A model generated the notes under the pieces. That model saw only the letters and a program-made list of their open reading frames with translations, searched no databases and was not told the DNA's origin. Made by a program: the position numbers and the translations under genes. Positions 1 through 64,000 of a stretch of DNA of 64,000 bases are shown here, piece after piece; position 1 is the first letter of the stretch; each line of letters opens with the position of its first letter. This DNA comes from Marine Group II euryarchaeote MED-G37 (lineage in GTDB: Archaea > Thermoplasmatota > Poseidoniia > Poseidoniales > Thalassarchaeaceae), in contig NTJQ01000007.1 in assembly GCA_002457555.1 (NCBI GenBank), forward strand, positions 1 through 64,000, written 5' to 3'.

Positions 1-360
1 CACTCCAACCCCGTGCAGACCTCCAGAAACTTTGTACGAACTATTGTCGAATTTCCCCCCTGCATGCAATTTGGTCATTATCACTTCAGCCGCAGAAATT
101 CCGAATTCCTCGTGGATCCCTACAGGAATCCCTCTCCCATAATCTCTGACCGAGAGCGAGTGGTCAGGGTTGAGTGTTATTTCAATTGAATCCGTATGCC
201 CTGCTAGGTGTTCATCGACAGAGTTGTCTACCACTTCCCAGATGCAGTGGTGCAGCGCCGAACCATCATGAGGGTCGCCTAGGTACATTCCAGGTCTTTT
301 TCGTACCGCTTCTAGGCCTTCAAGGACCTGAATGCTATCTGCGCCATACTCATCAGCCAT
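1..360 (-). CDS. gyrB: DNA gyrase subunit B, N-terminal part, truncated by window edge
   Basis: Manual reverse translation from 360: [55 protein letters not shown]...[54 protein letters not shown] ATPase motifs typical of GyrB. Not in the ORF track. Confidence 0.95.
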
Positions 361-378
361 ATTTTTGACTCCAATCGT

Positions 379-403
379 CTGAGGGTTCCTTAGGAACCCT
401 CAG
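379..403. promoter_or_regulatory. 25-bp perfect palindrome in gyrB/aroD divergent intergenic region
   Basis: CTGAGGGTTCCT T AGGAACCCTCAG, 12-nt arms around one central base. Confidence 0.6.
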
Positions 404-529
404 GGATCCTATTAAAACTCTTCTCGTAGAGGGTTAATCAATACTCCCTAGAAGCAGTCACAGATACGTCGAAAGTGTAAGTAAATCTACACCTCCACCC
501 CTCCATAGGAGGGGTATCGACTCACAAAT

Positions 530-1372
530 ATGGTTAAACAGGCCTCTCCGGTCGCCGAGCCGATGCAAAGACCCACCATCTGTGTGACTCTATCCGGTTG
601 CTCGGTGGATGAGATACTCGCAGATGCTGCACGTGCTACTGCGGTAGGAGCTGATCTTTGTGAGGTCCGCCTCGACATGCTTTGGGTCGTTGAGAAAGTC
701 CCTGAACCTGTAGAAAAAAATGATTCCGATAGTAAAGGTCGCCGCAGAAAGCCTGCATATATCCCTCCTGAGTACATCCCTCAAGCATTTGATTCAATCG
801 ATTTATCGGCTGCTCTTGACGCATTCAAGGGTGGTATCGATTTGCCAGTAGTTCTAACCTGTCGGCCAGAGAGGCAGGGTGGCCATTTTCCGGGCACCGA
901 AGAAGAGAGAATTTCTGTTCTTAGAACGGCAATCGACAGTGGAGTAAGTTGGGTTGACCTAGAGGCAGATATTGATTCAAAAATCCGCACTGAACTTTTG
1001 CAGATTGCCAAAGGCAATACTAAGGTAATTTCCTCAGCTCATTTCTCAGATGAGCCCGATAGTTCATCAGAAATACTCAATGATATTGACGATATGGCAG
1101 ATTCTGGAGATATTATCAAAGTCTGTTACAATACCAGTGGAAGGTCTTCAGGATTGAAATTATTTGAGGCGGCGTGGAGTCTAAGAGAATCCGAACAAAA
1201 GGCAGCGATTATGGGCATGGGTGTAGGTGGCGATTGGACACGAATTCACGGCCCATTACTAAATCAAGAACTTGTATATTCCACTATGGAAACCGGCTCC
1301 CATCTATCCTCTCAAGGTAGAATAAACGCATTAGACCTACTAATTGCTTGGGAAATGTTACACTACGAATGA
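530..1372 (+). CDS. aroD: 3-dehydroquinate dehydratase, type I
   Basis: CEVRLDML, VVLTCRPERQGGHF, KVISSAHFSD, GMGVGGDWTRIHGPLLNQELVYS pattern of class I DHQase. Confidence 0.88.
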   Translation: MVKQASPVAEPMQRPTICVTLSGCSVDEILADAARATAVGADLCEVRLDMLWVVEKVPEPVEKNDSDSKGRRRKPAYIPPEYIPQAFDSIDLSAALDAFKGGIDLPVVLTCRPERQGGHFPGTEEERISVLRTAIDSGVSWVDLEADIDSKIRTELLQIAKGNTKVISSAHFSDEPDSSSEILNDIDDMADSGDIIKVCYNTSGRSSGLKLFEAAWSLRESEQKAAIMGMGVGGDWTRIHGPLLNQELVYSTMETGSHLSSQGRINALDLLIAWEMLHYE

Positions 1373-1373
1373 T

Positions 1374-2252
1374 TCATTGCTCTAGCAATGGAACCAATTC
1401 TTGTTTTTCTTGACTCTCCTCGGTACCGCTAGAATGGTATCTTGAGTGCAATAGTATAGGCACAATTACGCAGCTTAGAGGTAGTAATCCGACAATTATG
1501 TAGGCTGTAAATTTAGGTAGAGTTAATCGATCCTCTACTTCAACCCAAACCTGAACAATCATATCTCCATCAACAACTGATGCATCATTTGGTCTGCTAT
1601 TGTTCCAATTATCGAGAGCGAGGAAATATTCTGCATCACTATTATCTCCAAACCAAGAAATGAAGGCCTTGTTATCGTTATCTAGAGCAGTGGAAAAACT
1701 GGTACTCCGTTTTTCCTCATAGGCGTGAGCGTCTCTGAAGGGAAGAAACACGACCATGTCTCGCCATTCAACAGGAATCATATCTATTATCTCCTCCGGA
1801 GTCTCCCAACCTTCGGATGTCATTTCATATTCATCTTGGTATCTCCTCCAATTCGCGGAATCAAACAAGTATACGTCACCTTTCGGGTCTTCGGAGGGGG
1901 GATTATTTGGGTCGGAATTAAATTCAACACAGAAGGTATACGAATATCCTGTAACCAATTCCAAACGAACCGCTTGTGCATAATTTTCTTGCAGATCGAT
2001 TTCGACATACAAATCTTCAGTAAGGGGTAGTAAGTCATTATTTGGGCTTGGTTGCCCCCACCAATTCCATGAATTATCCTCAACCTCAACAACTTCTGCT
2101 AGAGATGAGTCAAAACCAACATCAAGAGGTACTGAGCATTCGTCTCCTGAGGCAACAACCGGACTAGTTGTCGCCAATAAAATTGCCAACATCGGTACAA
2201 TTAGTCCAAAGCTAAATCCACTCGCAAAGAGTTTTTTCAGAATTTCATGCAC
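1374..2252 (-). CDS. Secreted/membrane-anchored protein, N-terminal signal and C-terminal TM, unknown function
   Basis: Hydrophobic N-terminus, extracellular-type middle, TM near C-terminus (AYIIVGLLPLSCVIVPILL); 3 bp after the upstream gene. Confidence 0.7.
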   Translation of the reverse strand: MHEILKKLFASGFSFGLIVPMLAILLATTSPVVASGDECSVPLDVGFDSSLAEVVEVEDNSWNWWGQPSPNNDLLPLTEDLYVEIDLQENYAQAVRLELVTGYSYTFCVEFNSDPNNPPSEDPKGDVYLFDSANWRRYQDEYEMTSEGWETPEEIIDMIPVEWRDMVVFLPFRDAHAYEEKRSTSFSTALDNDNKAFISWFGDNSDAEYFLALDNWNNSRPNDASVVDGDMIVQVWVEVEDRLTLPKFTAYIIVGLLPLSCVIVPILLHSRYHSSGTEESQEKQELVPLLEQ

Positions 2253-2254
2253 CC

Positions 2255-5200
2255 TCAGCGCCTCCGAGTTCTAATTGGGCGGACGTATCCGGACTCCTTG
2301 TTCCTTCGCTCGTCAACCGTCAGATACTTCGGTTGTGGGGGTGGATTGTGTTGATCCATGCCAGGTAGCCCGCCTTCCGCTTCTACTTCCTGAACTTCGT
2401 AGGTATCAAGCATTTCCTCGGCATCAATCTCCTCTTCGTCTTTCTGCCTCATAACTAACCAGCCGAGCAGCATTACCATGGCGACGAGTGCTAGGAGGCC
2501 ACCGCTCTCTTTGTTTGGAACAAAGTCCTTCCAAGTTAATTCATCCCAAGACTTCTGTCGATTTTCCTCTTCGGCAGAAAGTACACTGATAATATAGTCC
2601 TCTGAAGTACATACACCAACTCCATCACATACCTCTAAAACAAGACGAATTTCACCGGTTTCACCCCAAGTCATGTTACCCCAAAGGAAGTCGTTCCTAG
2701 GGTCACCATCTTGATCGGCGTCGTTCAATGCATTGAGATCCCAATAGACACTAAGTTCACTGGTCAAACTTGTGTCCTTGTCATTTGTAGAGATTCCATC
2801 GCCATCACTGTCCTCATCAGCATTTACATCTAGCCATGCTTCCAATCCTTCAATCAAATCAATGTCATAAGCACTATGGTTTAGAATAACTAAGTCGCCT
2901 TCGTTGACATAGTCTGAATCAATCGGGTCTATTTGTTCTATTTCCGGCGCTCTTGAAACGTGTACTGTAATGGAGGTAGTATTGGTATCTCCTCCTTCGA
3001 ATCCATCAACAACAGTCAGAGTTACTACGTAGGTTCCTGGGCGGTCCCAAGAGTGCCAAACCACGGGTCCTTCGACTTGTGGAGTAGCGTCACCAAAGTT
3101 CCAAATCCATCTTGTTATTCCATTCCATTCAGCGTCTTCAGGGTTTGTGGAGTGCCTTCCAACAAATTTCGGGTCAGAATCATAACTTTCTGAACCATCA
3201 AATTTCAGAGGGCAATTTGGAGCGATGAATGCACCCCCGTCGGCGGCAAAAGGAACCCACCAAGTAACCTCTTCATCTGAGATAGGGATTGAATTAAGTG
3301 CGCTTCCATTAATGCTTGGTTGTAAAAATTCAATCATGGGCACAGGAATAGGATTAGCGATTCTAACCTGATATGATTTGGTGGCGGATACAGCACCTCT
3401 TTCATCAATAACTGTCAATGAAATAGTGTACAACCCAGGCTCTGTGAAACTATGATAAACTGTAGATGAGTTTTCAATTACTTCATCCATTCCAGTGATG
3501 TTCCATCGAGTTTGTAATAATGATGTATCTCCATCAGGGTCGAAGGATAAACTCTCGAACAAATACTCGGTTTCAACCGTGCCATCAGAAGGACTAGCAA
3601 ATACTGCCACAGGCCTCTGATTCAACACTCTAACCATTATGCTTGCAGAAGATACATTGCCATCATCGTCAGTTACTTCTAAAGAGACAGTTTTGAGACC
3701 GGGAGAATTCCATCCAACGGTTGGATTTTGGTTTACTGAAGTAGTGCCAGAAAAGTCGGAAGTCAGTGATATTCCTTGGCTTGAGAAATTCACGCCGGAT
3801 TCGAACTCCCATCTATATTCAACAATTATTCCATCATCATCAGTGAATATGTCTGGCAATGTCAGAGGTGTTAGGGTGTAAGTTTGAAGTTCGTAATCGA
3901 AAATTTGACGAGGTAGTCTATTCAATACTCTAACGTATACTTGATGTTCTACAATGAATGTTCCATCGTTGATTGTAAGGGTCAAGGTGTAAACAGTCCC
4001 ATCTGCACTACCATCGACGTATGCATGACTAGCTTCTACTAGACCGAGTCCACCTTCATCGCTTCCATCACCCCAATTCCAAGTAAAGTCTATTTCTTCG
4101 TGTGGGACATTATCTACAGTACTTCTTGCAGAGAACAATACTCTCTGGTTTGTCAATAAGACAATTTCATCAGTTATTGTTACTCCATCTACTCTAATTT
4201 CCGGTATAGGCTCGGTAGTGTCTGCAACATTTACCGTCCAATATTGGGTTTCAGAGTAGAATCCTCCGATGTCTTCGACGGTTAGTGCTACGGTGTAGTT
4301 TCCAGGCTCCTCGTAGATGTGAACAGGATTCTTTAGTCCAGACGTAGTATTGTCTCCTAAGTCCCAATTGTATGCTATTGGTGTCTCATTGTGACCGTAT
4401 GAACCATTCATTAGTCCGAACCCCCATACATCGTATCCTCCGCCGAATAGGCTGACTGGTAACCAAGTCTGAGTAATTGAGGTTGAAGTCGAACCACTTG
4501 CAACCGGTTTCAAGTTTCCAAGTTGTATTGGTAGTGTAAATGCGGTATCGGTGACTTCTCCACTAATGTCTCTAATGTCAACTCCAAATGTCCAATCGTC
4601 TGTATATGGCGGAGTGAACCAAATCGTTTCCTCAGTAGGAATGCTGTTCCCTGCAGTCATTGAGAAAGTAATGGAATCAGTAAGTGTGTTGTTCACGAAT
4701 GCCTCAAAGGTGACTTCGATGATTTCAAAGAAAGCATTCGATGTGACTTGTAACTCAATTTCCACACTATCGTCTAAGTTGTCTTCGTCACGATCTAACA
4801 TAGTGACCGAAATTATGTCGACTTCGGCGGGGTCGGTAATTATGCCTGCTTGAACGACGATATCTGTGGTTGGGTAAGATCCAGTTGTTATTCCACAACT
4901 AGCAAAGTTGTAATCGCAATCAGTCACCTGAGATTCATACCAAGCAATTACCCAAACTTCGTCGGTGGTATTTCCAAATCCATGTACAAGACCGGTTCCT
5001 GCACCCGTAGCCGAGTCAATTCTCAATCTATTCATTGTCCAAGTTCCGGTAGCGGAATCTTTTGCCATAACGGTTCCAGCGACGCCAAATTGAGTTGGTT
5101 GAACCATCAGATTGAGTGGCGCCCCTGTTCCTCCTGAGAATTTGTAGGCCCGCATTCCCCAACCTTCAAGCTCCTGTGTGGGACTAGTCCAAGTCGATTG

Positions 5201-6361
5201 CCACTCATCGCGGTAGCCACTCATTTGGACTTTGCAGATGTATCCAGTAACGCATCCTGCGGTCATTGCAATGTTGGAAAATCCAAATGCGCCTTGCGCA
5301 CTATCGAGAGCCACAGCAGCGGTAAAATTCGCAAAAATATCAGACATCGTCGTTCCTATTGCAGTTGAACCGGGTTCAGGGTTTCGAGCCAAGTTTTCAA
5401 CACCAACTCCGCCTGTTGCAGTATCGGAAACCAAACGGGAGATTGCGGCGCCACCACCGAGTTTGTCTGCTAGGTACATTATGAACATGAAGCCGCCACC
5501 GTAATCTGCAATCCTTTGATTCCACCACCTGACACTCATGTTGGAATTCTGAGACCATTCGTTTGCATGACCAGACAACGTACTAGTAACGCCAAAGCAA
5601 AGGTATGCGGCCATATCCGCGGCCCCCTCATCTAACCAGATGTATTCGTATGGATCTCTGGCATTGTGTAGAAGGTGTTCTAACTCGTGAGCAAGTATCG
5701 TATTTCTCCAGCTCATATCGCCAGAATCGATGAATAGGATTTCTCGCTGACTTACAATATTGGGGTCAAAGTATCCTCCAATACCTCCTCCTCCATCGAT
5801 TTGGAAAATTAATATTTCAATCTGACAATTATTGTCGACATCCGGCGGATTACCAAAGTATGTAGTATCTGTTGGGTAAATGGTAGATTCCCATGTTGAG
5901 GTGATATCGTTTAGAGTGGTGGAAGAAATCACCACTCCATCCTCAACGAATATAGCCGAATTGGTCGAAATTTTCCTGACTGTTGCAGTCACCGAACCAC
6001 TTGAGGTAGAGAATGAGTCAGTGTCATCAACCGACCATGCATTTTCGCAAGACCTACTACTCGATCGAGTGTTTTGGTAAGTCGGTGAAAATGGTTCAAT
6101 CAAGTTAGGATAATCGTTCTCAATCCATTGCTTTTTGAGATAGCCAAATGCGGAAAAAACGGGATTGTCGGGGTCATTGTAAATGTAGGCATGACCATCG
6201 TTTGCAGGGTCGAAATCACTCAAATCACCTGCTACTACCTGAATTTCTTCGTCGGTCGAGTCGTCAGTTGCACTAACCAATGGTAGCATTATGGAAGCGA
6301 GCATAAGCCAAACCAACAACAACGTAGTTGTTGACTTACTTGAACTACTGAAAGTCCTCAC
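2255..6361 (-). CDS. Large secreted PKD-domain protein with N-terminal HExxH metalloprotease-like domain and C-terminal TM
   Basis: Signal peptide; ILAHELEHLLHNARDPYEYIWLDEGAAD; several PKD-like segments (YNWDLGDNTTSGLKNPVHIYEEPGNYTVALTVED, WIWNFGDATPQVEGPVVWHSWDRPGTYVVTLTVVD); C-terminal TM. Confidence 0.85.
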   Translation of the reverse strand: MRTFSSSSKSTTTLLLVWLMLASIMLPLVSATDDSTDEEIQVVAGDLSDFDPANDGHAYIYNDPDNPVFSAFGYLKKQWIENDYPNLIEPFSPTYQNTRSSSRSCENAWSVDDTDSFSTSSGSVTATVRKISTNSAIFVEDGVVISSTTLNDITSTWESTIYPTDTTYFGNPPDVDNNCQIEILIFQIDGGGGIGGYFDPNIVSQREILFIDSGDMSWRNTILAHELEHLLHNARDPYEYIWLDEGAADMAAYLCFGVTSTLSGHANEWSQNSNMSVRWWNQRIADYGGGFMFIMYLADKLGGGAAISRLVSDTATGGVGVENLARNPEPGSTAIGTTMSDIFANFTAAVALDSAQGAFGFSNIAMTAGCVTGYICKVQMSGYRDEWQSTWTSPTQELEGWGMRAYKFSGGTGAPLNLMVQPTQFGVAGTVMAKDSATGTWTMNRLRIDSATGAGTGLVHGFGNTTDEVWVIAWYESQVTDCDYNFASCGITTGSYPTTDIVVQAGIITDPAEVDIISVTMLDRDEDNLDDSVEIELQVTSNAFFEIIEVTFEAFVNNTLTDSITFSMTAGNSIPTEETIWFTPPYTDDWTFGVDIRDISGEVTDTAFTLPIQLGNLKPVASGSTSTSITQTWLPVSLFGGGYDVWGFGLMNGSYGHNETPIAYNWDLGDNTTSGLKNPVHIYEEPGNYTVALTVEDIGGFYSETQYWTVNVADTTEPIPEIRVDGVTITDEIVLLTNQRVLFSARSTVDNVPHEEIDFTWNWGDGSDEGGLGLVEASHAYVDGSADGTVYTLTLTINDGTFIVEHQVYVRVLNRLPRQIFDYELQTYTLTPLTLPDIFTDDDGIIVEYRWEFESGVNFSSQGISLTSDFSGTTSVNQNPTVGWNSPGLKTVSLEVTDDDGNVSSASIMVRVLNQRPVAVFASPSDGTVETEYLFESLSFDPDGDTSLLQTRWNITGMDEVIENSSTVYHSFTEPGLYTISLTVIDERGAVSATKSYQVRIANPIPVPMIEFLQPSINGSALNSIPISDEEVTWWVPFAADGGAFIAPNCPLKFDGSESYDSDPKFVGRHSTNPEDAEWNGITRWIWNFGDATPQVEGPVVWHSWDRPGTYVVTLTVVDGFEGGDTNTTSITVHVSRAPEIEQIDPIDSDYVNEGDLVILNHSAYDIDLIEGLEAWLDVNADEDSDGDGISTNDKDTSLTSELSVYWDLNALNDADQDGDPRNDFLWGNMTWGETGEIRLVLEVCDGVGVCTSEDYIISVLSAEEENRQKSWDELTWKDFVPNKESGGLLALVAMVMLLGWLVMRQKDEEEIDAEEMLDTYEVQEVEAEGGLPGMDQHNPPPQPKYLTVDERRNKESGYVRPIRTRRR

Positions 6362-6420
6362 TCACACTCACCTCAGCAATAAGACAGGTTCAAGCCCCTC
6401 TTCTACCCGCTATAACATCG

Positions 6421-7485
6421 ATGGAGCATCGTTCGGACGCACCCGGCCCGAAGGGCCGTGCCTTCAGTAATAGGAGGGGATGTGGAACCCGAACCTCAAT
6501 ACTAGCCATATTCTGTATTTTTTCATCAATATTTTCTCCCGTTTCGAGTGTAGTTTCTGAGAATTCAGAAGTATGGCAGGTTGCAGTTGTTGAACCTGAA
6601 TTAATCAGTCAAGTCCCTCACGATGATTCCGCCTTTACTCAAGGCTTGGAAATCTACTCCGGGAAATTCTATGAAAGCACTGGCTTATACGGTGAATCTA
6701 GCGTTAGAATAGTCAATATGGAAACCGGTCAAATTGAGACTCAGTACAATCTTTCTGATGATTATTTCGCCGAGGGATTAACCATTTGGAATAATTCGGT
6801 CATCCAACTTACATGGAAAGAAAATATCGCATTTATTTACGACACTGATTCATTGCAGCAAATAGGTAATTTTTCTTATCAAGGAGAGGGTTGGGGGATA
6901 TGTAATTTTGACGAAACTGAGTTATGGCTTTCAGATGGTTCAGGCCACCTAAAATATTCCAATAATTCAACAGTTCTATTCGCCAATTCATTGGAGGTTT
7001 TGGTGGGTGGGGGACCAAGCGAGCGTTGGAATGAATTGGAATGTATTGATACTAACGAACACATACTCGCAAACAAGTGGTTTGATGACTCGATTTATTT
7101 GATTCAAACCTCAAATGGCTATGTCTGTCAGAAGGTAGACTTTAGTTCGATTCGAGAAGAATTTGAGTTAGAATCTTCCGGGGTATTGAATGGAATTGCC
7201 CAAGATCCGAAAACAGGTAATTATTGGATTACTGGCAAAAATTGGTCAAATTATTATGAGGTCAAAATTGACTTTTCAAACTTGTCCGCCAATTGCCAAA
7301 TCAACTCCTCCAGCGACTCTCCAGTGGATTGTCTAGATTGCGAGAAAGAAAATCAAATTGGGTTAGTGTACGCAACGATTGTATTAGCACTAATTTGGCT
7401 CACATATACGTCAATATCAAAGCGGCAAACTGAGAAGCCGCCGATTATCAGCAAGGACGAGCAGGAGGCCGGCGAGGATGTCTGA
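6421..7485 (+). CDS. Glutaminyl-peptide cyclotransferase-like (glutamine cyclotransferase family), membrane anchored
   Basis: SQVPHDDSAFTQGLEIYSGKFYESTGLYGESSVRIVNMETG and GICNFDETELWLSDGSGHL; C-terminal TM; start codon uncertain. Confidence 0.8.
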   Translation: MEHRSDAPGPKGRAFSNRRGCGTRTSILAIFCIFSSIFSPVSSVVSENSEVWQVAVVEPELISQVPHDDSAFTQGLEIYSGKFYESTGLYGESSVRIVNMETGQIETQYNLSDDYFAEGLTIWNNSVIQLTWKENIAFIYDTDSLQQIGNFSYQGEGWGICNFDETELWLSDGSGHLKYSNNSTVLFANSLEVLVGGGPSERWNELECIDTNEHILANKWFDDSIYLIQTSNGYVCQKVDFSSIREEFELESSGVLNGIAQDPKTGNYWITGKNWSNYYEVKIDFSNLSANCQINSSSDSPVDCLDCEKENQIGLVYATIVLALIWLTYTSISKRQTEKPPIISKDEQEAGEDV

Positions 7486-8215
7486 CGATGATGAATCTAG
7501 GAGAACTCGCTTTGAGTGGTGGCTTGAAGATCTCTCCACCGATCCCGCCACAAGAGTTGCCGGCGCGGTATTGATAATCTTTGGAAGTATACTCGGAGTT
7601 CTGACTGGTAGTCTACACATTAGTGCCGATATCGGAGAGGTGCTAAGCGGTCAACTCGACGATTCTGGACAGAAGGCAGATGTCAACGGAGCGGTCTTTG
7701 CCGCTCTTATCAACAACTCTTCTGGAGCAGAGGGGATGGAAGATGTGACGGTAATTCTCTATGATGATGAAAATCTCGAAATCGGTCGAGATATCACAGA
7801 TTCCGGTGGCCGATTTTTTATCCTAGATGTACCAAGAAAATCCTCAATAATTGTGGTCGAACATCCTGATTATATCACTCAGCGAGTTCTATTGATTCCA
7901 GGAGATCATACTCAAATCATTGTCACTCTGACCGAAGGGGATGGGGTTCAGGAAACCGATATGCGAGGGGAGAGTTTCCTTAGTGAGTCAGTTCTAATTA
8001 CATCAATAATAGGTGCAGTAACCCTATTTGCAGGAATTGCAGGTATTCTCGGTGGAATCGAAGCTTACAATGGCAAGAGTCACTTTCGTACCCAATTTCT
8101 AGCTTATCTTGGCCTTTGGAGTCAAGGATTGATGTTCATAGGCCCCCTATTCATTTTGATGGGCATGGGTCTCAGTTATCTGAGTAGAAAACAGTTTGGT
8201 TTAGTGGAGGGTTAA
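7478..8215 (+). CDS. Membrane protein with carboxypeptidase-regulatory-like (beta-sandwich) domain
   Basis: Segment GMEDVTVILYDDENLEIGRDITDSGGRFFILDVPRKSSIIVVEHPDY between TM helices; 8-bp overlap with upstream CDS. Confidence 0.65.
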   Translation: MSDDDESRRTRFEWWLEDLSTDPATRVAGAVLIIFGSILGVLTGSLHISADIGEVLSGQLDDSGQKADVNGAVFAALINNSSGAEGMEDVTVILYDDENLEIGRDITDSGGRFFILDVPRKSSIIVVEHPDYITQRVLLIPGDHTQIIVTLTEGDGVQETDMRGESFLSESVLITSIIGAVTLFAGIAGILGGIEAYNGKSHFRTQFLAYLGLWSQGLMFIGPLFILMGMGLSYLSRKQFGLVEG

Positions 8216-8216
8216 T

Positions 8217-9557
8217 TTGTACCTAATCACCATCGAAGGGGGTGATGGCTCCGGTAAAGGCCTAGCAACCAAGGTTGTTGCTGAGATACTGGCAAAGGAA
8301 TTTTGTTTCACATCGGTTGAGGTAACAGGAGAGCCCCGTCGAGATCATCCATTAGGTAGACTCGCCATAGATTCCGTTAGACAGAACACCCATACTCCTG
8401 AGGAAGAAGCAGGCTTTTTTGCAGCCGATAGAGTAGACCATTCTCATGGCTGGATACTTCCACGGCTCGAAGAAGGTAGAATTGTTGTGAGTGAAAGGAA
8501 TGTTCATTCTTCACTAGTATACCAGGGTATCGTTGGTTCACTAGGTGTTGAGAGAGTAGCTCAAATTAATTCTGCCGCACTAATCCCTGATCTTTGCATA
8601 TGGGTCGATTGCGACCCTGAGGTGGCGATGAAGAGGATACAATCTGGGACACTTAGAATGTTGTCTGATAAAGCCGAATACTTCGAGACAACAGAATTGC
8701 AAAAAGCTATTCGAGCAGGATATGAATCGTTACTTTCGGGCCATATTGAGATGCCAACTCCATTCGATATGGGGGCTATAATTGGGCCTGTATCAAATGA
8801 AACTACTGAGATGGAGTTTCGACGCAAATTAACACTACATGTGAGAAAGTTCCTCCACTCTCGTCCAACTCCGGTTAACGTTGACACAGAAGGTATTGAA
8901 CGCTTTATGCTCAAACGCCTCATCAAATCGACAAAGGGGCAAACGGTGCTAGATGGATTGGGTGTAGAGCCGGCTAGGAATCTAAACGATTGGTTAGATG
9001 GTAAAGCACCGTGGCGCGTGTTAAAAGAAGCACAAGAGGAGCATACTAGAGCCCTTGATCAGATATCAGAAGATGAGAGGGTTGACGTCCCCAAGTCTGT
9101 TTTGGCTCATTCTCTATCTGCGATTTGTGGAACTTTGGCTTTGCTTCCCTCCGCAGATGTCAATGAGTTGCGCGAAGCCCAAGGCCCAGTTAGGGGGGTT
9201 TCCGATTCTCACTCCCACAAGGTTTTGCGCTTTCTTGCAGATAAGAGCAAATGGGTAAACCAACACAAGTCTTTGTTGGGAAGGGATGCGGCTCGCAACC
9301 AATTGAGGGTTGAATCTCATTCTTTCGGAATTCTCTCGTTAGTTCTTTGGCCACTAAGGAAGGCACTAGCTAAATGGGTTCTAGTAAATCCAGAAACTCA
9401 TCCGCGATTTGCAATGGGGCAAATCGTACGTTCTGGTGAATATCCTAGTGCGGTACGAGATACAATCGAGAGATTAGCGATTTTAGGAAACGGAAAATCC
9501 GATTCTTCACCACCCGCTGGAACCAGCGGGTTGGTTAATTGGTGGCAAGGAAATTAA
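8217..9557 (+). CDS. tmk: Thymidylate kinase with about 230-aa C-terminal extension
   Basis: MYLITIEGGDGSGKG P-loop, TGEPRRDHPLGRLA, FFAADRVDHS, VVSERNVHSSLVYQG; TTG start; C-terminal half lacks a recognised domain. Confidence 0.85.
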   Translation: MYLITIEGGDGSGKGLATKVVAEILAKEFCFTSVEVTGEPRRDHPLGRLAIDSVRQNTHTPEEEAGFFAADRVDHSHGWILPRLEEGRIVVSERNVHSSLVYQGIVGSLGVERVAQINSAALIPDLCIWVDCDPEVAMKRIQSGTLRMLSDKAEYFETTELQKAIRAGYESLLSGHIEMPTPFDMGAIIGPVSNETTEMEFRRKLTLHVRKFLHSRPTPVNVDTEGIERFMLKRLIKSTKGQTVLDGLGVEPARNLNDWLDGKAPWRVLKEAQEEHTRALDQISEDERVDVPKSVLAHSLSAICGTLALLPSADVNELREAQGPVRGVSDSHSHKVLRFLADKSKWVNQHKSLLGRDAARNQLRVESHSFGILSLVLWPLRKALAKWVLVNPETHPRFAMGQIVRSGEYPSAVRDTIERLAILGNGKSDSSPPAGTSGLVNWWQGN

Positions 9558-9560
9558 CCA

Positions 9561-10358
9561 TCAAACCATGCGAAGTGTGGCATTTGCTGGCAGACAAACC
9601 TCTTCTGAATTTTCGAATTCATTAGGTCTGGCAGAAAACATCGCTGAGAAAATCCAACCTCCAACGAAGCCAGCGGGAAATCCTGTTAGTATCCTCATTG
9701 TATTCGTCGACTCGTATGATGTTAGTAACTGAGTAAACCCATCAATTGCCATAGGACCGAGGCCTAATCCAATAATTACAAACATTAACATCATTCTGCG
9801 ATCATCGTGATAGAATCTCTCTATCGATTTGTCGGAGAACATTGACAGGAAGGTGTCCCGTACTGTCCATCTATTCAAGCCCCTTTGCTGCCAAATTAAA
9901 CAACAACTAACGAACCCAAATAATATTCCAATATCCCGTACACAGACTGCTAACTGATTACCATTAATTTCCCATGAGCGGTAATGTTTCTGATGACAGT
10001 TCAAATCACCAATTGCATAAACGGTTGCTGCAATTGGATTTAGGTCAGTCCATGCAAATGAGCCTCCGTTTGCATCTTGATCATGTCCAGCATGTTCGTA
10101 GTCGCTATTGTCGCCATTTCCCCACGACCATGTTCCGTCAATTGTTGCATAATCGAAGCGATTAGCACGACCTGAGAGGTCAGGAATTGTATCTGTAGGC
10201 ATTGTTAATGGTACCAAAAATAGCAGAATAAGATAGGTTCCTGCGATTGCTACAAAGTTTCGACCAACCTTGGATTCCCTCTTCCTATCTTTACGCCCAT
10301 TCTTCAATAGACCCTCTTCGGTCATGGCCATTATGCCGTCGATGGGTTCTATCGCCAT
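9561..10358 (-). CDS. DUF2085-like membrane protein
   Basis: CHQKHYRSWEINGNQLAVCVRDIGILFGF pattern plus TM helices. Confidence 0.65.
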   Translation of the reverse strand: MAIEPIDGIMAMTEEGLLKNGRKDRKRESKVGRNFVAIAGTYLILLFLVPLTMPTDTIPDLSGRANRFDYATIDGTWSWGNGDNSDYEHAGHDQDANGGSFAWTDLNPIAATVYAIGDLNCHQKHYRSWEINGNQLAVCVRDIGILFGFVSCCLIWQQRGLNRWTVRDTFLSMFSDKSIERFYHDDRRMMLMFVIIGLGLGPMAIDGFTQLLTSYESTNTMRILTGFPAGFVGGWIFSAMFSARPNEFENSEEVCLPANATLRMV

Positions 10359-10376
10359 GAACCTATCCGCTCCATT

Positions 10377-11147
10377 ATGGTGGAGGTCAGAGTGCGTGAT
10401 GCCTTCGCTATATCTGTCGTAATTGGTTTGATGGTTACAGTCATGGGTTCGATGATGGCTTTCTTTGCTACAGGGATGGATGAGGATGGAATAATGCCAT
10501 CCTTGAGAACAGGTTTCGTGCTTGGTTTAGGAGTCAGCACTGTAGTTCTGATTTTTGCTCTAGCCAGAGTTCGAAATCACGCTGTAAAAGGCCAAGCTAG
10601 AGAAGTAGCGCGGGCCGCTGAAGTGGCAGCATTAAGAGAAGAGATGTCCCATCTCTCGGATGAAACCGATGGGGCATGGGATGTAGGGGGGCGAATCCGT
10701 CGTGAGCGAGGAGTGCTAACTTTCGATATGCATGGACTTGATGCACCCATGGCGGCAGATGCAACTGAGAAATTGTTAGGTATTCGTGGCCGTCTACAGA
10801 GGGTGAGGATAGTAACAGGCAGAGGGGAGATTTTGCACGAGAAATCTGCCGATCCGGGAATACGTCCTGCAGTATTGCAAAGATTACGAATCGGGGCAGA
10901 AGAGGTTGATTGGCAGGTATTAGAAAAAGCCGGTTCTATAACTCTGAGGCCGATGGGTGTCGCTCCAACAAATGTCCAGCGAGCGCGCCGATTCGCAATT
11001 TTTGTAGTACCAATGTGCACAGTCATGGGATTTACATTTCGAGATCTTGCAGGTTCTAATCTGGAAGAGCAAGGCCTTGCATTCGGCATTGTTGCAGGTG
11101 TTCTTCTGACGGCTCTTTTATCGAGTTACAGAGACCGTTCAGGATGA
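10377..11147 (+). CDS. Membrane protein of unknown function
   Basis: Two N-terminal TMs, soluble middle, two C-terminal TMs. Confidence 0.6.
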   Translation: MVEVRVRDAFAISVVIGLMVTVMGSMMAFFATGMDEDGIMPSLRTGFVLGLGVSTVVLIFALARVRNHAVKGQAREVARAAEVAALREEMSHLSDETDGAWDVGGRIRRERGVLTFDMHGLDAPMAADATEKLLGIRGRLQRVRIVTGRGEILHEKSADPGIRPAVLQRLRIGAEEVDWQVLEKAGSITLRPMGVAPTNVQRARRFAIFVVPMCTVMGFTFRDLAGSNLEEQGLAFGIVAGVLLTALLSSYRDRSG

Positions 11148-11291
11148 TTATTGCGAGTAATCAGGGACTCCTTCGCAACAGGCCTCAACGACTCTCCTAC
11201 ACCGTGGACATTCCATATGTTGCCGCATAGGAATCGCAGCTCCACGAAAGCCACATTCGCACAGAATTGCAGAGCAATGGTCGTGGTCCAT
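11148..11291 (-). CDS. 47-aa Cys/His-rich putative zinc-binding microprotein
   Basis: Manual translation MDHDHCSAILCECGFRGAAIPMRQHMECPRCRRVVEACCEGVPDYSQ*; CxC and CPRC clusters; stop codons of the flanking CDS abut; below ORF-track length cutoff. Confidence 0.6.
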   Translation of the reverse strand: MDHDHCSAILCECGFRGAAIPMRQHMECPRCRRVVEACCEGVPDYSQ

Positions 11292-11327
11292 GATCGATGT
11301 GAAGGGGGCTAAGGCCAAATTGATTTC

Positions 11328-12470
11328 TCAAGATTTGAGGTCGTCTAATTCATCTTGTAGATGCTCTGCTAACCAATTGTGAAGAGTATCACTGCCCATT
11401 TCAACAAGTGTTGAATTAAGGAAGGCGGCGATTAGAGCATCCTTCGCCTCCTCAGTATCGAAGCCTCTGGATTCTAAGTAGAACATCTGGTCTTCATCTA
11501 CCGGACCATTGGCAGTGCCGTGGCCACAACCAACTACATCGTGTTCGCTAACCTCTAGTTCAGGAATTGCATCAGCCTCTGCCTTTTCAGATAATAGCAG
11601 ATTGTGGAATAGTTGCCCTGCATCAGCTCCTCTTGCACCTTTTGCGACACGGAGCATTCCGGTACCCACGGTACGTGAATTTCCTCCACACGCTGAATGC
11701 CAGTCTAGACGGCTGAAGGTTTCTGGGGCATCGTGGTGAATCTCAATGTGATGATCAAGGTGCATATCGCTAGCAGAAAGAATTGAACCAAGAACATTCA
11801 GGTGTCCACCGGTTTCCCCCATCTTGTATCGCAAATCTGCCTTAGTTCTCGCACTGCCTGAACTTACTGTTCCTGCCTTTACCTGTGCGTCTCGACCAAT
11901 AGCGATACTGTCGACTCTTAGTAGAACTCCAGAATCCGTGTGGCCGATTACGACATCATTGAGGATGCTACCATCGCCGATTCTACCAGTGCGAAGAAAT
12001 CCTGTCCAGGGCGCTGCACCACTGATTTGTGTAATTAATTCGAATTCACAATTTCTTCCAATATCCAAAGTTAAGTGGATGGCACAATTGGAATCGCCAG
12101 TATCGATGTCTAAAACTATAGGAGAATTAGCAATGAAATTCTTCTCGACCCTCAAGGTATAGACTGATTCTTTTGCAGCGGCTCGGATGAAAGAGGCAGT
12201 AACCTCATCAGATTCAGGCAATACCTCGGCCCCTACAACTCCTTCTTCGACAGAGATTCCTACTAGGGCTACGCTATCATCCAAACAGCTTAGGGTGATT
12301 TTAGGCGAGGCTGCAATTGGAATCTCATTCAAATCACCACTGGGATGAACTCTTCTCCAAGGAGTATAACGCCAAAGATGGTCTGCTTTGTCAGGCTCAT
12401 CCAGCGATTTATACAGGCTCGCAGCATCCATATTATCACCCAAGTCAGCCGATGCTTCCTTCCATTTCAA
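11328..12470 (-). CDS. sufD: Fe-S cluster assembly protein SufD
   Basis: SufB/D core: [79 protein letters not shown]. Confidence 0.9.
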
Positions 12471-13866
12471 GGGCCATCAATTTGTTGAGTTCAACAGCAT
12501 ATTCCATCGGTAATTCGCGGGTAAACGGTTCAAAGAATCCATTGACAATCATTGCTAATGCTTCCTCCTCTGAGTGCCCCCTACTCATCAAATAGAATAA
12601 TTGTTCATCACTAACCTTGGATACACTGGCTTCGTGTTCACAACGAGCGCTTGGGTTTGCCACCTCCATTGTGGGGTAGGTGTCGGAGCGAGATCCATCA
12701 TCTAGGATGAGAGCATCGCAGACAACATTCAGCTTGCAATTCTCGGCCTTAGGAGATACTGTTACCATGCCACGGTAGGAACCTCGCCCACCATCTTTTG
12801 AAATTGATTTAGAGAGAATTTTCGAGGTTGTGTTACTCGCAAGATGATGGATCTTTGCCCCAGCGTCTTGATGCTGACCTTTACCGGAGTAAGCAACGGA
12901 AATAACCTCAGCATGGCTTCCTTCTCCTTTCAGGATAACAGCGGGATACTTCATGGTCAACTTGCTACCAATGTTGCCATCAACCCATTCTATCTTCGCA
13001 TTCTCATGAGCGATTCCGCGCTTTGTTACTAGATTGTAGACATTTGCACTCCAATTCTGAACAGTACTGTATCGGATGTGCGCTCCAGGTAGTGCAATTA
13101 ATTCAACCACCGCAGAATGCAAAGAATCGGTGGAGTAGGTTGGAGCTGTACAGCCTTCGACATAATGGATACTACTTCCCTCATCGGCAATAATCAGGGT
13201 TCTCTCAAATTGACCCATGTTCTTTGCATTAATTCGGAAGTAGGCCTGTACTGGCATCTCAACATGAACTCCCTTTGGAACATAAATGAATGACCCACCA
13301 GACCAGACTGCTGTATTGAGAGCACTGAATTTGTTGTCTTGATATGGAATTACTGAACAAAACCATTTCTTGACAAGCTCAGGATATTCTTTCAGTCCAG
13401 AATCCATATCTAGGAATATTACTCCCTGTTGCTCCAAGTCTTCTCGAATCGAGTGGTACACCGCTTCTGATTCATATTGGGCGGTTACTCCAGATAGCCA
13501 CTTTTGTTCTGCCTCGGGGATCCCTAGTTTATCGAATGTATCGCGAATATTATCTGGTACGTCGTCCCAGTCATTTTCTGTAGCATCGGAAGAGCGAAGA
13601 TAGTAACATATTGAATCGAAATCGATTTCTTCCAACATAGACATATTTCCCCAAGTGGGCATCGGTCTGTTTTCGAAGTGGTGAAATGCTTTGACCCGTA
13701 TTTCAGTCATCCAATCTGGTTCATTTTTGAGAGCAGAGATGTCTCGAACTACTTGCTCGGAAAGTCCGAAATCGAAACGAATTGTTGCATTTTCAGGGTC
13801 ATGCCAGCCTGCCTTGTATTCGCCTACTGCTTCACGCGCTTCCTTTCCTGCCATGTTTCTCATCAT
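12445..13866 (-). CDS. sufB: Fe-S cluster assembly protein SufB
   Basis: [48 protein letters not shown] and [21 protein letters not shown]; track ORF extended upstream, start likely near 13866. Confidence 0.95.
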
Positions 13867-13876
13867 CCTTTTTCCA

Positions 13877-14647
13877 TTAGGCGGATTTTTCCGCTTCTTT
13901 TTCCAACCACTCGTATCCTCTTTCTTCCAGCTCGAGAGCCAGTTCTGGACCACCCGATTTGACTATTCTGCCCTTAATTAAGACGTGCACCTTGTCAGGC
14001 TGGACGTGCTCGAGAATACGAGAATAGTGAGTGATAATTAAAGCACCGGAGTCTGTGCCTCGAATTGCGGCATTAATCCCTTTTGCTACAGTTCTAATTC
14101 CATCTATATCCAACCCCGAATCGGTCTCATCTAAGATTGCCAACTTCGGTTGGAGTAGCATTAGTTGTAAGATTTCAAAGCGCTTTTTCTCCCCACCACT
14201 GAATCCATCGTTGACATATCTACCTAGGAATGAACGATCGATATCAAGTTCAGTCATAGCATCTTTCAGCCTTTTCCGAAATTCAGCACCTTTGGCTTCA
14301 TCTTCCCCTCTAATCGCTGCGACGGACTTTCGAAGGAAGTTTCCTACTTGTAAGCCAGGAACGGCTTGTGGGTATTGGAAAGAAAGGAAAACGCCTGCTC
14401 TTGCTCTCTCCCATGGCTCCATTTCCAATAGGTTCTCCCCATTTAGTTCTACACCTCCATCTGTGACCTCAAAGTCCGGATGTCCCATGATTATGTTCGC
14501 AGTAGTTGTCTTTCCACTTCCATTACGGCCCATGATGGCATGAATTTCACCTGCTGGTACCTCGAGTTCAATTCCACGAAGTATTGGTGTGTCGTCGATT
14601 CCAGCATGTAAATTACTGATTTCGAGGACTGGTATGTCCGTTGCCAT
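13877..14647 (-). CDS. sufC: Fe-S cluster assembly ATPase SufC
   Basis: GRNGSGKTT Walker [36 protein letters not shown]. Confidence 0.95.
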
Positions 14648-14689
14648 TGTTTCCCCTCTCTTTCTGCAAGTAATCATGCCTTTTGAATC

Positions 14690-14708
14690 CGACCGTCTTA
14701 GACGGTCG
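14690..14708. promoter_or_regulatory. 19-bp perfect inverted repeat in suf / NifU-like divergent region, candidate operator
   Basis: CGACCGTC TTA GACGGTCG between sufC start and NifU-like gene. Confidence 0.5.
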
Positions 14709-14765
14709 TCGCATCATGCCAAAATAATGGTCAATCAGAAGTAGGGGTGGCATCTCCGGTGTGAT

Positions 14766-15245
14766 GTGGACGATGGGGACGAACTAGCCGAGGCATACCG
14801 TCTACAAGTTGAAGCGATTATGCAAAAGGAGGCAGAAAAGAGAGTTTTGGAGGCCCACGAACCAGCAGAGCTGGATCGACTTCGTTCTTTGTCTCTACTC
14901 GAGTTGGTAAAAAGTGACCATCCTGATCTCATCCCCGCCCTGATGTCTAGACTAGGTCCGGTGAGAGCGGCTCTCGATGGCCATGGGGGTGGACTAATAC
15001 TAGCAAAATGTAATGTTGAGAAAATGCATTCCGGCACAGATTCACTATCACTGATCATCGATTTGGACGGTGCTTGTGTCTCCTGTGGGGCAGCACCCGG
15101 AACTCTGAAAGGAATTCAGGATGATTTATTGATGGATGATGAAGTGTTATCAGTGTGTTTTTCTGCTCAGATGTTGGAGTGGTTTGATGATTTACAACGC
15201 GAGTTTGTCCTAAAGTACGGCGGAGTGACTTTTGTTGAGGTGTAA
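14766..15245 (+). CDS. NifU-like C-terminal domain (Fe-S scaffold) protein
   Basis: LGPVRAALDGHGGGLILAKC...LIIDLDGACVSCGAAPGTLKGIQDDLL; GACxxC motif; GTG start. Confidence 0.75.
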   Translation: MDDGDELAEAYRLQVEAIMQKEAEKRVLEAHEPAELDRLRSLSLLELVKSDHPDLIPALMSRLGPVRAALDGHGGGLILAKCNVEKMHSGTDSLSLIIDLDGACVSCGAAPGTLKGIQDDLLMDDEVLSVCFSAQMLEWFDDLQREFVLKYGGVTFVEV

Positions 15246-15247
15246 AA

Positions 15248-15712
15248 TTGGACGCTGAAAGACTCGAAGCACTTCGTTCTGCTCACCAGGCAGATGGAGT
15301 ACGGCGCTCCAAACGTCATTCGGTTAGGGTCGAAGATTACCTTGAGGTTCTGCATGAATTAGAACTGGTCGAAGGTCGGGCAAAGCCTGCACGAATTGCA
15401 GAATCGTTAGCAGTCGCTCGACCTTCTGTAACCAAGATGTTGCAAAGGTTAGACGAAGAAGGTCTAGTTGAGTACAAACGCTATCATGGTGCCGTCCTTA
15501 CAAGAAAAGGCAGAATAGCCGCGGCAAATTTGCGCGAAAGACATAGCCTTTTGGTCAGATTTCTTATCGTTCTTGGAGTAGATGAAGAAACTGCACATAT
15601 CGACACCGAGGGTATCGAACACCATTTTCACGAAAAGACCCTAGATGCTCTCAGAAGATTGGTCGAAAAAGCCGAGACAGACCCCTATTGGTGGGAGTCT
15701 CGTAATCGATGA
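15248..15712 (+). CDS. DtxR/MntR-family metal-dependent transcriptional regulator
   Basis: RVEDYLEVLHELELVEGRAKPARIAESLAVARPSVTKMLQRLDEEGLVEYKRYHGAVLTRKGR...HIDTEGIEHHFHEKTLDAL. Confidence 0.85.
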   Translation: MDAERLEALRSAHQADGVRRSKRHSVRVEDYLEVLHELELVEGRAKPARIAESLAVARPSVTKMLQRLDEEGLVEYKRYHGAVLTRKGRIAAANLRERHSLLVRFLIVLGVDEETAHIDTEGIEHHFHEKTLDALRRLVEKAETDPYWWESRNR

Positions 15713-15716
15713 AATC

Positions 15717-16349
15717 CTACATTGATTCTAATTGAAAAATTGCAGTTGCTGCAAAGCCAAGCACTGTTACTTCCTCTCCCTTGACTAATCGTGTATCACG
15801 AGAGGCAGCACCTGCCAAATCATACGCCCCTGCCTTTCCTTTCCACGACTCGCTACTTACCAATTCAATGATTCTCTCTTGTGACAATTCGTCGAATTCA
15901 ACAACTGCTGAATCTGTCCAAATATCTGCGCTCCATCCACCATGCAAAGAATGTTCACCTTTGCCATTTGGAGGATATACAAGGGCGGTCGAGGACCATA
16001 CACGATGTCGGTTTCCAGAAAGTCTCAGGAGCATAGCCATGGCGTGTTGTTGGTCCTCAGGTTTCCCCATCGGCATTAATGGGTCATCAGGGTCAGCAAC
16101 AATGGTGTCTGAAACGATTACAACTTCGGCTAATTCGTTCCCGGCTATTTGGCTTACAAAACCTTCTCTAGCGGCCGCTTCCGCTTTGGCAGCACAGATA
16201 AATTCAACCTGTTCATTTACCGGCGCACCCCAGCGTGGTTTCGGTTCTTCAAAAATTAATGCAGCAGCGCTTAGTTCGATATTTGCGAGCCTTTGTTTCA
16301 ACCAAGCCAAGCGTCTTTCAGAAGCAGATGCTAAATGCAATCTGCGCAT
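15717..16349 (-). CDS. Maf-like nucleotide pyrophosphatase
   Basis: LHLASASERRLAWL, VVIVSDTIVADPDDPLMPMGKPEDQQHAMAMLLRLSGNRHRVWSSTALV. Confidence 0.85.
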   Translation of the reverse strand: MRRLHLASASERRLAWLKQRLANIELSAAALIFEEPKPRWGAPVNEQVEFICAAKAEAAAREGFVSQIAGNELAEVVIVSDTIVADPDDPLMPMGKPEDQQHAMAMLLRLSGNRHRVWSSTALVYPPNGKGEHSLHGGWSADIWTDSAVVEFDELSQERIIELVSSESWKGKAGAYDLAGAASRDTRLVKGEEVTVLGFAATAIFQLESM

Positions 16350-16358
16350 AATTCGACC

Positions 16359-19300
16359 TCATAGATATATTCGGAATGCGCAGATAGGACAACGCGTCAT
16401 CTTCAGGTCGAATGCGACATCGAATCGACTCCCACATTCGGGACAAACCACTGGCTTGTTCAACGGAGGCAGTCCAGGTAAAACTGGTGCATCTCCCATC
16501 GGTGGTAATGGCTCAGCGACTATTGCGCCGTTTGTTGCTGGTTGTGCTATTTTAGGTTGTGTCGATCGTCGTTGTCTTCTTTCCTGTCTCGCTGAAGTAT
16601 TCTCTACATCACTCTCTACAACTTCGACAATGGAAGAAGTGTCTATTGCCTCAACAGGAATATCGTCCTCATCGATAACATCTACTACATCCTCTTCCAA
16701 CATAACCGTGCCTCGAACTGGTTTTCTTCTACGAACTCCAATCCAACGTATTGCACGCCCCGACATTACACCCAAAACAATGGTACATAGTAACAAAACT
16801 GCAATTGCAACTCCACCAACCAAAATATTGAAACTTCCTTCGTCTAAACCAAGCTGGAATCGTAGTTCTTCTAGAATGTCTGTTGGCCCTGCGTTTGGTT
16901 TACTATCGTCAATTACTGCCCTTATGACCCAACCTTGGGTTGAGGTGTGAATAATCACAGCCTCACCACTAGCAGGTGAGCGACTTACTGAATGTAGCCA
17001 ACCATCTGAAATACGATTCGATATTGCCATCCAAGGGGTCTCAGAATTAATCATTCCGTACTGAACTCGAGGCCCACCTGGGCCCACCATATCATGCATT
17101 ACTTGGATTCCTCGAGAGGTTTCTATGAAGATAATTTGAGACAGACCTCTAGCAGATAATTGCATGGAAGAATTTTCTATGGTACCAAAGGTATCATCAA
17201 CGATACGAGTGATTAGTTCACTATCTATTCCATCTCCCTCTTTCCAAGCAACAATTAGCCTATCTTCCTTGTCTATTGTATGAACCTTCATTTGGGGCAA
17301 AGATGCATGGTCACCGACCGCCTTCTTGTATGTCCACGATGATTGCTTGATGTCTCCATGAGCATACCAAAGACCTAGACGGTCATTTCCTGTGGTGTCG
17401 TTACGCATTGATTGGTAGAGGATATGGCCATCCTCCTCACCATACTCAATTTGTACTGGGTCTGTATATCCAGCAATCACGTCGATGTCTGAAATAGCAT
17501 TCGGAGTTAGTCTCCAATCGTTAGAAGAAGTGGGAGCGTCTGCCTCTAAGATGAAGATACTAGTTAAATCTTGAAAACTCCCGCCGGTAAATAAGTCACG
17601 ATGATATCCAGCAACCAATAATTTTGTACCATCAACATCGATGTCGACACCCCAGTATTTGCCATCGGATAATAGAATTGGATCGATCAAATCTTGGATT
17701 GGTCGCATCTCACAAGAAGAGTCTATTGTGGAGTATGAAACCGTCTGCTTCAGATAACCACTAGTATCTAGGAAGCGACGAGTCCAAACTATGTGTGCGA
17801 TGCCATCTGAGGTAGGGGCCGCGACAAAATCACCAGACCATTTTTCTTCCAACATATTTGAGCAGGCAGTCATTCCTTTGTTGGAGTTGAGTCTGTAAAG
17901 CGCCAGTCCACTATCTTTGGTAGTTACGACTATTCCTTCTCCATCTAAGTCGATTACTTCGACAGGGGTTTCTCCCGTTTGGAAGTTTAATCCTCTTCCA
18001 CCAGAGAGTGTGCTCTTTTCGATTAGTATGCTCCATTCTGCTTGATTATTTGACCAGTCGATATCCGATAGAATAGGGCCACTAAGGCTGATACGGAATT
18101 TGAAAGCCCCACTTTCTTCATTTGTTTGGGCGAACGAAATAGTCTCAGCATAACCGCCTTCTATTCTAGGGATTGTAGTTGATGAGGTTAACTCCCATCC
18201 TCTTTCAGTGTAAAGGTGGAGTTGCGCCTCGATTTGTTCAGCAGCCGATGAACCTAGATTATCCACACGGGCATTAATTTTGAACTGCTCTCCCGGCCTT
18301 GGAATCAAAGGAGTGGTGGTAAATGCACCGTTTGAAAAAGCCAAATCGACACCATCCGGTCTATCAATTACATCAAAATCAACACTTTGGTCATTGTTTG
18401 TCTCATCGCTTTCGAGTATTGCATCACCTGGGTCTAAGGCGATACTAAGCTCACGTTGACCGACAGATAGAGGGTTCCAGTAAAGAGTTACATCTACAAT
18501 ATCGCCAGAGTCGATTGTGGGTATGGTCAACTCATATTTTCTGGTGCCTTCCTCCAGTAGGTAAACAACGACATTGGTGGCTGATTCGTCGCCATCATTA
18601 CGAATTTCAGCGCTAACATCGACAAAGGAGTTAACGTAGGTTTCTGACAGAGGTATCCCCCAATCTGAAACAGTTATTCCACTTCTAAACATCAAGTCAG
18701 GGGCAGGTGGTTGATTGTCGATTTCCAAAGTGACCCTGACTTCCTCAGAGCGAACACTTGTGCCACTGACGAAACGTAATGATATGCGATGTGAACCGTC
18801 TGGATGTTCGTTAGAATCCCAAATGAAATTGAACATATCCGTTGTACCACCGGAACCAGAGTAGGTTCTTTCATCAACCCAATCTTCTTTGCCTATTCGC
18901 CACTGTAGAGTGCCACCATTGACGGTTTCATATTCGCCTTCAAATTGGACATTACCTTCAACTGAATTTTGTCCGGATGGACTGTCCAAAGTTAGAGATA
19001 CTCTGCCAATATCGTGGTTTTGTCTTTGTTTATTGCTCCATTGATCCCATTCATTGCGCGCCTGTACTGAGATTTTTATTTCCAAGGCGTTAATTTCATC
19101 CTCTTCAAAGTCAGGAATAGAGAAATCAGTAGTCCAATTTACTGTGCCTTGAGCAGTGTGCCAATCGACAAGAATTTCTTCCTGAGTCGGCGAGCCGTCA
19201 GGTTTGTGAGTATAGATAATCTTGACCTGAACTTCTTCTATCGTTCCATTTGTCTCTGCGTCTTCGTCGATGTGGCCTCTGACTGAATAAGTCTCACCTT

Positions 19301-21131
19301 CTACTAGCCAAGAGTCCTCGATTGGCCTTTCATAAACCAACCAATCACCCTCTCCGGGAGGTGGTGGTTCTGTTGTATTCCCTCCGCCGTTATTTCCTCC
19401 GCCGTCTCCTAATAGGGCGGATAAAATTAGATTCCCATCAATTATTCCAAACCCATATTTGTCATTCCATGTATCTGATATATCGGGCTCGGATGCATCT
19501 CCCTTGGGTTCGGAATTTCCTCTCAATAATTCTTTTACTTCGGCAGGGTTCAGATCAAGTCCCTCCTCTTCGCTAATTTGTAAAATTACTGCTACTAGAC
19601 CTGCTACGGCAGGACATGCCATACTCGTCCCGCTCATTTCCGTATAGCTGTCTTCAGCAAGTGGTTTTGGTGTACCTGGTAATTGGCTCGATGAAGCAGC
19701 GTGCGCTGCAGACATCATATCGCTGCCCGGAGCTACCACGTCCGGCTTGAGTTCCTCTTCTTTGTCGTCATCTCCATCGTCCACCCTAGGGCCAGAATTA
19801 GAGTATGAAGCAATCAAATCATCGCCTCTATCAATAGTATCTTTATCATCAATTGAGCCAACTGTAATTGCTTGGTCTGCAGCTCCTACAGAAGTGACTC
19901 TTCTTCTTCCGTCATTTCCAATCGCTGCGACTGGAACTACACCTGCCTCAGCCGCTTGGTTTACCGCCCGGGCATCTGCCGCGGTCCCGTTATCTCCCGG
20001 GTCATCGCCATTTGGATCACCGAGACTTCCGAAAGACATTGACATGACTTGGATTCCTTCGCTAGAGTCATTATTACCCCAGTCGGTATCTACATTGGCA
20101 GCCACCCAATTTATTCCCTTTAGCGTAGCAGCGGAATTGGTACCCCCTGTATCAGTCATGACTTTGACATCTACTAGGTATGCGCCTGGAGCATAACCCT
20201 GATTTATTCGTCTTGAATCTCCAGTACCAAGTGCAATTCCAGCTACATGTGTTCCATGTCCATCTCCATCATCTGGATCGTGTTCCCCCTCGTTATTGCA
20301 GTCATTTTGATTTAACGAAGTGGCATCACAACCGGCAATCCACTTTGGGTCTGCAAGATCATCGGGGTCATTCTCGTTGTCATCGTTATCATCCGAGAAA
20401 TCGTCTAAGGAGAAGTGTTCGTTATCGACTCCTGTATCGAGAATAGCAATAACAATACCTGAACCATCGTAACCGAAGTCTCGCATAGTTTCGTCATATC
20501 GTTCTGAATCTCTTACCTTGGAACCTCGAGTAGCTGTGTCTAATAATGGAACAATTACATTCTGTTCCTCGACCATAACAACTCCGTCTAGCTGCCAAAT
20601 TTCAATTAAAGCACTAACCGGCACATGGTCGAGAACTATGCTATCTAGAATATCCATTTGGAAGAACCAAGATCCCTCTTGCTCCCAACCATGAGATTCG
20701 AGAACTTCTCTAAGAGCAGCGGTATCACCAGGGCCAGGGTGCCAAGCATAATCGACAACGATTGCAACTGTAGGTCTACCATCCAGCCCGATTATTGCTG
20801 TAGGTGAAACCGATTCACGTTGACCTGCGATGATTCTTTGTAATCGGTCATCCATTCCGTCCGAATCAAAATCATACCAATAGCCGAACCACCATCCCTC
20901 GTCCTCTACAGGGAATCCTGCATCAAATGGAGGAGTCTGAAAAGACCGGTCTATGGGGTCGCATATGACCTTTCCACACGTTAGTGCAGGCGGCCAATTA
21001 TCCGGTCTTTCTTGTGTGTTCAAATCTTCGCTTTGAATGGCTGTGGACGCAGATACCCCTACTCCCATATCCATGACTAGAATCATTGTAACTAGTACCA
21101 GCGGAGTGAGGTTTAGGCGTCTTCCAGACAT
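16359..21131 (-). CDS. Large subtilisin-like (S8) serine protease with CARDB-like repeats, TM and C-terminal zinc ribbon
   Basis: Asp IAILDTGVDNEHFS, His GHGTHVAGIALG, Ser SGTSMACPAVAGLVA; CARDB-like repeats; C-terminal CPECGSRFDVAFDLKMTRCPIC. Confidence 0.92.
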   Translation of the reverse strand: MSGRRLNLTPLVLVTMILVMDMGVGVSASTAIQSEDLNTQERPDNWPPALTCGKVICDPIDRSFQTPPFDAGFPVEDEGWWFGYWYDFDSDGMDDRLQRIIAGQRESVSPTAIIGLDGRPTVAIVVDYAWHPGPGDTAALREVLESHGWEQEGSWFFQMDILDSIVLDHVPVSALIEIWQLDGVVMVEEQNVIVPLLDTATRGSKVRDSERYDETMRDFGYDGSGIVIAILDTGVDNEHFSLDDFSDDNDDNENDPDDLADPKWIAGCDATSLNQNDCNNEGEHDPDDGDGHGTHVAGIALGTGDSRRINQGYAPGAYLVDVKVMTDTGGTNSAATLKGINWVAANVDTDWGNNDSSEGIQVMSMSFGSLGDPNGDDPGDNGTAADARAVNQAAEAGVVPVAAIGNDGRRRVTSVGAADQAITVGSIDDKDTIDRGDDLIASYSNSGPRVDDGDDDKEEELKPDVVAPGSDMMSAAHAASSSQLPGTPKPLAEDSYTEMSGTSMACPAVAGLVAVILQISEEEGLDLNPAEVKELLRGNSEPKGDASEPDISDTWNDKYGFGIIDGNLILSALLGDGGGNNGGGNTTEPPPPGEGDWLVYERPIEDSWLVEGETYSVRGHIDEDAETNGTIEEVQVKIIYTHKPDGSPTQEEILVDWHTAQGTVNWTTDFSIPDFEEDEINALEIKISVQARNEWDQWSNKQRQNHDIGRVSLTLDSPSGQNSVEGNVQFEGEYETVNGGTLQWRIGKEDWVDERTYSGSGGTTDMFNFIWDSNEHPDGSHRISLRFVSGTSVRSEEVRVTLEIDNQPPAPDLMFRSGITVSDWGIPLSETYVNSFVDVSAEIRNDGDESATNVVVYLLEEGTRKYELTIPTIDSGDIVDVTLYWNPLSVGQRELSIALDPGDAILESDETNNDQSVDFDVIDRPDGVDLAFSNGAFTTTPLIPRPGEQFKINARVDNLGSSAAEQIEAQLHLYTERGWELTSSTTIPRIEGGYAETISFAQTNEESGAFKFRISLSGPILSDIDWSNNQAEWSILIEKSTLSGGRGLNFQTGETPVEVIDLDGEGIVVTTKDSGLALYRLNSNKGMTACSNMLEEKWSGDFVAAPTSDGIAHIVWTRRFLDTSGYLKQTVSYSTIDSSCEMRPIQDLIDPILLSDGKYWGVDIDVDGTKLLVAGYHRDLFTGGSFQDLTSIFILEADAPTSSNDWRLTPNAISDIDVIAGYTDPVQIEYGEEDGHILYQSMRNDTTGNDRLGLWYAHGDIKQSSWTYKKAVGDHASLPQMKVHTIDKEDRLIVAWKEGDGIDSELITRIVDDTFGTIENSSMQLSARGLSQIIFIETSRGIQVMHDMVGPGGPRVQYGMINSETPWMAISNRISDGWLHSVSRSPASGEAVIIHTSTQGWVIRAVIDDSKPNAGPTDILEELRFQLGLDEGSFNILVGGVAIAVLLLCTIVLGVMSGRAIRWIGVRRRKPVRGTVMLEEDVVDVIDEDDIPVEAIDTSSIVEVVESDVENTSARQERRQRRSTQPKIAQPATNGAIVAEPLPPMGDAPVLPGLPPLNKPVVCPECGSRFDVAFDLKMTRCPICAFRIYL

Positions 21132-21200
21132 GGCTCTGCAAGCAGAGCCAGCATAGTTCGGGGTATAAGCCGAACCCGTACAAGAGCCATCAGGAGGTCT

Positions 21201-22178
21201 TCATGGCCACCTGATATGAGTTTTCGAGTGGGCGCATTTTAGGGTGCAATTCTGTCCTGATATTATTGCATGAACCTCTCCGTTGCAAACAGGGCAGAGT
21301 ACCTGTTCTGCAAGCTCCTCCAACCATGCTCTTCGAGTCTCAAGTTCATCACCTTCTTCCCTAAGTCTCTTGAGTATTCTAGCGGCCTCTTCTTTCAAAC
21401 CATCACCTGCTTCTGACCAAGGGTCCGAATCAAGACTCCCCATCTTCGCAGTTGCTGCATCTCTTGCCGCCTTTGAGGCCGTAGAACCAGCGATAGCAAT
21501 ATCACTTGAATCATCTAATTCAGACGGTGCGCCTCTAGCGATGGGCCTTGCTAAAATCCAAGCAAGCATGAAGCCTCCAAGATGGGCCATATGCGCTACA
21601 TTTGTTACTGATTGTTCTGCTTCTATTTGGTACATGTTCCAGATTTCAATACCTAGTCTGAATGCTACAATTCCCCAAACCGGCCAGGCTCGAATGAAAA
21701 AGAGTAGAGGAAATTCAATTCGATCATTCGGCCAGCAAGCCATGTAAGCCCCAAGAATGCCGAAGGCCGCACCACTCGCACCAATGGCGGGGCTTATCGA
21801 ATCAGGATGGGTTAGCACCCATGCGATATTGCCTCCTAATAGACCAAGGAAGTAAACCAATATCCAGCGTAATTTACCCATTCGTTGTTCAAGGGGTACG
21901 CCAGCAAGAGCGATTACCAATATATTACCCAGAACGTGTATCCAATTCGCATGAAGCCAAGCACAGGTAATAAATCGATGAATCTGATCGGGATGGTCTG
22001 CAATTTTTGGAATTATTGAAAGAAAGGCAATTGGTGTAAAATCGAGGAACCCCATATCGATAATCATCTGAAAGAAAGTTACCAATAATAACGATAAAAC
22101 TGTGGCTAGGGCTATGCTTGTATCTTGTTTCCAAGCTACGATATATGGTGTTGTTGCAATTACTAGAAACAACCCCAA
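21201..22178 (-). CDS. Rhomboid-family intramembrane serine protease with C-terminal Cys-containing domain
   Basis: WLHANWIHVLGNILVIALAGVPLEQRMG, GASGAAFGILGAYM, VAHMAHLGGFMLA; C-terminal VLCPVCNGEVHAIISGQNCTLKCAHSK. Confidence 0.9.
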   Translation of the reverse strand: MGLFLVIATTPYIVAWKQDTSIALATVLSLLLVTFFQMIIDMGFLDFTPIAFLSIIPKIADHPDQIHRFITCAWLHANWIHVLGNILVIALAGVPLEQRMGKLRWILVYFLGLLGGNIAWVLTHPDSISPAIGASGAAFGILGAYMACWPNDRIEFPLLFFIRAWPVWGIVAFRLGIEIWNMYQIEAEQSVTNVAHMAHLGGFMLAWILARPIARGAPSELDDSSDIAIAGSTASKAARDAATAKMGSLDSDPWSEAGDGLKEEAARILKRLREEGDELETRRAWLEELAEQVLCPVCNGEVHAIISGQNCTLKCAHSKTHIRWP

Positions 22179-22326
22179 CGCTGCCCAATCAGACCCTGTA
22201 AGGTCGGCCCAAACAAACTCATAATCTGCGGTTGCCAGCTCTCTCCCTCGGGCCTCGACAGAGCATCTATGTGCATAGGGACTTCGATGGAACCACTCAA
22301 ACGCAGGCTGCTAGTGGGGGATTATA

Positions 22327-23730
22327 GTGAGCGCGCGAACTTTGCTCTCAGCCCGAGGGTTAGTTGTTGATCGAGGTGCCCGAAAGGTGCTCCGAGATGT
22401 TGACTTTTCACTCTCCGAGGGGGAGGTCGTTGGTTTGTTGGGAGTAAACGGTTCAGGGAAGTCCACTTTGTTAGAATCACTTGCAGGATTGCATCCAATG
22501 ACTGGCGGCAGTGTTCTAAGAAACGACAGGGGATTCGAAACTACGGTTAGAGACTCGGAAGGTCAGCGTGGAGATGTCTCTGGTTTTGGCCTTTGTTTGC
22601 AAACTCAGGGGATGTCTGGTGACGAAACAGTTTTCGAGAGAATTCGTGGTGCTTGTAGAGTCGCTGGACGAGCAGATGACTCAGAAGCACTGAATGAAAT
22701 AATCTCAGAATGGGGCCTTGGACACCGAGCGGATGATAGAATCTGCAAACTATCTGGTGGTCTACGCAGAAGAGTTGCAGTTCTTTCCGCCCTTGTTCCA
22801 GTTGCTTTGAATTCTGAGCAATCGGTCGTGCTTCTTGATGAGCCATCAGAGGGACTCGACCAATCATCTAAAGGGCTATTGTTAGGATGGTTAAGAGCAC
22901 TAAAAATGAGAGGTCATGGGATTCTAGTTTCGACTCATGACCCTGAAGTCATTACCGCTTGCGACAGAACTGTCACCATCAGCGAAACCTCTGAATTGAA
23001 AAGTAAGATACAGGAATCAAACCTAGAACCTGCGAATCTTCCAAATCCCTCCGCGGCAGAATCTCATAGGGAATTAGTTGCTTGGACTTGGAGACTTGAA
23101 AGACGTAACCCAATCGATACAATTGGCCGCGGAGTTCCTGCCTTGGTCGCCTTATTGCTAGCATTTACACTATCTACAGATATCGTTAGGAGCACTGAAA
23201 ATTATGATTTGTTAGCCGCTCTAATTCTAACCCCTGCCTTCATCACAGCTATTGTTACTCCAGCCATTATCAAACGACTCGCAGAAGAGAGAGCGGGAGA
23301 TTGGTGGAGGGCAATGACCGGTGCCAGCTCAAGAGGCTGGTTTTCCATAATGGGAGTCTCATTGATTCTACCACTGCCCATAATTTATCTCTCATGGTTT
23401 GTTATTGCCGACGATTCAGGTTCAGCAATGAATTCCGATGTTATGTTATGGCTGTGGTTATTCGCGTTTGTTATCATTGATCTAAGTGTGGCTGCTTCGG
23501 CTTTGCATCTGATGGTGTCCGGCCTTACTAGAGCCGGTGCTGTAGCGGGAATTTTATTGCAACTAGTCCTAATCTGGCCGTTTCTGCAAATGACTAGCGC
23601 TCTGACTTCGATAATGAGCAATGGAATGAGTTTTGAATTATCGCTAGGTGAACCTATTGCAGACATCGCTATAGCGTGGCTGACCGTGGTTTTATTGTGG
23701 GCAATGGCAGTCATTATCCCCGAAGATTGA
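22327..23730 (+). CDS. Heme exporter ATPase-permease fusion (CcmA-CcmB-like)
   Basis: Walker A GVNGSGKSTLL, LSGGLRRRVAVLSALV, LLDEPSEGLD; six or so C-terminal TMs (IDTIGRGVPALVALLLAFTLSTDIV...). Confidence 0.75.
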   Translation: MSARTLLSARGLVVDRGARKVLRDVDFSLSEGEVVGLLGVNGSGKSTLLESLAGLHPMTGGSVLRNDRGFETTVRDSEGQRGDVSGFGLCLQTQGMSGDETVFERIRGACRVAGRADDSEALNEIISEWGLGHRADDRICKLSGGLRRRVAVLSALVPVALNSEQSVVLLDEPSEGLDQSSKGLLLGWLRALKMRGHGILVSTHDPEVITACDRTVTISETSELKSKIQESNLEPANLPNPSAAESHRELVAWTWRLERRNPIDTIGRGVPALVALLLAFTLSTDIVRSTENYDLLAALILTPAFITAIVTPAIIKRLAEERAGDWWRAMTGASSRGWFSIMGVSLILPLPIIYLSWFVIADDSGSAMNSDVMLWLWLFAFVIIDLSVAASALHLMVSGLTRAGAVAGILLQLVLIWPFLQMTSALTSIMSNGMSFELSLGEPIADIAIAWLTVVLLWAMAVIIPED

Positions 23731-23741
23731 ATGGTGAGAAA

Positions 23742-24467
23742 ATGAATTTTCGTGATTCCGGTTATGCTTTGACTTATGTTGGACTTGCAGGTGTTGTATT
23801 TGTCGCAATTCTCAGTTTGGAGTTTGCTCCCGGCTTGAAACCATGTACTGGAGGGGGTTGTTGGGGGGCTCCGGAAGCCTACAGAATTCTCTATCTTCAC
23901 GTCCCATTTGCTTGGTGCTCGTTCTTATCTTTCTCTATCCTATTTTATGGCTCATTGATGTGGTATCTCAAGCGCAGTGAAGATGCTTGGGTTTACTTTC
24001 AGAGTGGTTCCGATCTTGGTGTAATTTTTGGATTAGGAGTAATTACTTCCGGCCCAATTTGGGCATCTGCAGAATGGGGCCGGCCTTGGGATTGGGGTGA
24101 TATGAGACTCAATTCCTTCGCCTTACTTACCGCAGTAGCCCTGTTTCTAGTATATTCTCGTCAATCTCAACCCGACACACAACAAAATCGAGACACTCTA
24201 TCTGCGGTCGGCTTATTCGGATTCGCCTTAGTTCCGATTACTGCCGGTGCAACCACTTGGTGGGAAACTACTCACCCTGAAGTTTTGATTATAGAGTCAA
24301 GCGAAACAGTAGGGATGAGCCCTGATGTCCGATTATTCCTGTTGATCAGTTTTGGAGTAATGTGCATTTTGTTCATTGGTTTACTAATACTTTCTAACAA
24401 ACGATATCGCCTTGCTGCGAAGGTTTCTGGTAGGAAGAATGAGATAGATCAGGAGGCGATATCTTGA
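23742..24467 (+). CDS. ccmC: Cytochrome c biogenesis / heme exporter CcmC-like protein
   Basis: APEAYRILYLHVPFAWCSFLSF and GPIWASAEWGRPWDWGDMRLNSFALLTAVALFLVY; start trimmed to 23742. Confidence 0.8.
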   Translation: MNFRDSGYALTYVGLAGVVFVAILSLEFAPGLKPCTGGGCWGAPEAYRILYLHVPFAWCSFLSFSILFYGSLMWYLKRSEDAWVYFQSGSDLGVIFGLGVITSGPIWASAEWGRPWDWGDMRLNSFALLTAVALFLVYSRQSQPDTQQNRDTLSAVGLFGFALVPITAGATTWWETTHPEVLIIESSETVGMSPDVRLFLLISFGVMCILFIGLLILSNKRYRLAAKVSGRKNEIDQEAIS

Positions 24468-24616
24468 GCGGTATTATGGAATCCTACATAGCCTACGCAA
24501 TCATGCTTGGTTTGGTAATCTGGTTTAGTCGAGATGTGTTAACATCAATTTCATCTTTAGAGACGGAATTAGAATCTCTTTCTGACGAACAACCAAATGC
24601 TACTGAGCAAGAATAA
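24464..24616 (+). CDS. CcmD-like 50-aa single-TM protein
   Basis: MSGIMESYIAYAIMLGLVIWFSRDVLTSISSLETELESLSDEQPNATEQE*, TTG start overlapping ccmC end; shorter than track cutoff. Confidence 0.55.
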   Translation: MSGIMESYIAYAIMLGLVIWFSRDVLTSISSLETELESLSDEQPNATEQE

Positions 24617-24633
24617 TTTCATCTTCATGTAAT

Positions 24634-24655
24634 TTCGGCCCCGAAGGGGGCCGAA
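24634..24655. terminator. GC-rich hairpin after ccm cluster, candidate terminator or 5' structure
   Basis: TTCGGCCCC GAAG GGGGCCGAA, 18 bp after the CcmD-like stop. Confidence 0.45.
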
Positions 24656-24720
24656 TTAGACTTCGACCGGCTCACCAACCCTTCAAACGGGGTGGGCTTG
24701 CCGCTTGGCGGGGGAGCAGT

Positions 24721-25773
24721 ATGGATGGTGCAGCGTTTTGTATCGCCTGCGGCTCACCTCCTCCGCTTACATCAGAGCGTCTTTGTGAGAATTGTTTGAG
24801 GGCTAGAACAGTATTTTCTGAAGTACCCGAGCGCATCCAGCAATACCGCTGTGCAAAGTGCGGAATGCATGAGGTTGAGAAGCGCTGGGTTAACATTGAA
24901 GATGATGAATTGGGGGAGTTGAGGCTTAGAGAAAATCTCGGAGTTACAGATGGAGCAAGTGATGTTGCAGTAGATATGTCCTATCAACCAATTGATGAGA
25001 GAACTGCTCGTCTTCATGTCAATGTCGAAGGGCAATTGGAAGGTCACAAATTCTCTGACCAGTATGAAGTATTATTGCAGACTAGTAATGCTGTTTGCCC
25101 TACCTGCACTCGAAAAGCAGGAGCATATTTTGAGGCGACTATGCAACTTAGGAGTGCAGGACGTAGATTGTCTGACGAGGAACTCAAGAGTCTTAGAGGC
25201 ACTTTAGATGAATTACTCAATGAATTAGAATCAGATCCGATGTTTTTCATCACAAAAGAAGGTCCTGTAACAGGCGGTTGGGATTTACAATTCGGTTCAA
25301 AGGCATTAGCAAGAACTTGGGCCAGAAAACTTGTTCGAAGATTTGGTGGAACAACAAAAGAAACATCGACACTGGTCGGCATGAGAGAAGGGTCAGAAGT
25401 CACTAGGCTAACCTTGTCTTATCGTAAACCAGCTTATGGGCTTGGTGATGTTATTCGGCTGAAGAAAGAAAACTGGCTTGTATCGGCTTGGCAGAAGGAT
25501 GGTCCAACTCTTAGAAAGTTAGATCGAAATGAGCGGGCAGGAGCGACTTGGAGAGATATGGAAAAGGCTACTGTTGTGAGTAGTTTTACGGACCAAATTG
25601 TGGTCGATGTATTGAATCGAGATACTTCCGGTGCAGAGGTAATGGATCCTACTGATTACCGTGTGGTTACCGTCGCTCTCCCCTACGATGATGATGGTTC
25701 GTTGACAAACTTACGCATCGCTTTCATAGACGACTTATGGATGGCACTGCCAGGACACACGGGAGAGGAGTGA
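24721..25773 (+). CDS. Archaeal NMD3-family 60S export/ribosome-associated protein homolog
   Basis: N-terminal CxxC pairs (CIACGS..CENC, CAKCGMHEVEKRW, CPTCTRKAGAYFEATMQLR), GPVTGGWDLQFGSKALARTWARKLVRRFGGTTKETSTLVG. Confidence 0.88.
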   Translation: MDGAAFCIACGSPPPLTSERLCENCLRARTVFSEVPERIQQYRCAKCGMHEVEKRWVNIEDDELGELRLRENLGVTDGASDVAVDMSYQPIDERTARLHVNVEGQLEGHKFSDQYEVLLQTSNAVCPTCTRKAGAYFEATMQLRSAGRRLSDEELKSLRGTLDELLNELESDPMFFITKEGPVTGGWDLQFGSKALARTWARKLVRRFGGTTKETSTLVGMREGSEVTRLTLSYRKPAYGLGDVIRLKKENWLVSAWQKDGPTLRKLDRNERAGATWRDMEKATVVSSFTDQIVVDVLNRDTSGAEVMDPTDYRVVTVALPYDDDGSLTNLRIAFIDDLWMALPGHTGEE

Positions 25774-25775
25774 AA

Positions 25776-26813
25776 ATGTCTGAGCTAGATTTTCAATCAC
25801 TCCTCGATAAACATGACAAATCAGACATGGCAGGATTTACCCGAAATTTTGTTGATGACCTAGAGGCTGCCATGTCTGCAAAAATAGAAATCGAAGCAGA
25901 TATGGATTGGAGTGGAGTTGTCTGTTTAGGGATGGGTGGCTCTGGTGCCGGAGGTATGTTCCTATCATCCTTAGCCGATGATTCAGGAGGCCTACCATTT
26001 GTGGTTTGGAATAACTACGGCTTACCCTCATGGTGGGGGCCAGATTGGTTAGTCTTAGCGACATCCTATTCGGGCAATACCGAGGAAACCCTAGATGGCG
26101 TACGCCAAGCACTGGAAGAAGGTGGTGTTGTGATCGGTATCTGTTCGGGTGGAGGCTTGGATAATTTGCTCTCACAAAGCCAAGAAGCACTATGTATTTC
26201 AGTTCCTTCTGGACAAATGCCTCGCTCTGCATTTGGGCATTTATTGGGAAGTCAATTATCCATTTGCTGGGCGCTAGGGATTCTTCCACGACCATCAGAG
26301 GAAGAAATCACCAAGATGTTGGGTCGATTACGCTCTAGCTCTAAGTCGGCAGATATAGTCGGAGGTGACGGTAGAGTAGCCGCAATGGCCAATGGAATGT
26401 CTGAGCGAGATATCGCGATTGTTTCTGCTAGTGAAATGACATCGGTTGGTGTAAGATTTACCAACCAATTAAACGAGAACTCTGAGAGATTTTCCCGCCC
26501 TGTTGAATTACCAGAAATGAATCACAATGAGATTGTTGCTTGGGAAAGAAACTCATCGTCTCAAGCATTGCTATACCTTGCAAGTCCACATACTCATCCT
26601 CGCGTGCGCGCGCGCATGACTTGGATGATGGAAAATCTTCAAGCAGGTGATTCTTGGTTACTTGATTGCGAAGGAGATAGCCTCCTCGAGAGTCTTCTAA
26701 TCGCTGCACACATAACCGATTGGGTAAGTATTGCTTTGGCCGTGATTAATGGTATTGACCCATCCGAAATGACTGCGATTGATGGTCTCAAAACATATCT
26801 TTCTACATTTTAG
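25776..26813 (+). CDS. Bifunctional phosphoglucose/phosphomannose isomerase (SIS)
   Basis: CLGMGGSGAGG, LVLATSYSGNTEETL, NQLNENSERFSRPVELPEMNHNEIVAWE. Confidence 0.9.
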   Translation: MSELDFQSLLDKHDKSDMAGFTRNFVDDLEAAMSAKIEIEADMDWSGVVCLGMGGSGAGGMFLSSLADDSGGLPFVVWNNYGLPSWWGPDWLVLATSYSGNTEETLDGVRQALEEGGVVIGICSGGGLDNLLSQSQEALCISVPSGQMPRSAFGHLLGSQLSICWALGILPRPSEEEITKMLGRLRSSSKSADIVGGDGRVAAMANGMSERDIAIVSASEMTSVGVRFTNQLNENSERFSRPVELPEMNHNEIVAWERNSSSQALLYLASPHTHPRVRARMTWMMENLQAGDSWLLDCEGDSLLESLLIAAHITDWVSIALAVINGIDPSEMTAIDGLKTYLSTF

Positions 26814-27391
26814 TAGAGGGCGCCTAGGACCAATCTAGGGTCCGGAAAGATTTGCAGAGCCTCTTCTCGGTCACTAGGAGCTACAACTCCTGGCATATCG
26901 TGAGTTTTCGGCTCTTCAAATGACAATTGGAAATGTAAGTGAGGCTCCCACCCACCATTTTCATGATGGGCTCCCATCCAACATATTACATCACCAGCAT
27001 TTACTTTCTGACCGACGGACTTACCTTCTATTGAAGCAGAATCAAGATGGCCGTAAAGAGCCCAAATTGATATCCCATCTAGGATGTGTTTGGTAATCAC
27101 AACGTGGCCGTAGTCTCCATCGGCTGCATTGTATCCGAAATGAGAAATTTCGCCGTCGGCGAATGCCATGCAGGCTGTCCCTACAGGTGCGCCAATATCT
27201 ATTCCAATATGCAGAAAACGCTCTCCTGAGAAAAGTTCAGTTGAATATAATCCGGGCCGCAATTCATCGTACTTTCCGACACTATACTCGGTTTTTGGAG
27301 TGTTCCAAATACCTCCAGATAAGTCAACGACTGTGTAATCTTCAGGCATATCGACAACTGGATGGAATTCGTGGGAATCCCAATCAATCAT
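26810..27391 (-). CDS. M23-family metallopeptidase domain protein
   Basis: HIGIDIGAPVGTACMAFADGEI, YGHVVITKH, WALYGHLD, EPHLHFQL. Confidence 0.85.
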   Translation of the reverse strand: MIDWDSHEFHPVVDMPEDYTVVDLSGGIWNTPKTEYSVGKYDELRPGLYSTELFSGERFLHIGIDIGAPVGTACMAFADGEISHFGYNAADGDYGHVVITKHILDGISIWALYGHLDSASIEGKSVGQKVNAGDVICWMGAHHENGGWEPHLHFQLSFEEPKTHDMPGVVAPSDREEALQIFPDPRLVLGALY

Positions 27392-27416
27392 GACCTTGCG
27401 AAAAGGGTGGAGACCA

Positions 27417-28688
27417 TCACTCCTCCTCTTCTAATCTGTCAGGTCTCGTGCTAACTTCAGTGGCTTCTGGCAATCCGCTTTGTAATGTCTCCGAGACCTT
27501 CAATTCGTCCAGTCTACGCCCTTGGGGTAATACGCGACTTTCGTAAGACCTCATAGCATCATTGTATGACTTACCAGCCTTATCTAGATGGCTGCCTACT
27601 TTCAGCATATGTTCGATCAGTGTGTTAGTTCGCTTATACATCTCTCTCGATACATCGTAAATTTCTCTTGCACCCTCCGCTAATGCATGTTGCTGCCAGT
27701 ATAGAGCGACGGTTCTCAATAGCCCCAACATAGTTACAGGTGTGGCTATTAACACTGATTTGGTCATTGCATAATCTAGTAATTCCGGGTCGGTTGTGAA
27801 AGCCGCTGCTGCCATCGCTTCACTAGGTATGAACATTACAACATGGTCAAAGTCACCTTCTATAGACTCTTGATACGCCTTTGCACCAAGTTCCTTGATT
27901 CGATTCTTCATGGCTTTTGCATGTTCTTTCAGATGTGCATCCTGTTCGGCCCCTGGATCTAACTCCACTGCTTTTAGGAAATGAGATCCAGTCGCTTTTG
28001 AATCGATTGGAATTACCCCTTCTTGAGGTAGCCGCACAATATAGTCTGGTCGACCACCACCCTCTACGGTTTCTTGTTCGAAGAAATCAACTTGTTCCGA
28101 CATTCCAGCCATTTCGAAAAGCCTTCTTAGTTTCATTTCCCCCCAATTTCCTCTAGCTTGCCCAGAGGTTGTTAAAGCGGTCGAAAGAGCAGTGGTTCTG
28201 TCTCCTAGAGAGTCTGCCTTCTGCCCCAAATCTTTCAATTGGCGCTTAATCGCTTCGTATGCACCAACTCTGTCCTTTTCCATTTCTGAATTTGCTTTAG
28301 ATAATTTCGTCATTTCTTCGCGCAGAGGTTTGATTAGATTCTCAACCTCCATTTTCCTCGCGTCAAGAGACTTTTCAGCTTCTTTTTGATCTGAGTTAAA
28401 TTTCTGTTCTGCTAATTGTAAAAAAGCCTCTGAATTTCGTTGATTTACTTTAGTTGCTATATTTTCGAACCTCGACTCAAGTAATTCATTGACTCTTTTC
28501 CTTTCTTCATTCAGAAGATCTCGAGTTTTGTCATCTTCACCCTCTTTTGCCTCATTCAAAGCCTCAGCTCGACTAAGTTCCGATTTAGCTTGACTCAACT
28601 CATGGTTTGTTTTTTGTTTGGCTAGTAACCAACCGATGACTCCTCCGGCAAGCAGGGCGCCGACGATATACACAATTTCACTTAACAT
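27417..28688 (-). CDS. rmuC: RmuC-family DNA recombination protein
   Basis: N-terminal TM, coiled coil, RGNWGEMKLRRLFEMAGM...RPDYIVRLPQEGVIPIDSKA...DHVVMFIPSEAM; start trimmed to MLSEIV. Confidence 0.92.
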   Translation of the reverse strand: MLSEIVYIVGALLAGGVIGWLLAKQKTNHELSQAKSELSRAEALNEAKEGEDDKTRDLLNEERKRVNELLESRFENIATKVNQRNSEAFLQLAEQKFNSDQKEAEKSLDARKMEVENLIKPLREEMTKLSKANSEMEKDRVGAYEAIKRQLKDLGQKADSLGDRTTALSTALTTSGQARGNWGEMKLRRLFEMAGMSEQVDFFEQETVEGGGRPDYIVRLPQEGVIPIDSKATGSHFLKAVELDPGAEQDAHLKEHAKAMKNRIKELGAKAYQESIEGDFDHVVMFIPSEAMAAAAFTTDPELLDYAMTKSVLIATPVTMLGLLRTVALYWQQHALAEGAREIYDVSREMYKRTNTLIEHMLKVGSHLDKAGKSYNDAMRSYESRVLPQGRRLDELKVSETLQSGLPEATEVSTRPDRLEEEE

Positions 28689-28801
28689 GACATGAGAAAG
28701 AAATCGAGGGTATTTAACCTTCTCAGAACTAAACCTCCTACAATTGTAACTAGAACTCCAAACAGTACTCTTTACGAGGGGTGTAATGATGAGTGCTAAC
28801 A

Positions 28802-29902
28802 ATGGACACCTATGGAAGAGTCAGATGCGCCATTCTCGGCGCTACTGGACTTGTTGCTCAACGCTTCTTCCAGCGCCTTCAATTTCACCCCTGGCTCGAA
28901 CCAGTAGCAATAATCGGCTCTCCGGAGACCGCTGGAAACCCACATGATGAATGCCTTTGGAGTTTAGATGAGGAAAGGCCTCCGCCTTCTGAATTGACGA
29001 TTGGAGGATTGGAGAATCTTCCATCATTAATTGAGGAATTCCACAGCTTAGGTGTTAGGATTATTTTCTCAGCACTTCCCGACGAACCGGCCGCAAGGGT
29101 AGAGCGAAATTTAGCGGCGGCAGGATTCCTTGTAGTTTCCCACGCTCAAGTACATCGTCTACAAACAGATGTTCCATTAATCGTTCCTGAAGTCAATATC
29201 CAAGATTTGAGTATTCTGAAGAAACAATCGAAAAGTTCTGAGGGCCGCCTAATTTCTTGTTCCAATTGCACGGTTTCACCGATTGCAATTACCCTTTATC
29301 CATTATTGCAAATCGCCGACGTTACTTCGGTAAAAATAGTCACTCAGCAAGCTCTTTCTGGCGGAGGTAGAAAACTTCTAGCTGAAGGCAGAGCAGGTCG
29401 CCAAATCAACAGCGAAATACCAGGGGAGGCCGAATCAATAATTACTGAATTAGCAAAGATATTGTCTTGTGAATTCGATATAGAAGCCTCCTGTGAAAGA
29501 GTTATGCGAGATCATGGTCATTATGCTCGAATAGAAGTTGAATTTGGAGAAACGGTTAGCGCTCACCAAGTCGTTCGTGCATGGCGAGAATCATATTCAC
29601 GAAGCCAAGAACTCAACCTTCCTTCAGCGACACAAAGGCCGATTATTTTCGTAGATGGAGAACTTGAGGATAATCACCGCTGGGTTGGTTTTGAACAGTA
29701 TAAACACCCAGGTCTCGATCTAAAAGCCGCGATGGCGGTTGCTGTTGGAGAGGTAGAAATAAACGGCTCAAGACTTAGATTTTCTACAATGGCTGACAAT
29801 ACAATTCGTGGTGCAGCAGGATATTCAGTTTTACTCGTTGAACAATTACTCGCCGACGGGCTCCTGCATGATAATAATACCATACTTGCCCAAGAGATTT
29901 GA
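28802..29902 (+). CDS. asd: Aspartate-semialdehyde dehydrogenase
   Basis: CAILGATGLVAQRFFQRLQFHPW, LISCSNCTVSPIAITLYPL, VTQQALSGGGR, MRDHGHYARIEVEF. Confidence 0.93.
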   Translation: MDTYGRVRCAILGATGLVAQRFFQRLQFHPWLEPVAIIGSPETAGNPHDECLWSLDEERPPPSELTIGGLENLPSLIEEFHSLGVRIIFSALPDEPAARVERNLAAAGFLVVSHAQVHRLQTDVPLIVPEVNIQDLSILKKQSKSSEGRLISCSNCTVSPIAITLYPLLQIADVTSVKIVTQQALSGGGRKLLAEGRAGRQINSEIPGEAESIITELAKILSCEFDIEASCERVMRDHGHYARIEVEFGETVSAHQVVRAWRESYSRSQELNLPSATQRPIIFVDGELEDNHRWVGFEQYKHPGLDLKAAMAVAVGEVEINGSRLRFSTMADNTIRGAAGYSVLLVEQLLADGLLHDNNTILAQEI

Positions 29903-29938
29903 CCGTACACGCCAATAGAGCGACTACCTTCCCGCGTC

Positions 29939-30553
29939 GTGCGTCAGCGACAACTTGCCATGCTCCTTTCCTCTTTACCTCCACATCCGTGTGGAGATAT
30001 CGAATTGGAACAATATTCTACTTCGGGTGATATTGCAGCCTCGTGGCTAGCACAAATTGCTGCATTCGGCGACCTGTCGACGGATTCATCGATTGCTGAT
30101 TTAGGCGCAGGAAACGGGATTTTAGGGATAGGTGCGGCACTGATGGGTGTGCCTCAGGTAGTTCTGGTAGAGGTGGATGAACAAGCCTGCTCTGTTGCAT
30201 TCCAATCAATTGAGCAGGCGGGAGTATCAGATTCTGTGGAAATATTCCGCAAAAGGGTGGATGATTCACTGGATTTGAGTGGTGCAGATTTGATAATTTC
30301 CAATCCACCTTGGGGGACTCAAAAGGCGAAATCGGACAGGCCTTTTCTTGATGCAATAATTCGCTCAAATGCTATTGGCCATTTGATGCATAGCGCTGAA
30401 GCAACACACATCGAGGCAATCTTCGAGTCGGCTGGATGGGAAGTCGAGAGATATTGGGAAACAGATTTCGTGTTACCCGCTGCCTATTCACACCACTACA
30501 GTCGCCAAGGAAAGACCAGAGCAGGATTCTGGCGTTTGTTACCCCCGGTATAA
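29939..30553 (+). CDS. METTL5-like rRNA/tRNA N6-adenine methyltransferase
   Basis: LEQYSTSGDIAASWL, IADLGAGNGILGIGAALMG, DLIISNPPWGTQ. Confidence 0.87.
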   Translation: MRQRQLAMLLSSLPPHPCGDIELEQYSTSGDIAASWLAQIAAFGDLSTDSSIADLGAGNGILGIGAALMGVPQVVLVEVDEQACSVAFQSIEQAGVSDSVEIFRKRVDDSLDLSGADLIISNPPWGTQKAKSDRPFLDAIIRSNAIGHLMHSAEATHIEAIFESAGWEVERYWETDFVLPAAYSHHYSRQGKTRAGFWRLLPPV

Positions 30554-30570
30554 TTTCAAGTTCACTTTTG

Positions 30571-30585
30571 CCGTGCTACGCACGG
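30571..30585. other. Short perfect hairpin upstream of csl4
   Basis: CCGTGC TAC GCACGG in intergenic DNA. Confidence 0.35.
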
Positions 30586-30624
30586 GCGGACCGTTCATAG
30601 GGGGCTGGCCGGTCGCCCGCCTCG

Positions 30625-31902
30625 ATGAGTTCTACCACTGGCGACTTTGTCACGCCAGGTAATCAGGTCGATGTACCGGCTGGTGCTAGCCTTGGTTCGG
30701 GCCTCTCGGAGACTGAATCAGGTGCAATAGCCTTAGTTAGTGGGACACTCATTTCCGACGGCGATATACTCTCGGTTGATGCTAACAGTCTAGAGACAAA
30801 TTCACCGCAGATTGGTGATGACGTTATTGCGGAAGTTATCAAACTCATGCCAAAGGTCGCCATGATTCGTATCCTTCACATCGAAAAGGATGGTGGACAT
30901 AGAGACCTTTCTGCGGAGAATTTGTTTGCGGACATTTTCGTGACTGAAATCGTTGATAGATTTCTTCCTTCACCCGGCGATGCTATGAGAAGTAGGGATT
31001 TGATACGTGCTCGAATTACTCAACTTGAACCAAATCTCAAGGCCAGTACTCGGGTTTCCCCCGAATTGGGAGTACTGTGGGCGATTTGCCCTGCATGCGG
31101 AAATGAATTGACTACTTCTGATCACAAGCAGGACTTCAATGTCGATTGTAATCGATGTGATTATTCGGGTTATCGTGCATTATCCAACGGTTTCGGCCAT
31201 GGACATAATCTTGGCGAAGATATACAGGAGTTGAACAGGGCAGGGGAAAGGTGGTCCGCTGAAGCCGAGAGCAAACTCGGCCATGAGGGGGCTAGACCCT
31301 ACCTTTCCCCAATGGCTGACCATCGTCGTGGTATAACTCACCAAGCATCTCCAGCAGCGATGAGAATGCGCTCCGCAATTACAGGAAAAGGCGGCGGTAG
31401 AGATGGAAGACAGCGAGTTCAGCATGAGTGTAAGTGTACATTATGCGGTATCGATACAACCGTACCGTTCCAACCAACACCAGGAAAACCAATCCGTTGT
31501 AAAGACTGTATGGGTAAGGTCAAAGATGGTAAGGCAACCAAGGATGAACTCGCTGCTGAGCGTAAGATATTGACTAAAGCACGCTCCGAAGCCTCCGAAG
31601 TATCCGGGATCAAAATCTTCGTAGCACGATTATCGTTTGATGCTAGCGAGGATGAATTGAGAAATCATTTCTCGACTCATGGAGAGATTACAGAGTGTAG
31701 CATTGCTAAAGATAGAGACACAGGTAAATCTCGCGGATTTGCCTTTGTGAAGTTCGCTAGCCGAAAAGCCGGAGAGAAGGCGATTAAGGAATTGGATGGA
31801 AGTGAAATACACGGCAGAAAAATCAGTGTCCAGGAATCCAATGACGGCGGAGGCCGTCGAGATAGTCGTAGTAAAGGAAACAAACGCCATAATCGCCGAT
31901 GA
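30625..31902 (+). CDS. csl4: Exosome RNA-binding protein Csl4 fused to Zn-binding segment and RRM
   Basis: Csl4 N-domain (FVTPGNQVDV...), S1-like region, CPACGN..CNRCDYSG ribbon, second CKCTLCG..CKDC cluster, RRM with IFVARL and KSRGFAFVKF, basic tail. Confidence 0.88.
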   Translation: MSSTTGDFVTPGNQVDVPAGASLGSGLSETESGAIALVSGTLISDGDILSVDANSLETNSPQIGDDVIAEVIKLMPKVAMIRILHIEKDGGHRDLSAENLFADIFVTEIVDRFLPSPGDAMRSRDLIRARITQLEPNLKASTRVSPELGVLWAICPACGNELTTSDHKQDFNVDCNRCDYSGYRALSNGFGHGHNLGEDIQELNRAGERWSAEAESKLGHEGARPYLSPMADHRRGITHQASPAAMRMRSAITGKGGGRDGRQRVQHECKCTLCGIDTTVPFQPTPGKPIRCKDCMGKVKDGKATKDELAAERKILTKARSEASEVSGIKIFVARLSFDASEDELRNHFSTHGEITECSIAKDRDTGKSRGFAFVKFASRKAGEKAIKELDGSEIHGRKISVQESNDGGGRRDSRSKGNKRHNRR

Positions 31903-31982
31903 TTCCAAATTTGCTGCTCCAATCAGCCATCTAAAGCGAAGTCGTGAAGACTGAACAGTAATCCGAAAGGTTGAGGGGTAGA

Positions 31983-33764
31983 ATGGAAGGTTGGTTAGTC
32001 CTCGACGGATATGAGGATGAACCAGCTGCATTTGGTGTCCCAAATTATCTTGGTTTTCATATCCGATACATCTGTGGCGTTCTAGAATCTAAATCAATCC
32101 CATACACCTACATGACTATCGATGAATGGAGATTATTCCACAAGCAGAAACTTACAAATTCTGCTCAAAGACAAGAACTCCAACGAGAACTTTCCGAACT
32201 AGACGGAGCGGTTATTCTCGCAGGAGCTGTAGTCCCGGGGAAGTATGTTCGGGGCACTCCAATCTCACGCAGAGAATTGGATGATTTTCTAGCAGTTTTT
32301 CCCAGTGAACTACCTGTCCTTGCAGGTGGCTGGGCTATCCGCCATTGGCGCTATGATGGATGGATGCCACTAAGGGCAAATTTATTCTGTGCAGTGCAGG
32401 ATACAGACGCTACATTGGATTACTTTCTCGGAACTGGTGATTGGTCTCACAAACGTAGAACTAGTGAGCAATGGGACAATTGGGCAAAGAAAGGTGCGGC
32501 TGGAAAATGTGTCACAAATCATCCCGATCTTTTTACTGAAGATGGTCGTTCTGGACCATTGACCTACGAAGTGGAATTGTATCAGGGATGCGTGCGTTAC
32601 AAACGAGGCTGTAAGTTTTGTATCGAACCAAAGAAAGGAGTTCCGATATGGAGGGACGAGGCGGATGTTATTGCCGAAATTACAACCGCTTTAGACAATG
32701 GCGTTCGTCATGTTCGTATAGGTGGCGCTACAGACATTTACACCTACAAAGCAGAAGGAGTGGTGGAGCTCGAATATCCCATTCCAGACCCAGAACCAAT
32801 TGCCAAAGTTCTGCACGGCTTAAGGGAAGATGAGAGGCTCCAGATTCTCCATGTTGACAACGCAAACCCCTCTATTGTTGCGGAGAATTTGGAGCCAGCA
32901 ACGGAGATTACAAAATCCCTGATTTCGACTCTTTCGGACGGTGCAGTACTTTCTTTCGGACTCGAATCTGCAGACCCCAAAGTCCACGAAGAAAATTGGC
33001 TAAATTGTAATTCAGAACAACTCAAAATCGCTATTCGACATATCAATCATTTTGGTCGAGAGAGGGGGGAGAGGGGTTTGCCAAGGTTGCTCCCAGGTCT
33101 GAATTTCATCGCAGGGTTGAATGGTGAATCAACCCAATCATACCGAATTAATCGGGACTTACTAGATTCTCTACGTTCAGAAGGACTATGGTTGCGGAGG
33201 ATAAACATCAGACAGGTGGAAGGGCAGGGTTTCCAAGAAATTCCAGAGGATGCCTTCCAGTCCTTCAAACGCAGTGTGAGAGAGGAGGTAGACAAACCAC
33301 TCCTAGAGGAGATGTTTCCAATTGGAACAGAACTCAAAGGAGTTTGGTGGGAGGCACATGATGATCGAATTAGAAGACCGGAACAAGTGTTACAAGAAAG
33401 CTACAGAGACCCCTCAATTTATGGTCGAGCGGGTATAACATTCGGAAGACAAATCGGAGCATATCCGATATTGGTAGGAACTCCATATCAGATTCCCCTC
33501 GAAACCGATTCGAATATCATCGTAACCGGTCATGGAATGCGAAGCATAAGTGGAGTTGAAACGAACTTATCGATTAACTCAGCAAGCCAATCTCAACTTC
33601 AGGCCATACCAGGAATTGGTAGTAAGGCGGCGTGGCGCATAGTTTCCAATCGAGCTAAGGCATATAGGAAATCTTCTGAAAATCCATACTCAAACGTAAA
33701 AACAGTTCTTCAGGATGTAGGCGTTCAGTCCTACGGACTGGCTCTTAGGGTGCTTAAGGCGTGA
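31983..33764 (+). CDS. Archaeal radical SAM protein with C-terminal helix-hairpin-helix
   Basis: ELYQGCVRYKRGCKFCIEPKKG cluster motif; ILHVDNANP; C-terminal NSASQSQLQAIPGIGSKAAWRIVSNRA. Confidence 0.85.
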   Translation: MEGWLVLDGYEDEPAAFGVPNYLGFHIRYICGVLESKSIPYTYMTIDEWRLFHKQKLTNSAQRQELQRELSELDGAVILAGAVVPGKYVRGTPISRRELDDFLAVFPSELPVLAGGWAIRHWRYDGWMPLRANLFCAVQDTDATLDYFLGTGDWSHKRRTSEQWDNWAKKGAAGKCVTNHPDLFTEDGRSGPLTYEVELYQGCVRYKRGCKFCIEPKKGVPIWRDEADVIAEITTALDNGVRHVRIGGATDIYTYKAEGVVELEYPIPDPEPIAKVLHGLREDERLQILHVDNANPSIVAENLEPATEITKSLISTLSDGAVLSFGLESADPKVHEENWLNCNSEQLKIAIRHINHFGRERGERGLPRLLPGLNFIAGLNGESTQSYRINRDLLDSLRSEGLWLRRINIRQVEGQGFQEIPEDAFQSFKRSVREEVDKPLLEEMFPIGTELKGVWWEAHDDRIRRPEQVLQESYRDPSIYGRAGITFGRQIGAYPILVGTPYQIPLETDSNIIVTGHGMRSISGVETNLSINSASQSQLQAIPGIGSKAAWRIVSNRAKAYRKSSENPYSNVKTVLQDVGVQSYGLALRVLKA

Positions 33765-33820
33765 TGCAACTCGTTCAGGCAGAGGGAATAGTGATAATCT
33801 CAGCAAGGACGCCAAGAATC

Positions 33821-36800
33821 ATGTTGAACGAGGAAATGAAGAGAATCGTTGCTTTAGGAATCTGTGTTTTATTCCTCGGAGTTCCAATGCTAGGGTACTT
33901 ATCCGGTGATGACGAATCGCAGTTTATTCTAGGGGAAGAAAATGAAATTTCCTTTACACACTCTAGTGGCCCAACATTGAACATTCAAGGTAGCGAAGCT
34001 GGAACGATATTCTCCCATTCTGTTTTGGATATTGGTGTAGATGGCCCAATGGTTGTACTTGCTAATGGTACAACTGTTAAATGGTCTCAGGGTGATCCGA
34101 TTTATTCTGAAGATTCACTTATTTCTACTTCAGGAAGATGTTCTATTTTATCCAATTACTCAATGTATTGTTCTGGTTCAAACAACTACGGTCAACTCGG
34201 ACTTGGAAACTCGGTTTCAACTTCAGGCTATGTCACTCTAAGCCATGAGCCAGTGGTAATCGATGAAGGTAAAGATCACACCTGTGCAATTCTAATAGAC
34301 GCAAGCCTTTGGTGCTGGGGGCGCAATCACTTTGGTCAGGTTGGCGACAATTCCACCGAAAATCGAGTTTCTCCTGTAAATGTCGACTTAGGAAACAGCG
34401 TTTACGCCGTAGCTGTCTCAGCCGGTGAGCATCACACATGTGCCATAACTCACCTTGGTGATGTCATGTGCTGGGGCTACAACATAAGGGGGCAACTTGG
34501 AGACGGCACAACCAACGATTCGTTCGTTCCTGTCTCCGTTACACACTCTACCGGTTTACGGGCAGTATCATTAGTTACTTCTGGGCTTTCATCTTGCGTA
34601 ATTTTTGAGAATGGCTCTGTTGGTTGTTGGGGTAACAAGTATACAGTTTTCTCCGACAATGGTGCCGTTACAGGAAGCGTCCATCTCATCGATTTAGGTA
34701 CTAATATTGGCGCCATCATGCTCGATGGTATCGGCTCCCATACATGTGCGGTAACAGACAATGGTTCGATGCAATGTTGGGGGGTCAATACTCATGGTCA
34801 GTTAGGCGATGGAACCTGTTCTTCGACCATTAATTCCGACTGTTCTGCGGAGAATATTTTCCCCGGTGAAGGTGACTCAACTGTTCATGTGAACCTAACT
34901 TCGGGGCTTACGGTAATCGCAGCAGCGACGGGTTCTGATTCTACTTGTGCTCTATTATCCGATGACTCATTGTACTGTTGGGGTTCTCAGTCTGGTGAGT
35001 TTGATAACACGACTGAATCTCTACTCAATCCTTACCAATTAATATTTGCAGATGGTACCCACATCGCTTATACTGAGCAAGACTTTGATGGAGATGGTAT
35101 CCGTAACTTCTTCGATACGCATCAGACTGGCGATAACGATGGTGATGGGGCTATTGATTCTGATGATGATTATCCGAACAACCCGGCAAGATGGGCAGAT
35201 TGTGATGATGGTCAATATGGCCGATTGACCTGTATTGATGCGTCCGTGGGTCATTCAGCATCGGACAGCACTCTAGTCCAGACCGAGTGCCAACCAGGAA
35301 CATTCCAACCATTCACGGGCCAAACGTCCTGCCTTGACGCGTCCGCCGGTAATTATGTCGATTCCTCGGCATCACAGTCACAAACACCATGTGCGACCGG
35401 TTATTCAAATGCCCAGATCGGGCAATCATCTTGCTCACCGGCTCCTGCGGGTTCCTATGTTAATCCGGCAGGCGGTGATGCAGGTACAAGCAATACAACA
35501 GCCGTGGAGTTATCGGCTATGAGTGCGAATTATTCCGCATCGATTTCAGGAGGTTCAGATAGCATAGACGTATTTTCTCTCGATTTGTCTAGATTAACAT
35601 GGTTCACAGCAAACCTAACTTCCCCTGCGGGGCAGAATTATGATATTGAATTGTTAAATTCTACCTTCCAAGTAATCGATTCATCTTCCACCAATGGCTC
35701 CGATGAAGTATCTACAGCCTCTTCAAATAATTCAAGTGGGGTGTATTACATCAGAATTAGCTATTCATCTGGATTCAATAACTCAGACGACTATAATCTA
35801 GTAATCAACTTGAGATCAACTAATTCGGCTGCAACACAAGTAGGCTCTACGTCGATAAATATCGACGCGGAACATGGTATTGAAACCACATCGTGTTCTT
35901 CAGGAACCTGGCAAGATCAGACAGGTTCAACTTTCTGTAATCAGGCCTCAGCAGGTCACTATGTTTACGGAACAGGTGCGACATCTCAAACAGCCTGTTC
36001 TCCAGGATACTATCAACCGAATTCGGGACAAACAGGCTGTATTATTGCATCCTCAGGTTACTTCGTCGCCTATCCGGCATCAACTTCTCAGACAGCGGCA
36101 GGGCCTGGCCATTATGTCAATGGAACAGGGGCGACAGCTCAGACTCCTTGTACGGTTGGGGCCTATCAACCATCTTCAGCTCAAACTACTTGTTTTGCGG
36201 CAAGTCCAGGGTATTATGTTCCTGTGACTGGTCAAGCCAATCAGACGATTTGTAATGGAGGAACCTATCAACCAAACTCAGGCCAAAGGGAATGCCTTAA
36301 CGCAGACCCAGGTCATTATGTTCCAAATCAAGGAGCAACCAATCAAACTCAATGTTCTCTTGGTACCTATCAACCGATGTCTGGTCAATGGTTTTGCCAG
36401 AATGCAGAACCCGGTCATTATGTCGATGATGTAGGTGCAATTTCTCAAACTCCCTGCTCAGTGGGTGAATATCAAACAGCGAGTGGCCAAACTAGTTGCC
36501 TAACAACATCCGCTGGATATTATACAAATTCAACCGGTTCAATCAATCAACAACCCTGTCTTCCCGGAAACTTTCAACCATTATCTGGTCAAGCAGAGTG
36601 TTTCCAAGCCGAACCTGGAAACTACGTAGACACGCTTGCCGCAACCGCCCAAATCCCTTGCCCCGCAGGTTCATACAATCCAATCTATCAGGCAGATGAA
36701 GCAACTGATTGTATGCTTGCAGACACAGGTCATTTCGTGGCCCTACAAGGTTCGGTCGCTCAGGATGAATGTAGCCCAGGTAGTTATTCCTCTACTCAAG

Positions 36801-38890
36801 GACAAATTGCCTGCGACGCTGCGTCTCCCGGATATTATGTATCAAATTCAGCCGCCGATTCACAATTGCCCTGTTCATTTGGAACTTGGCAGGGTACTCA
36901 AGGTTCGACTGGCTGTGATACAGCAGATCCCGGACACTATGTTGATTCAGCGGCGGCTTCAATACAGACAGCCTGCAATTCAGGCACCTACAATCCAAAC
37001 TCCGGTTCAGTAAATTCTGCAGATTGTATTACAGCCGATGCTGGAAGTTACGTTGCTAATTCTGGCTCGCCCGAACAACTTCTTTGCCCAGCAGGAACCT
37101 ATCAACCAGCACCAGGCCAATCCCGTTGTATCGATGCGGACTTTGGCTATCATGTTCCAAGCGAAGGAGCTACTGGCCAAATTGGCTGTTCCATGGGTTC
37201 CTTCCAGAATGATCGAGCGGGAACTGTTTGTAATCCTGCGGACGCTGGTTACTATGTCGACTCTCACTTCGCCTCTTCTCAAACCGCCTGCCTAGCCGGA
37301 ACTTACAACCCATCTAGTGGTTCTACTTCCTCAAATGATTGCATGGATGCTAATCCTGGATATTTCGCAGAAAACATTGGGTCTGCCTCACAGGAAGCCT
37401 GCGATTACGGCTACTACCAACCAAATGCTGGCTGGTCTAGCTGCTTGATGGCAGACTCTGGCCATTATGTGAATGAGCAAGCCGCCACTGCCCAAATTAC
37501 CTGTGAAGCAGGAACATTCAACCCTAACTTCGGGTCAACCACCGAGTTTGCTTGTTTAGAGGCGGAACCTGGAAACTACGTTCCAGACCCCGCCTCTCCT
37601 GCACAAATACCCTGCGAAGAGGGTAGTTACCAAAATCAACGACAACAAACTGAATGCAAAACTGCTAGTTTGGGTTACTTTGTCAATACAACCGGAGCAG
37701 TATCTCAGGAGGCAGCGCCTCTAGATTACTACATAGACATCGAAGGTGCTACTGAGGCTTTGCCATGTCCTGAAGGTCGAATTACCATGGTCCTAGGCTC
37801 TGACGATGTAGAGGACTGTCGTCAAGATTACGACGGAGATAGAACTCCTGATTTCCTTGATGATGACGATGATAATGACGGAATAATTGATCACATGGAC
37901 CAATGTGACTACGGTTTACTGAACTGGATTAGTACTAAATCTAACGATTGGGATCAAGACGGTTGCGAGGATAATTCAGAGGATACTGATGACGATAATG
38001 ACGGCTTCCCAGACACTACTGATCATCTTCCCTTAGACCCAACAGAATGGTTGGATACTGATGGTGACGGAATAGGAGATAACTCTGATACCGATGATGA
38101 CGGCGATGGGATTCCTGATAATGAAGAGCTTGAACTTGGATTAGACCCCCTTGTCGCTGATTATGATAATGATGGTTACAATGACAGCGTCGATGCCTTC
38201 CCCAAAGATCCAACAGAGTGGGAAGATACAGACGGCGATGGAATAGGAGACAATTCCGATAAATTCCCTACAGTGAAGTTTTACCAAACCTATGGACAAG
38301 CTGCAATTCACTTGATTATCGGTTTGATTATTCTTGGAGTCATTGGATTTAGCGTGCGAATGGGTATCGGAGGTCGTCCGCAGAAAGCGGAGGCTGATGA
38401 TAGCACCCATGAAATTCGCGAAATTGCCGGAGTAGAAGTTAGAGTTTCTGCAGAGGACAGAATGTTCGATGAAAACCCTCAACCCCTAGTCAAATCTGAG
38501 CCTGAACCTCAACCAGATGAAACTCCATCAACTACAATGTTCGACTTACAAGCTGCAGAACAGACAGTTACAGAATCAATGGATGAACCGATTACTGAAC
38601 AAGTTGGAATGGATTTGACTCATGAGGCTGAGGTGCAGGAAGCGGCACTTACGGAATCCCAAGACACCTCACAGGCTAACGAAGATGTGGATGAATTAGA
38701 CCTTGACAGCCTTCTAGCAACGGCACCGCCGCCTGTTCCGAAAATCGAAGCGCCTTCCGATGCCCAAGTCAACGAACATGGCCAGAAAGTTTGGCGCGAT
38801 GACAAGGGGGATGTTTGGGTTCAGAACCCAGATGGAAGCCTACTCAAGCACAACGTCTTGACGGGTGCTTGGGAACCTTACGAACAGTGA
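33821..38890 (+). CDS. Giant surface protein: RCC1-like repeats, two-Cys repeats, PPC-like insert, Asp-rich Ca-binding repeats, TM, cytosolic tail
   Basis: CWGRNHFGQVGDNST / CWGYNIRGQLGDGTTND; repeated CxxGxYxPxxGQxxCxxAxPGxYV; DTDGDGIGDNSDTDDDGDG; TM near AAIHLIIGLIILGVIGFSV. Confidence 0.9.
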   Translation: MLNEEMKRIVALGICVLFLGVPMLGYLSGDDESQFILGEENEISFTHSSGPTLNIQGSEAGTIFSHSVLDIGVDGPMVVLANGTTVKWSQGDPIYSEDSLISTSGRCSILSNYSMYCSGSNNYGQLGLGNSVSTSGYVTLSHEPVVIDEGKDHTCAILIDASLWCWGRNHFGQVGDNSTENRVSPVNVDLGNSVYAVAVSAGEHHTCAITHLGDVMCWGYNIRGQLGDGTTNDSFVPVSVTHSTGLRAVSLVTSGLSSCVIFENGSVGCWGNKYTVFSDNGAVTGSVHLIDLGTNIGAIMLDGIGSHTCAVTDNGSMQCWGVNTHGQLGDGTCSSTINSDCSAENIFPGEGDSTVHVNLTSGLTVIAAATGSDSTCALLSDDSLYCWGSQSGEFDNTTESLLNPYQLIFADGTHIAYTEQDFDGDGIRNFFDTHQTGDNDGDGAIDSDDDYPNNPARWADCDDGQYGRLTCIDASVGHSASDSTLVQTECQPGTFQPFTGQTSCLDASAGNYVDSSASQSQTPCATGYSNAQIGQSSCSPAPAGSYVNPAGGDAGTSNTTAVELSAMSANYSASISGGSDSIDVFSLDLSRLTWFTANLTSPAGQNYDIELLNSTFQVIDSSSTNGSDEVSTASSNNSSGVYYIRISYSSGFNNSDDYNLVINLRSTNSAATQVGSTSINIDAEHGIETTSCSSGTWQDQTGSTFCNQASAGHYVYGTGATSQTACSPGYYQPNSGQTGCIIASSGYFVAYPASTSQTAAGPGHYVNGTGATAQTPCTVGAYQPSSAQTTCFAASPGYYVPVTGQANQTICNGGTYQPNSGQRECLNADPGHYVPNQGATNQTQCSLGTYQPMSGQWFCQNAEPGHYVDDVGAISQTPCSVGEYQTASGQTSCLTTSAGYYTNSTGSINQQPCLPGNFQPLSGQAECFQAEPGNYVDTLAATAQIPCPAGSYNPIYQADEATDCMLADTGHFVALQGSVAQDECSPGSYSSTQGQIACDAASPGYYVSNSAADSQLPCSFGTWQGTQGSTGCDTADPGHYVDSAAASIQTACNSGTYNPNSGSVNSADCITADAGSYVANSGSPEQLLCPAGTYQPAPGQSRCIDADFGYHVPSEGATGQIGCSMGSFQNDRAGTVCNPADAGYYVDSHFASSQTACLAGTYNPSSGSTSSNDCMDANPGYFAENIGSASQEACDYGYYQPNAGWSSCLMADSGHYVNEQAATAQITCEAGTFNPNFGSTTEFACLEAEPGNYVPDPASPAQIPCEEGSYQNQRQQTECKTASLGYFVNTTGAVSQEAAPLDYYIDIEGATEALPCPEGRITMVLGSDDVEDCRQDYDGDRTPDFLDDDDDNDGIIDHMDQCDYGLLNWISTKSNDWDQDGCEDNSEDTDDDNDGFPDTTDHLPLDPTEWLDTDGDGIGDNSDTDDDGDGIPDNEELELGLDPLVADYDNDGYNDSVDAFPKDPTEWEDTDGDGIGDNSDKFPTVKFYQTYGQAAIHLIIGLIILGVIGFSVRMGIGGRPQKAEADDSTHEIREIAGVEVRVSAEDRMFDENPQPLVKSEPEPQPDETPSTTMFDLQAAEQTVTESMDEPITEQVGMDLTHEAEVQEAALTESQDTSQANEDVDELDLDSLLATAPPPVPKIEAPSDAQVNEHGQKVWRDDKGDVWVQNPDGSLLKHNVLTGAWEPYEQ
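35288..37714 (+). repeat. About 19-20 degenerate tandem protein repeats of 34-37 aa with two Cys each, interrupted by PPC-like insert at about 35500-35850
   Basis: Manual alignment of repeat units, e.g. CSPGYYQPNSGQTGCIIASSGYFVAYPASTSQTA / CNGGTYQPNSGQRECLNADPGHYVPNQGATNQTQ. Confidence 0.85.
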
Positions 38891-38924
38891 ACCTTGCATT
38901 AATTGCTTGAAGGGTCAGATTAGT

Positions 38925-38952
38925 CGCATTGATAATGCGGCACCTAATGCGG
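38925..38952. promoter_or_regulatory. Inverted repeat plus direct repeat upstream of sodN
   Basis: CGCATT GAT AATGCG (38925-38939) and TAATGCGG at 38933-38940 and 38945-38952. Confidence 0.4.
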
Positions 38953-38962
38953 TTATTCGAAG

Positions 38963-39430
38963 GTGAGTCAAATGACAGACAATTACAACGAAATTATCCA
39001 AACTATCGAAGCCAGCGCCCACTGCGACGGCCCTTGCGGAGTCTACGACCCTGCAAGTGCAAGAGTTGCCGCCGAGGCGGTCCAATCAATGACTAAGAAG
39101 ATGGTAACTCTTGCTGAAAACCACGGCTCCGACTGTGGAAGTGCAAGCTACATCAACACAATGAGCCGTTATGCTGTAATTAAGGAAGAAGAAGCACAGA
39201 AGTGCAAGGACGAATTATTGGTGCTTTGGACTGACTACTTCAAGCCTCAACATCTTGAAACAATCCCTGACCTACACAATACATTCTGGCAGGCTGCAAA
39301 ACTTTGCTCAGCATGTAAGGTCGAAGTATCAGAGCAACATGCTCAGGAACTAATGGATGCGGTTGAGGCAATCCACCATATGTTCTGGGGTACCAAGGGC
39401 CGTGAAGACCCATGGATTCGCGCTTCCTGA
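38963..39430 (+). CDS. sodN: Nickel superoxide dismutase
   Basis: Short leader then HCDGPCGVYDPASARVAAEAV (Ni-hook His1/Cys2/Cys6), plus DLHNTFWQAAKLCSACK; GTG 38963 or ATG 38972 start. Confidence 0.95.
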   Translation: MSQMTDNYNEIIQTIEASAHCDGPCGVYDPASARVAAEAVQSMTKKMVTLAENHGSDCGSASYINTMSRYAVIKEEEAQKCKDELLVLWTDYFKPQHLETIPDLHNTFWQAAKLCSACKVEVSEQHAQELMDAVEAIHHMFWGTKGREDPWIRAS

Positions 39431-39708
39431 ATGTCGTCGTAAATGGCGACTCAATGTGGCCTACACTCAAGCAGGGTAGCACTGCTAAGTTTGAGAGAAT
39501 CGACTCAAACTTAGTAACAGTGGGACAAGTAGTGTTGTTAGATCACCCATTCATGCCGAATCTAAGGATAATCAAGAGAATACAATCTATAGAGAATGGA
39601 AAATTATTCCTGGTGGGGGATAATCCAGACCCAACCGCCAGTGAGGATAGCCACAACTTTGGCATGGTAGATATTGCGTTATTTATCGCCGTTCTTTCTC
39701 AAGAATGA
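39412..39708 (+). CDS. sodX: S26-like peptidase, probable Ni-SOD maturation protease
   Basis: VNGDSMWPTL (Ser), RIIKRI (Lys), FLVGDNPDPTASEDSHNFG; overlaps sodN. Confidence 0.88.
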   Translation: MDSRFLNVVVNGDSMWPTLKQGSTAKFERIDSNLVTVGQVVLLDHPFMPNLRIIKRIQSIENGKLFLVGDNPDPTASEDSHNFGMVDIALFIAVLSQE

Positions 39709-39908
39709 TGGGATTTATCGCAAAGGGATAACCAGTCCTTTTGGGGGTCTAAGCACCCAAATTAACCAAATTATTGAAGCCAAATTTATCGCTACTGCCA
39801 AGTAGTGTACAGTTTCCATTGGTCTGCCCGTTAATCTTGTTAATATGGATTCAATCCCAATGAAATTGATTCCCCTATATATGCTAAATATCCATCCAAG
39901 AAATGAAA

Positions 39909-40889
39909 TTAGAATTGGATGACATTAGCACCCCATGCTAAACCTCCACCAAATGCAGCGGTAACCACCAAAGTACCGGGGCGTATCAGACCTTCATCCA
40001 TTGCTTCACGCATGGCAATTGGCACGCTTGCACCGGCGGTGTTTCCGTAATTGTGCAGATTTGTGAATGTCTTTTCCATCGGCAGGCCAAGTTTTTCCAT
40101 TCCTGTCTTGATGATGTTGATATTGGCCTGATGTGGGATTACTAAATCGACTTCATCCAGACTTTTTCCAACACGTTCTAGTGCACTAAGTACCGCTTGT
40201 GGAAAAGCCTCGATGGCGAAGTTCCATACCGCTCGCCCATCCATGTGGAAGTATTGCATTCCTTCCTCAAAATTATCACTTGGAATCGGAACTCTAACTC
40301 CACCCGCTGGAATTTCGATTACACCGGAGCCGCTACCATCGCTGGTTAACCAAGAGCCCAAGATGCCCTTTCCATCTTCGACCTCACCTAAAACTGCGGC
40401 ACCTGCTCCGTCACCAAATAGAACGCAGGTGGTTCTGTCTTGCCAATTTAGAATGCGAGAATAAATTTCAGAACCGACAACTAGAACCTTGCCGTAGCCT
40501 GGAGTTCCAGCAAAGCGGGCACCTACATCTAGGGCGTAAACCCATCCAGCGCAAACCGCATTGATGTCAAAAGCCCCACAATCAGAACAGCCCAATTTTT
40601 CCTGAATTATCCCTGCTGTCGAGGAAAGTGGAACATCAGGTGAAGAGGTTGCAAGTATTACCAAATCTATGTCATCTGGAGATAATCCAGCATCATCCAG
40701 AGCATTTTTGCATGCCTCTACAGCTAGATCTGAGGTGTTTGTTTCTTTGTCAGCGATTCGTCGCCTTTTCATGCCAGTTTTGGAGGTTATCCACTCATCG
40801 CTTGTCTCAACGATTTTCGCCCAATCCTCATTACTCATTTCGTGAGGTGGCACGTATGAGCCGAGTCCAATAATTCCCACAGAGGCCAT
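39909..40889 (-). CDS. fabH: 3-oxoacyl-ACP synthase III (KAS III)
   Basis: SDEWITSKTGMKRRRIAD, DINAVCAGWVYAL (Cys), HQANINII (His), NLHNYGNTAGASVPIA (Asn). Confidence 0.9.
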   Translation of the reverse strand: MASVGIIGLGSYVPPHEMSNEDWAKIVETSDEWITSKTGMKRRRIADKETNTSDLAVEACKNALDDAGLSPDDIDLVILATSSPDVPLSSTAGIIQEKLGCSDCGAFDINAVCAGWVYALDVGARFAGTPGYGKVLVVGSEIYSRILNWQDRTTCVLFGDGAGAAVLGEVEDGKGILGSWLTSDGSGSGVIEIPAGGVRVPIPSDNFEEGMQYFHMDGRAVWNFAIEAFPQAVLSALERVGKSLDEVDLVIPHQANINIIKTGMEKLGLPMEKTFTNLHNYGNTAGASVPIAMREAMDEGLIRPGTLVVTAAFGGGLAWGANVIQF

Positions 40890-40936
40890 ATTCTAATGGG
40901 TCACGCGAGCGAACTCACATTTCACAGTTGATGTTT

Positions 40937-42451
40937 TCAATCGTGCTTGAGGCAGATGTTCATTGGTTCTGAGAAAAAGCCAAGACTCCAACGCCCACCT
41001 TCTCTTCCGACTCCACTATCCTTTACTCCACCAAATGGAGTTCTCAAATCTCGATGTAGCCAAGTATTGACCCAAACCATGCCAGTATCAATATCCTCAG
41101 CAACCCTTTGTCCCTTTTCCAAATCACTAGTCCAAACGCTTCCTGCCAAACCATATCGTGTGTTATTAGCAATCGTAATCGCTTCATCCTCGCTCTCAAA
41201 TCGATGTATGGTTACAACAGGTCCAAAGATTTCTTCGGTTGCACATCGAGCATCCACCGACAGTCCTGAAATGACAGTGGGGGCCAGCCAATTACCGTGC
41301 TCGAAATCTTTTGGAAGACAGGGATATCCTCCAGTAAGGATTTCGCCGCCCTCCTGCTTAGCTAGCTCAACATAACTTTCCACTTTCGATAGATGTTCGG
41401 CTGAAATCAAAGCCCCTAATTGGGTAGATTCATCTGAAGGATCACCGATTTTCATAGATTCCACAGAATTGACAAAGGAATCAACAAAATCATCGTAAAT
41501 TCCTGATTGGACAAGAATTCTAGAACCGCATAGGCACACTTGGCCTTGATTTAGGAATGCGGCCCTAGTCACCCCTTCGACTGTTTTCTCCATATCACAG
41601 TCATCGAATACTATGCTTGCATTCTTTCCTCCTAATTCTAGGCTGAGTTTCTTGAATATTGGACTCGCGGCGGCAGCGACCTTGGCTCCAGTAGCTGTAC
41701 CTCCTGTGAATGAGACAAGGTCGACATCTGGATGTGATGTGAGTGGGCTACCTGCTCCCAATCCATCACCATGAACTAGGTTGACTACTCCTTTTGGAAG
41801 CCCCACCTCGTGAATAGTTTCCATAAGTAAATCTGCAGTCATCGGAGTAAATTCACTAGGCTTACAAACGACTGTATTACCCATTCCGATAGCTGGAGCG
41901 ACCTTCCAACTTAGCAGATATAATGGAAGGTTCCATGGAGTAATCAATGCGCCAACACCTACCGGTTTTGGAACAACGATATTTGTAGCATCCTCCATTT
42001 CAAAGTGTTCTCTTTGACCTGCGTAGGTTTCTCGAATTAATCCCGCAAAAAATCGGAAATTAGCTACTGAACGGTAAGCATCTACTGCACGCGCTAAGGA
42101 TATTGGTTTGCCTGTATCTTTGCTTTCTAGTGCAGCGATATCTTCGTATTTTGCTTCTAGGGCATCAGCGATTTTATCTAACCAATCTGCTCTTTCTGAA
42201 TGGCTAAGCCTGCCCCATGACGGTTGAGCCTTCTTGGCAGCTGAAACCGCACAATCAACATCTGTTCGTGTAGAAAGTGGGACTCTGGCAAATCGCTCAC
42301 CAGTCGCTGGTTGTAGCACATTCTTCCACTGCTCGCTGGAATGGCAGACAAACTCTCCATCTATGTAATTGCAAAGGTCTCGAGGTTCACTACCAACGGG
42401 GTCCCGTTCGCAAGGGGTACAACCTGATTCACAGCACTTATCAGGATCCAA
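40937..42451 (-). CDS. Aldehyde dehydrogenase, hydroxymuconic/aminomuconic semialdehyde dehydrogenase-like, with N-terminal CCxSGCxxC motif
   Basis: KPVGVGALITPWNLPLYLLSWKVAPAIGMGNTVVCKPSE, LSLELGGKNASIVFDDCD, FLNQGQVCLCGSRI, NTWLHRDLRTPFGGVKDSGVGREGG; N-term DKCCESGCTPCERDPV. Confidence 0.9.
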   Translation of the reverse strand: MDPDKCCESGCTPCERDPVGSEPRDLCNYIDGEFVCHSSEQWKNVLQPATGERFARVPLSTRTDVDCAVSAAKKAQPSWGRLSHSERADWLDKIADALEAKYEDIAALESKDTGKPISLARAVDAYRSVANFRFFAGLIRETYAGQREHFEMEDATNIVVPKPVGVGALITPWNLPLYLLSWKVAPAIGMGNTVVCKPSEFTPMTADLLMETIHEVGLPKGVVNLVHGDGLGAGSPLTSHPDVDLVSFTGGTATGAKVAAAASPIFKKLSLELGGKNASIVFDDCDMEKTVEGVTRAAFLNQGQVCLCGSRILVQSGIYDDFVDSFVNSVESMKIGDPSDESTQLGALISAEHLSKVESYVELAKQEGGEILTGGYPCLPKDFEHGNWLAPTVISGLSVDARCATEEIFGPVVTIHRFESEDEAITIANNTRYGLAGSVWTSDLEKGQRVAEDIDTGMVWVNTWLHRDLRTPFGGVKDSGVGREGGRWSLGFFSEPMNICLKHD

Positions 42452-42453
42452 AA

Positions 42454-43632
42454 TTAACTCTCCTGACTTCCCTCATTGGCAAACGGGTCTGAACGAGTCA
42501 TAGCTTCAGAGTACTCTTTCCAGTCTAGTGAGAACCGGTCTCTATCAGGGTCCCATTCGTCCCATGTTACTACTTCTTCAAGAGCATCTCGATACCGATC
42601 TGGAACAATACCAGGAACGATGAATGCTTTTTGTCTATGTAGAGGGTATGGATTACGAAGTTGAATTCCTAATACTCCTAAGACTGCACGAGAGACGTAC
42701 CAAGTTGCCTGAGAATTCCAACCATGAGCGACTTTGATTACTATGCCAAGTCCATTAGGCCAATCAGGGTGTTCTACAGATAAACCGAGTAAGCCATCAG
42801 CGCCTTCTTTTGCGATTATTTTTCCTTCTCCGGCCTTAATACAAGTTGAGTCTAGTCTGTTGAATCCACCAATTAAATCCGGGTGCCTATTCATTGCCTC
42901 CCAAATCCAATCCTCTTTCCTATTTTTTGCTAGATTAGCGAACATCACGGCTAATTCATCAACTGTATTTGATGTTGTAGGAAAACCACAACCATCCTTT
43001 GCGACTCGCAATGGTTGCCAATCTGGCTTATTCATGTATTCCCGTAGAACATCAAGATACTCGGGAAACCATGGCGAACTAGGTAAAGTATATCCTGCTC
43101 TATTCATACCTCTTTTCCTCATCCCTTTGAGTATTGCAGCGTGTTCCCCAGAGCAGGTATGAAACCATCTCCTTGGCCTTCTAACCTGACGTCCGAATTG
43201 AATCAATGGGACGTCCAATGGACATTGCATCAAGCCCCACTCAGATTCTGTAAGTAAGGACTGAGCTGCAGCGACGTGCTCTGTATCTCCATTGTGTGAG
43301 GAGCATGAAATGGCTTTTTGTTTCCAATCTAAGTCGTCCAAAACTCCAGTAAAAGGCTTCATCATTAACGGCTTCATCATTGAACGACCATAGACCAAAA
43401 CATTACCACCGAATGAGTGTATAATTTCGTCACCATGTGCCCAAGCAACCGCTCCATGAATGGTGTTTTCAGAGACATCCATTCGCCTGAAATCAACTAA
43501 TGGTTCCCACTCTACATCACGTCCGGTTGCGATACCTTCGTGTTGTTCACCGAGAGGGTTAGTTGGGAATACCGCAGACCCAGGTCTACCCGGCGCGACG
43601 CTGGATGGCTGCTCAACTTTGCGTGCGCTCAT
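42454..43632 (-). CDS. Asparaginase II family (PF06089-type) protein
   Basis: YGRSMMKPL, ISCSSHNGDTEHV, HTCSGEHAAILKG, VAKDGCGFPTTSNTVDELA. Confidence 0.85.
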   Translation of the reverse strand: MSARKVEQPSSVAPGRPGSAVFPTNPLGEQHEGIATGRDVEWEPLVDFRRMDVSENTIHGAVAWAHGDEIIHSFGGNVLVYGRSMMKPLMMKPFTGVLDDLDWKQKAISCSSHNGDTEHVAAAQSLLTESEWGLMQCPLDVPLIQFGRQVRRPRRWFHTCSGEHAAILKGMRKRGMNRAGYTLPSSPWFPEYLDVLREYMNKPDWQPLRVAKDGCGFPTTSNTVDELAVMFANLAKNRKEDWIWEAMNRHPDLIGGFNRLDSTCIKAGEGKIIAKEGADGLLGLSVEHPDWPNGLGIVIKVAHGWNSQATWYVSRAVLGVLGIQLRNPYPLHRQKAFIVPGIVPDRYRDALEEVVTWDEWDPDRDRFSLDWKEYSEAMTRSDPFANEGSQES

Positions 43633-44873
43633 TCGCTCCCTCCATTTACCGCCGGTGCGACTTTCATCATGAATGCCTCCATGTTGCGTTGAACCCTTTG
43701 CGAATCGTGATTAAAGAAATCAAACCAACACATTAGGCGATCTTCAGGGTCGAATCTTTCTCTGATTTGTTCAGCAACTTCGTGGACATTTCCAATTACT
43801 GCATTATCGGTGGCACGCTCTACTTTTGTTGGATCGATAGTACCCTCAAGAGCATGCCAGTAGGTTGTCAGTGCGGCTCTAGCTTCTTCTTTTGCCGCCA
43901 TGCTCCGCTCGTCGACAGTCAAACCCTCCTCGTCATTAACGAAGACCATGATTGTACGAGGCATCATGTCACGAGTCCATGCACCTCCTGAAGAGTGGTA
44001 GTTTTCTTCCATTCTTTTGTGAGTTTGTTCTATGATATGAGGAGGTGTAATCGAGAGATTGAACACCTGAACAGGCGCCCATTTGTTTACCTCAATCTGT
44101 AGATTCATATCATGACTTCCAATAACTAAGTTGAGTAATTCACGACGCCATTCCTGCGGTATAGTTTTGATTTCCTCGAAGTCATATCTTGATGGAATGG
44201 TGATTGATTCAGGTGCCTGTAATAGGCTATGCATATTCATGGCAGCATCCTGAACATTCTGCCAATCTTCATCAGAGCGGAAATTATCTCTAGTCAAGAC
44301 AGTCTTTCGAATCATTTCACTAGAAATCACTTCACCATTCAGCAGTCTGAGGAAAATCTCAGATGCTTCCGCAAAAATCTGACCCCTTAGAGCCGGCCAA
44401 GCCACCTCCTCAACTGCATCTCGAGGTACGATTCCGTAAGGGCGAGCCATGAATTCGAAGCGGCCGGCTGAAAAACCGATGTGTAATCTTCGATTTTCTT
44501 CTGGATTCATTCCATGTAACGCAAGAAATGAACCAACTCGTTCCGCCTGAGGAATGGGTCCTCCACTAGCCAGAATCGACATAACTGCGCTACCAACTTC
44601 CATTCTTTTTGTACGAGAATACATTGCTGTTGCGACTTGGAAAAAGTCCGTACAGAGTCCAACTTCGCCTGGATAATGCGGGACTACAGGCTTGGAGTTC
44701 TGTTTCTGAACTTCCGTTGAAAGATGCGCCTGAGCAACCCACCCTACACCAAATCCTAACTTATCGGCTTTCTCTGCTTGGTCAAGGAAGTTAGCAAACA
44801 TTTCACTTTCGCTTGGTATATGTCCGGAGGTGTCCGGAGTTTGCGAAATCGAGAAGAAGATGTCAAACTTCAT
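43629..44873 (-). CDS. LLM-class flavin-dependent monooxygenase
   Basis: MKFDIFFSISQ, FLDQAEKADKLGFGVGWVAQAHL, SRTKRMEVGSAVMSI, RLHIGFSAGRFEF. Confidence 0.85.
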   Translation of the reverse strand: MKFDIFFSISQTPDTSGHIPSESEMFANFLDQAEKADKLGFGVGWVAQAHLSTEVQKQNSKPVVPHYPGEVGLCTDFFQVATAMYSRTKRMEVGSAVMSILASGGPIPQAERVGSFLALHGMNPEENRRLHIGFSAGRFEFMARPYGIVPRDAVEEVAWPALRGQIFAEASEIFLRLLNGEVISSEMIRKTVLTRDNFRSDEDWQNVQDAAMNMHSLLQAPESITIPSRYDFEEIKTIPQEWRRELLNLVIGSHDMNLQIEVNKWAPVQVFNLSITPPHIIEQTHKRMEENYHSSGGAWTRDMMPRTIMVFVNDEEGLTVDERSMAAKEEARAALTTYWHALEGTIDPTKVERATDNAVIGNVHEVAEQIRERFDPEDRLMCWFDFFNHDSQRVQRNMEAFMMKVAPAVNGGSE

Positions 44874-44885
44874 GTAAATCAATCC

Positions 44886-45683
44886 CTAGATGGATCGCAT
44901 TCTGCCACCATCGACAGCCAAAGATACACCCCGAATGCCTCCACTGCTAGGTAAGCAGAGGAAGGTGACAGCCGCAGCGGTCTCTAATGGGTCGATTAAG
45001 CGTTGGATGGGTACAGAGTTCATCCAATTTTCTTGCACCTCTTCGACCGACTTTCCGGTTTTATCGGATATAGAACCTGCAAGAGAGCCAAGTCGGTCAG
45101 TGTCAGTAAATCCAGGTAGTATGTTGTTGATGGTGATACAGGGGGCTAATTCTCGAGATAATGACTTAGCCCAAGATGCCATAGCACCCCTCAAAGTGTT
45201 TGAGAGTCCGATATTGTCAATAGGTTCTCGGACTGAAGTCGAAATGATGTTCACGAAGCGGCCATAACCCAATTCGGCCATTCTCGGGGAAAGAATTTGG
45301 GCTATTGAATGAGAAGCGTGAAGGTGGCGTGAAAATGGCCCTTCAAACTCATCTAATTTGTTCGCAAGAAGTGGCCCACCCGGGGGTCCTCCAGCATTAT
45401 TGACCACTATCTCAATCATACCTAATCCTAAAACAGCCTCTCTAACGGCCTCAACATCTTCTAAATCAAGAACAAGGATTTCATGTCCTGAGCCATGCAA
45501 TTCTGCTACTAATTCTTCCAGTGCATCAGCACTTCGAGCACAGGCGATGACTCGAGCCCCCGCTCGTGCTAACATCTGAGCGGTAGCGCGGCCTATCCCT
45601 GCACTAGCTCCACAAACCAATGCTGTTCTTCCAGCCAAGGCATTTTCAGCAAAAGGAAATCCATCATTCAATATATCACTCAT
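44886..45683 (-). CDS. Short-chain dehydrogenase/reductase
   Basis: ALVCGASAGIGRATAQMLARAGARVIACARS, VVNNAGGPPGGP, GVSLAVDGGRM; catalytic Tyr region atypical by eye. Confidence 0.88.
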   Translation of the reverse strand: MSDILNDGFPFAENALAGRTALVCGASAGIGRATAQMLARAGARVIACARSADALEELVAELHGSGHEILVLDLEDVEAVREAVLGLGMIEIVVNNAGGPPGGPLLANKLDEFEGPFSRHLHASHSIAQILSPRMAELGYGRFVNIISTSVREPIDNIGLSNTLRGAMASWAKSLSRELAPCITINNILPGFTDTDRLGSLAGSISDKTGKSVEEVQENWMNSVPIQRLIDPLETAAAVTFLCLPSSGGIRGVSLAVDGGRMRSI

Positions 45684-45694
45684 TTTTTCAACCC

Positions 45695-46435
45695 CTAATC
45701 CACATAGTGTGCGTATTTTTCCTCTGCAAGTTTCTCATAAACCAACTGTAAAACATCCTCTGGAGCGTTCCTGAAAGTTGGATGTTCACTTTCTCCTTGC
45801 GGATGTCGCATCTCATCCCATCGCCCCTCTTCATATGCCATCAGGGCTTCCTTCATCAATACACCAGCTAGAACTAATGTTTCGTAGCAAAGATCCTCAT
45901 AGGTCATACCTCTCTTGACAGAAACTTCTCTCCTTAGCAATAAGTCCCCTGTATCAATTCCATTATCGCAAAAGTGTGTAGAACTACCTACTGGAATGTC
46001 GTGATAAACACTCCAAGCCGGAGAGGCCGAGCCACGACAATCAGGAAGTAGTCCCGGGTGTGAATTTACTACCCCATCTTTGGGGTGGTCTAGTATTTCG
46101 CCACGAATTATTCTAGTTCCTCCAAATACGATGAGTTCGAGTTGTAAATCTGCAAGGTATGGCATTACCTGTTCTGAGTTATGAATAGCAACTTCTACGT
46201 GTTGTACATCAATTCCTTGATTCGATAAATCGGCTAACTGCGACTCAATTGTTGGAGCAATTGGATTTCCTTCTATACGCTTGAGAAACTTCTCTCTCTC
46301 CTCATCTGCAATCGCTGAGTCCTCCGAAATTACGATACTCGGAATGAATCCTTCTGAGAGAATTTGTCGCAACATTTCTCTTCCATAAGGATGCTCCTTT
46401 AGGAGCAAATATGCGAAACTTGTCTTATCCCCCAC
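45695..46435 (-). CDS. Formyltransferase family protein (methionyl-tRNA formyltransferase-like fold)
   Basis: LIVFGGTRIIRGEILDHPKDGVVNSHPGLLPDCRGSASPAWSVYHDIPVGSSTHFCDNGIDTGDLL. Confidence 0.82.
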   Translation of the reverse strand: MGDKTSFAYLLLKEHPYGREMLRQILSEGFIPSIVISEDSAIADEEREKFLKRIEGNPIAPTIESQLADLSNQGIDVQHVEVAIHNSEQVMPYLADLQLELIVFGGTRIIRGEILDHPKDGVVNSHPGLLPDCRGSASPAWSVYHDIPVGSSTHFCDNGIDTGDLLLRREVSVKRGMTYEDLCYETLVLAGVLMKEALMAYEEGRWDEMRHPQGESEHPTFRNAPEDVLQLVYEKLAEEKYAHYVD

Positions 46436-46513
46436 TGTACTATCCCCAACCCCGCGAAGTGGTCATTGGTACCCGTTCTTTTCGGTCGCTTATTTTCCTA
46501 AATTTCACATCAT

Positions 46514-47095
46514 CTATTCTAGAATTTCAGCTTCCATTTCTTCCTCGGAGCCGTTCACTTTCTGAAGTTTAATACCGCCAAAACTTCTGATTCTTATCAC
46601 CTGATAAATCAACAGTAGAATACCTATGACCACCACCAATTCAACATGCGGGACTTCAAATCCTTCGGATTGCGTCTGTAACCCCTCATTTCCTTCATTA
46701 GGGTCCTCTTCCGGATCTTCCTCATCGGCGGGTATTGGTTCTACTATTATTGTTCCAATCATTCCAAGCTCTTCGTGAGGTTCACAGACATATTCGTAGG
46801 TTCCATTTTCACCAATGTTGAATGTGTAGGTATAGTCTACATTTCTTGATGCTTCTCCAGAATCAAACAAACCATTCATCTCTACCGCGTTGTGGGCAAG
46901 TAACTCTCCACTCCATAAGAATCGGACCGAATCTCCTTCTTGCAGAGTAATTGTCTCAGGTGAAAAACGTAAGTTTGTACTGTCTACGCTGACAATCACT
47001 ATTTCTCCCTCATCTTGATTGACAATATTTCCTGTAGCCATGACAGTGCTAAGTAAAAATATGCAAGCAATACCCGCCATAATGGCTGATTTCAC
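46514..47095 (-). CDS. Cupredoxin-domain (plastocyanin-like) membrane-anchored protein
   Basis: VDSTNLRFSPETITLQEGDSVRFLWSGELLAHNAVE and YEYVCEPHEELGMIGTIIV (Cys/His/Met ligands); C-terminal TM. Confidence 0.85.
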   Translation of the reverse strand: MKSAIMAGIACIFLLSTVMATGNIVNQDEGEIVIVSVDSTNLRFSPETITLQEGDSVRFLWSGELLAHNAVEMNGLFDSGEASRNVDYTYTFNIGENGTYEYVCEPHEELGMIGTIIVEPIPADEEDPEEDPNEGNEGLQTQSEGFEVPHVELVVVIGILLLIYQVIRIRSFGGIKLQKVNGSEEEMEAEILE

Positions 47096-47163
47096 AAATA
47101 ACCCTGAGTCGATTTAACCTATTAAGCGATGTTTAGCGAAAATAGGAAATTGGCAGTTTCAAA

Positions 47164-48573
47164 CTAGGGAGTAACTCGAGAGCGATCCCGTGGGAATAAG
47201 ACAACTTCTCGGACATTACCAGCCCCAGTTAGGATCATTAGCAGCCGTGCGACACCTAGCCCCCATCCTGCATGAGGTGGTGCGCCATAACGGAATCCAT
47301 CGGTGTAGAATGTGAAGTCTGCTGGATCCAAATCCATGTTTCTTAGATTCTGTTCCAAAACATCGACACGATGCTCTCGCTGTCCTCCAGAGGTCATCTC
47401 ATCACGACCATAATTGAGGTCGAATCCACGGCTCAACTGGCCATCAGTAGAGCCTTTTTCATCCTCATTATGGAAGATGTAGAATGGCTTCATCGACATT
47501 GGCCATCGTGGCAGGAAGTGGAATCCTGGGTGTTCCGCAGCAATGATGTCACAATGATGACTTTCGATATCATCACCCCATTCAATTTCTCCACCTCCCT
47601 TCTGTACGATTTCAATCGCATCACAGTATGGAATACGTGGGAATGGTAGTTCGGGGATTTCCACAGTCACCGGCTCTTGACCTTGACTTACTCTGTATTC
47701 ATTGACAATATCGATGAGATGTTTGTCATTTACGACGACCTGACTCCAGATGTGGTGAATCATTCTTTCCTGAACTCCCATTACGTCTTCATCATTCATC
47801 CAAGCGCCTTCGATATCAAAGGAAATGAATTCGTTTAGATGGCGGTATGTGTCGTGTTTTTCTGCACGGAAGGCGGGCCCGATTTCGAATACTCTTTCTA
47901 AGCCGCCAAGAACTGCCAATTGCTTGTATAACTGAGGTGATTGACTAAGGAAAGCCGGTGTATCAAAATACATCATTGGGAATAGATTGGTGCCCCCCTC
48001 GCTGGCGCTAGCAATGATTTTTGGTGAATTAATTTCTTGGAATCCTTCGCCGATTAGATGGTCGCGCCCATATTGTAGTACACGACTTCTAAGTTGGAAC
48101 ATTGCATTTACGTGTGCTCGACGAAGATCGAGGTGTCTGTTGTCTAATCTAATATCCAATCCAACATTGACATCATCAGTAATTCCAACGGGTAACGGTG
48201 TTTCTGCAGACGATAGTATGTCGGCCTCGGTTACATTAATCTCGTATTCAGGCGGTGGGGTAGGTTCTCCTTCTGGGACCTTTGGAGGTCGCTTTTGTGC
48301 TACGATTCCAGTTACCTGTATTGTCGATTCCCGTGAGGCGGATTGGATTGCAGTAAACGTATTTTCATCCATGTTATCTTTTTTCAGAAATGCTTGGATA
48401 TGTCCTGTACCATCACGTAGCATTAGGAAAGCGATTGCGCCTCGACCTCGAACTGTTTCTGCATATCCGGCAACGGAGACCTGTTCTCCAATCATATCTG
48501 CTCCATTACTCACAACCTGTCCAATAGTGTGAGTACGGAAGGCGGTTGGATGCCACTTGCTACTGTCGCGCAT
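47164..48573 (-). CDS. aspS: Aspartate--tRNA ligase (archaeal type, possibly Asp/Asn)
   Basis: IASASEGGTNLFPMMYFDTPAFLSQSPQLYKQL, VFEIGPAFRAEKHDTYRHLNEFISFDIE, GWGLGVARLLMILTG. Confidence 0.93.
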   Translation of the reverse strand: MRDSSKWHPTAFRTHTIGQVVSNGADMIGEQVSVAGYAETVRGRGAIAFLMLRDGTGHIQAFLKKDNMDENTFTAIQSASRESTIQVTGIVAQKRPPKVPEGEPTPPPEYEINVTEADILSSAETPLPVGITDDVNVGLDIRLDNRHLDLRRAHVNAMFQLRSRVLQYGRDHLIGEGFQEINSPKIIASASEGGTNLFPMMYFDTPAFLSQSPQLYKQLAVLGGLERVFEIGPAFRAEKHDTYRHLNEFISFDIEGAWMNDEDVMGVQERMIHHIWSQVVVNDKHLIDIVNEYRVSQGQEPVTVEIPELPFPRIPYCDAIEIVQKGGGEIEWGDDIESHHCDIIAAEHPGFHFLPRWPMSMKPFYIFHNEDEKGSTDGQLSRGFDLNYGRDEMTSGGQREHRVDVLEQNLRNMDLDPADFTFYTDGFRYGAPPHAGWGLGVARLLMILTGAGNVREVVLFPRDRSRVTP

Positions 48574-48666
48574 GGCTTTCCGTTCGGTCTTTAATTTATG
48601 AATCAAATCGAAAGTCAGTTTTGCTCCGTGCTAATGCTTGAGTAGTCGATACCCTACACACTAGAC

Positions 48667-49749
48667 ATGGACAACGACTCGATGTACTACCGGATGATGG
48701 GAAATACTGGGATTCAAGTTTCTGTTCTTTCCTATGGTTTCTGGGCAACCTATGGGGTCAAAGATAGGCTGACAGGAGATGCAGGAGTAAAGACCGCAAA
48801 GGAATTGATGCGAGTTGCCCGGGAAGCAGGAGTCAATTGTTTTGACCACGCAGAGGCCTATGGCAATCCAACCGGGGAAGCGGAGAAAATCTTCGGCTTA
48901 GCACTAAAAGAATTACAGTTAGAAGACAAAGATCTCTGGAGACGCTCAGAATTGGTAATTACCACTAAGATTTTTTGGGGTGGTTCTGGGGTAAACGAAT
49001 CTGGACTTTCTATCAAGCATTGTCGCGAAGGAATGGACAAGTGTTTGGAAAGGTTGCAATTAGATTATGTCGACATGGTATTCTGCCACAGGCCTGATCC
49101 ATTCACACCTACTGCAACAGTTGTTAGAGCTATGACTGACATTGTTCGTTCAGGTAGATCAACAGCTTGGGGTACAAGTGAATGGTCTGCACAACAAATT
49201 ACTGAAGCATATTGGATTGCAAAGAGTGAAGGTCTAGAGCCTCCGCAATTCGAACAGCCTCAATATAATATGCTACATAGACAGAGGTTCGAAGAGGAAT
49301 ACTTCCCTCTTTACAACCCTCCATATTCGATTGGGACAACAATTTGGAGCCCGCTTAGGTCGGGATTCCTGACTGGAAAATACCTCGAGGGAATACCTGA
49401 AGATTCACGGCCTACTCAGGAAGGGTACGACTGGATGCTACAAGATTTAGATGAAAGAAGGGCCCGTGGCGAGTTCGAAATAGTAGCTAATCTAGTCGAT
49501 TTTGCTAATAATAAAGGTTGCACTCCAGCACAACTCGCTCTTGCTTGGTGTTTGAAGAATCCAAATGTTTCGACTATACTCTTGGGCGCTACTACAGAAG
49601 ATCAACTACGAGATAATTTGGGTAGTATCGAAGTCGCACTTTCAATGAGCGAAGATGAGATGAAATCTATTGAGGAAATTCTAGGAAACAAACCCGCTGA
49701 TTGGATAGGTCCGGGCGGAGATGGAAATCGTCAATTAAAGACACTTTAG
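48667..49749 (+). CDS. Aldo/keto reductase (K+ channel beta-subunit-like)
   Basis: YRMMGNTGIQVSVLSYGFWATYG, NCFDHAEAYGNPTGEAEKIFG, AWGTSEWSAQQI, VSTILLGATTEDQL. Confidence 0.9.
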   Translation: MDNDSMYYRMMGNTGIQVSVLSYGFWATYGVKDRLTGDAGVKTAKELMRVAREAGVNCFDHAEAYGNPTGEAEKIFGLALKELQLEDKDLWRRSELVITTKIFWGGSGVNESGLSIKHCREGMDKCLERLQLDYVDMVFCHRPDPFTPTATVVRAMTDIVRSGRSTAWGTSEWSAQQITEAYWIAKSEGLEPPQFEQPQYNMLHRQRFEEEYFPLYNPPYSIGTTIWSPLRSGFLTGKYLEGIPEDSRPTQEGYDWMLQDLDERRARGEFEIVANLVDFANNKGCTPAQLALAWCLKNPNVSTILLGATTEDQLRDNLGSIEVALSMSEDEMKSIEEILGNKPADWIGPGGDGNRQLKTL

Positions 49750-49756
49750 ATTCGGA

Positions 49757-50584
49757 TTATTCCTCTTCAATCGTAGCGATTTTCGCCGCTATCAACAAAA
49801 ATGCGGTGTGTCCCATCGGCTGATTACCCGGCCGCACCCCGCCCCTGCCGGCTTTTGCCCATCGTCTTTCGATTATTTCACCAGCAAATTCTACGACAAG
49901 TCCTTCTTCTTCGACCTTATTCCAGGATTTTTCTAACTGACCAGTGGTAGGGCAATAGCATGCAATCCTTCCTCCAATTCTAAGGGTTTGAGAGATTTCC
50001 GAAACAACCGTCCAAGGTTCTGCGAGATCGAGTATTGCAGCGTCTAGCTCACCACATATTGCTGCTACTTCGGAAGCCGCATTTTGCAAATCCATTTCTA
50101 ATAAATTCCAAGAGGGAAATTCAGCCGAAAACTCAGACATTCTTTCCATATTTCCACGTCCTACTTCAGCATGTTCTGGTCGGTTTTCAACAGAGATTAA
50201 ACACCCCTCTGAACTCATTACATTTGCAAGATTCATTGCAAGGCCTGCAGAGCCATGACCACCTTCCAGTACACGGCTTCCGGCACCTATTCCCATCCAT
50301 GAAATCAGAAATCCAGAATCCTTGATTCCAATTGTTTGCGCCCTTCTATTCATGTTCCGACGAGCCTCAGGTAGAGCGGCTTCTACTATGGTCAAAGATT
50401 TCTGGCCAACAGTGATTCTATCTCCTAATGAAAATCCTTCTAGAAGTGCTGAAGCATCGAACCTTCCAAGCCCCTTAATTTTGACTTCACCAGGGACATT
50501 GTTGACGAGATATGCTCTTCCATCGTCCTCTCTTAGAGCCACCCAATTGGGGGCTTTAGTTGTCGCCCCAGTGCCTGACATCAC
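49757..50584 (-). CDS. tRNA (adenine-N1-)-methyltransferase, TrmI-like
   Basis: ISWMGIGAGSRVLEGGHGSAGLAMNLANVM, DAAILDLAEPWTVVSEISQTLRIGGRIACYCPTTGQ. Confidence 0.85.
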   Translation of the reverse strand: MMSGTGATTKAPNWVALREDDGRAYLVNNVPGEVKIKGLGRFDASALLEGFSLGDRITVGQKSLTIVEAALPEARRNMNRRAQTIGIKDSGFLISWMGIGAGSRVLEGGHGSAGLAMNLANVMSSEGCLISVENRPEHAEVGRGNMERMSEFSAEFPSWNLLEMDLQNAASEVAAICGELDAAILDLAEPWTVVSEISQTLRIGGRIACYCPTTGQLEKSWNKVEEEGLVVEFAGEIIERRWAKAGRGGVRPGNQPMGHTAFLLIAAKIATIEEE

Positions 50585-50650
50585 TAATCCTTGTAACGGT
50601 CATTTAATTCAATACCTTCGATTATTCATTCCGCTAAAAATCCACTTTCT

Positions 50651-50669
50651 ACGACCCCTAAAGGGTCGT
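50651..50669. other. Inverted repeat in divergent intergenic region
   Basis: ACGACCC CTAAA GGGTCGT. Confidence 0.35.
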
Positions 50670-50727
50670 TATTGATTAGAGACATTACTGAGTTATGTAT
50701 AAATGACCAGGATTAGACCATCTTTGC

Positions 50728-53700
50728 ATGGGCTCAGTTACCGGCTTACAGAAAATCTCATGTCTGTCAATGACATTACTCATTCTGACTATGTCTTCAG
50801 TCGGATATTTCATGGTTGAGCAAGAGACTGCAGAGAAGCAAGAATTGCAGGCCAAAGAAATGCCTAGATTTGCAGTTAGCCCAGGCCATACTGTCTTTGG
50901 CGAATATGTCGGTGCTCACTGGTGCGGCCCCTGTATGGGAAGTGCGTCCCCTTCACTGGTTAACTTGAAAAATAGCAATACTGAAGATTTCACCTACATT
51001 TCATTCTTTGAGGGGGCCTCTACCGGTTGGCCTTCCGATGGACCTGTAAATAGACAGAATCACATTATGGCATCATCTAGCGGTTACCCGACATACGCTT
51101 TCGCTGACGAGAACTCAGGCTCCTGCTACAAGGTGGGCTCGGCTGGATCAAATTACTACGACGCAGACTTTAGCGCAGGAGGTTGTATGCATTCCGATGC
51201 TAGTGATTTCAGTATGGAACTTGGAATTGCGCTGAGTTCCGCCGGAGATGTGGTGACTACAACCCTAGACATAACTTACCTTGGTGCTAATGACATCACG
51301 GTGTTTGTATACGGAGCCATAACCGAGAAAATCGGTGCAGAGGCATATGACGATGGAAGTAGACCTCATCATGTATTCAGAGAATGGTTGCTGTCCTCTG
51401 ATGACGATTTCACAGAGGTGACTTTGATACCGAATCAGGTCGAGACATTAACTTGGGATAAACCGCTAGACACAGTACGTTCTGTTGGAGGAAATACTCA
51501 GTGGGATAATTTCTGGCCAGTATTCGCCTTGATGGATGGAGACTATTCAACCTACAATGAGGTCTATGCTGCTATCGACCTAGACATGGGTCCTTTAATC
51601 GATATTGGAATAGTTGACTTTGAGGCCCGAAATTCAAATGCTAACAACGGCTTCGTTTCAGGCGACGTACTCGATCTTGATGTGGATATCGCGAATAATG
51701 GAGCCGAGGCATATAGTGACGGAGGTAGCATAGATATCTATCACCTATCAGGTGGCGAGGAGATTCATTTAGGTGGTATTTCAATCAATCAACTTGCAGT
51801 CGGCGGAACTCAGTCATATACAATTATGTTCGACACTAGCGATATCACTCTAACACCATCCGGTACGTCCTCATTCAGAGCGCGCATCTCTGGAATGGTT
51901 GGTGATCGTGTCCCTTCCAATGACTACCAAGATGGTATCGCTCTTCACGACATGCCTCCAGTGCCCAATCGCCCGGTTGCAGTTGCAGAATCGAGTGTAG
52001 AGCGAGGTACACCAATACAGTTCGAATCTTCTGCTCTACCGAATGATTTGGTCGACGACATGTCAACTATGACCGCAGATTTGCAATACAGCGTTGATGG
52101 CACTGATACTTGGGACGATGAATGGATCACTGCAATCGATATGATAGGAAGTGGTGGTAATTCGCGCTACATTCACACAATTACTCCGCCGATGAATTCC
52201 CAATCTGGATCCTATGATATACGCATGCAATGGACGGATTCTGGTGGCCAAAAATCAGATTGGGAAATCACTGAAAATGCATTTGAATTGAGGAACGCCT
52301 TACCCAAGATCTTAGGACCTGGAGACGATGGTTATGGAGGAATTCCAACCGTAAAGGTCGACACCGTAGAAACAGTCTCGATAGTGGGATTGGTTAGTGA
52401 TGCGGAAACTCCACACGGCGAACTAAATATCGACTCTAATGCTCACCAATTCGTATCATTTGACCCCGAGACACTCGAAATTAGTGTACTATTTGACCAA
52501 ATTTCCTACGATAGTATAGGAAATTCAATTTCTCAGGGGATATTCATCACAGTAGGAGATGGAGAGGACATCAACTCTGGAACTTTGATGTTCAACGTCA
52601 TAGAGAATGGCCAGCCTCGCTGGAGTGGAATTCCAACTCAATCATTCAATGAAGGTGGCTCCTCTAGCTTAGTGCTTACCGAATACGTCAGCGATACTGA
52701 TGATAATGGAAATCCCGTGCCCGCAAATACCCTTTCTCTATCTGTTGTCAGCATCAGTGATGGCACCTTATTGTCTGCCGAAATTTACGATCAGACCCTC
52801 AATGTCGCTGCACTTGATGATGATAATTTCGGTATGGTTGAAATCACAGTTAGAGCCTCCGACGGAGTCAAAGAATCAGATACCGTGATTATTTTCTATG
52901 TCAATAACATTAACGACGCTCCTATAATTGATCTGGGAGAATATTCCAATCCAATCCTCCAGACCGATGACAGATTAACTTTCAACGTCATAGATCTGAT
53001 ATCCGATGTTGACGATTCTGAAGAGGATATATGGATTACAGTAACTACATTTGTTCCAGGGGCGGTGCAATTCAATCCTATTTCTGGACTTGCCACGATG
53101 AGTTGGGAAGATGCTGGCGAGGAGATGGTGACGGTCACTGCAGAAGACCGTCACGGAGCCTCTAGTGCTGCCATAATCACCGTTAGTGTAGTTGATGATC
53201 TACCTCTTCTTTGGGTAGATTCATCGGGATTCGGCGACCTTAGTGTCAATATTTCTTCGACAGATTTCGGTTTGAATCCTAGCGTAACTATAGGAAATGT
53301 CGGAAATCTTGAACTCTCAGAAATTAAAGTAATTTGGAGTGTTTGTAACAGTATTACCGGAATTTGTAATGACTTTGGGACCTCTCATAATATGGGGCCA
53401 TTTATTGTCCTAGCAAATGATGGAGAGGGCCTCAAGATGGCGGATTACCTCACACTTTCGGTAAATGCTGTAGACTCAGAAGGATTCGAACGCTCAACTA
53501 CAGATCAATACAAGGCCTACGCTACAGAGCCTGTTGAAATAACACCCGATGAACCGGGGGATGGCAATAATCAGGAAAAGTCCGGAATATCAGTCATGAC
53601 AGCTGGATTGATGGCAATCGGAATTATGCTCTCAATCGCTCTAGTGATGGGTCTAGCCATTGTATTACAGAGAGGGCGCAGAGATGGCGTAAATGCAGAA

Positions 53701-53889
53701 GTTTACAATTATCAGGAAGAATACGACTATTCGGAGTATGAAGAGCCTGAACCGAGCCCATTGGTAGTTCCTCCACCACCACCTGGAATGGGGCCTCCAT
53801 TGCCACCCGAAGGACTACCTCCGGGTTGGACGATGGAACAATGGAATTACTACGGTGCTGAGTACCTAAAGCGTCGAGAACTGCAATAG
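50728..53889 (+). CDS. Large secreted protein: thioredoxin-like N-terminal domain, CARDB/cadherin-like repeats, TM and Pro-rich tail
   Basis: EYVGAHWCGPCMGSASPSLVNL; SNDYQDGIALHD; VSDGVKESDTVIIFYVNNINDAPIID; C-term PPPPPGMGPPLPPEGLPPGWTMEQWNYYGAEYL. Confidence 0.85.
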   Translation: MGSVTGLQKISCLSMTLLILTMSSVGYFMVEQETAEKQELQAKEMPRFAVSPGHTVFGEYVGAHWCGPCMGSASPSLVNLKNSNTEDFTYISFFEGASTGWPSDGPVNRQNHIMASSSGYPTYAFADENSGSCYKVGSAGSNYYDADFSAGGCMHSDASDFSMELGIALSSAGDVVTTTLDITYLGANDITVFVYGAITEKIGAEAYDDGSRPHHVFREWLLSSDDDFTEVTLIPNQVETLTWDKPLDTVRSVGGNTQWDNFWPVFALMDGDYSTYNEVYAAIDLDMGPLIDIGIVDFEARNSNANNGFVSGDVLDLDVDIANNGAEAYSDGGSIDIYHLSGGEEIHLGGISINQLAVGGTQSYTIMFDTSDITLTPSGTSSFRARISGMVGDRVPSNDYQDGIALHDMPPVPNRPVAVAESSVERGTPIQFESSALPNDLVDDMSTMTADLQYSVDGTDTWDDEWITAIDMIGSGGNSRYIHTITPPMNSQSGSYDIRMQWTDSGGQKSDWEITENAFELRNALPKILGPGDDGYGGIPTVKVDTVETVSIVGLVSDAETPHGELNIDSNAHQFVSFDPETLEISVLFDQISYDSIGNSISQGIFITVGDGEDINSGTLMFNVIENGQPRWSGIPTQSFNEGGSSSLVLTEYVSDTDDNGNPVPANTLSLSVVSISDGTLLSAEIYDQTLNVAALDDDNFGMVEITVRASDGVKESDTVIIFYVNNINDAPIIDLGEYSNPILQTDDRLTFNVIDLISDVDDSEEDIWITVTTFVPGAVQFNPISGLATMSWEDAGEEMVTVTAEDRHGASSAAIITVSVVDDLPLLWVDSSGFGDLSVNISSTDFGLNPSVTIGNVGNLELSEIKVIWSVCNSITGICNDFGTSHNMGPFIVLANDGEGLKMADYLTLSVNAVDSEGFERSTTDQYKAYATEPVEITPDEPGDGNNQEKSGISVMTAGLMAIGIMLSIALVMGLAIVLQRGRRDGVNAEVYNYQEEYDYSEYEEPEPSPLVVPPPPPGMGPPLPPEGLPPGWTMEQWNYYGAEYLKRRELQ

Positions 53890-53962
53890 GTTGTAGTAAG
53901 TTATTTCATAACGCAACTTCAAGAAGGTGCGCAGGACAGGGGAAACCCCGAGGGGATGTGCG

Positions 53963-55993
53963 ATGAGTGAGAAAGAGGTACCTGTTGACCCACTAGATTC
54001 GTGGGAAGATGGTGCCGCATTCGGTGTATCTGCAGAAAAAGATCCTGTCTGCAAGACCCCTGTAGAGAAATGGGCGGAGCAACTTTCCATTGTTTCAACA
54101 GAAGAAGTTCCAATCCCTGAAAAATTGGTGGATCAGGTAATCGGTCAGGAGGCTGCTTCGATAATCGTTCGTAAGGCTTCCGAACAGCGCCGACATATCA
54201 TCATGGTCGGAGAGCCGGGAACTGGAAAATCCATGTTAGCTCGCTCAATGACCGAATTTTTGCCAAAGGAACAACTTGAGGATATTCTGGTTTACCGAAA
54301 TCACGAGGACGAGAACGAACCTAGAATCAGAACAGTTCCTGCAGGCCGAGGGTCCAGTATTATTTCCGAACGTCGTTCACATCTAAAACAACAGAGAGAG
54401 AGGACCAATCGGACTTTACTATTCATCGCTCTAGTCGTCGGCGCAGCTTTGTTACTAGCCACAATATCCTCTGGTGAGATTCTAACATTCATCTTCGGTT
54501 CTTTCCTACTTGTTTTTGGATACTTCTTCCTAAGGACTCGTCTAAGTTCGGGGGATGAGGGAAACATTCCAAAATTACTAGTCAAGCACGACCGTAATGA
54601 AGAGGTGCCGTTTATCGATGCTACTGGAACTCTCGCCGGTGCTTTACTAGGAGATGTTCGACACGATCCATTCCAATCAGGAGCAGATTTAGCCACTCCG
54701 GCTCACGAAAGAGTAGAGCCCGGTGCCGTTCATCGGGCAAACAAGGGTGTACTCTACATCGATGAGATTCGCATGCTAAGAATGGAAGAACAACAAGCTC
54801 TATTGGTTGCAATGCAAGAAAAAGCACTGTCAATATCTGGACGCTCCGAGCGAAGTAGTGGCGCTCTCACTAAGTCAGAACCTGTGCCGACTGACTTCAT
54901 ACTAGTCGCTGCAGGAAATCTGGATAGTATTCAGAACATGCACCCTGCATTGAGAAGCAGAATTCGTGGATATGGTTACGAAGTTTACGTCAATACCGAC
55001 ATGCCGGACACTGAAAGAAATCGTCGAAGGCTAGTGCGCTTCATCGCTCAAGAAGTTAAAAACGAGATGAAGAAAGATAGCGGTAAGTCGATTCCACACT
55101 TTGACAAAGGGGCTATTGGATTGGTTCTGAAAGAAGCCCAGCGTCGAAGTGGTCGCCGTGGAAAACTCTCACTCAGATTACGTGAGTTGGGCGGCTTGGT
55201 AAGGATTGCTGGTGATCTCGCGGCTGAGGAAAAGGCCTCAATAGTACTGTCAGAACATGTCGTGCGCGCGAGAGCGATTGCAAAACCACTGGAACAACAG
55301 GTGGCAGACCGATATCTCGAGCGACAATCTGAATACGCAATGCTAGTCAACAGAGGGGAGCGAATCGGCCGAGTCAATGGCTTAGCAGTTCTCGGTGCCG
55401 ACACAGGTCTTTCCGATTACTCCGGTGTGGTACTTCCAGTCGAGGCAATGGTCACACCCGCTCAGGGCCGCTCGGGACAAGTCATTGCTACTGGTGGTCT
55501 ATCTGACTTGGCTAAGGAATCGGTAACCAATATCAGTGCAGTTGTCAAGAAGTTGACCGGTAAGGATATTCAGGACTACGACTTACACGTGCAATTCCCT
55601 GGAACTCACAATGTCGATGGAGACAGTGCTTCGATTACAATGGCAACCGCAATTATCAGTGCCTTTGAGGGAGTTCCAATCGACCAAAATCTAGCGATGA
55701 CTGGCTCACTATCTGTTCGCGGGGAGGTGTTGCCTATTGGTGGAGTATCGGCTAAGATAGAGGCAGCAGTGAAATCTGGAATAGAGAGAGTGATTATTCC
55801 TCGCAGCAACTTACAAGATGTTCTAATTGATGAAAAGTATGAGTCCATGGTGGAAGTGCTACCCGTTGATTCACTTGACGAAGTATTACAACATGCCTTG
55901 GTTGGAGCAGAGGAGAAGGTCAGTCTGGTAGAGAGGCTGGCCAATGTAATCGATACAATCTCCAGTGGCCCTGACACCCAACCCTCAGCATAA
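53963..55993 (+). CDS. lonB: Archaeal Lon protease (LonB, membrane-anchored)
   Basis: VGEPGTGKSMLARSM, two TMs after Walker A, GVLYIDEIRML, HVQFPGTHNVDGDSASITMATAIIS (catalytic Ser), IEAAVKSGIERVIIP. Confidence 0.96.
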   Translation: MSEKEVPVDPLDSWEDGAAFGVSAEKDPVCKTPVEKWAEQLSIVSTEEVPIPEKLVDQVIGQEAASIIVRKASEQRRHIIMVGEPGTGKSMLARSMTEFLPKEQLEDILVYRNHEDENEPRIRTVPAGRGSSIISERRSHLKQQRERTNRTLLFIALVVGAALLLATISSGEILTFIFGSFLLVFGYFFLRTRLSSGDEGNIPKLLVKHDRNEEVPFIDATGTLAGALLGDVRHDPFQSGADLATPAHERVEPGAVHRANKGVLYIDEIRMLRMEEQQALLVAMQEKALSISGRSERSSGALTKSEPVPTDFILVAAGNLDSIQNMHPALRSRIRGYGYEVYVNTDMPDTERNRRRLVRFIAQEVKNEMKKDSGKSIPHFDKGAIGLVLKEAQRRSGRRGKLSLRLRELGGLVRIAGDLAAEEKASIVLSEHVVRARAIAKPLEQQVADRYLERQSEYAMLVNRGERIGRVNGLAVLGADTGLSDYSGVVLPVEAMVTPAQGRSGQVIATGGLSDLAKESVTNISAVVKKLTGKDIQDYDLHVQFPGTHNVDGDSASITMATAIISAFEGVPIDQNLAMTGSLSVRGEVLPIGGVSAKIEAAVKSGIERVIIPRSNLQDVLIDEKYESMVEVLPVDSLDEVLQHALVGAEEKVSLVERLANVIDTISSGPDTQPSA

Positions 55994-56067
55994 TCTTGCA
56001 GTTTATGGCTAGTTCCTCGGAACGCCTAATTCAAGTTCCGTCTTCACGCCGTTAGGTAGGGGATTGG

Positions 56068-56931
56068 ATGCCGGCACCAGCAATAATAGTCCATGGAGGA
56101 GCAGGAGCAGGGCCTGAGAGATTATCCAATCTGCGACCCGCAATTGAAGCAGCACGTCTTGTTTTTGAATCGGGTGGAGATGCAATTCAAGCTGCGGTAG
56201 AGGCATGTGTCGTGCTTGAAGATGATCCAGTCTTCAATGCGGGAACGGGTAGTGTGATGAGAAATGATGGTTCTGTGCTAACCGATGCGTCTTTACAGGT
56301 CTCAGATGGAAGGATGGGCTTTGTTGCAGTAATGGAAAATACCCCCAATCCCATTCGTATTTGTGTCGACCTTCTCGACGAAGAAATCAATGGTCTTGCT
56401 GGAACAGGCGCTCGAGTATGGGCGGATGAACGTGGTCACCTGAATGCACCCGTAGTTGGAAGGCCACCAAAAGGCAACAAAGGTGATGTGGGTGAATTAG
56501 GCGGCTCTATGCCCGAATTACAAACTGACACTGTTGGTGCTATTGCTAGAGACTCATCAGGCTTAATCGCCGCCGCAACCAGTACAGGAGGGACCTCCCA
56601 TAGGCCAGCAGGTAGAGTCGGAGACGTCCCATTACCTGGTTGTGGTTTCTGGGTACAGGACGGCTTGGGAGTCGCCGCTACGGGGGTTGGTGAAGCGATT
56701 ACAACGGCCTTACTTTCATATCGCGTGCATCAAAAAATTCAGAATCTTGATAAATTCAAATCTAAACATGTTCATCTAAATCTTGAATCCGGAATGCGAT
56801 GGGGGATTAGGGAATTAATCGAACCTGAAACAGCAGTTGGAATCATCTCATTAGCATCTGAAGGAGAAGGTTGTGGAGCCGCTAATACCGATATGCCCTG
56901 GGCGACCTGGTGTTCTCCTCTTGAATTATGA
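56068..56931 (+). CDS. Isoaspartyl peptidase / plant-type asparaginase (Ntn hydrolase)
   Basis: IIVHGGAGAG, FNAGTGSVMRNDGSVLTDASLQ, autocleavage Thr in QTDTVGAIARDSSGLIAAATSTGG. Confidence 0.92.
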   Translation: MPAPAIIVHGGAGAGPERLSNLRPAIEAARLVFESGGDAIQAAVEACVVLEDDPVFNAGTGSVMRNDGSVLTDASLQVSDGRMGFVAVMENTPNPIRICVDLLDEEINGLAGTGARVWADERGHLNAPVVGRPPKGNKGDVGELGGSMPELQTDTVGAIARDSSGLIAAATSTGGTSHRPAGRVGDVPLPGCGFWVQDGLGVAATGVGEAITTALLSYRVHQKIQNLDKFKSKHVHLNLESGMRWGIRELIEPETAVGIISLASEGEGCGAANTDMPWATWCSPLEL

Positions 56932-56995
56932 TTCTGCATTGACGGGGATGCGCTTAAACATGGGTCGCTGGTCGGCCCGCCGTTGGAGGCATCAA

Positions 56996-57271
56996 ATGTC
57001 GGACATAGAGAAACGTGTTCAGCAAATTGCTCAAGTTCTAGGTCAGTTAGAGGACACTCAAGTTCCGCGTAACATTCGTAACTCTTCCAGAGATGCTGCT
57101 GAGAAATGGCTTCTTAACAAAGATAAGGAAATGGATATCCGCTTAGGGATGACTGCTAGTATTCTAGACGAAATTTTTAATGATGCAAATTTGCCAATTC
57201 ATTATGGTCCACTTTGTCTGCAAATTCAAACCGCTTTAGAGGCTCTATTGAATGAGGTCCGGGGCTCCTAA
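56996..57271 (+). CDS. UPF0147 family archaeal protein
   Basis: MSDIEKRVQQIAQVLGQLEDTQVPRNIRNSSRDAAEKWLLNKDKEMDIRLGMTASILDEIFNDANLP; start trimmed. Confidence 0.88.
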   Translation: MSDIEKRVQQIAQVLGQLEDTQVPRNIRNSSRDAAEKWLLNKDKEMDIRLGMTASILDEIFNDANLPIHYGPLCLQIQTALEALLNEVRGS

Positions 57272-57312
57272 GCCTTGAAGTGCAATAGGCAGGCTTCGTT
57301 ATTGGGGATATC

Positions 57313-58428
57313 TTGTCTGATTGGACTAACCTTTCGTTTGCGAATGTAGCTACAACATCTCCCGCGGCGCATAATGCCTCTTTGGCTTGGTCCGATGCTC
57401 TTGCTAGAGGTGGAGCAGCCGAGTTTGATGGTAAAGCCGAGAAAAATGGCATGCTACCCCTTCGCCATGCAACTGCTAGATTACTTTCATGTGGGATTGA
57501 AGATGTTTGCGTGGGCTCTAGCGCAACGGAGTTACTTTGTTCCATTGCTTGGGCTGTTTGGCCAGAAGAAGGTAGTAATGTAGTCTCTACAAGATCTTCC
57601 TTTCCTTCAACTGTTTATCCATGGTCAAGAGTTGCTGAAGCAAGTGGGGCGGAAATCCGTCTAGCAGAACACGATTCAAACCTTTATACAAATCCAAAAG
57701 ACATTCTAAAATTAATCGATGAAAGTACATCGGTGGTTACCCTCTCTCATGTTGAGTTTTCAAATGGACAGAGATATGATATTGAAAAATTCGCAAAAGC
57801 TGCACATTCTGTTGGTGCAGTACTAGTAATCGATGCGACCCAATCGATGGGTATGTTCCCAATCGAGGCCCCATCTTGTGGCGCAGACGTAATTGTATCC
57901 TCAGGATACAAGTGGCTTCGGGGTACTTACGGGGCCGCAGTAGGGTATATTTCTCCTTCAATTCGCTCAAAACTGAGTCCTGGCTTAGTTGGATTTCGGA
58001 GTCATGCAGATATTTGGGATTTACGGGCAGATAGGATGGATCTCCCAGAAGATGCTAGTAAATTCGAGTACACAACGATTCACTTCGGAGCGGCATTAGG
58101 ATTGGCTGCTGCGGTAGAAGAAATTTGTGAAATCGGAATTGAGGAGGTTTGGCGACATGACTTGATTCTCGCAGAGACTGTTGTAACTGGTGCAAATCAT
58201 CTAGGTATTGGAGTGGTTTCTCCCATGTCTGCTGAGGAAAGGAGTGCAATCGTAAGCCTACGTTTACCAGATGGAGTTAGCAGTGAGGTAGTTGCACAAA
58301 GACTCCAAGACGAATATTCGATTTTAGTCACAAGCAGGTCTGGATTTCTGAGAGTATCCCCTCATATCGATAATTCTATTGAACAGGTAAATTCTCTAAT
58401 TTCAGCGCTTGAAGAAATCCTAAATTAG
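57313..58428 (+). CDS. Class V aminotransferase (cysteine desulfurase/selenocysteine lyase-like)
   Basis: VVTLSHVEFSNGQRYDIEKFAKAAHSVGAVLVIDATQSMGMFPIEAPSCGADVIVSSGYKWLRGTYG (PLP Lys). Confidence 0.85.
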   Translation: MSDWTNLSFANVATTSPAAHNASLAWSDALARGGAAEFDGKAEKNGMLPLRHATARLLSCGIEDVCVGSSATELLCSIAWAVWPEEGSNVVSTRSSFPSTVYPWSRVAEASGAEIRLAEHDSNLYTNPKDILKLIDESTSVVTLSHVEFSNGQRYDIEKFAKAAHSVGAVLVIDATQSMGMFPIEAPSCGADVIVSSGYKWLRGTYGAAVGYISPSIRSKLSPGLVGFRSHADIWDLRADRMDLPEDASKFEYTTIHFGAALGLAAAVEEICEIGIEEVWRHDLILAETVVTGANHLGIGVVSPMSAEERSAIVSLRLPDGVSSEVVAQRLQDEYSILVTSRSGFLRVSPHIDNSIEQVNSLISALEEILN

Positions 58429-59031
58429 ATGGGGTTGTAATATTCCTGCTGCAATGATAAACATTACTGCAGCGATTGACAAATCGATATACCTCCAAAC
58501 CTCAGGCTTATTGAGAGCCTCTGATAGGCTTCTGGCTCCATAACCCAAGGAGAAGAAGAAGACGAATGAAGCAGTGGCTGCACCGATTCCAAAAGCTAGT
58601 CTTTCATCTCCAGCATAACGACTAGAAGTCCCTCCGATCAGCAACAATGTATCGACATAAACATGAGGATTCAGAAAGGTGAAAGCAGCCGCAGCGGCGA
58701 TTGTGGGGGCGAGTTCATTTTCTCCCTCGCCCTCAGTAGTCATTCCTAAAGGATTCATTGCCGATTTTATTCTCAATAATCCATAACTTACTAGGAATAT
58801 CGAGGCACCCACTGCGATAATAAATTCTGCACCTTCTATTCTTGATAATATACTTCCCATGCCCAACACACCTGCGGTGATTAACACAGCATCAAAAACA
58901 GAACAAGCCAAGCATACAGCAAATACATGAGAACGCATTAGCCCCTGTCTCATTACGAAGACATTCTGTGGCCCTAGGGCCAAAATCAACCCAATGCTGA
59001 GAGCGAATCCTTCCAAAGCCGAACCGAGCAT
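58420..59031 (-). CDS. LysE/ArgO-family amino acid exporter
   Basis: GFALSIGLILALGPQNVFVMRQGL; FLNPHVYVDTLLLIGG. Confidence 0.88.
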   Translation of the reverse strand: MLGSALEGFALSIGLILALGPQNVFVMRQGLMRSHVFAVCLACSVFDAVLITAGVLGMGSILSRIEGAEFIIAVGASIFLVSYGLLRIKSAMNPLGMTTEGEGENELAPTIAAAAAFTFLNPHVYVDTLLLIGGTSSRYAGDERLAFGIGAATASFVFFFSLGYGARSLSEALNKPEVWRYIDLSIAAVMFIIAAGILQPHLI

Positions 59032-59086
59032 AGTAAGCCGTCACAAACGATATTGAAAACCGTTGAGGCTTGGATAAAGAGCCAAT

Positions 59087-59242
59087 TCATGCACTTCGGC
59101 GCTCTACAGCCTTCTTTCGAAGTCCCGTGTATCCGCACTTTCGGCAGACACTAACCTTGGCGCCACGGTGGGTGGCACTGCACTTCATGCAAATCCACTT
59201 GTGGAGCAGACGTCCCTCTGCTTCTGGAAACCGCTGAGCCAT
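59087..59242 (-). CDS. rpl40e: Ribosomal protein L40e
   Basis: [51 protein letters not shown]. Confidence 0.9.
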
Positions 59243-59358
59243 ACAAGCGCGGCGACCCAACTCTCCTTCATAATCCATTCCCAACTGCTACTGGTGTTAA
59301 TTCACAGTCACTTCCAGACCAATGGTTTCATACACCCTCGCTGAAGCACAGCATTACG

Positions 59359-60705
59359 GTGCCTGCGACGGTTGTACTCGGAGCCCAATGGGGCGATGAA
59401 GGTAAAGGCAAGGCCATAGACCAACTTGCTCCTCAATCGAAATGGGCTGTTCGCTTCCAAGGAGGCAACAATGCTGGTCACACAATTGTCGTTGGAGATA
59501 CCACATTAAAGCTTCATCAGATACCTTCTGGAGTGACTTCCAGAAGCTGCAATCTAGTTCTAGGAGACGGCATGGTAATCGACCCTTGGGTACTAGATGA
59601 GGAACTCTCACGTTGGGAGGATTTGACAGGAGAAAAACCAGAAGGTGAGAGACTATTCATCAGTGAAAGAGCCAGTGTGATACTTCCTTTCCACAAGTTT
59701 TACGATAGTGCAGACAAGGTAGTTGGTACAACAGGCAGAGGAATCGGCCCAGCCTATCGAGATCGCATAGAGAGAGTCGGAATTCGCTTCACAGATATTG
59801 AGGAGGTTCTCTCCGACTCAAGAATTATTGAGAAAACGGTCCTTAGAATGAATAAGCAACTACAGACGGTAGGATATGATAAAGAAATCCAGTCGGGTGA
59901 GTTAAGCTCCCAATTGCAATGGATTTTGGATAGATTTGGTAGTGCCATCAAACCTACGGGTTTGATGGTAGATTTAGCGCTCAGAAATGGAGAATCTGTC
60001 CTTCTAGAAGGTGCCCAAGGAGCTTTATTGGATATTGACCAGGGGACTTACCCATTCGTCACATCTAGTGTAGTGGGCAGAGCAAATGCTACTCATGGTG
60101 CAGGAATTCATCCAGGTCATATCACAGAATGTTTTGGTATTACCAAAGCATATTGCACACGTGTTGGAAACGGGCCTTTCCCTAGTGAACTTTCGCTCGA
60201 AGAAGGGGCGGGGCAACATATGGCCCAAGTCGGGCATGAATTTGGCACTACCACTGGCCGACCAAGAAGGACAGGATGGCTAGATATTGTAGCGCTCAAG
60301 GAGGCCCATCGAATAAGTGGCTACTCCGGTCTTGTAGTAACCAAGTTGGATGTTCTTGGAGGTTTAGATGAAATTAAAATTTGTATTGGATACGAATTGG
60401 ATGGAAATCCGATTACTCACTTCCCAACACGTGCTTCAGAAGTCGAACGTTGCATTGCAGTTTACGAGACGCACCCTGGTTTCCCTGCCTTGGCCGATGA
60501 AGATTGGATCGGCATGGCAGAGCGCAGCAGGAAAGATGGCACTGGCTACGATGCGATGCCAGATGAGGTGAAAAATATCGTCGACAGAATTGAGGTGCTA
60601 AGTGGAATCCCTGTTGTCTCAGTAGGTGTTGGCCCAGACAGACGGGCATCCATAGCAAAGGCAGGAGGTCCCTTCGATATCGAATGGGACGAGGCAACGT
60701 TCTAA
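59359..60705 (+). CDS. purA: Adenylosuccinate synthetase
   Basis: VVLGAQWGDEGKGKAID, FQGGNNAGHTIVVG, GTTGRGIGPAYRDR, GVGPDR; GTG start. Confidence 0.96.
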   Translation: MPATVVLGAQWGDEGKGKAIDQLAPQSKWAVRFQGGNNAGHTIVVGDTTLKLHQIPSGVTSRSCNLVLGDGMVIDPWVLDEELSRWEDLTGEKPEGERLFISERASVILPFHKFYDSADKVVGTTGRGIGPAYRDRIERVGIRFTDIEEVLSDSRIIEKTVLRMNKQLQTVGYDKEIQSGELSSQLQWILDRFGSAIKPTGLMVDLALRNGESVLLEGAQGALLDIDQGTYPFVTSSVVGRANATHGAGIHPGHITECFGITKAYCTRVGNGPFPSELSLEEGAGQHMAQVGHEFGTTTGRPRRTGWLDIVALKEAHRISGYSGLVVTKLDVLGGLDEIKICIGYELDGNPITHFPTRASEVERCIAVYETHPGFPALADEDWIGMAERSRKDGTGYDAMPDEVKNIVDRIEVLSGIPVVSVGVGPDRRASIAKAGGPFDIEWDEATF

Positions 60706-60729
60706 TCGTTGGTAATCTCGGCCTGATTC

Positions 60730-61020
60730 ATGGGATTCAAGTCCAAGGCTCGAAAGAAGCGTGCTGCAGCGGATGCTGCTGCCGGTCGAACTGGTAAGGA
60801 CAAGAAAGAGGAATTTGAGGGCCAAGTCCGGTGTAATGTAGCCGGCTGCGAAAACTTCGCCGACAAGAAGATTGGAGGCCGCCGCTTGGCTTTCGATCGC
60901 GCAGCGGATGTCTGGGGCGAGGATGGTATCGAGGGTCAATCTAGGAGAGTATCTATCTGCAAGTCCTGTTACAGAGAGTGGAAGAAGGCTAAGAAGGACG
61001 ATATGGACGAATGGTCCTAA
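60730..61020 (+). CDS. Small basic protein with Cys-pair motifs, putative zinc-binding
   Basis: MGFKSKARKKR..., RCNVAGCENF and CKSCYREWKKAKK. Confidence 0.65.
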   Translation: MGFKSKARKKRAAADAAAGRTGKDKKEEFEGQVRCNVAGCENFADKKIGGRRLAFDRAADVWGEDGIEGQSRRVSICKSCYREWKKAKKDDMDEWS

Positions 61021-61089
61021 GCGATGATTCACTCAATATTTACAATATGCCTACCATAATATCAAGGCAATAATCGCCTACTATACAAC

Positions 61090-62118
61090 ATGATTGACGG
61101 GCAGTGGTGGAACCCAACAAAAAATCTTAGCCCCGAAATGAACAAAGTCAAGCGGAAAATGAAGAAGGAAAAAAAGAAAACTCCCAAAGAATTATCCAAA
61201 AAAGAATATTGGGGAGATTGGGAACCCTATTCTAAACTCAAACCATTCATTCGAATCAAGGTATTTCTCTTACTTTGGCTTCCTTTCATTAGTTACTTTA
61301 GCTATTGGACTTATGCCCAATATCTGGCTGGGGACCTCGCCTGCGAGGGGACCGCTTGTGGTACAATATTCGACCCGATATTCAATATTGGCGCCATGAG
61401 TTTCGTCTCAGGTTTTGTCTTCTATGGTTTCATTGCAGGAATTTATCTCAATCTACCTGTTTTCAGTCACCCAGGATGGCTAGATCTTACTTGTCCAGAA
61501 TGTGGTTATGAAGGTAAACCGGGGCAAGACGATAAGGGGTATGCAGAAAATTGGTTTCTGTTTGGATGGGATCGTGTACAATCTACCCGTTGCCCTAAGT
61601 GTCTCCTTGAGTTTGAGGTCGCAAGTATGGCTCAAATCGACTGGCCATTCGACGATGAACCACATCCAAGTAAGAAGTATGGAGATTCTACGAAGATTCG
61701 TATTAAACCTAAGATTCCATTAAGGATGGGGCCATTCGTTTGGAGGAAAAGTAATCCGAGATTTGGTTCTGATCACTGGGAATTAATCAAGATATTTCCA
61801 GCACTTCTACTTCTATACGGATTGCATCACTTCTCATTGCTCCCTGAGAACTTCTGGGATTGGGTTTTTGGTTTCGTAATCGTCTATACGTTATTCTTCT
61901 TTTTCGTTTGGAATAATCCAATTTTTAGGGGCCTCAGAATTTTTGTCGAGGAATTCTTCAAAGATGCAATATTTGTGCCATTAGGACTTGCCAAAGAGGA
62001 TTATGTTCTTCCAAAGTACCTAGTAATAATCACCAACTTAGTGCTTATCTTAATCGGCTTGATACTCGTTTACTTAATTCCTGAGTTCTTTGAATACTTC
62101 CCTCTAATCGAAGGATGA
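61090..62118 (+). CDS. Multi-TM membrane protein with zinc-ribbon-like insert
   Basis: TM helices plus LTCPECGYEGKPG...STRCPKCLLEFEV. Confidence 0.65.
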   Translation: MIDGQWWNPTKNLSPEMNKVKRKMKKEKKKTPKELSKKEYWGDWEPYSKLKPFIRIKVFLLLWLPFISYFSYWTYAQYLAGDLACEGTACGTIFDPIFNIGAMSFVSGFVFYGFIAGIYLNLPVFSHPGWLDLTCPECGYEGKPGQDDKGYAENWFLFGWDRVQSTRCPKCLLEFEVASMAQIDWPFDDEPHPSKKYGDSTKIRIKPKIPLRMGPFVWRKSNPRFGSDHWELIKIFPALLLLYGLHHFSLLPENFWDWVFGFVIVYTLFFFFVWNNPIFRGLRIFVEEFFKDAIFVPLGLAKEDYVLPKYLVIITNLVLILIGLILVYLIPEFFEYFPLIEG

Positions 62119-62174
62119 ATGACTCAGAATATTCAATCGCAACAATGTTAGGCAGAATTTGTAGAGGAGGTTAC

Positions 62175-63794
62175 ATGCCTCAACCAAACAATGAGCCAAT
62201 CCTAGGGTTTGCACCGGGGAGTCAAGAGAGAGCGGGTCTACAAGCAGAGATGGATCGCCAGATGGGTGAGGTAATTGAAATCCCGTGTATCATCAATGGG
62301 GAGGAAGTTTTCACTGGGACAACCACCACACAAGTAATACCTCACAATCATGGTCATGTATTGGCAAATGTTCACCTCGCGGGTAGGACCGAAATGGAAG
62401 CGGCCTGCGAAGCGGCGGTAAATGCTCAGCAAGCATGGATTGACTTAGGTCTAGAAGGAAGGTGTGCGATATTCGAGCGCTGCGCTGACCTATTAGCAGG
62501 TGATTGGAGAATGCGTGTCAATGCCGCAACAATGCTAAACCAATCTAAGACTGCATTCCAAGCCGAGATAGACTCAGCATGTGAGTTAATTGATTTCTGG
62601 AGATTCAATTGCCATTATGCTAGAGGTTTCCACGATGATTTCCAACCACTAGTTTCTCCAGAAGGAGTTCAAAATTCTACAGAGGTCCGACCTTTGGAAG
62701 GATTTGTTCTTTCGATTACCCCATTCAACTTCACTAGTATCGCTGCAAATCTACCCAGTGCTCCGGCTATTGTTGGTTGCACAGGTCTTTGGAAACCAAG
62801 TCGTAATTCGTATCATTCCAATTATGTCTTGATGCAATTGATGATGGAAGCAGGACTACCCCCTGGCGTAATCAATTTCCTTCCCGGTTCAGGTGCAAAA
62901 ATTACTGAGGTCGCTTTAGCCAATCCAGACTTTGCCGGATTGCACTTCACAGGTTCAACTGCAGTATTCCAAGGATTATGGCAAGAAATTGGATTAGCAC
63001 TTCCAAACCTGCGCTCCTACCCTCGCATTGTTGGTGAAACAGGCGGTAAGGACTTCGTCGTTGCTCATCCAGACTGTGACCGTCAAGGTCTGCTCGTTGC
63101 ATTATTGCGCGGCGCCTTTGAGTATCAAGGACAGAAGTGCTCTGCCGCCAGCCGTGCTTATGTTCCAAGTTCTGTTTGGGATGCAATCCGTGACGATCTT
63201 GTTTCTGAGATTTCTAAAATTAAGATGGGCGATGCTAGCGATTTCACAAATTTCATGACTGCTGTAATCGATCAGCGTGCCTTTGACAAAATTTCAGGAT
63301 ATATCGATCGAGCAAAATCACGAGATTCCTGCAAAGTAATCTGTGGCGGAGGTTACGATGACTCTACTGGTTGGTTCATCGAGCCTACAATTATCGAAAC
63401 TAGTAACCCAACTAGTGAGAGCATGGTCGAGGAAATATTCGGCCCAGTGCTAACCGTTTATGTCTACGATGATTCAGACTTTGACCAAGTTCTAACAATG
63501 TGCGATGAAGGGTCTCCATACGCGTTAACTGGAAGTATTTTCTCGAGCTCAGAAGAGAATATACAGAAGGCATACAAAGCTCTAAGATTCACAGCAGGTA
63601 ATTTCTACATTAACGATAAACCAACAGGAGCAGTAGTTGCCCAGCAACCATTCGGTGGAGCACGAGCCAGTGGAACGAACGACAAGGCAGGAGGTCCTCT
63701 CAATCTACTTCGATGGATTTCACCTCGTTCCGTAAAACGTACTTTGGATATACCACAAGATTGGACCTATCCTTTCATGGATGCTGATGAATAA
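62175..63794 (+). CDS. pruA: L-glutamate gamma-semialdehyde (1-pyrroline-5-carboxylate) dehydrogenase
   Basis: FNFTSIAANLPSAPAIVGCTGLWKPSRNSYHSNYVLMQLMMEAGLPPGVINFLPG, GETGGKDFVVAHPD, FEYQGQKCSAASRAYVP, QQPFGGARASGTNDKAGG; RBS-like GAGGAGG before 62175. Confidence 0.92.
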   Translation: MPQPNNEPILGFAPGSQERAGLQAEMDRQMGEVIEIPCIINGEEVFTGTTTTQVIPHNHGHVLANVHLAGRTEMEAACEAAVNAQQAWIDLGLEGRCAIFERCADLLAGDWRMRVNAATMLNQSKTAFQAEIDSACELIDFWRFNCHYARGFHDDFQPLVSPEGVQNSTEVRPLEGFVLSITPFNFTSIAANLPSAPAIVGCTGLWKPSRNSYHSNYVLMQLMMEAGLPPGVINFLPGSGAKITEVALANPDFAGLHFTGSTAVFQGLWQEIGLALPNLRSYPRIVGETGGKDFVVAHPDCDRQGLLVALLRGAFEYQGQKCSAASRAYVPSSVWDAIRDDLVSEISKIKMGDASDFTNFMTAVIDQRAFDKISGYIDRAKSRDSCKVICGGGYDDSTGWFIEPTIIETSNPTSESMVEEIFGPVLTVYVYDDSDFDQVLTMCDEGSPYALTGSIFSSSEENIQKAYKALRFTAGNFYINDKPTGAVVAQQPFGGARASGTNDKAGGPLNLLRWISPRSVKRTLDIPQDWTYPFMDADE

Positions 63795-63828
63795 TCCGAA
63801 GTTTGATTATCTTCCTTCTAGTGCGAGA

Positions 63829-63909
63829 TATTAGGGGAGCTTAGTGCTGAGAGGTCGCTTTCGGGCGACGACCCTTCGACCTGATCTGGGTAATGCCAGC
63901 GGAGGAATA
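63829..63909 (+). ncRNA. TPP riboswitch (THI element)
   Basis: TTAGGGGAGC TTAGTGCTGAGAGG ... GACCCTTCGACCTGATCTGGGTAATGCCAGCGGAGGAA matches conserved thi-box cores (CTGAGA; ACCTGATCTGG.TAATGCCAGCG). Confidence 0.93.
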
Positions 63910-63913
63910 GAAA

Positions 63914-64000
63914 ATGGATACAAACATCGCATACGGATTGATGATTGCAACGCTAGGTGTCTTCGGTTATATCGGATACCAAGCATCGAACGCTAAGGAA
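63914..64000 (+). CDS. Start of a membrane protein under TPP riboswitch, possibly SSS-family thiamine/precursor transporter (truncated)
   Basis: ATG 8 nt after GGAGG: MDTNIAYGLMIATLGVFGYIGYQASNAKE, one TM visible. Confidence 0.55.
   Translation, partial: MDTNIAYGLMIATLGVFGYIGYQASNAKE

Follow-up and report, generated by a model that had tools for sequence, protein, structure and literature searches.

Domain architecture of the locus

The window, a 64,000-nucleotide stretch of DNA from a Thalassarchaeaceae genome, carries on its forward strand one unbroken 425-codon frame at positions 30625-31902, with an ATG at 30625, a TGA at 31900-31902 and zero internal stops. The initial annotation read it as a Csl4 exosome subunit continuing without a stop into a second cysteine cluster and an RRM, and the frame indeed runs through Csl4, finger and RRM uninterrupted. 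The features of the locus are as follows.

29939..30553 (+): upstream small methyltransferase gene, a conserved neighbour (PF05175; locus survey)
30625..31902, stop included (+): Csl4-RRM fusion gene, 425 aa (frame and profile searches)
30625..30810 (+): Csl4 N-terminal domain, residues 1-62, expected anchor on the Rrp41/Rrp42 ring (NF034126 match 7-190; 2ba1_A alignment 8-183; anchoring role from PMC4227792)
30811..31074 (+): S1 domain, residues 63-150, boundaries approximate (strands in the predicted model; Foldseek match to Csl4 chains)
31075..31194 (+): Csl4 zinc ribbon, residues 151-190, with C155, C158, C175 and C178 invariant (alignments)
31222..31344 (+): conserved linker, LNRxGERW...GARPYLSPxADHRRG, of which the two-RRM family has a weaker form (mean pairwise identity 0.72 over 27 sequences; alignments)
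31345..31413 (+): Gly/Arg-rich flexible spacer of low pLDDT (alignment and model)
31414..31521 (+): CxxC-x17-CxxC zinc finger, PF23477 / TIGR04272, residues 264-299, with C271, C274, C292 and C295 (profiles, alignment)
31522..31608 (+): helical connector from finger to RRM (model helices H293-300 and H306-327)
31609..31839 (+): RRM, residues 329-405, with RNP2 at 31615-31632 and RNP1 at 31732-31755 (PF00076, model, Foldseek, alignment)
31840..31899 (+): basic tail, net +6 over 20 residues (charge count)
31971..33764 (+): downstream radical-SAM / helix-hairpin-helix gene, a neighbour conserved in the order (profiles; locus survey)

Further along the window, positions 33761-38890 (+) encode a 1709-aa protein in which RCC1 repeats are joined to many ephrin-receptor-like cysteine repeats; by eye, it also has repeats resembling Ca-binding ones and a membrane segment at its C-terminus.

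The N-terminal part is an archaeal Csl4

Residues 1-190 are an archaeal Csl4 with an N-terminal domain, an S1 domain and a four-cysteine zinc ribbon, in agreement with the standard Csl4 and zinc ribbon first proposed for this part. The NCBIfam archaeal Csl4 model NF034126 aligns residues 7-190 to model positions 1-178 of 180 (E 1.1e-21). With the whole model aligned, the score is 77.4 bits here and 89.8 bits for one member of the second Poseidoniales family, against a curated equivalog cut-off of 90 that is a scoring threshold for naming rather than a biological defining feature. The best PDB match by sequence is A. fulgidus Csl4 (2ba1_A, E 3e-8), which is also the best Foldseek match of the predicted model (E 7e-13), followed by eukaryotic Csl4 chains. 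The four ribbon cysteines are invariant in the order and phylum samples, and the gene is the sole Csl4 of its genome, where the only further match to the Csl4 profile is Rrp4.

The protein thus resembles A. fulgidus AF_0206 (PDB 2ba1) and S. solfataricus Csl4 in its N-terminal domain, S1 domain and four-cysteine ribbon, as well as in the presence of the other exosome subunits. Ordinary archaeal Csl4, however, ends near 180-200 aa, whereas the Poseidoniales protein is about 225 residues longer and continues into a linker followed by a CxxC finger and one RRM or, in the other family, by two RRMs. It is a lineage-specific architecture of a known subunit.

The C-terminal extension contains a zinc finger and a canonical RRM

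Profile searches place a PF00076 domain at residues 331-400 (73.7 bits vs a gathering cut-off of 20.7, E 1e-20), including the RNP2-like IFVARL (residues 331-336) and the RNP1-like RGFAFVKF (residues 370-377) on which the RRM had been proposed. A beta-alpha-beta-beta-alpha-beta fold is predicted for this region with a pLDDT of ~84-88 (AlphaFold2, 27 aligned sequences). In Foldseek the predicted domain superposes on the chloroplast-ribosome protein cS22 (5mmj_v) with an rmsd of 1.2 A over 79 columns, and RRMs of known structure that bind RNA, hnRNP/ELAV types among them, also match it at roughly 1-2 A; the RRM-like part therefore has the structural match that the initial annotation had looked to. 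The RNP aromatics F332, F372 and F374 are invariant in 27/27 aligned sequences from Thalassarchaeaceae. Position 5 of RNP2 varies among R, S and G in the same alignment and the net charge of the RRM is only +1, so that its affinity for RNA may be modest.

The second cysteine cluster is a zinc finger with both CxxC pairs present, scoring above the cut-offs of PF23477 (37.8 bits vs 27) and TIGR04272 (40.2 vs 36). Finger and RRM_1 are both matched in all 27 aligned Thalassarchaeaceae proteins, far above chance. The full-length AlphaFold2 model has a pTM of 0.40, with low confidence in the linker and a pLDDT below 50 over residues ~218-262. An R/G/K-rich tail had been noted as well; a basic tail is present, but it is only ~20 residues long in this genome and is poorly conserved.

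The fusion is an order-wide trait

A survey of Csl4 across Poseidoniales, a step the initial annotation had suggested, matched the fusion in 190 of 195 genomes, in both families of the order and in many independent assemblies. In Thalassarchaeaceae, the family from which the window derives (f1), Csl4 is followed by the finger and one RRM, and in almost every genome the match spans the full length, with identities of 47-94%. The other family (f2) has frames of about 400-600 codons comprising Csl4 and two tandem RRMs, both predicted with an RRM fold; PF00076 is matched in 12/12 f2 proteins scanned and the PF23477/TIGR04272 finger in none of them. The fusion is therefore a trait of the whole order, with one or two RRMs depending on the family and a family-specific finger; the RRM is a domain type characteristic of eukaryotes. 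The C-termini of the two-RRM proteins (e.g. L041:2149-3498) share a conserved short motif, approximately K-S-S-R-E-x-x-A-x-x-E-E.

RRMs were searched in a sample of 296 Thermoplasmatota genomes (82 of the order, 6 of the sister family f3 and 208 others). An RRM was found in 81 of the 82 genomes of the order, nearly always within the long Csl4 frame and usually as the sole RRMs of the genome, while in the six sister-family genomes the RRM is a small gene of its own; Csl4 in that family is unfused. Among the 208 genomes from outside the class, 19 contain an RRM, all of them small separate ORFs among the matches listed, and Csl4 frames listed from outside the order measure about 185-294 aa. No RRM was matched in the archaeal control genomes, the only archaea surveyed beyond Thermoplasmatota. 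The rarity of archaeal RRMs on which the initial annotation had drawn is thus borne out among the genomes tested.

Loss of a stop codon in this assembly only is ruled out by the order-wide survey. An assembly or sequencing artefact that joined two genes is in general so improbable as to be negligible: the same architecture recurs in the two families across many assemblies made independently, in one genome that is a single contig (G002) and in named isolates of independent origin, and split frames were seen only in G091 and G144, at apparent frameshifts. Recoding of an in-frame TAG, considered for the matches of one genus, was rejected, since at locus L018 the TAG is a normal terminal stop through which the aligner had read into Arg-rich sequence. 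A Thalassarchaeum Csl4-RRM gene with 89% identity also lies on a contig (CALDGA010000265.1, locus L144) of a MAG entitled "uncultured Flavobacteriales bacterium"; the contig was probably mis-binned in this public genome. No prior description of a Csl4-RRM fusion was found in the non-subscription literature searched; a survey of S1 proteins from 2024 refers to Csl4, with no RRM.

Sequence constraint and gene neighbourhood

Among 27 sequences, mean pairwise identity is 0.72 for the linker and for the finger, 0.67 for the S1 domain and for the zinc ribbon and 0.60 for the RRM, and it is low in the Gly spacer (0.37) and the tail (0.44). In all domains, nonsynonymous divergence (dN) is small compared with synonymous change. 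For the RRM, dN ranges from 0.02 to 0.22 with synonymous sites near saturation in most pairs; the ratio is 0.20-0.25 in the two closest pairs, which have too few synonymous changes for it to be firm, and 0.03 in the next pair. By these measures, the RRM is constrained like the Csl4 part.

The surroundings of the gene are also conserved. The methyltransferase gene lies upstream of Csl4 in 80/86 f1 loci and 13/14 f2 loci, and the fusion is flanked by both the methyltransferase and the radical-SAM gene in 68/86 f1 loci and 13/14 f2 loci, with contig ends explaining part of the rest.

Evolutionary origin of the module

In a tree built from 79 RRM columns, the f1 RRMs and the first RRM of f2 group apart from stand-alone RRMs (support 95/87), and the second f2 RRM is unplaced. 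Dating of the RRM origin by this tree was abandoned, as the tree is weakly resolved and supports only that separation. The stand-alone proteins of the Rbp type (NCBIfam NF058537), which also occur in a few Thermoplasmatota, likewise have a single canonical RRM with RNP1 and RNP2 and a short basic tail, but they are separate ORFs of 81-158 aa, whereas the Poseidoniales RRM is covalently joined to the exosome cap. A fusion precursor with adjacent RRM and Csl4 genes was not seen in the sister family, where the two lie on different contigs. Read most simply, the distribution places the origin of the fusion on the Poseidoniales stem. Because the finger is found in 27/27 f1 proteins and is unmatched in the 12 f2 proteins, either f1 acquired it or f2 lost it.

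The exosome core is retained and DnaG is diverged

The genome that contains the window also encodes the usual proteasome-SBDS-Rrp4-Rrp41-Rrp42 cluster (contig C14), in which SBDS, the proteasome and Rrp4 were named by reading translations, and a DnaG (G000:C22). Outside the cluster, a third RNase PH-domain gene (L086:1431-2306 (-), G000:C25) contains both RNase PH domains and resembles bacterial RNase PH; similar extra copies occur in other Poseidoniales.

Loss of DnaG and its replacement by the RRM is ruled out, as DnaG is present in all 13 f1 genomes and all f2 genomes sampled. It scores 333-363 bits in the order, compared with 490 in the sister family and roughly 430-545 in most other Thermoplasmatota. 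The C-terminal domain reaches 17-23 bits or is undetected in the order, while elsewhere in the phylum it gives 46-61 bits or full-length matches. Rrp41, used as a control in the same genomes, scores 305-329 bits vs roughly 320-400 elsewhere, a drop much smaller than that of DnaG. In earlier work, the DnaG C-terminal domain was found to be important for exosome binding, for which Csl4 is needed (PMC4227792). The divergence of this domain in the same order as the fusion is a correlation only, hinting at a rewiring of the exosome.

A putative RNA-capturing adaptor on the exosome cap

The archaeal exosome is a simple model of the eukaryotic exosome, and substrate choice is poorly understood. We consider it probable that the fusion is a lineage-specific, RNA-capturing adaptor acting in cis on the exosome cap, with which Poseidoniales probably have a built-in handle for the choice of RNAs to destroy. 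From sequence and predicted structure, we infer that the fusion protein assembles into the exosome, binds RNA and affects substrate choice. In the proposed scheme, Csl4 would have gained a C-terminal RRM module in or before the Poseidoniales ancestor, with residues 1-190 docking onto the Rrp41/Rrp42 ring in the manner of Csl4 from other archaea. The linker and the flexible Gly/Arg spacer would allow the finger and the RRM (in f2, the pair of RRMs) to extend above the entrance of the pore, where the RRM, binding single-stranded stretches through its RNP aromatics, would raise the local substrate concentration and may bias which 3' ends enter for phosphorolytic decay or tailing.

This reading is judged the likeliest because the fusion would be the natural counterpart of a Sulfolobus Csl4 chimera that gained poly(A) binding. 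Sulfolobus Csl4 itself has only weak affinity for poly(A); it docks via its N-terminal domain, and DnaG binding requires it. When the DnaG N-terminal domain was fused to its C-terminus, the chimera bound poly(A) strongly, and degradation was faster than with the Csl4 exosome, also when the latter was supplemented with DnaG (PMC4227792). The engineered S. solfataricus Csl4-NT protein and the Poseidoniales fusion are alike in placing an RNA-binding domain on the Csl4 C-terminus of an archaeal exosome, but the former is man-made and carries the DnaG domain, while the latter is natural and carries an RRM. A more speculative extension, which we regard as unlikely, is that the RRM-bearing Csl4 took over or reshaped the RNA recruitment normally shared with DnaG, that the DnaG C-terminal domain diverged or was released in consequence, and that RNA decay and tailing in this order follow a different substrate code.

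RRMs can also bind proteins rather than RNA. The main competing explanation, which we hold to be unlikely, is that the domain chiefly brings a partner protein or particle (a helicase, DnaG, the ribosome) to the exosome; in human NEXT, the RRM of RBM7 also binds ZCCHC8, through a proline-rich peptide of the latter (PMC5322736). The unusual divergence of the exosome-binding domain of DnaG in exactly Poseidoniales would fit such recruitment, but the RNA-stacking aromatics of RNP1 and RNP2 are kept in every aligned sequence, and a pure protein binder would not need them.

Less probable again is a union for stoichiometry only, in which the RRM would be a tethered cold-shock or RNA-chaperone protein of the Rbp-like kind. 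Such an origin is suggested by the sister family of the class, with its unfused Csl4 and separate Rbp-like RRM gene, and by the top match of the RRM, NCBIfam Rbp_regulator (82 bits, under its cut-off of 100); against it, the f1 and first f2 RRMs are set apart from stand-alone RRMs in the tree, and the linker and finger equal S1 in conservation, a sign that where the module sits on the exosome is important. Neutral accretion of domains with no role, to which the differing accessory domains of the two families (finger and one RRM vs two RRMs) could point, is very improbable, being largely refuted by retention in about 190 species-level genomes under high amino-acid constraint.

The cis adaptor reading also invites comparison with eukaryotic targeting complexes, in which an RNA-binding protein, RBM7 of NEXT (itself an RRM protein) or PABPN1 of PAXT, is tied with a zinc-finger protein to exosome targeting (PMC5322736). 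Those proteins act in trans via MTR4 and ZCCHC8/ZFC3H1 and are not homologous as a system to the Poseidoniales fusion, and the likeness is best taken as functional rather than by descent. Where eukaryotes supply RBM7 and PABPN1 in trans, an abundant marine archaeal order has an RRM within the exosome cap itself. The fusion thereby offers a small, naturally occurring system whose adaptor function can be probed by deletion or mutation of a single domain, and it marks the Poseidoniales stem as a defined step in evolution where the targeting of the exosome may have shifted.

PNPase-like proteins elsewhere in the phylum

Five other Thermoplasmatota genomes of 89-95% completeness (G213, G221, G227, G232 and G236; families f11 and f26) gave no match to Csl4 or to a true Rrp41. 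The same genomes encode a bacterial-type PNPase-like protein of ~750-800 aa with two RNase PH domains and, by eye, KH and S1 domains (e.g. L219:169-2433 (-) and L221:577-2973 (+)), suggesting that PNPase may have replaced the exosome in them, with binning contamination a possible source. In their relatives G203, G240 and G246, an exosome and a PNPase-like protein are both present.
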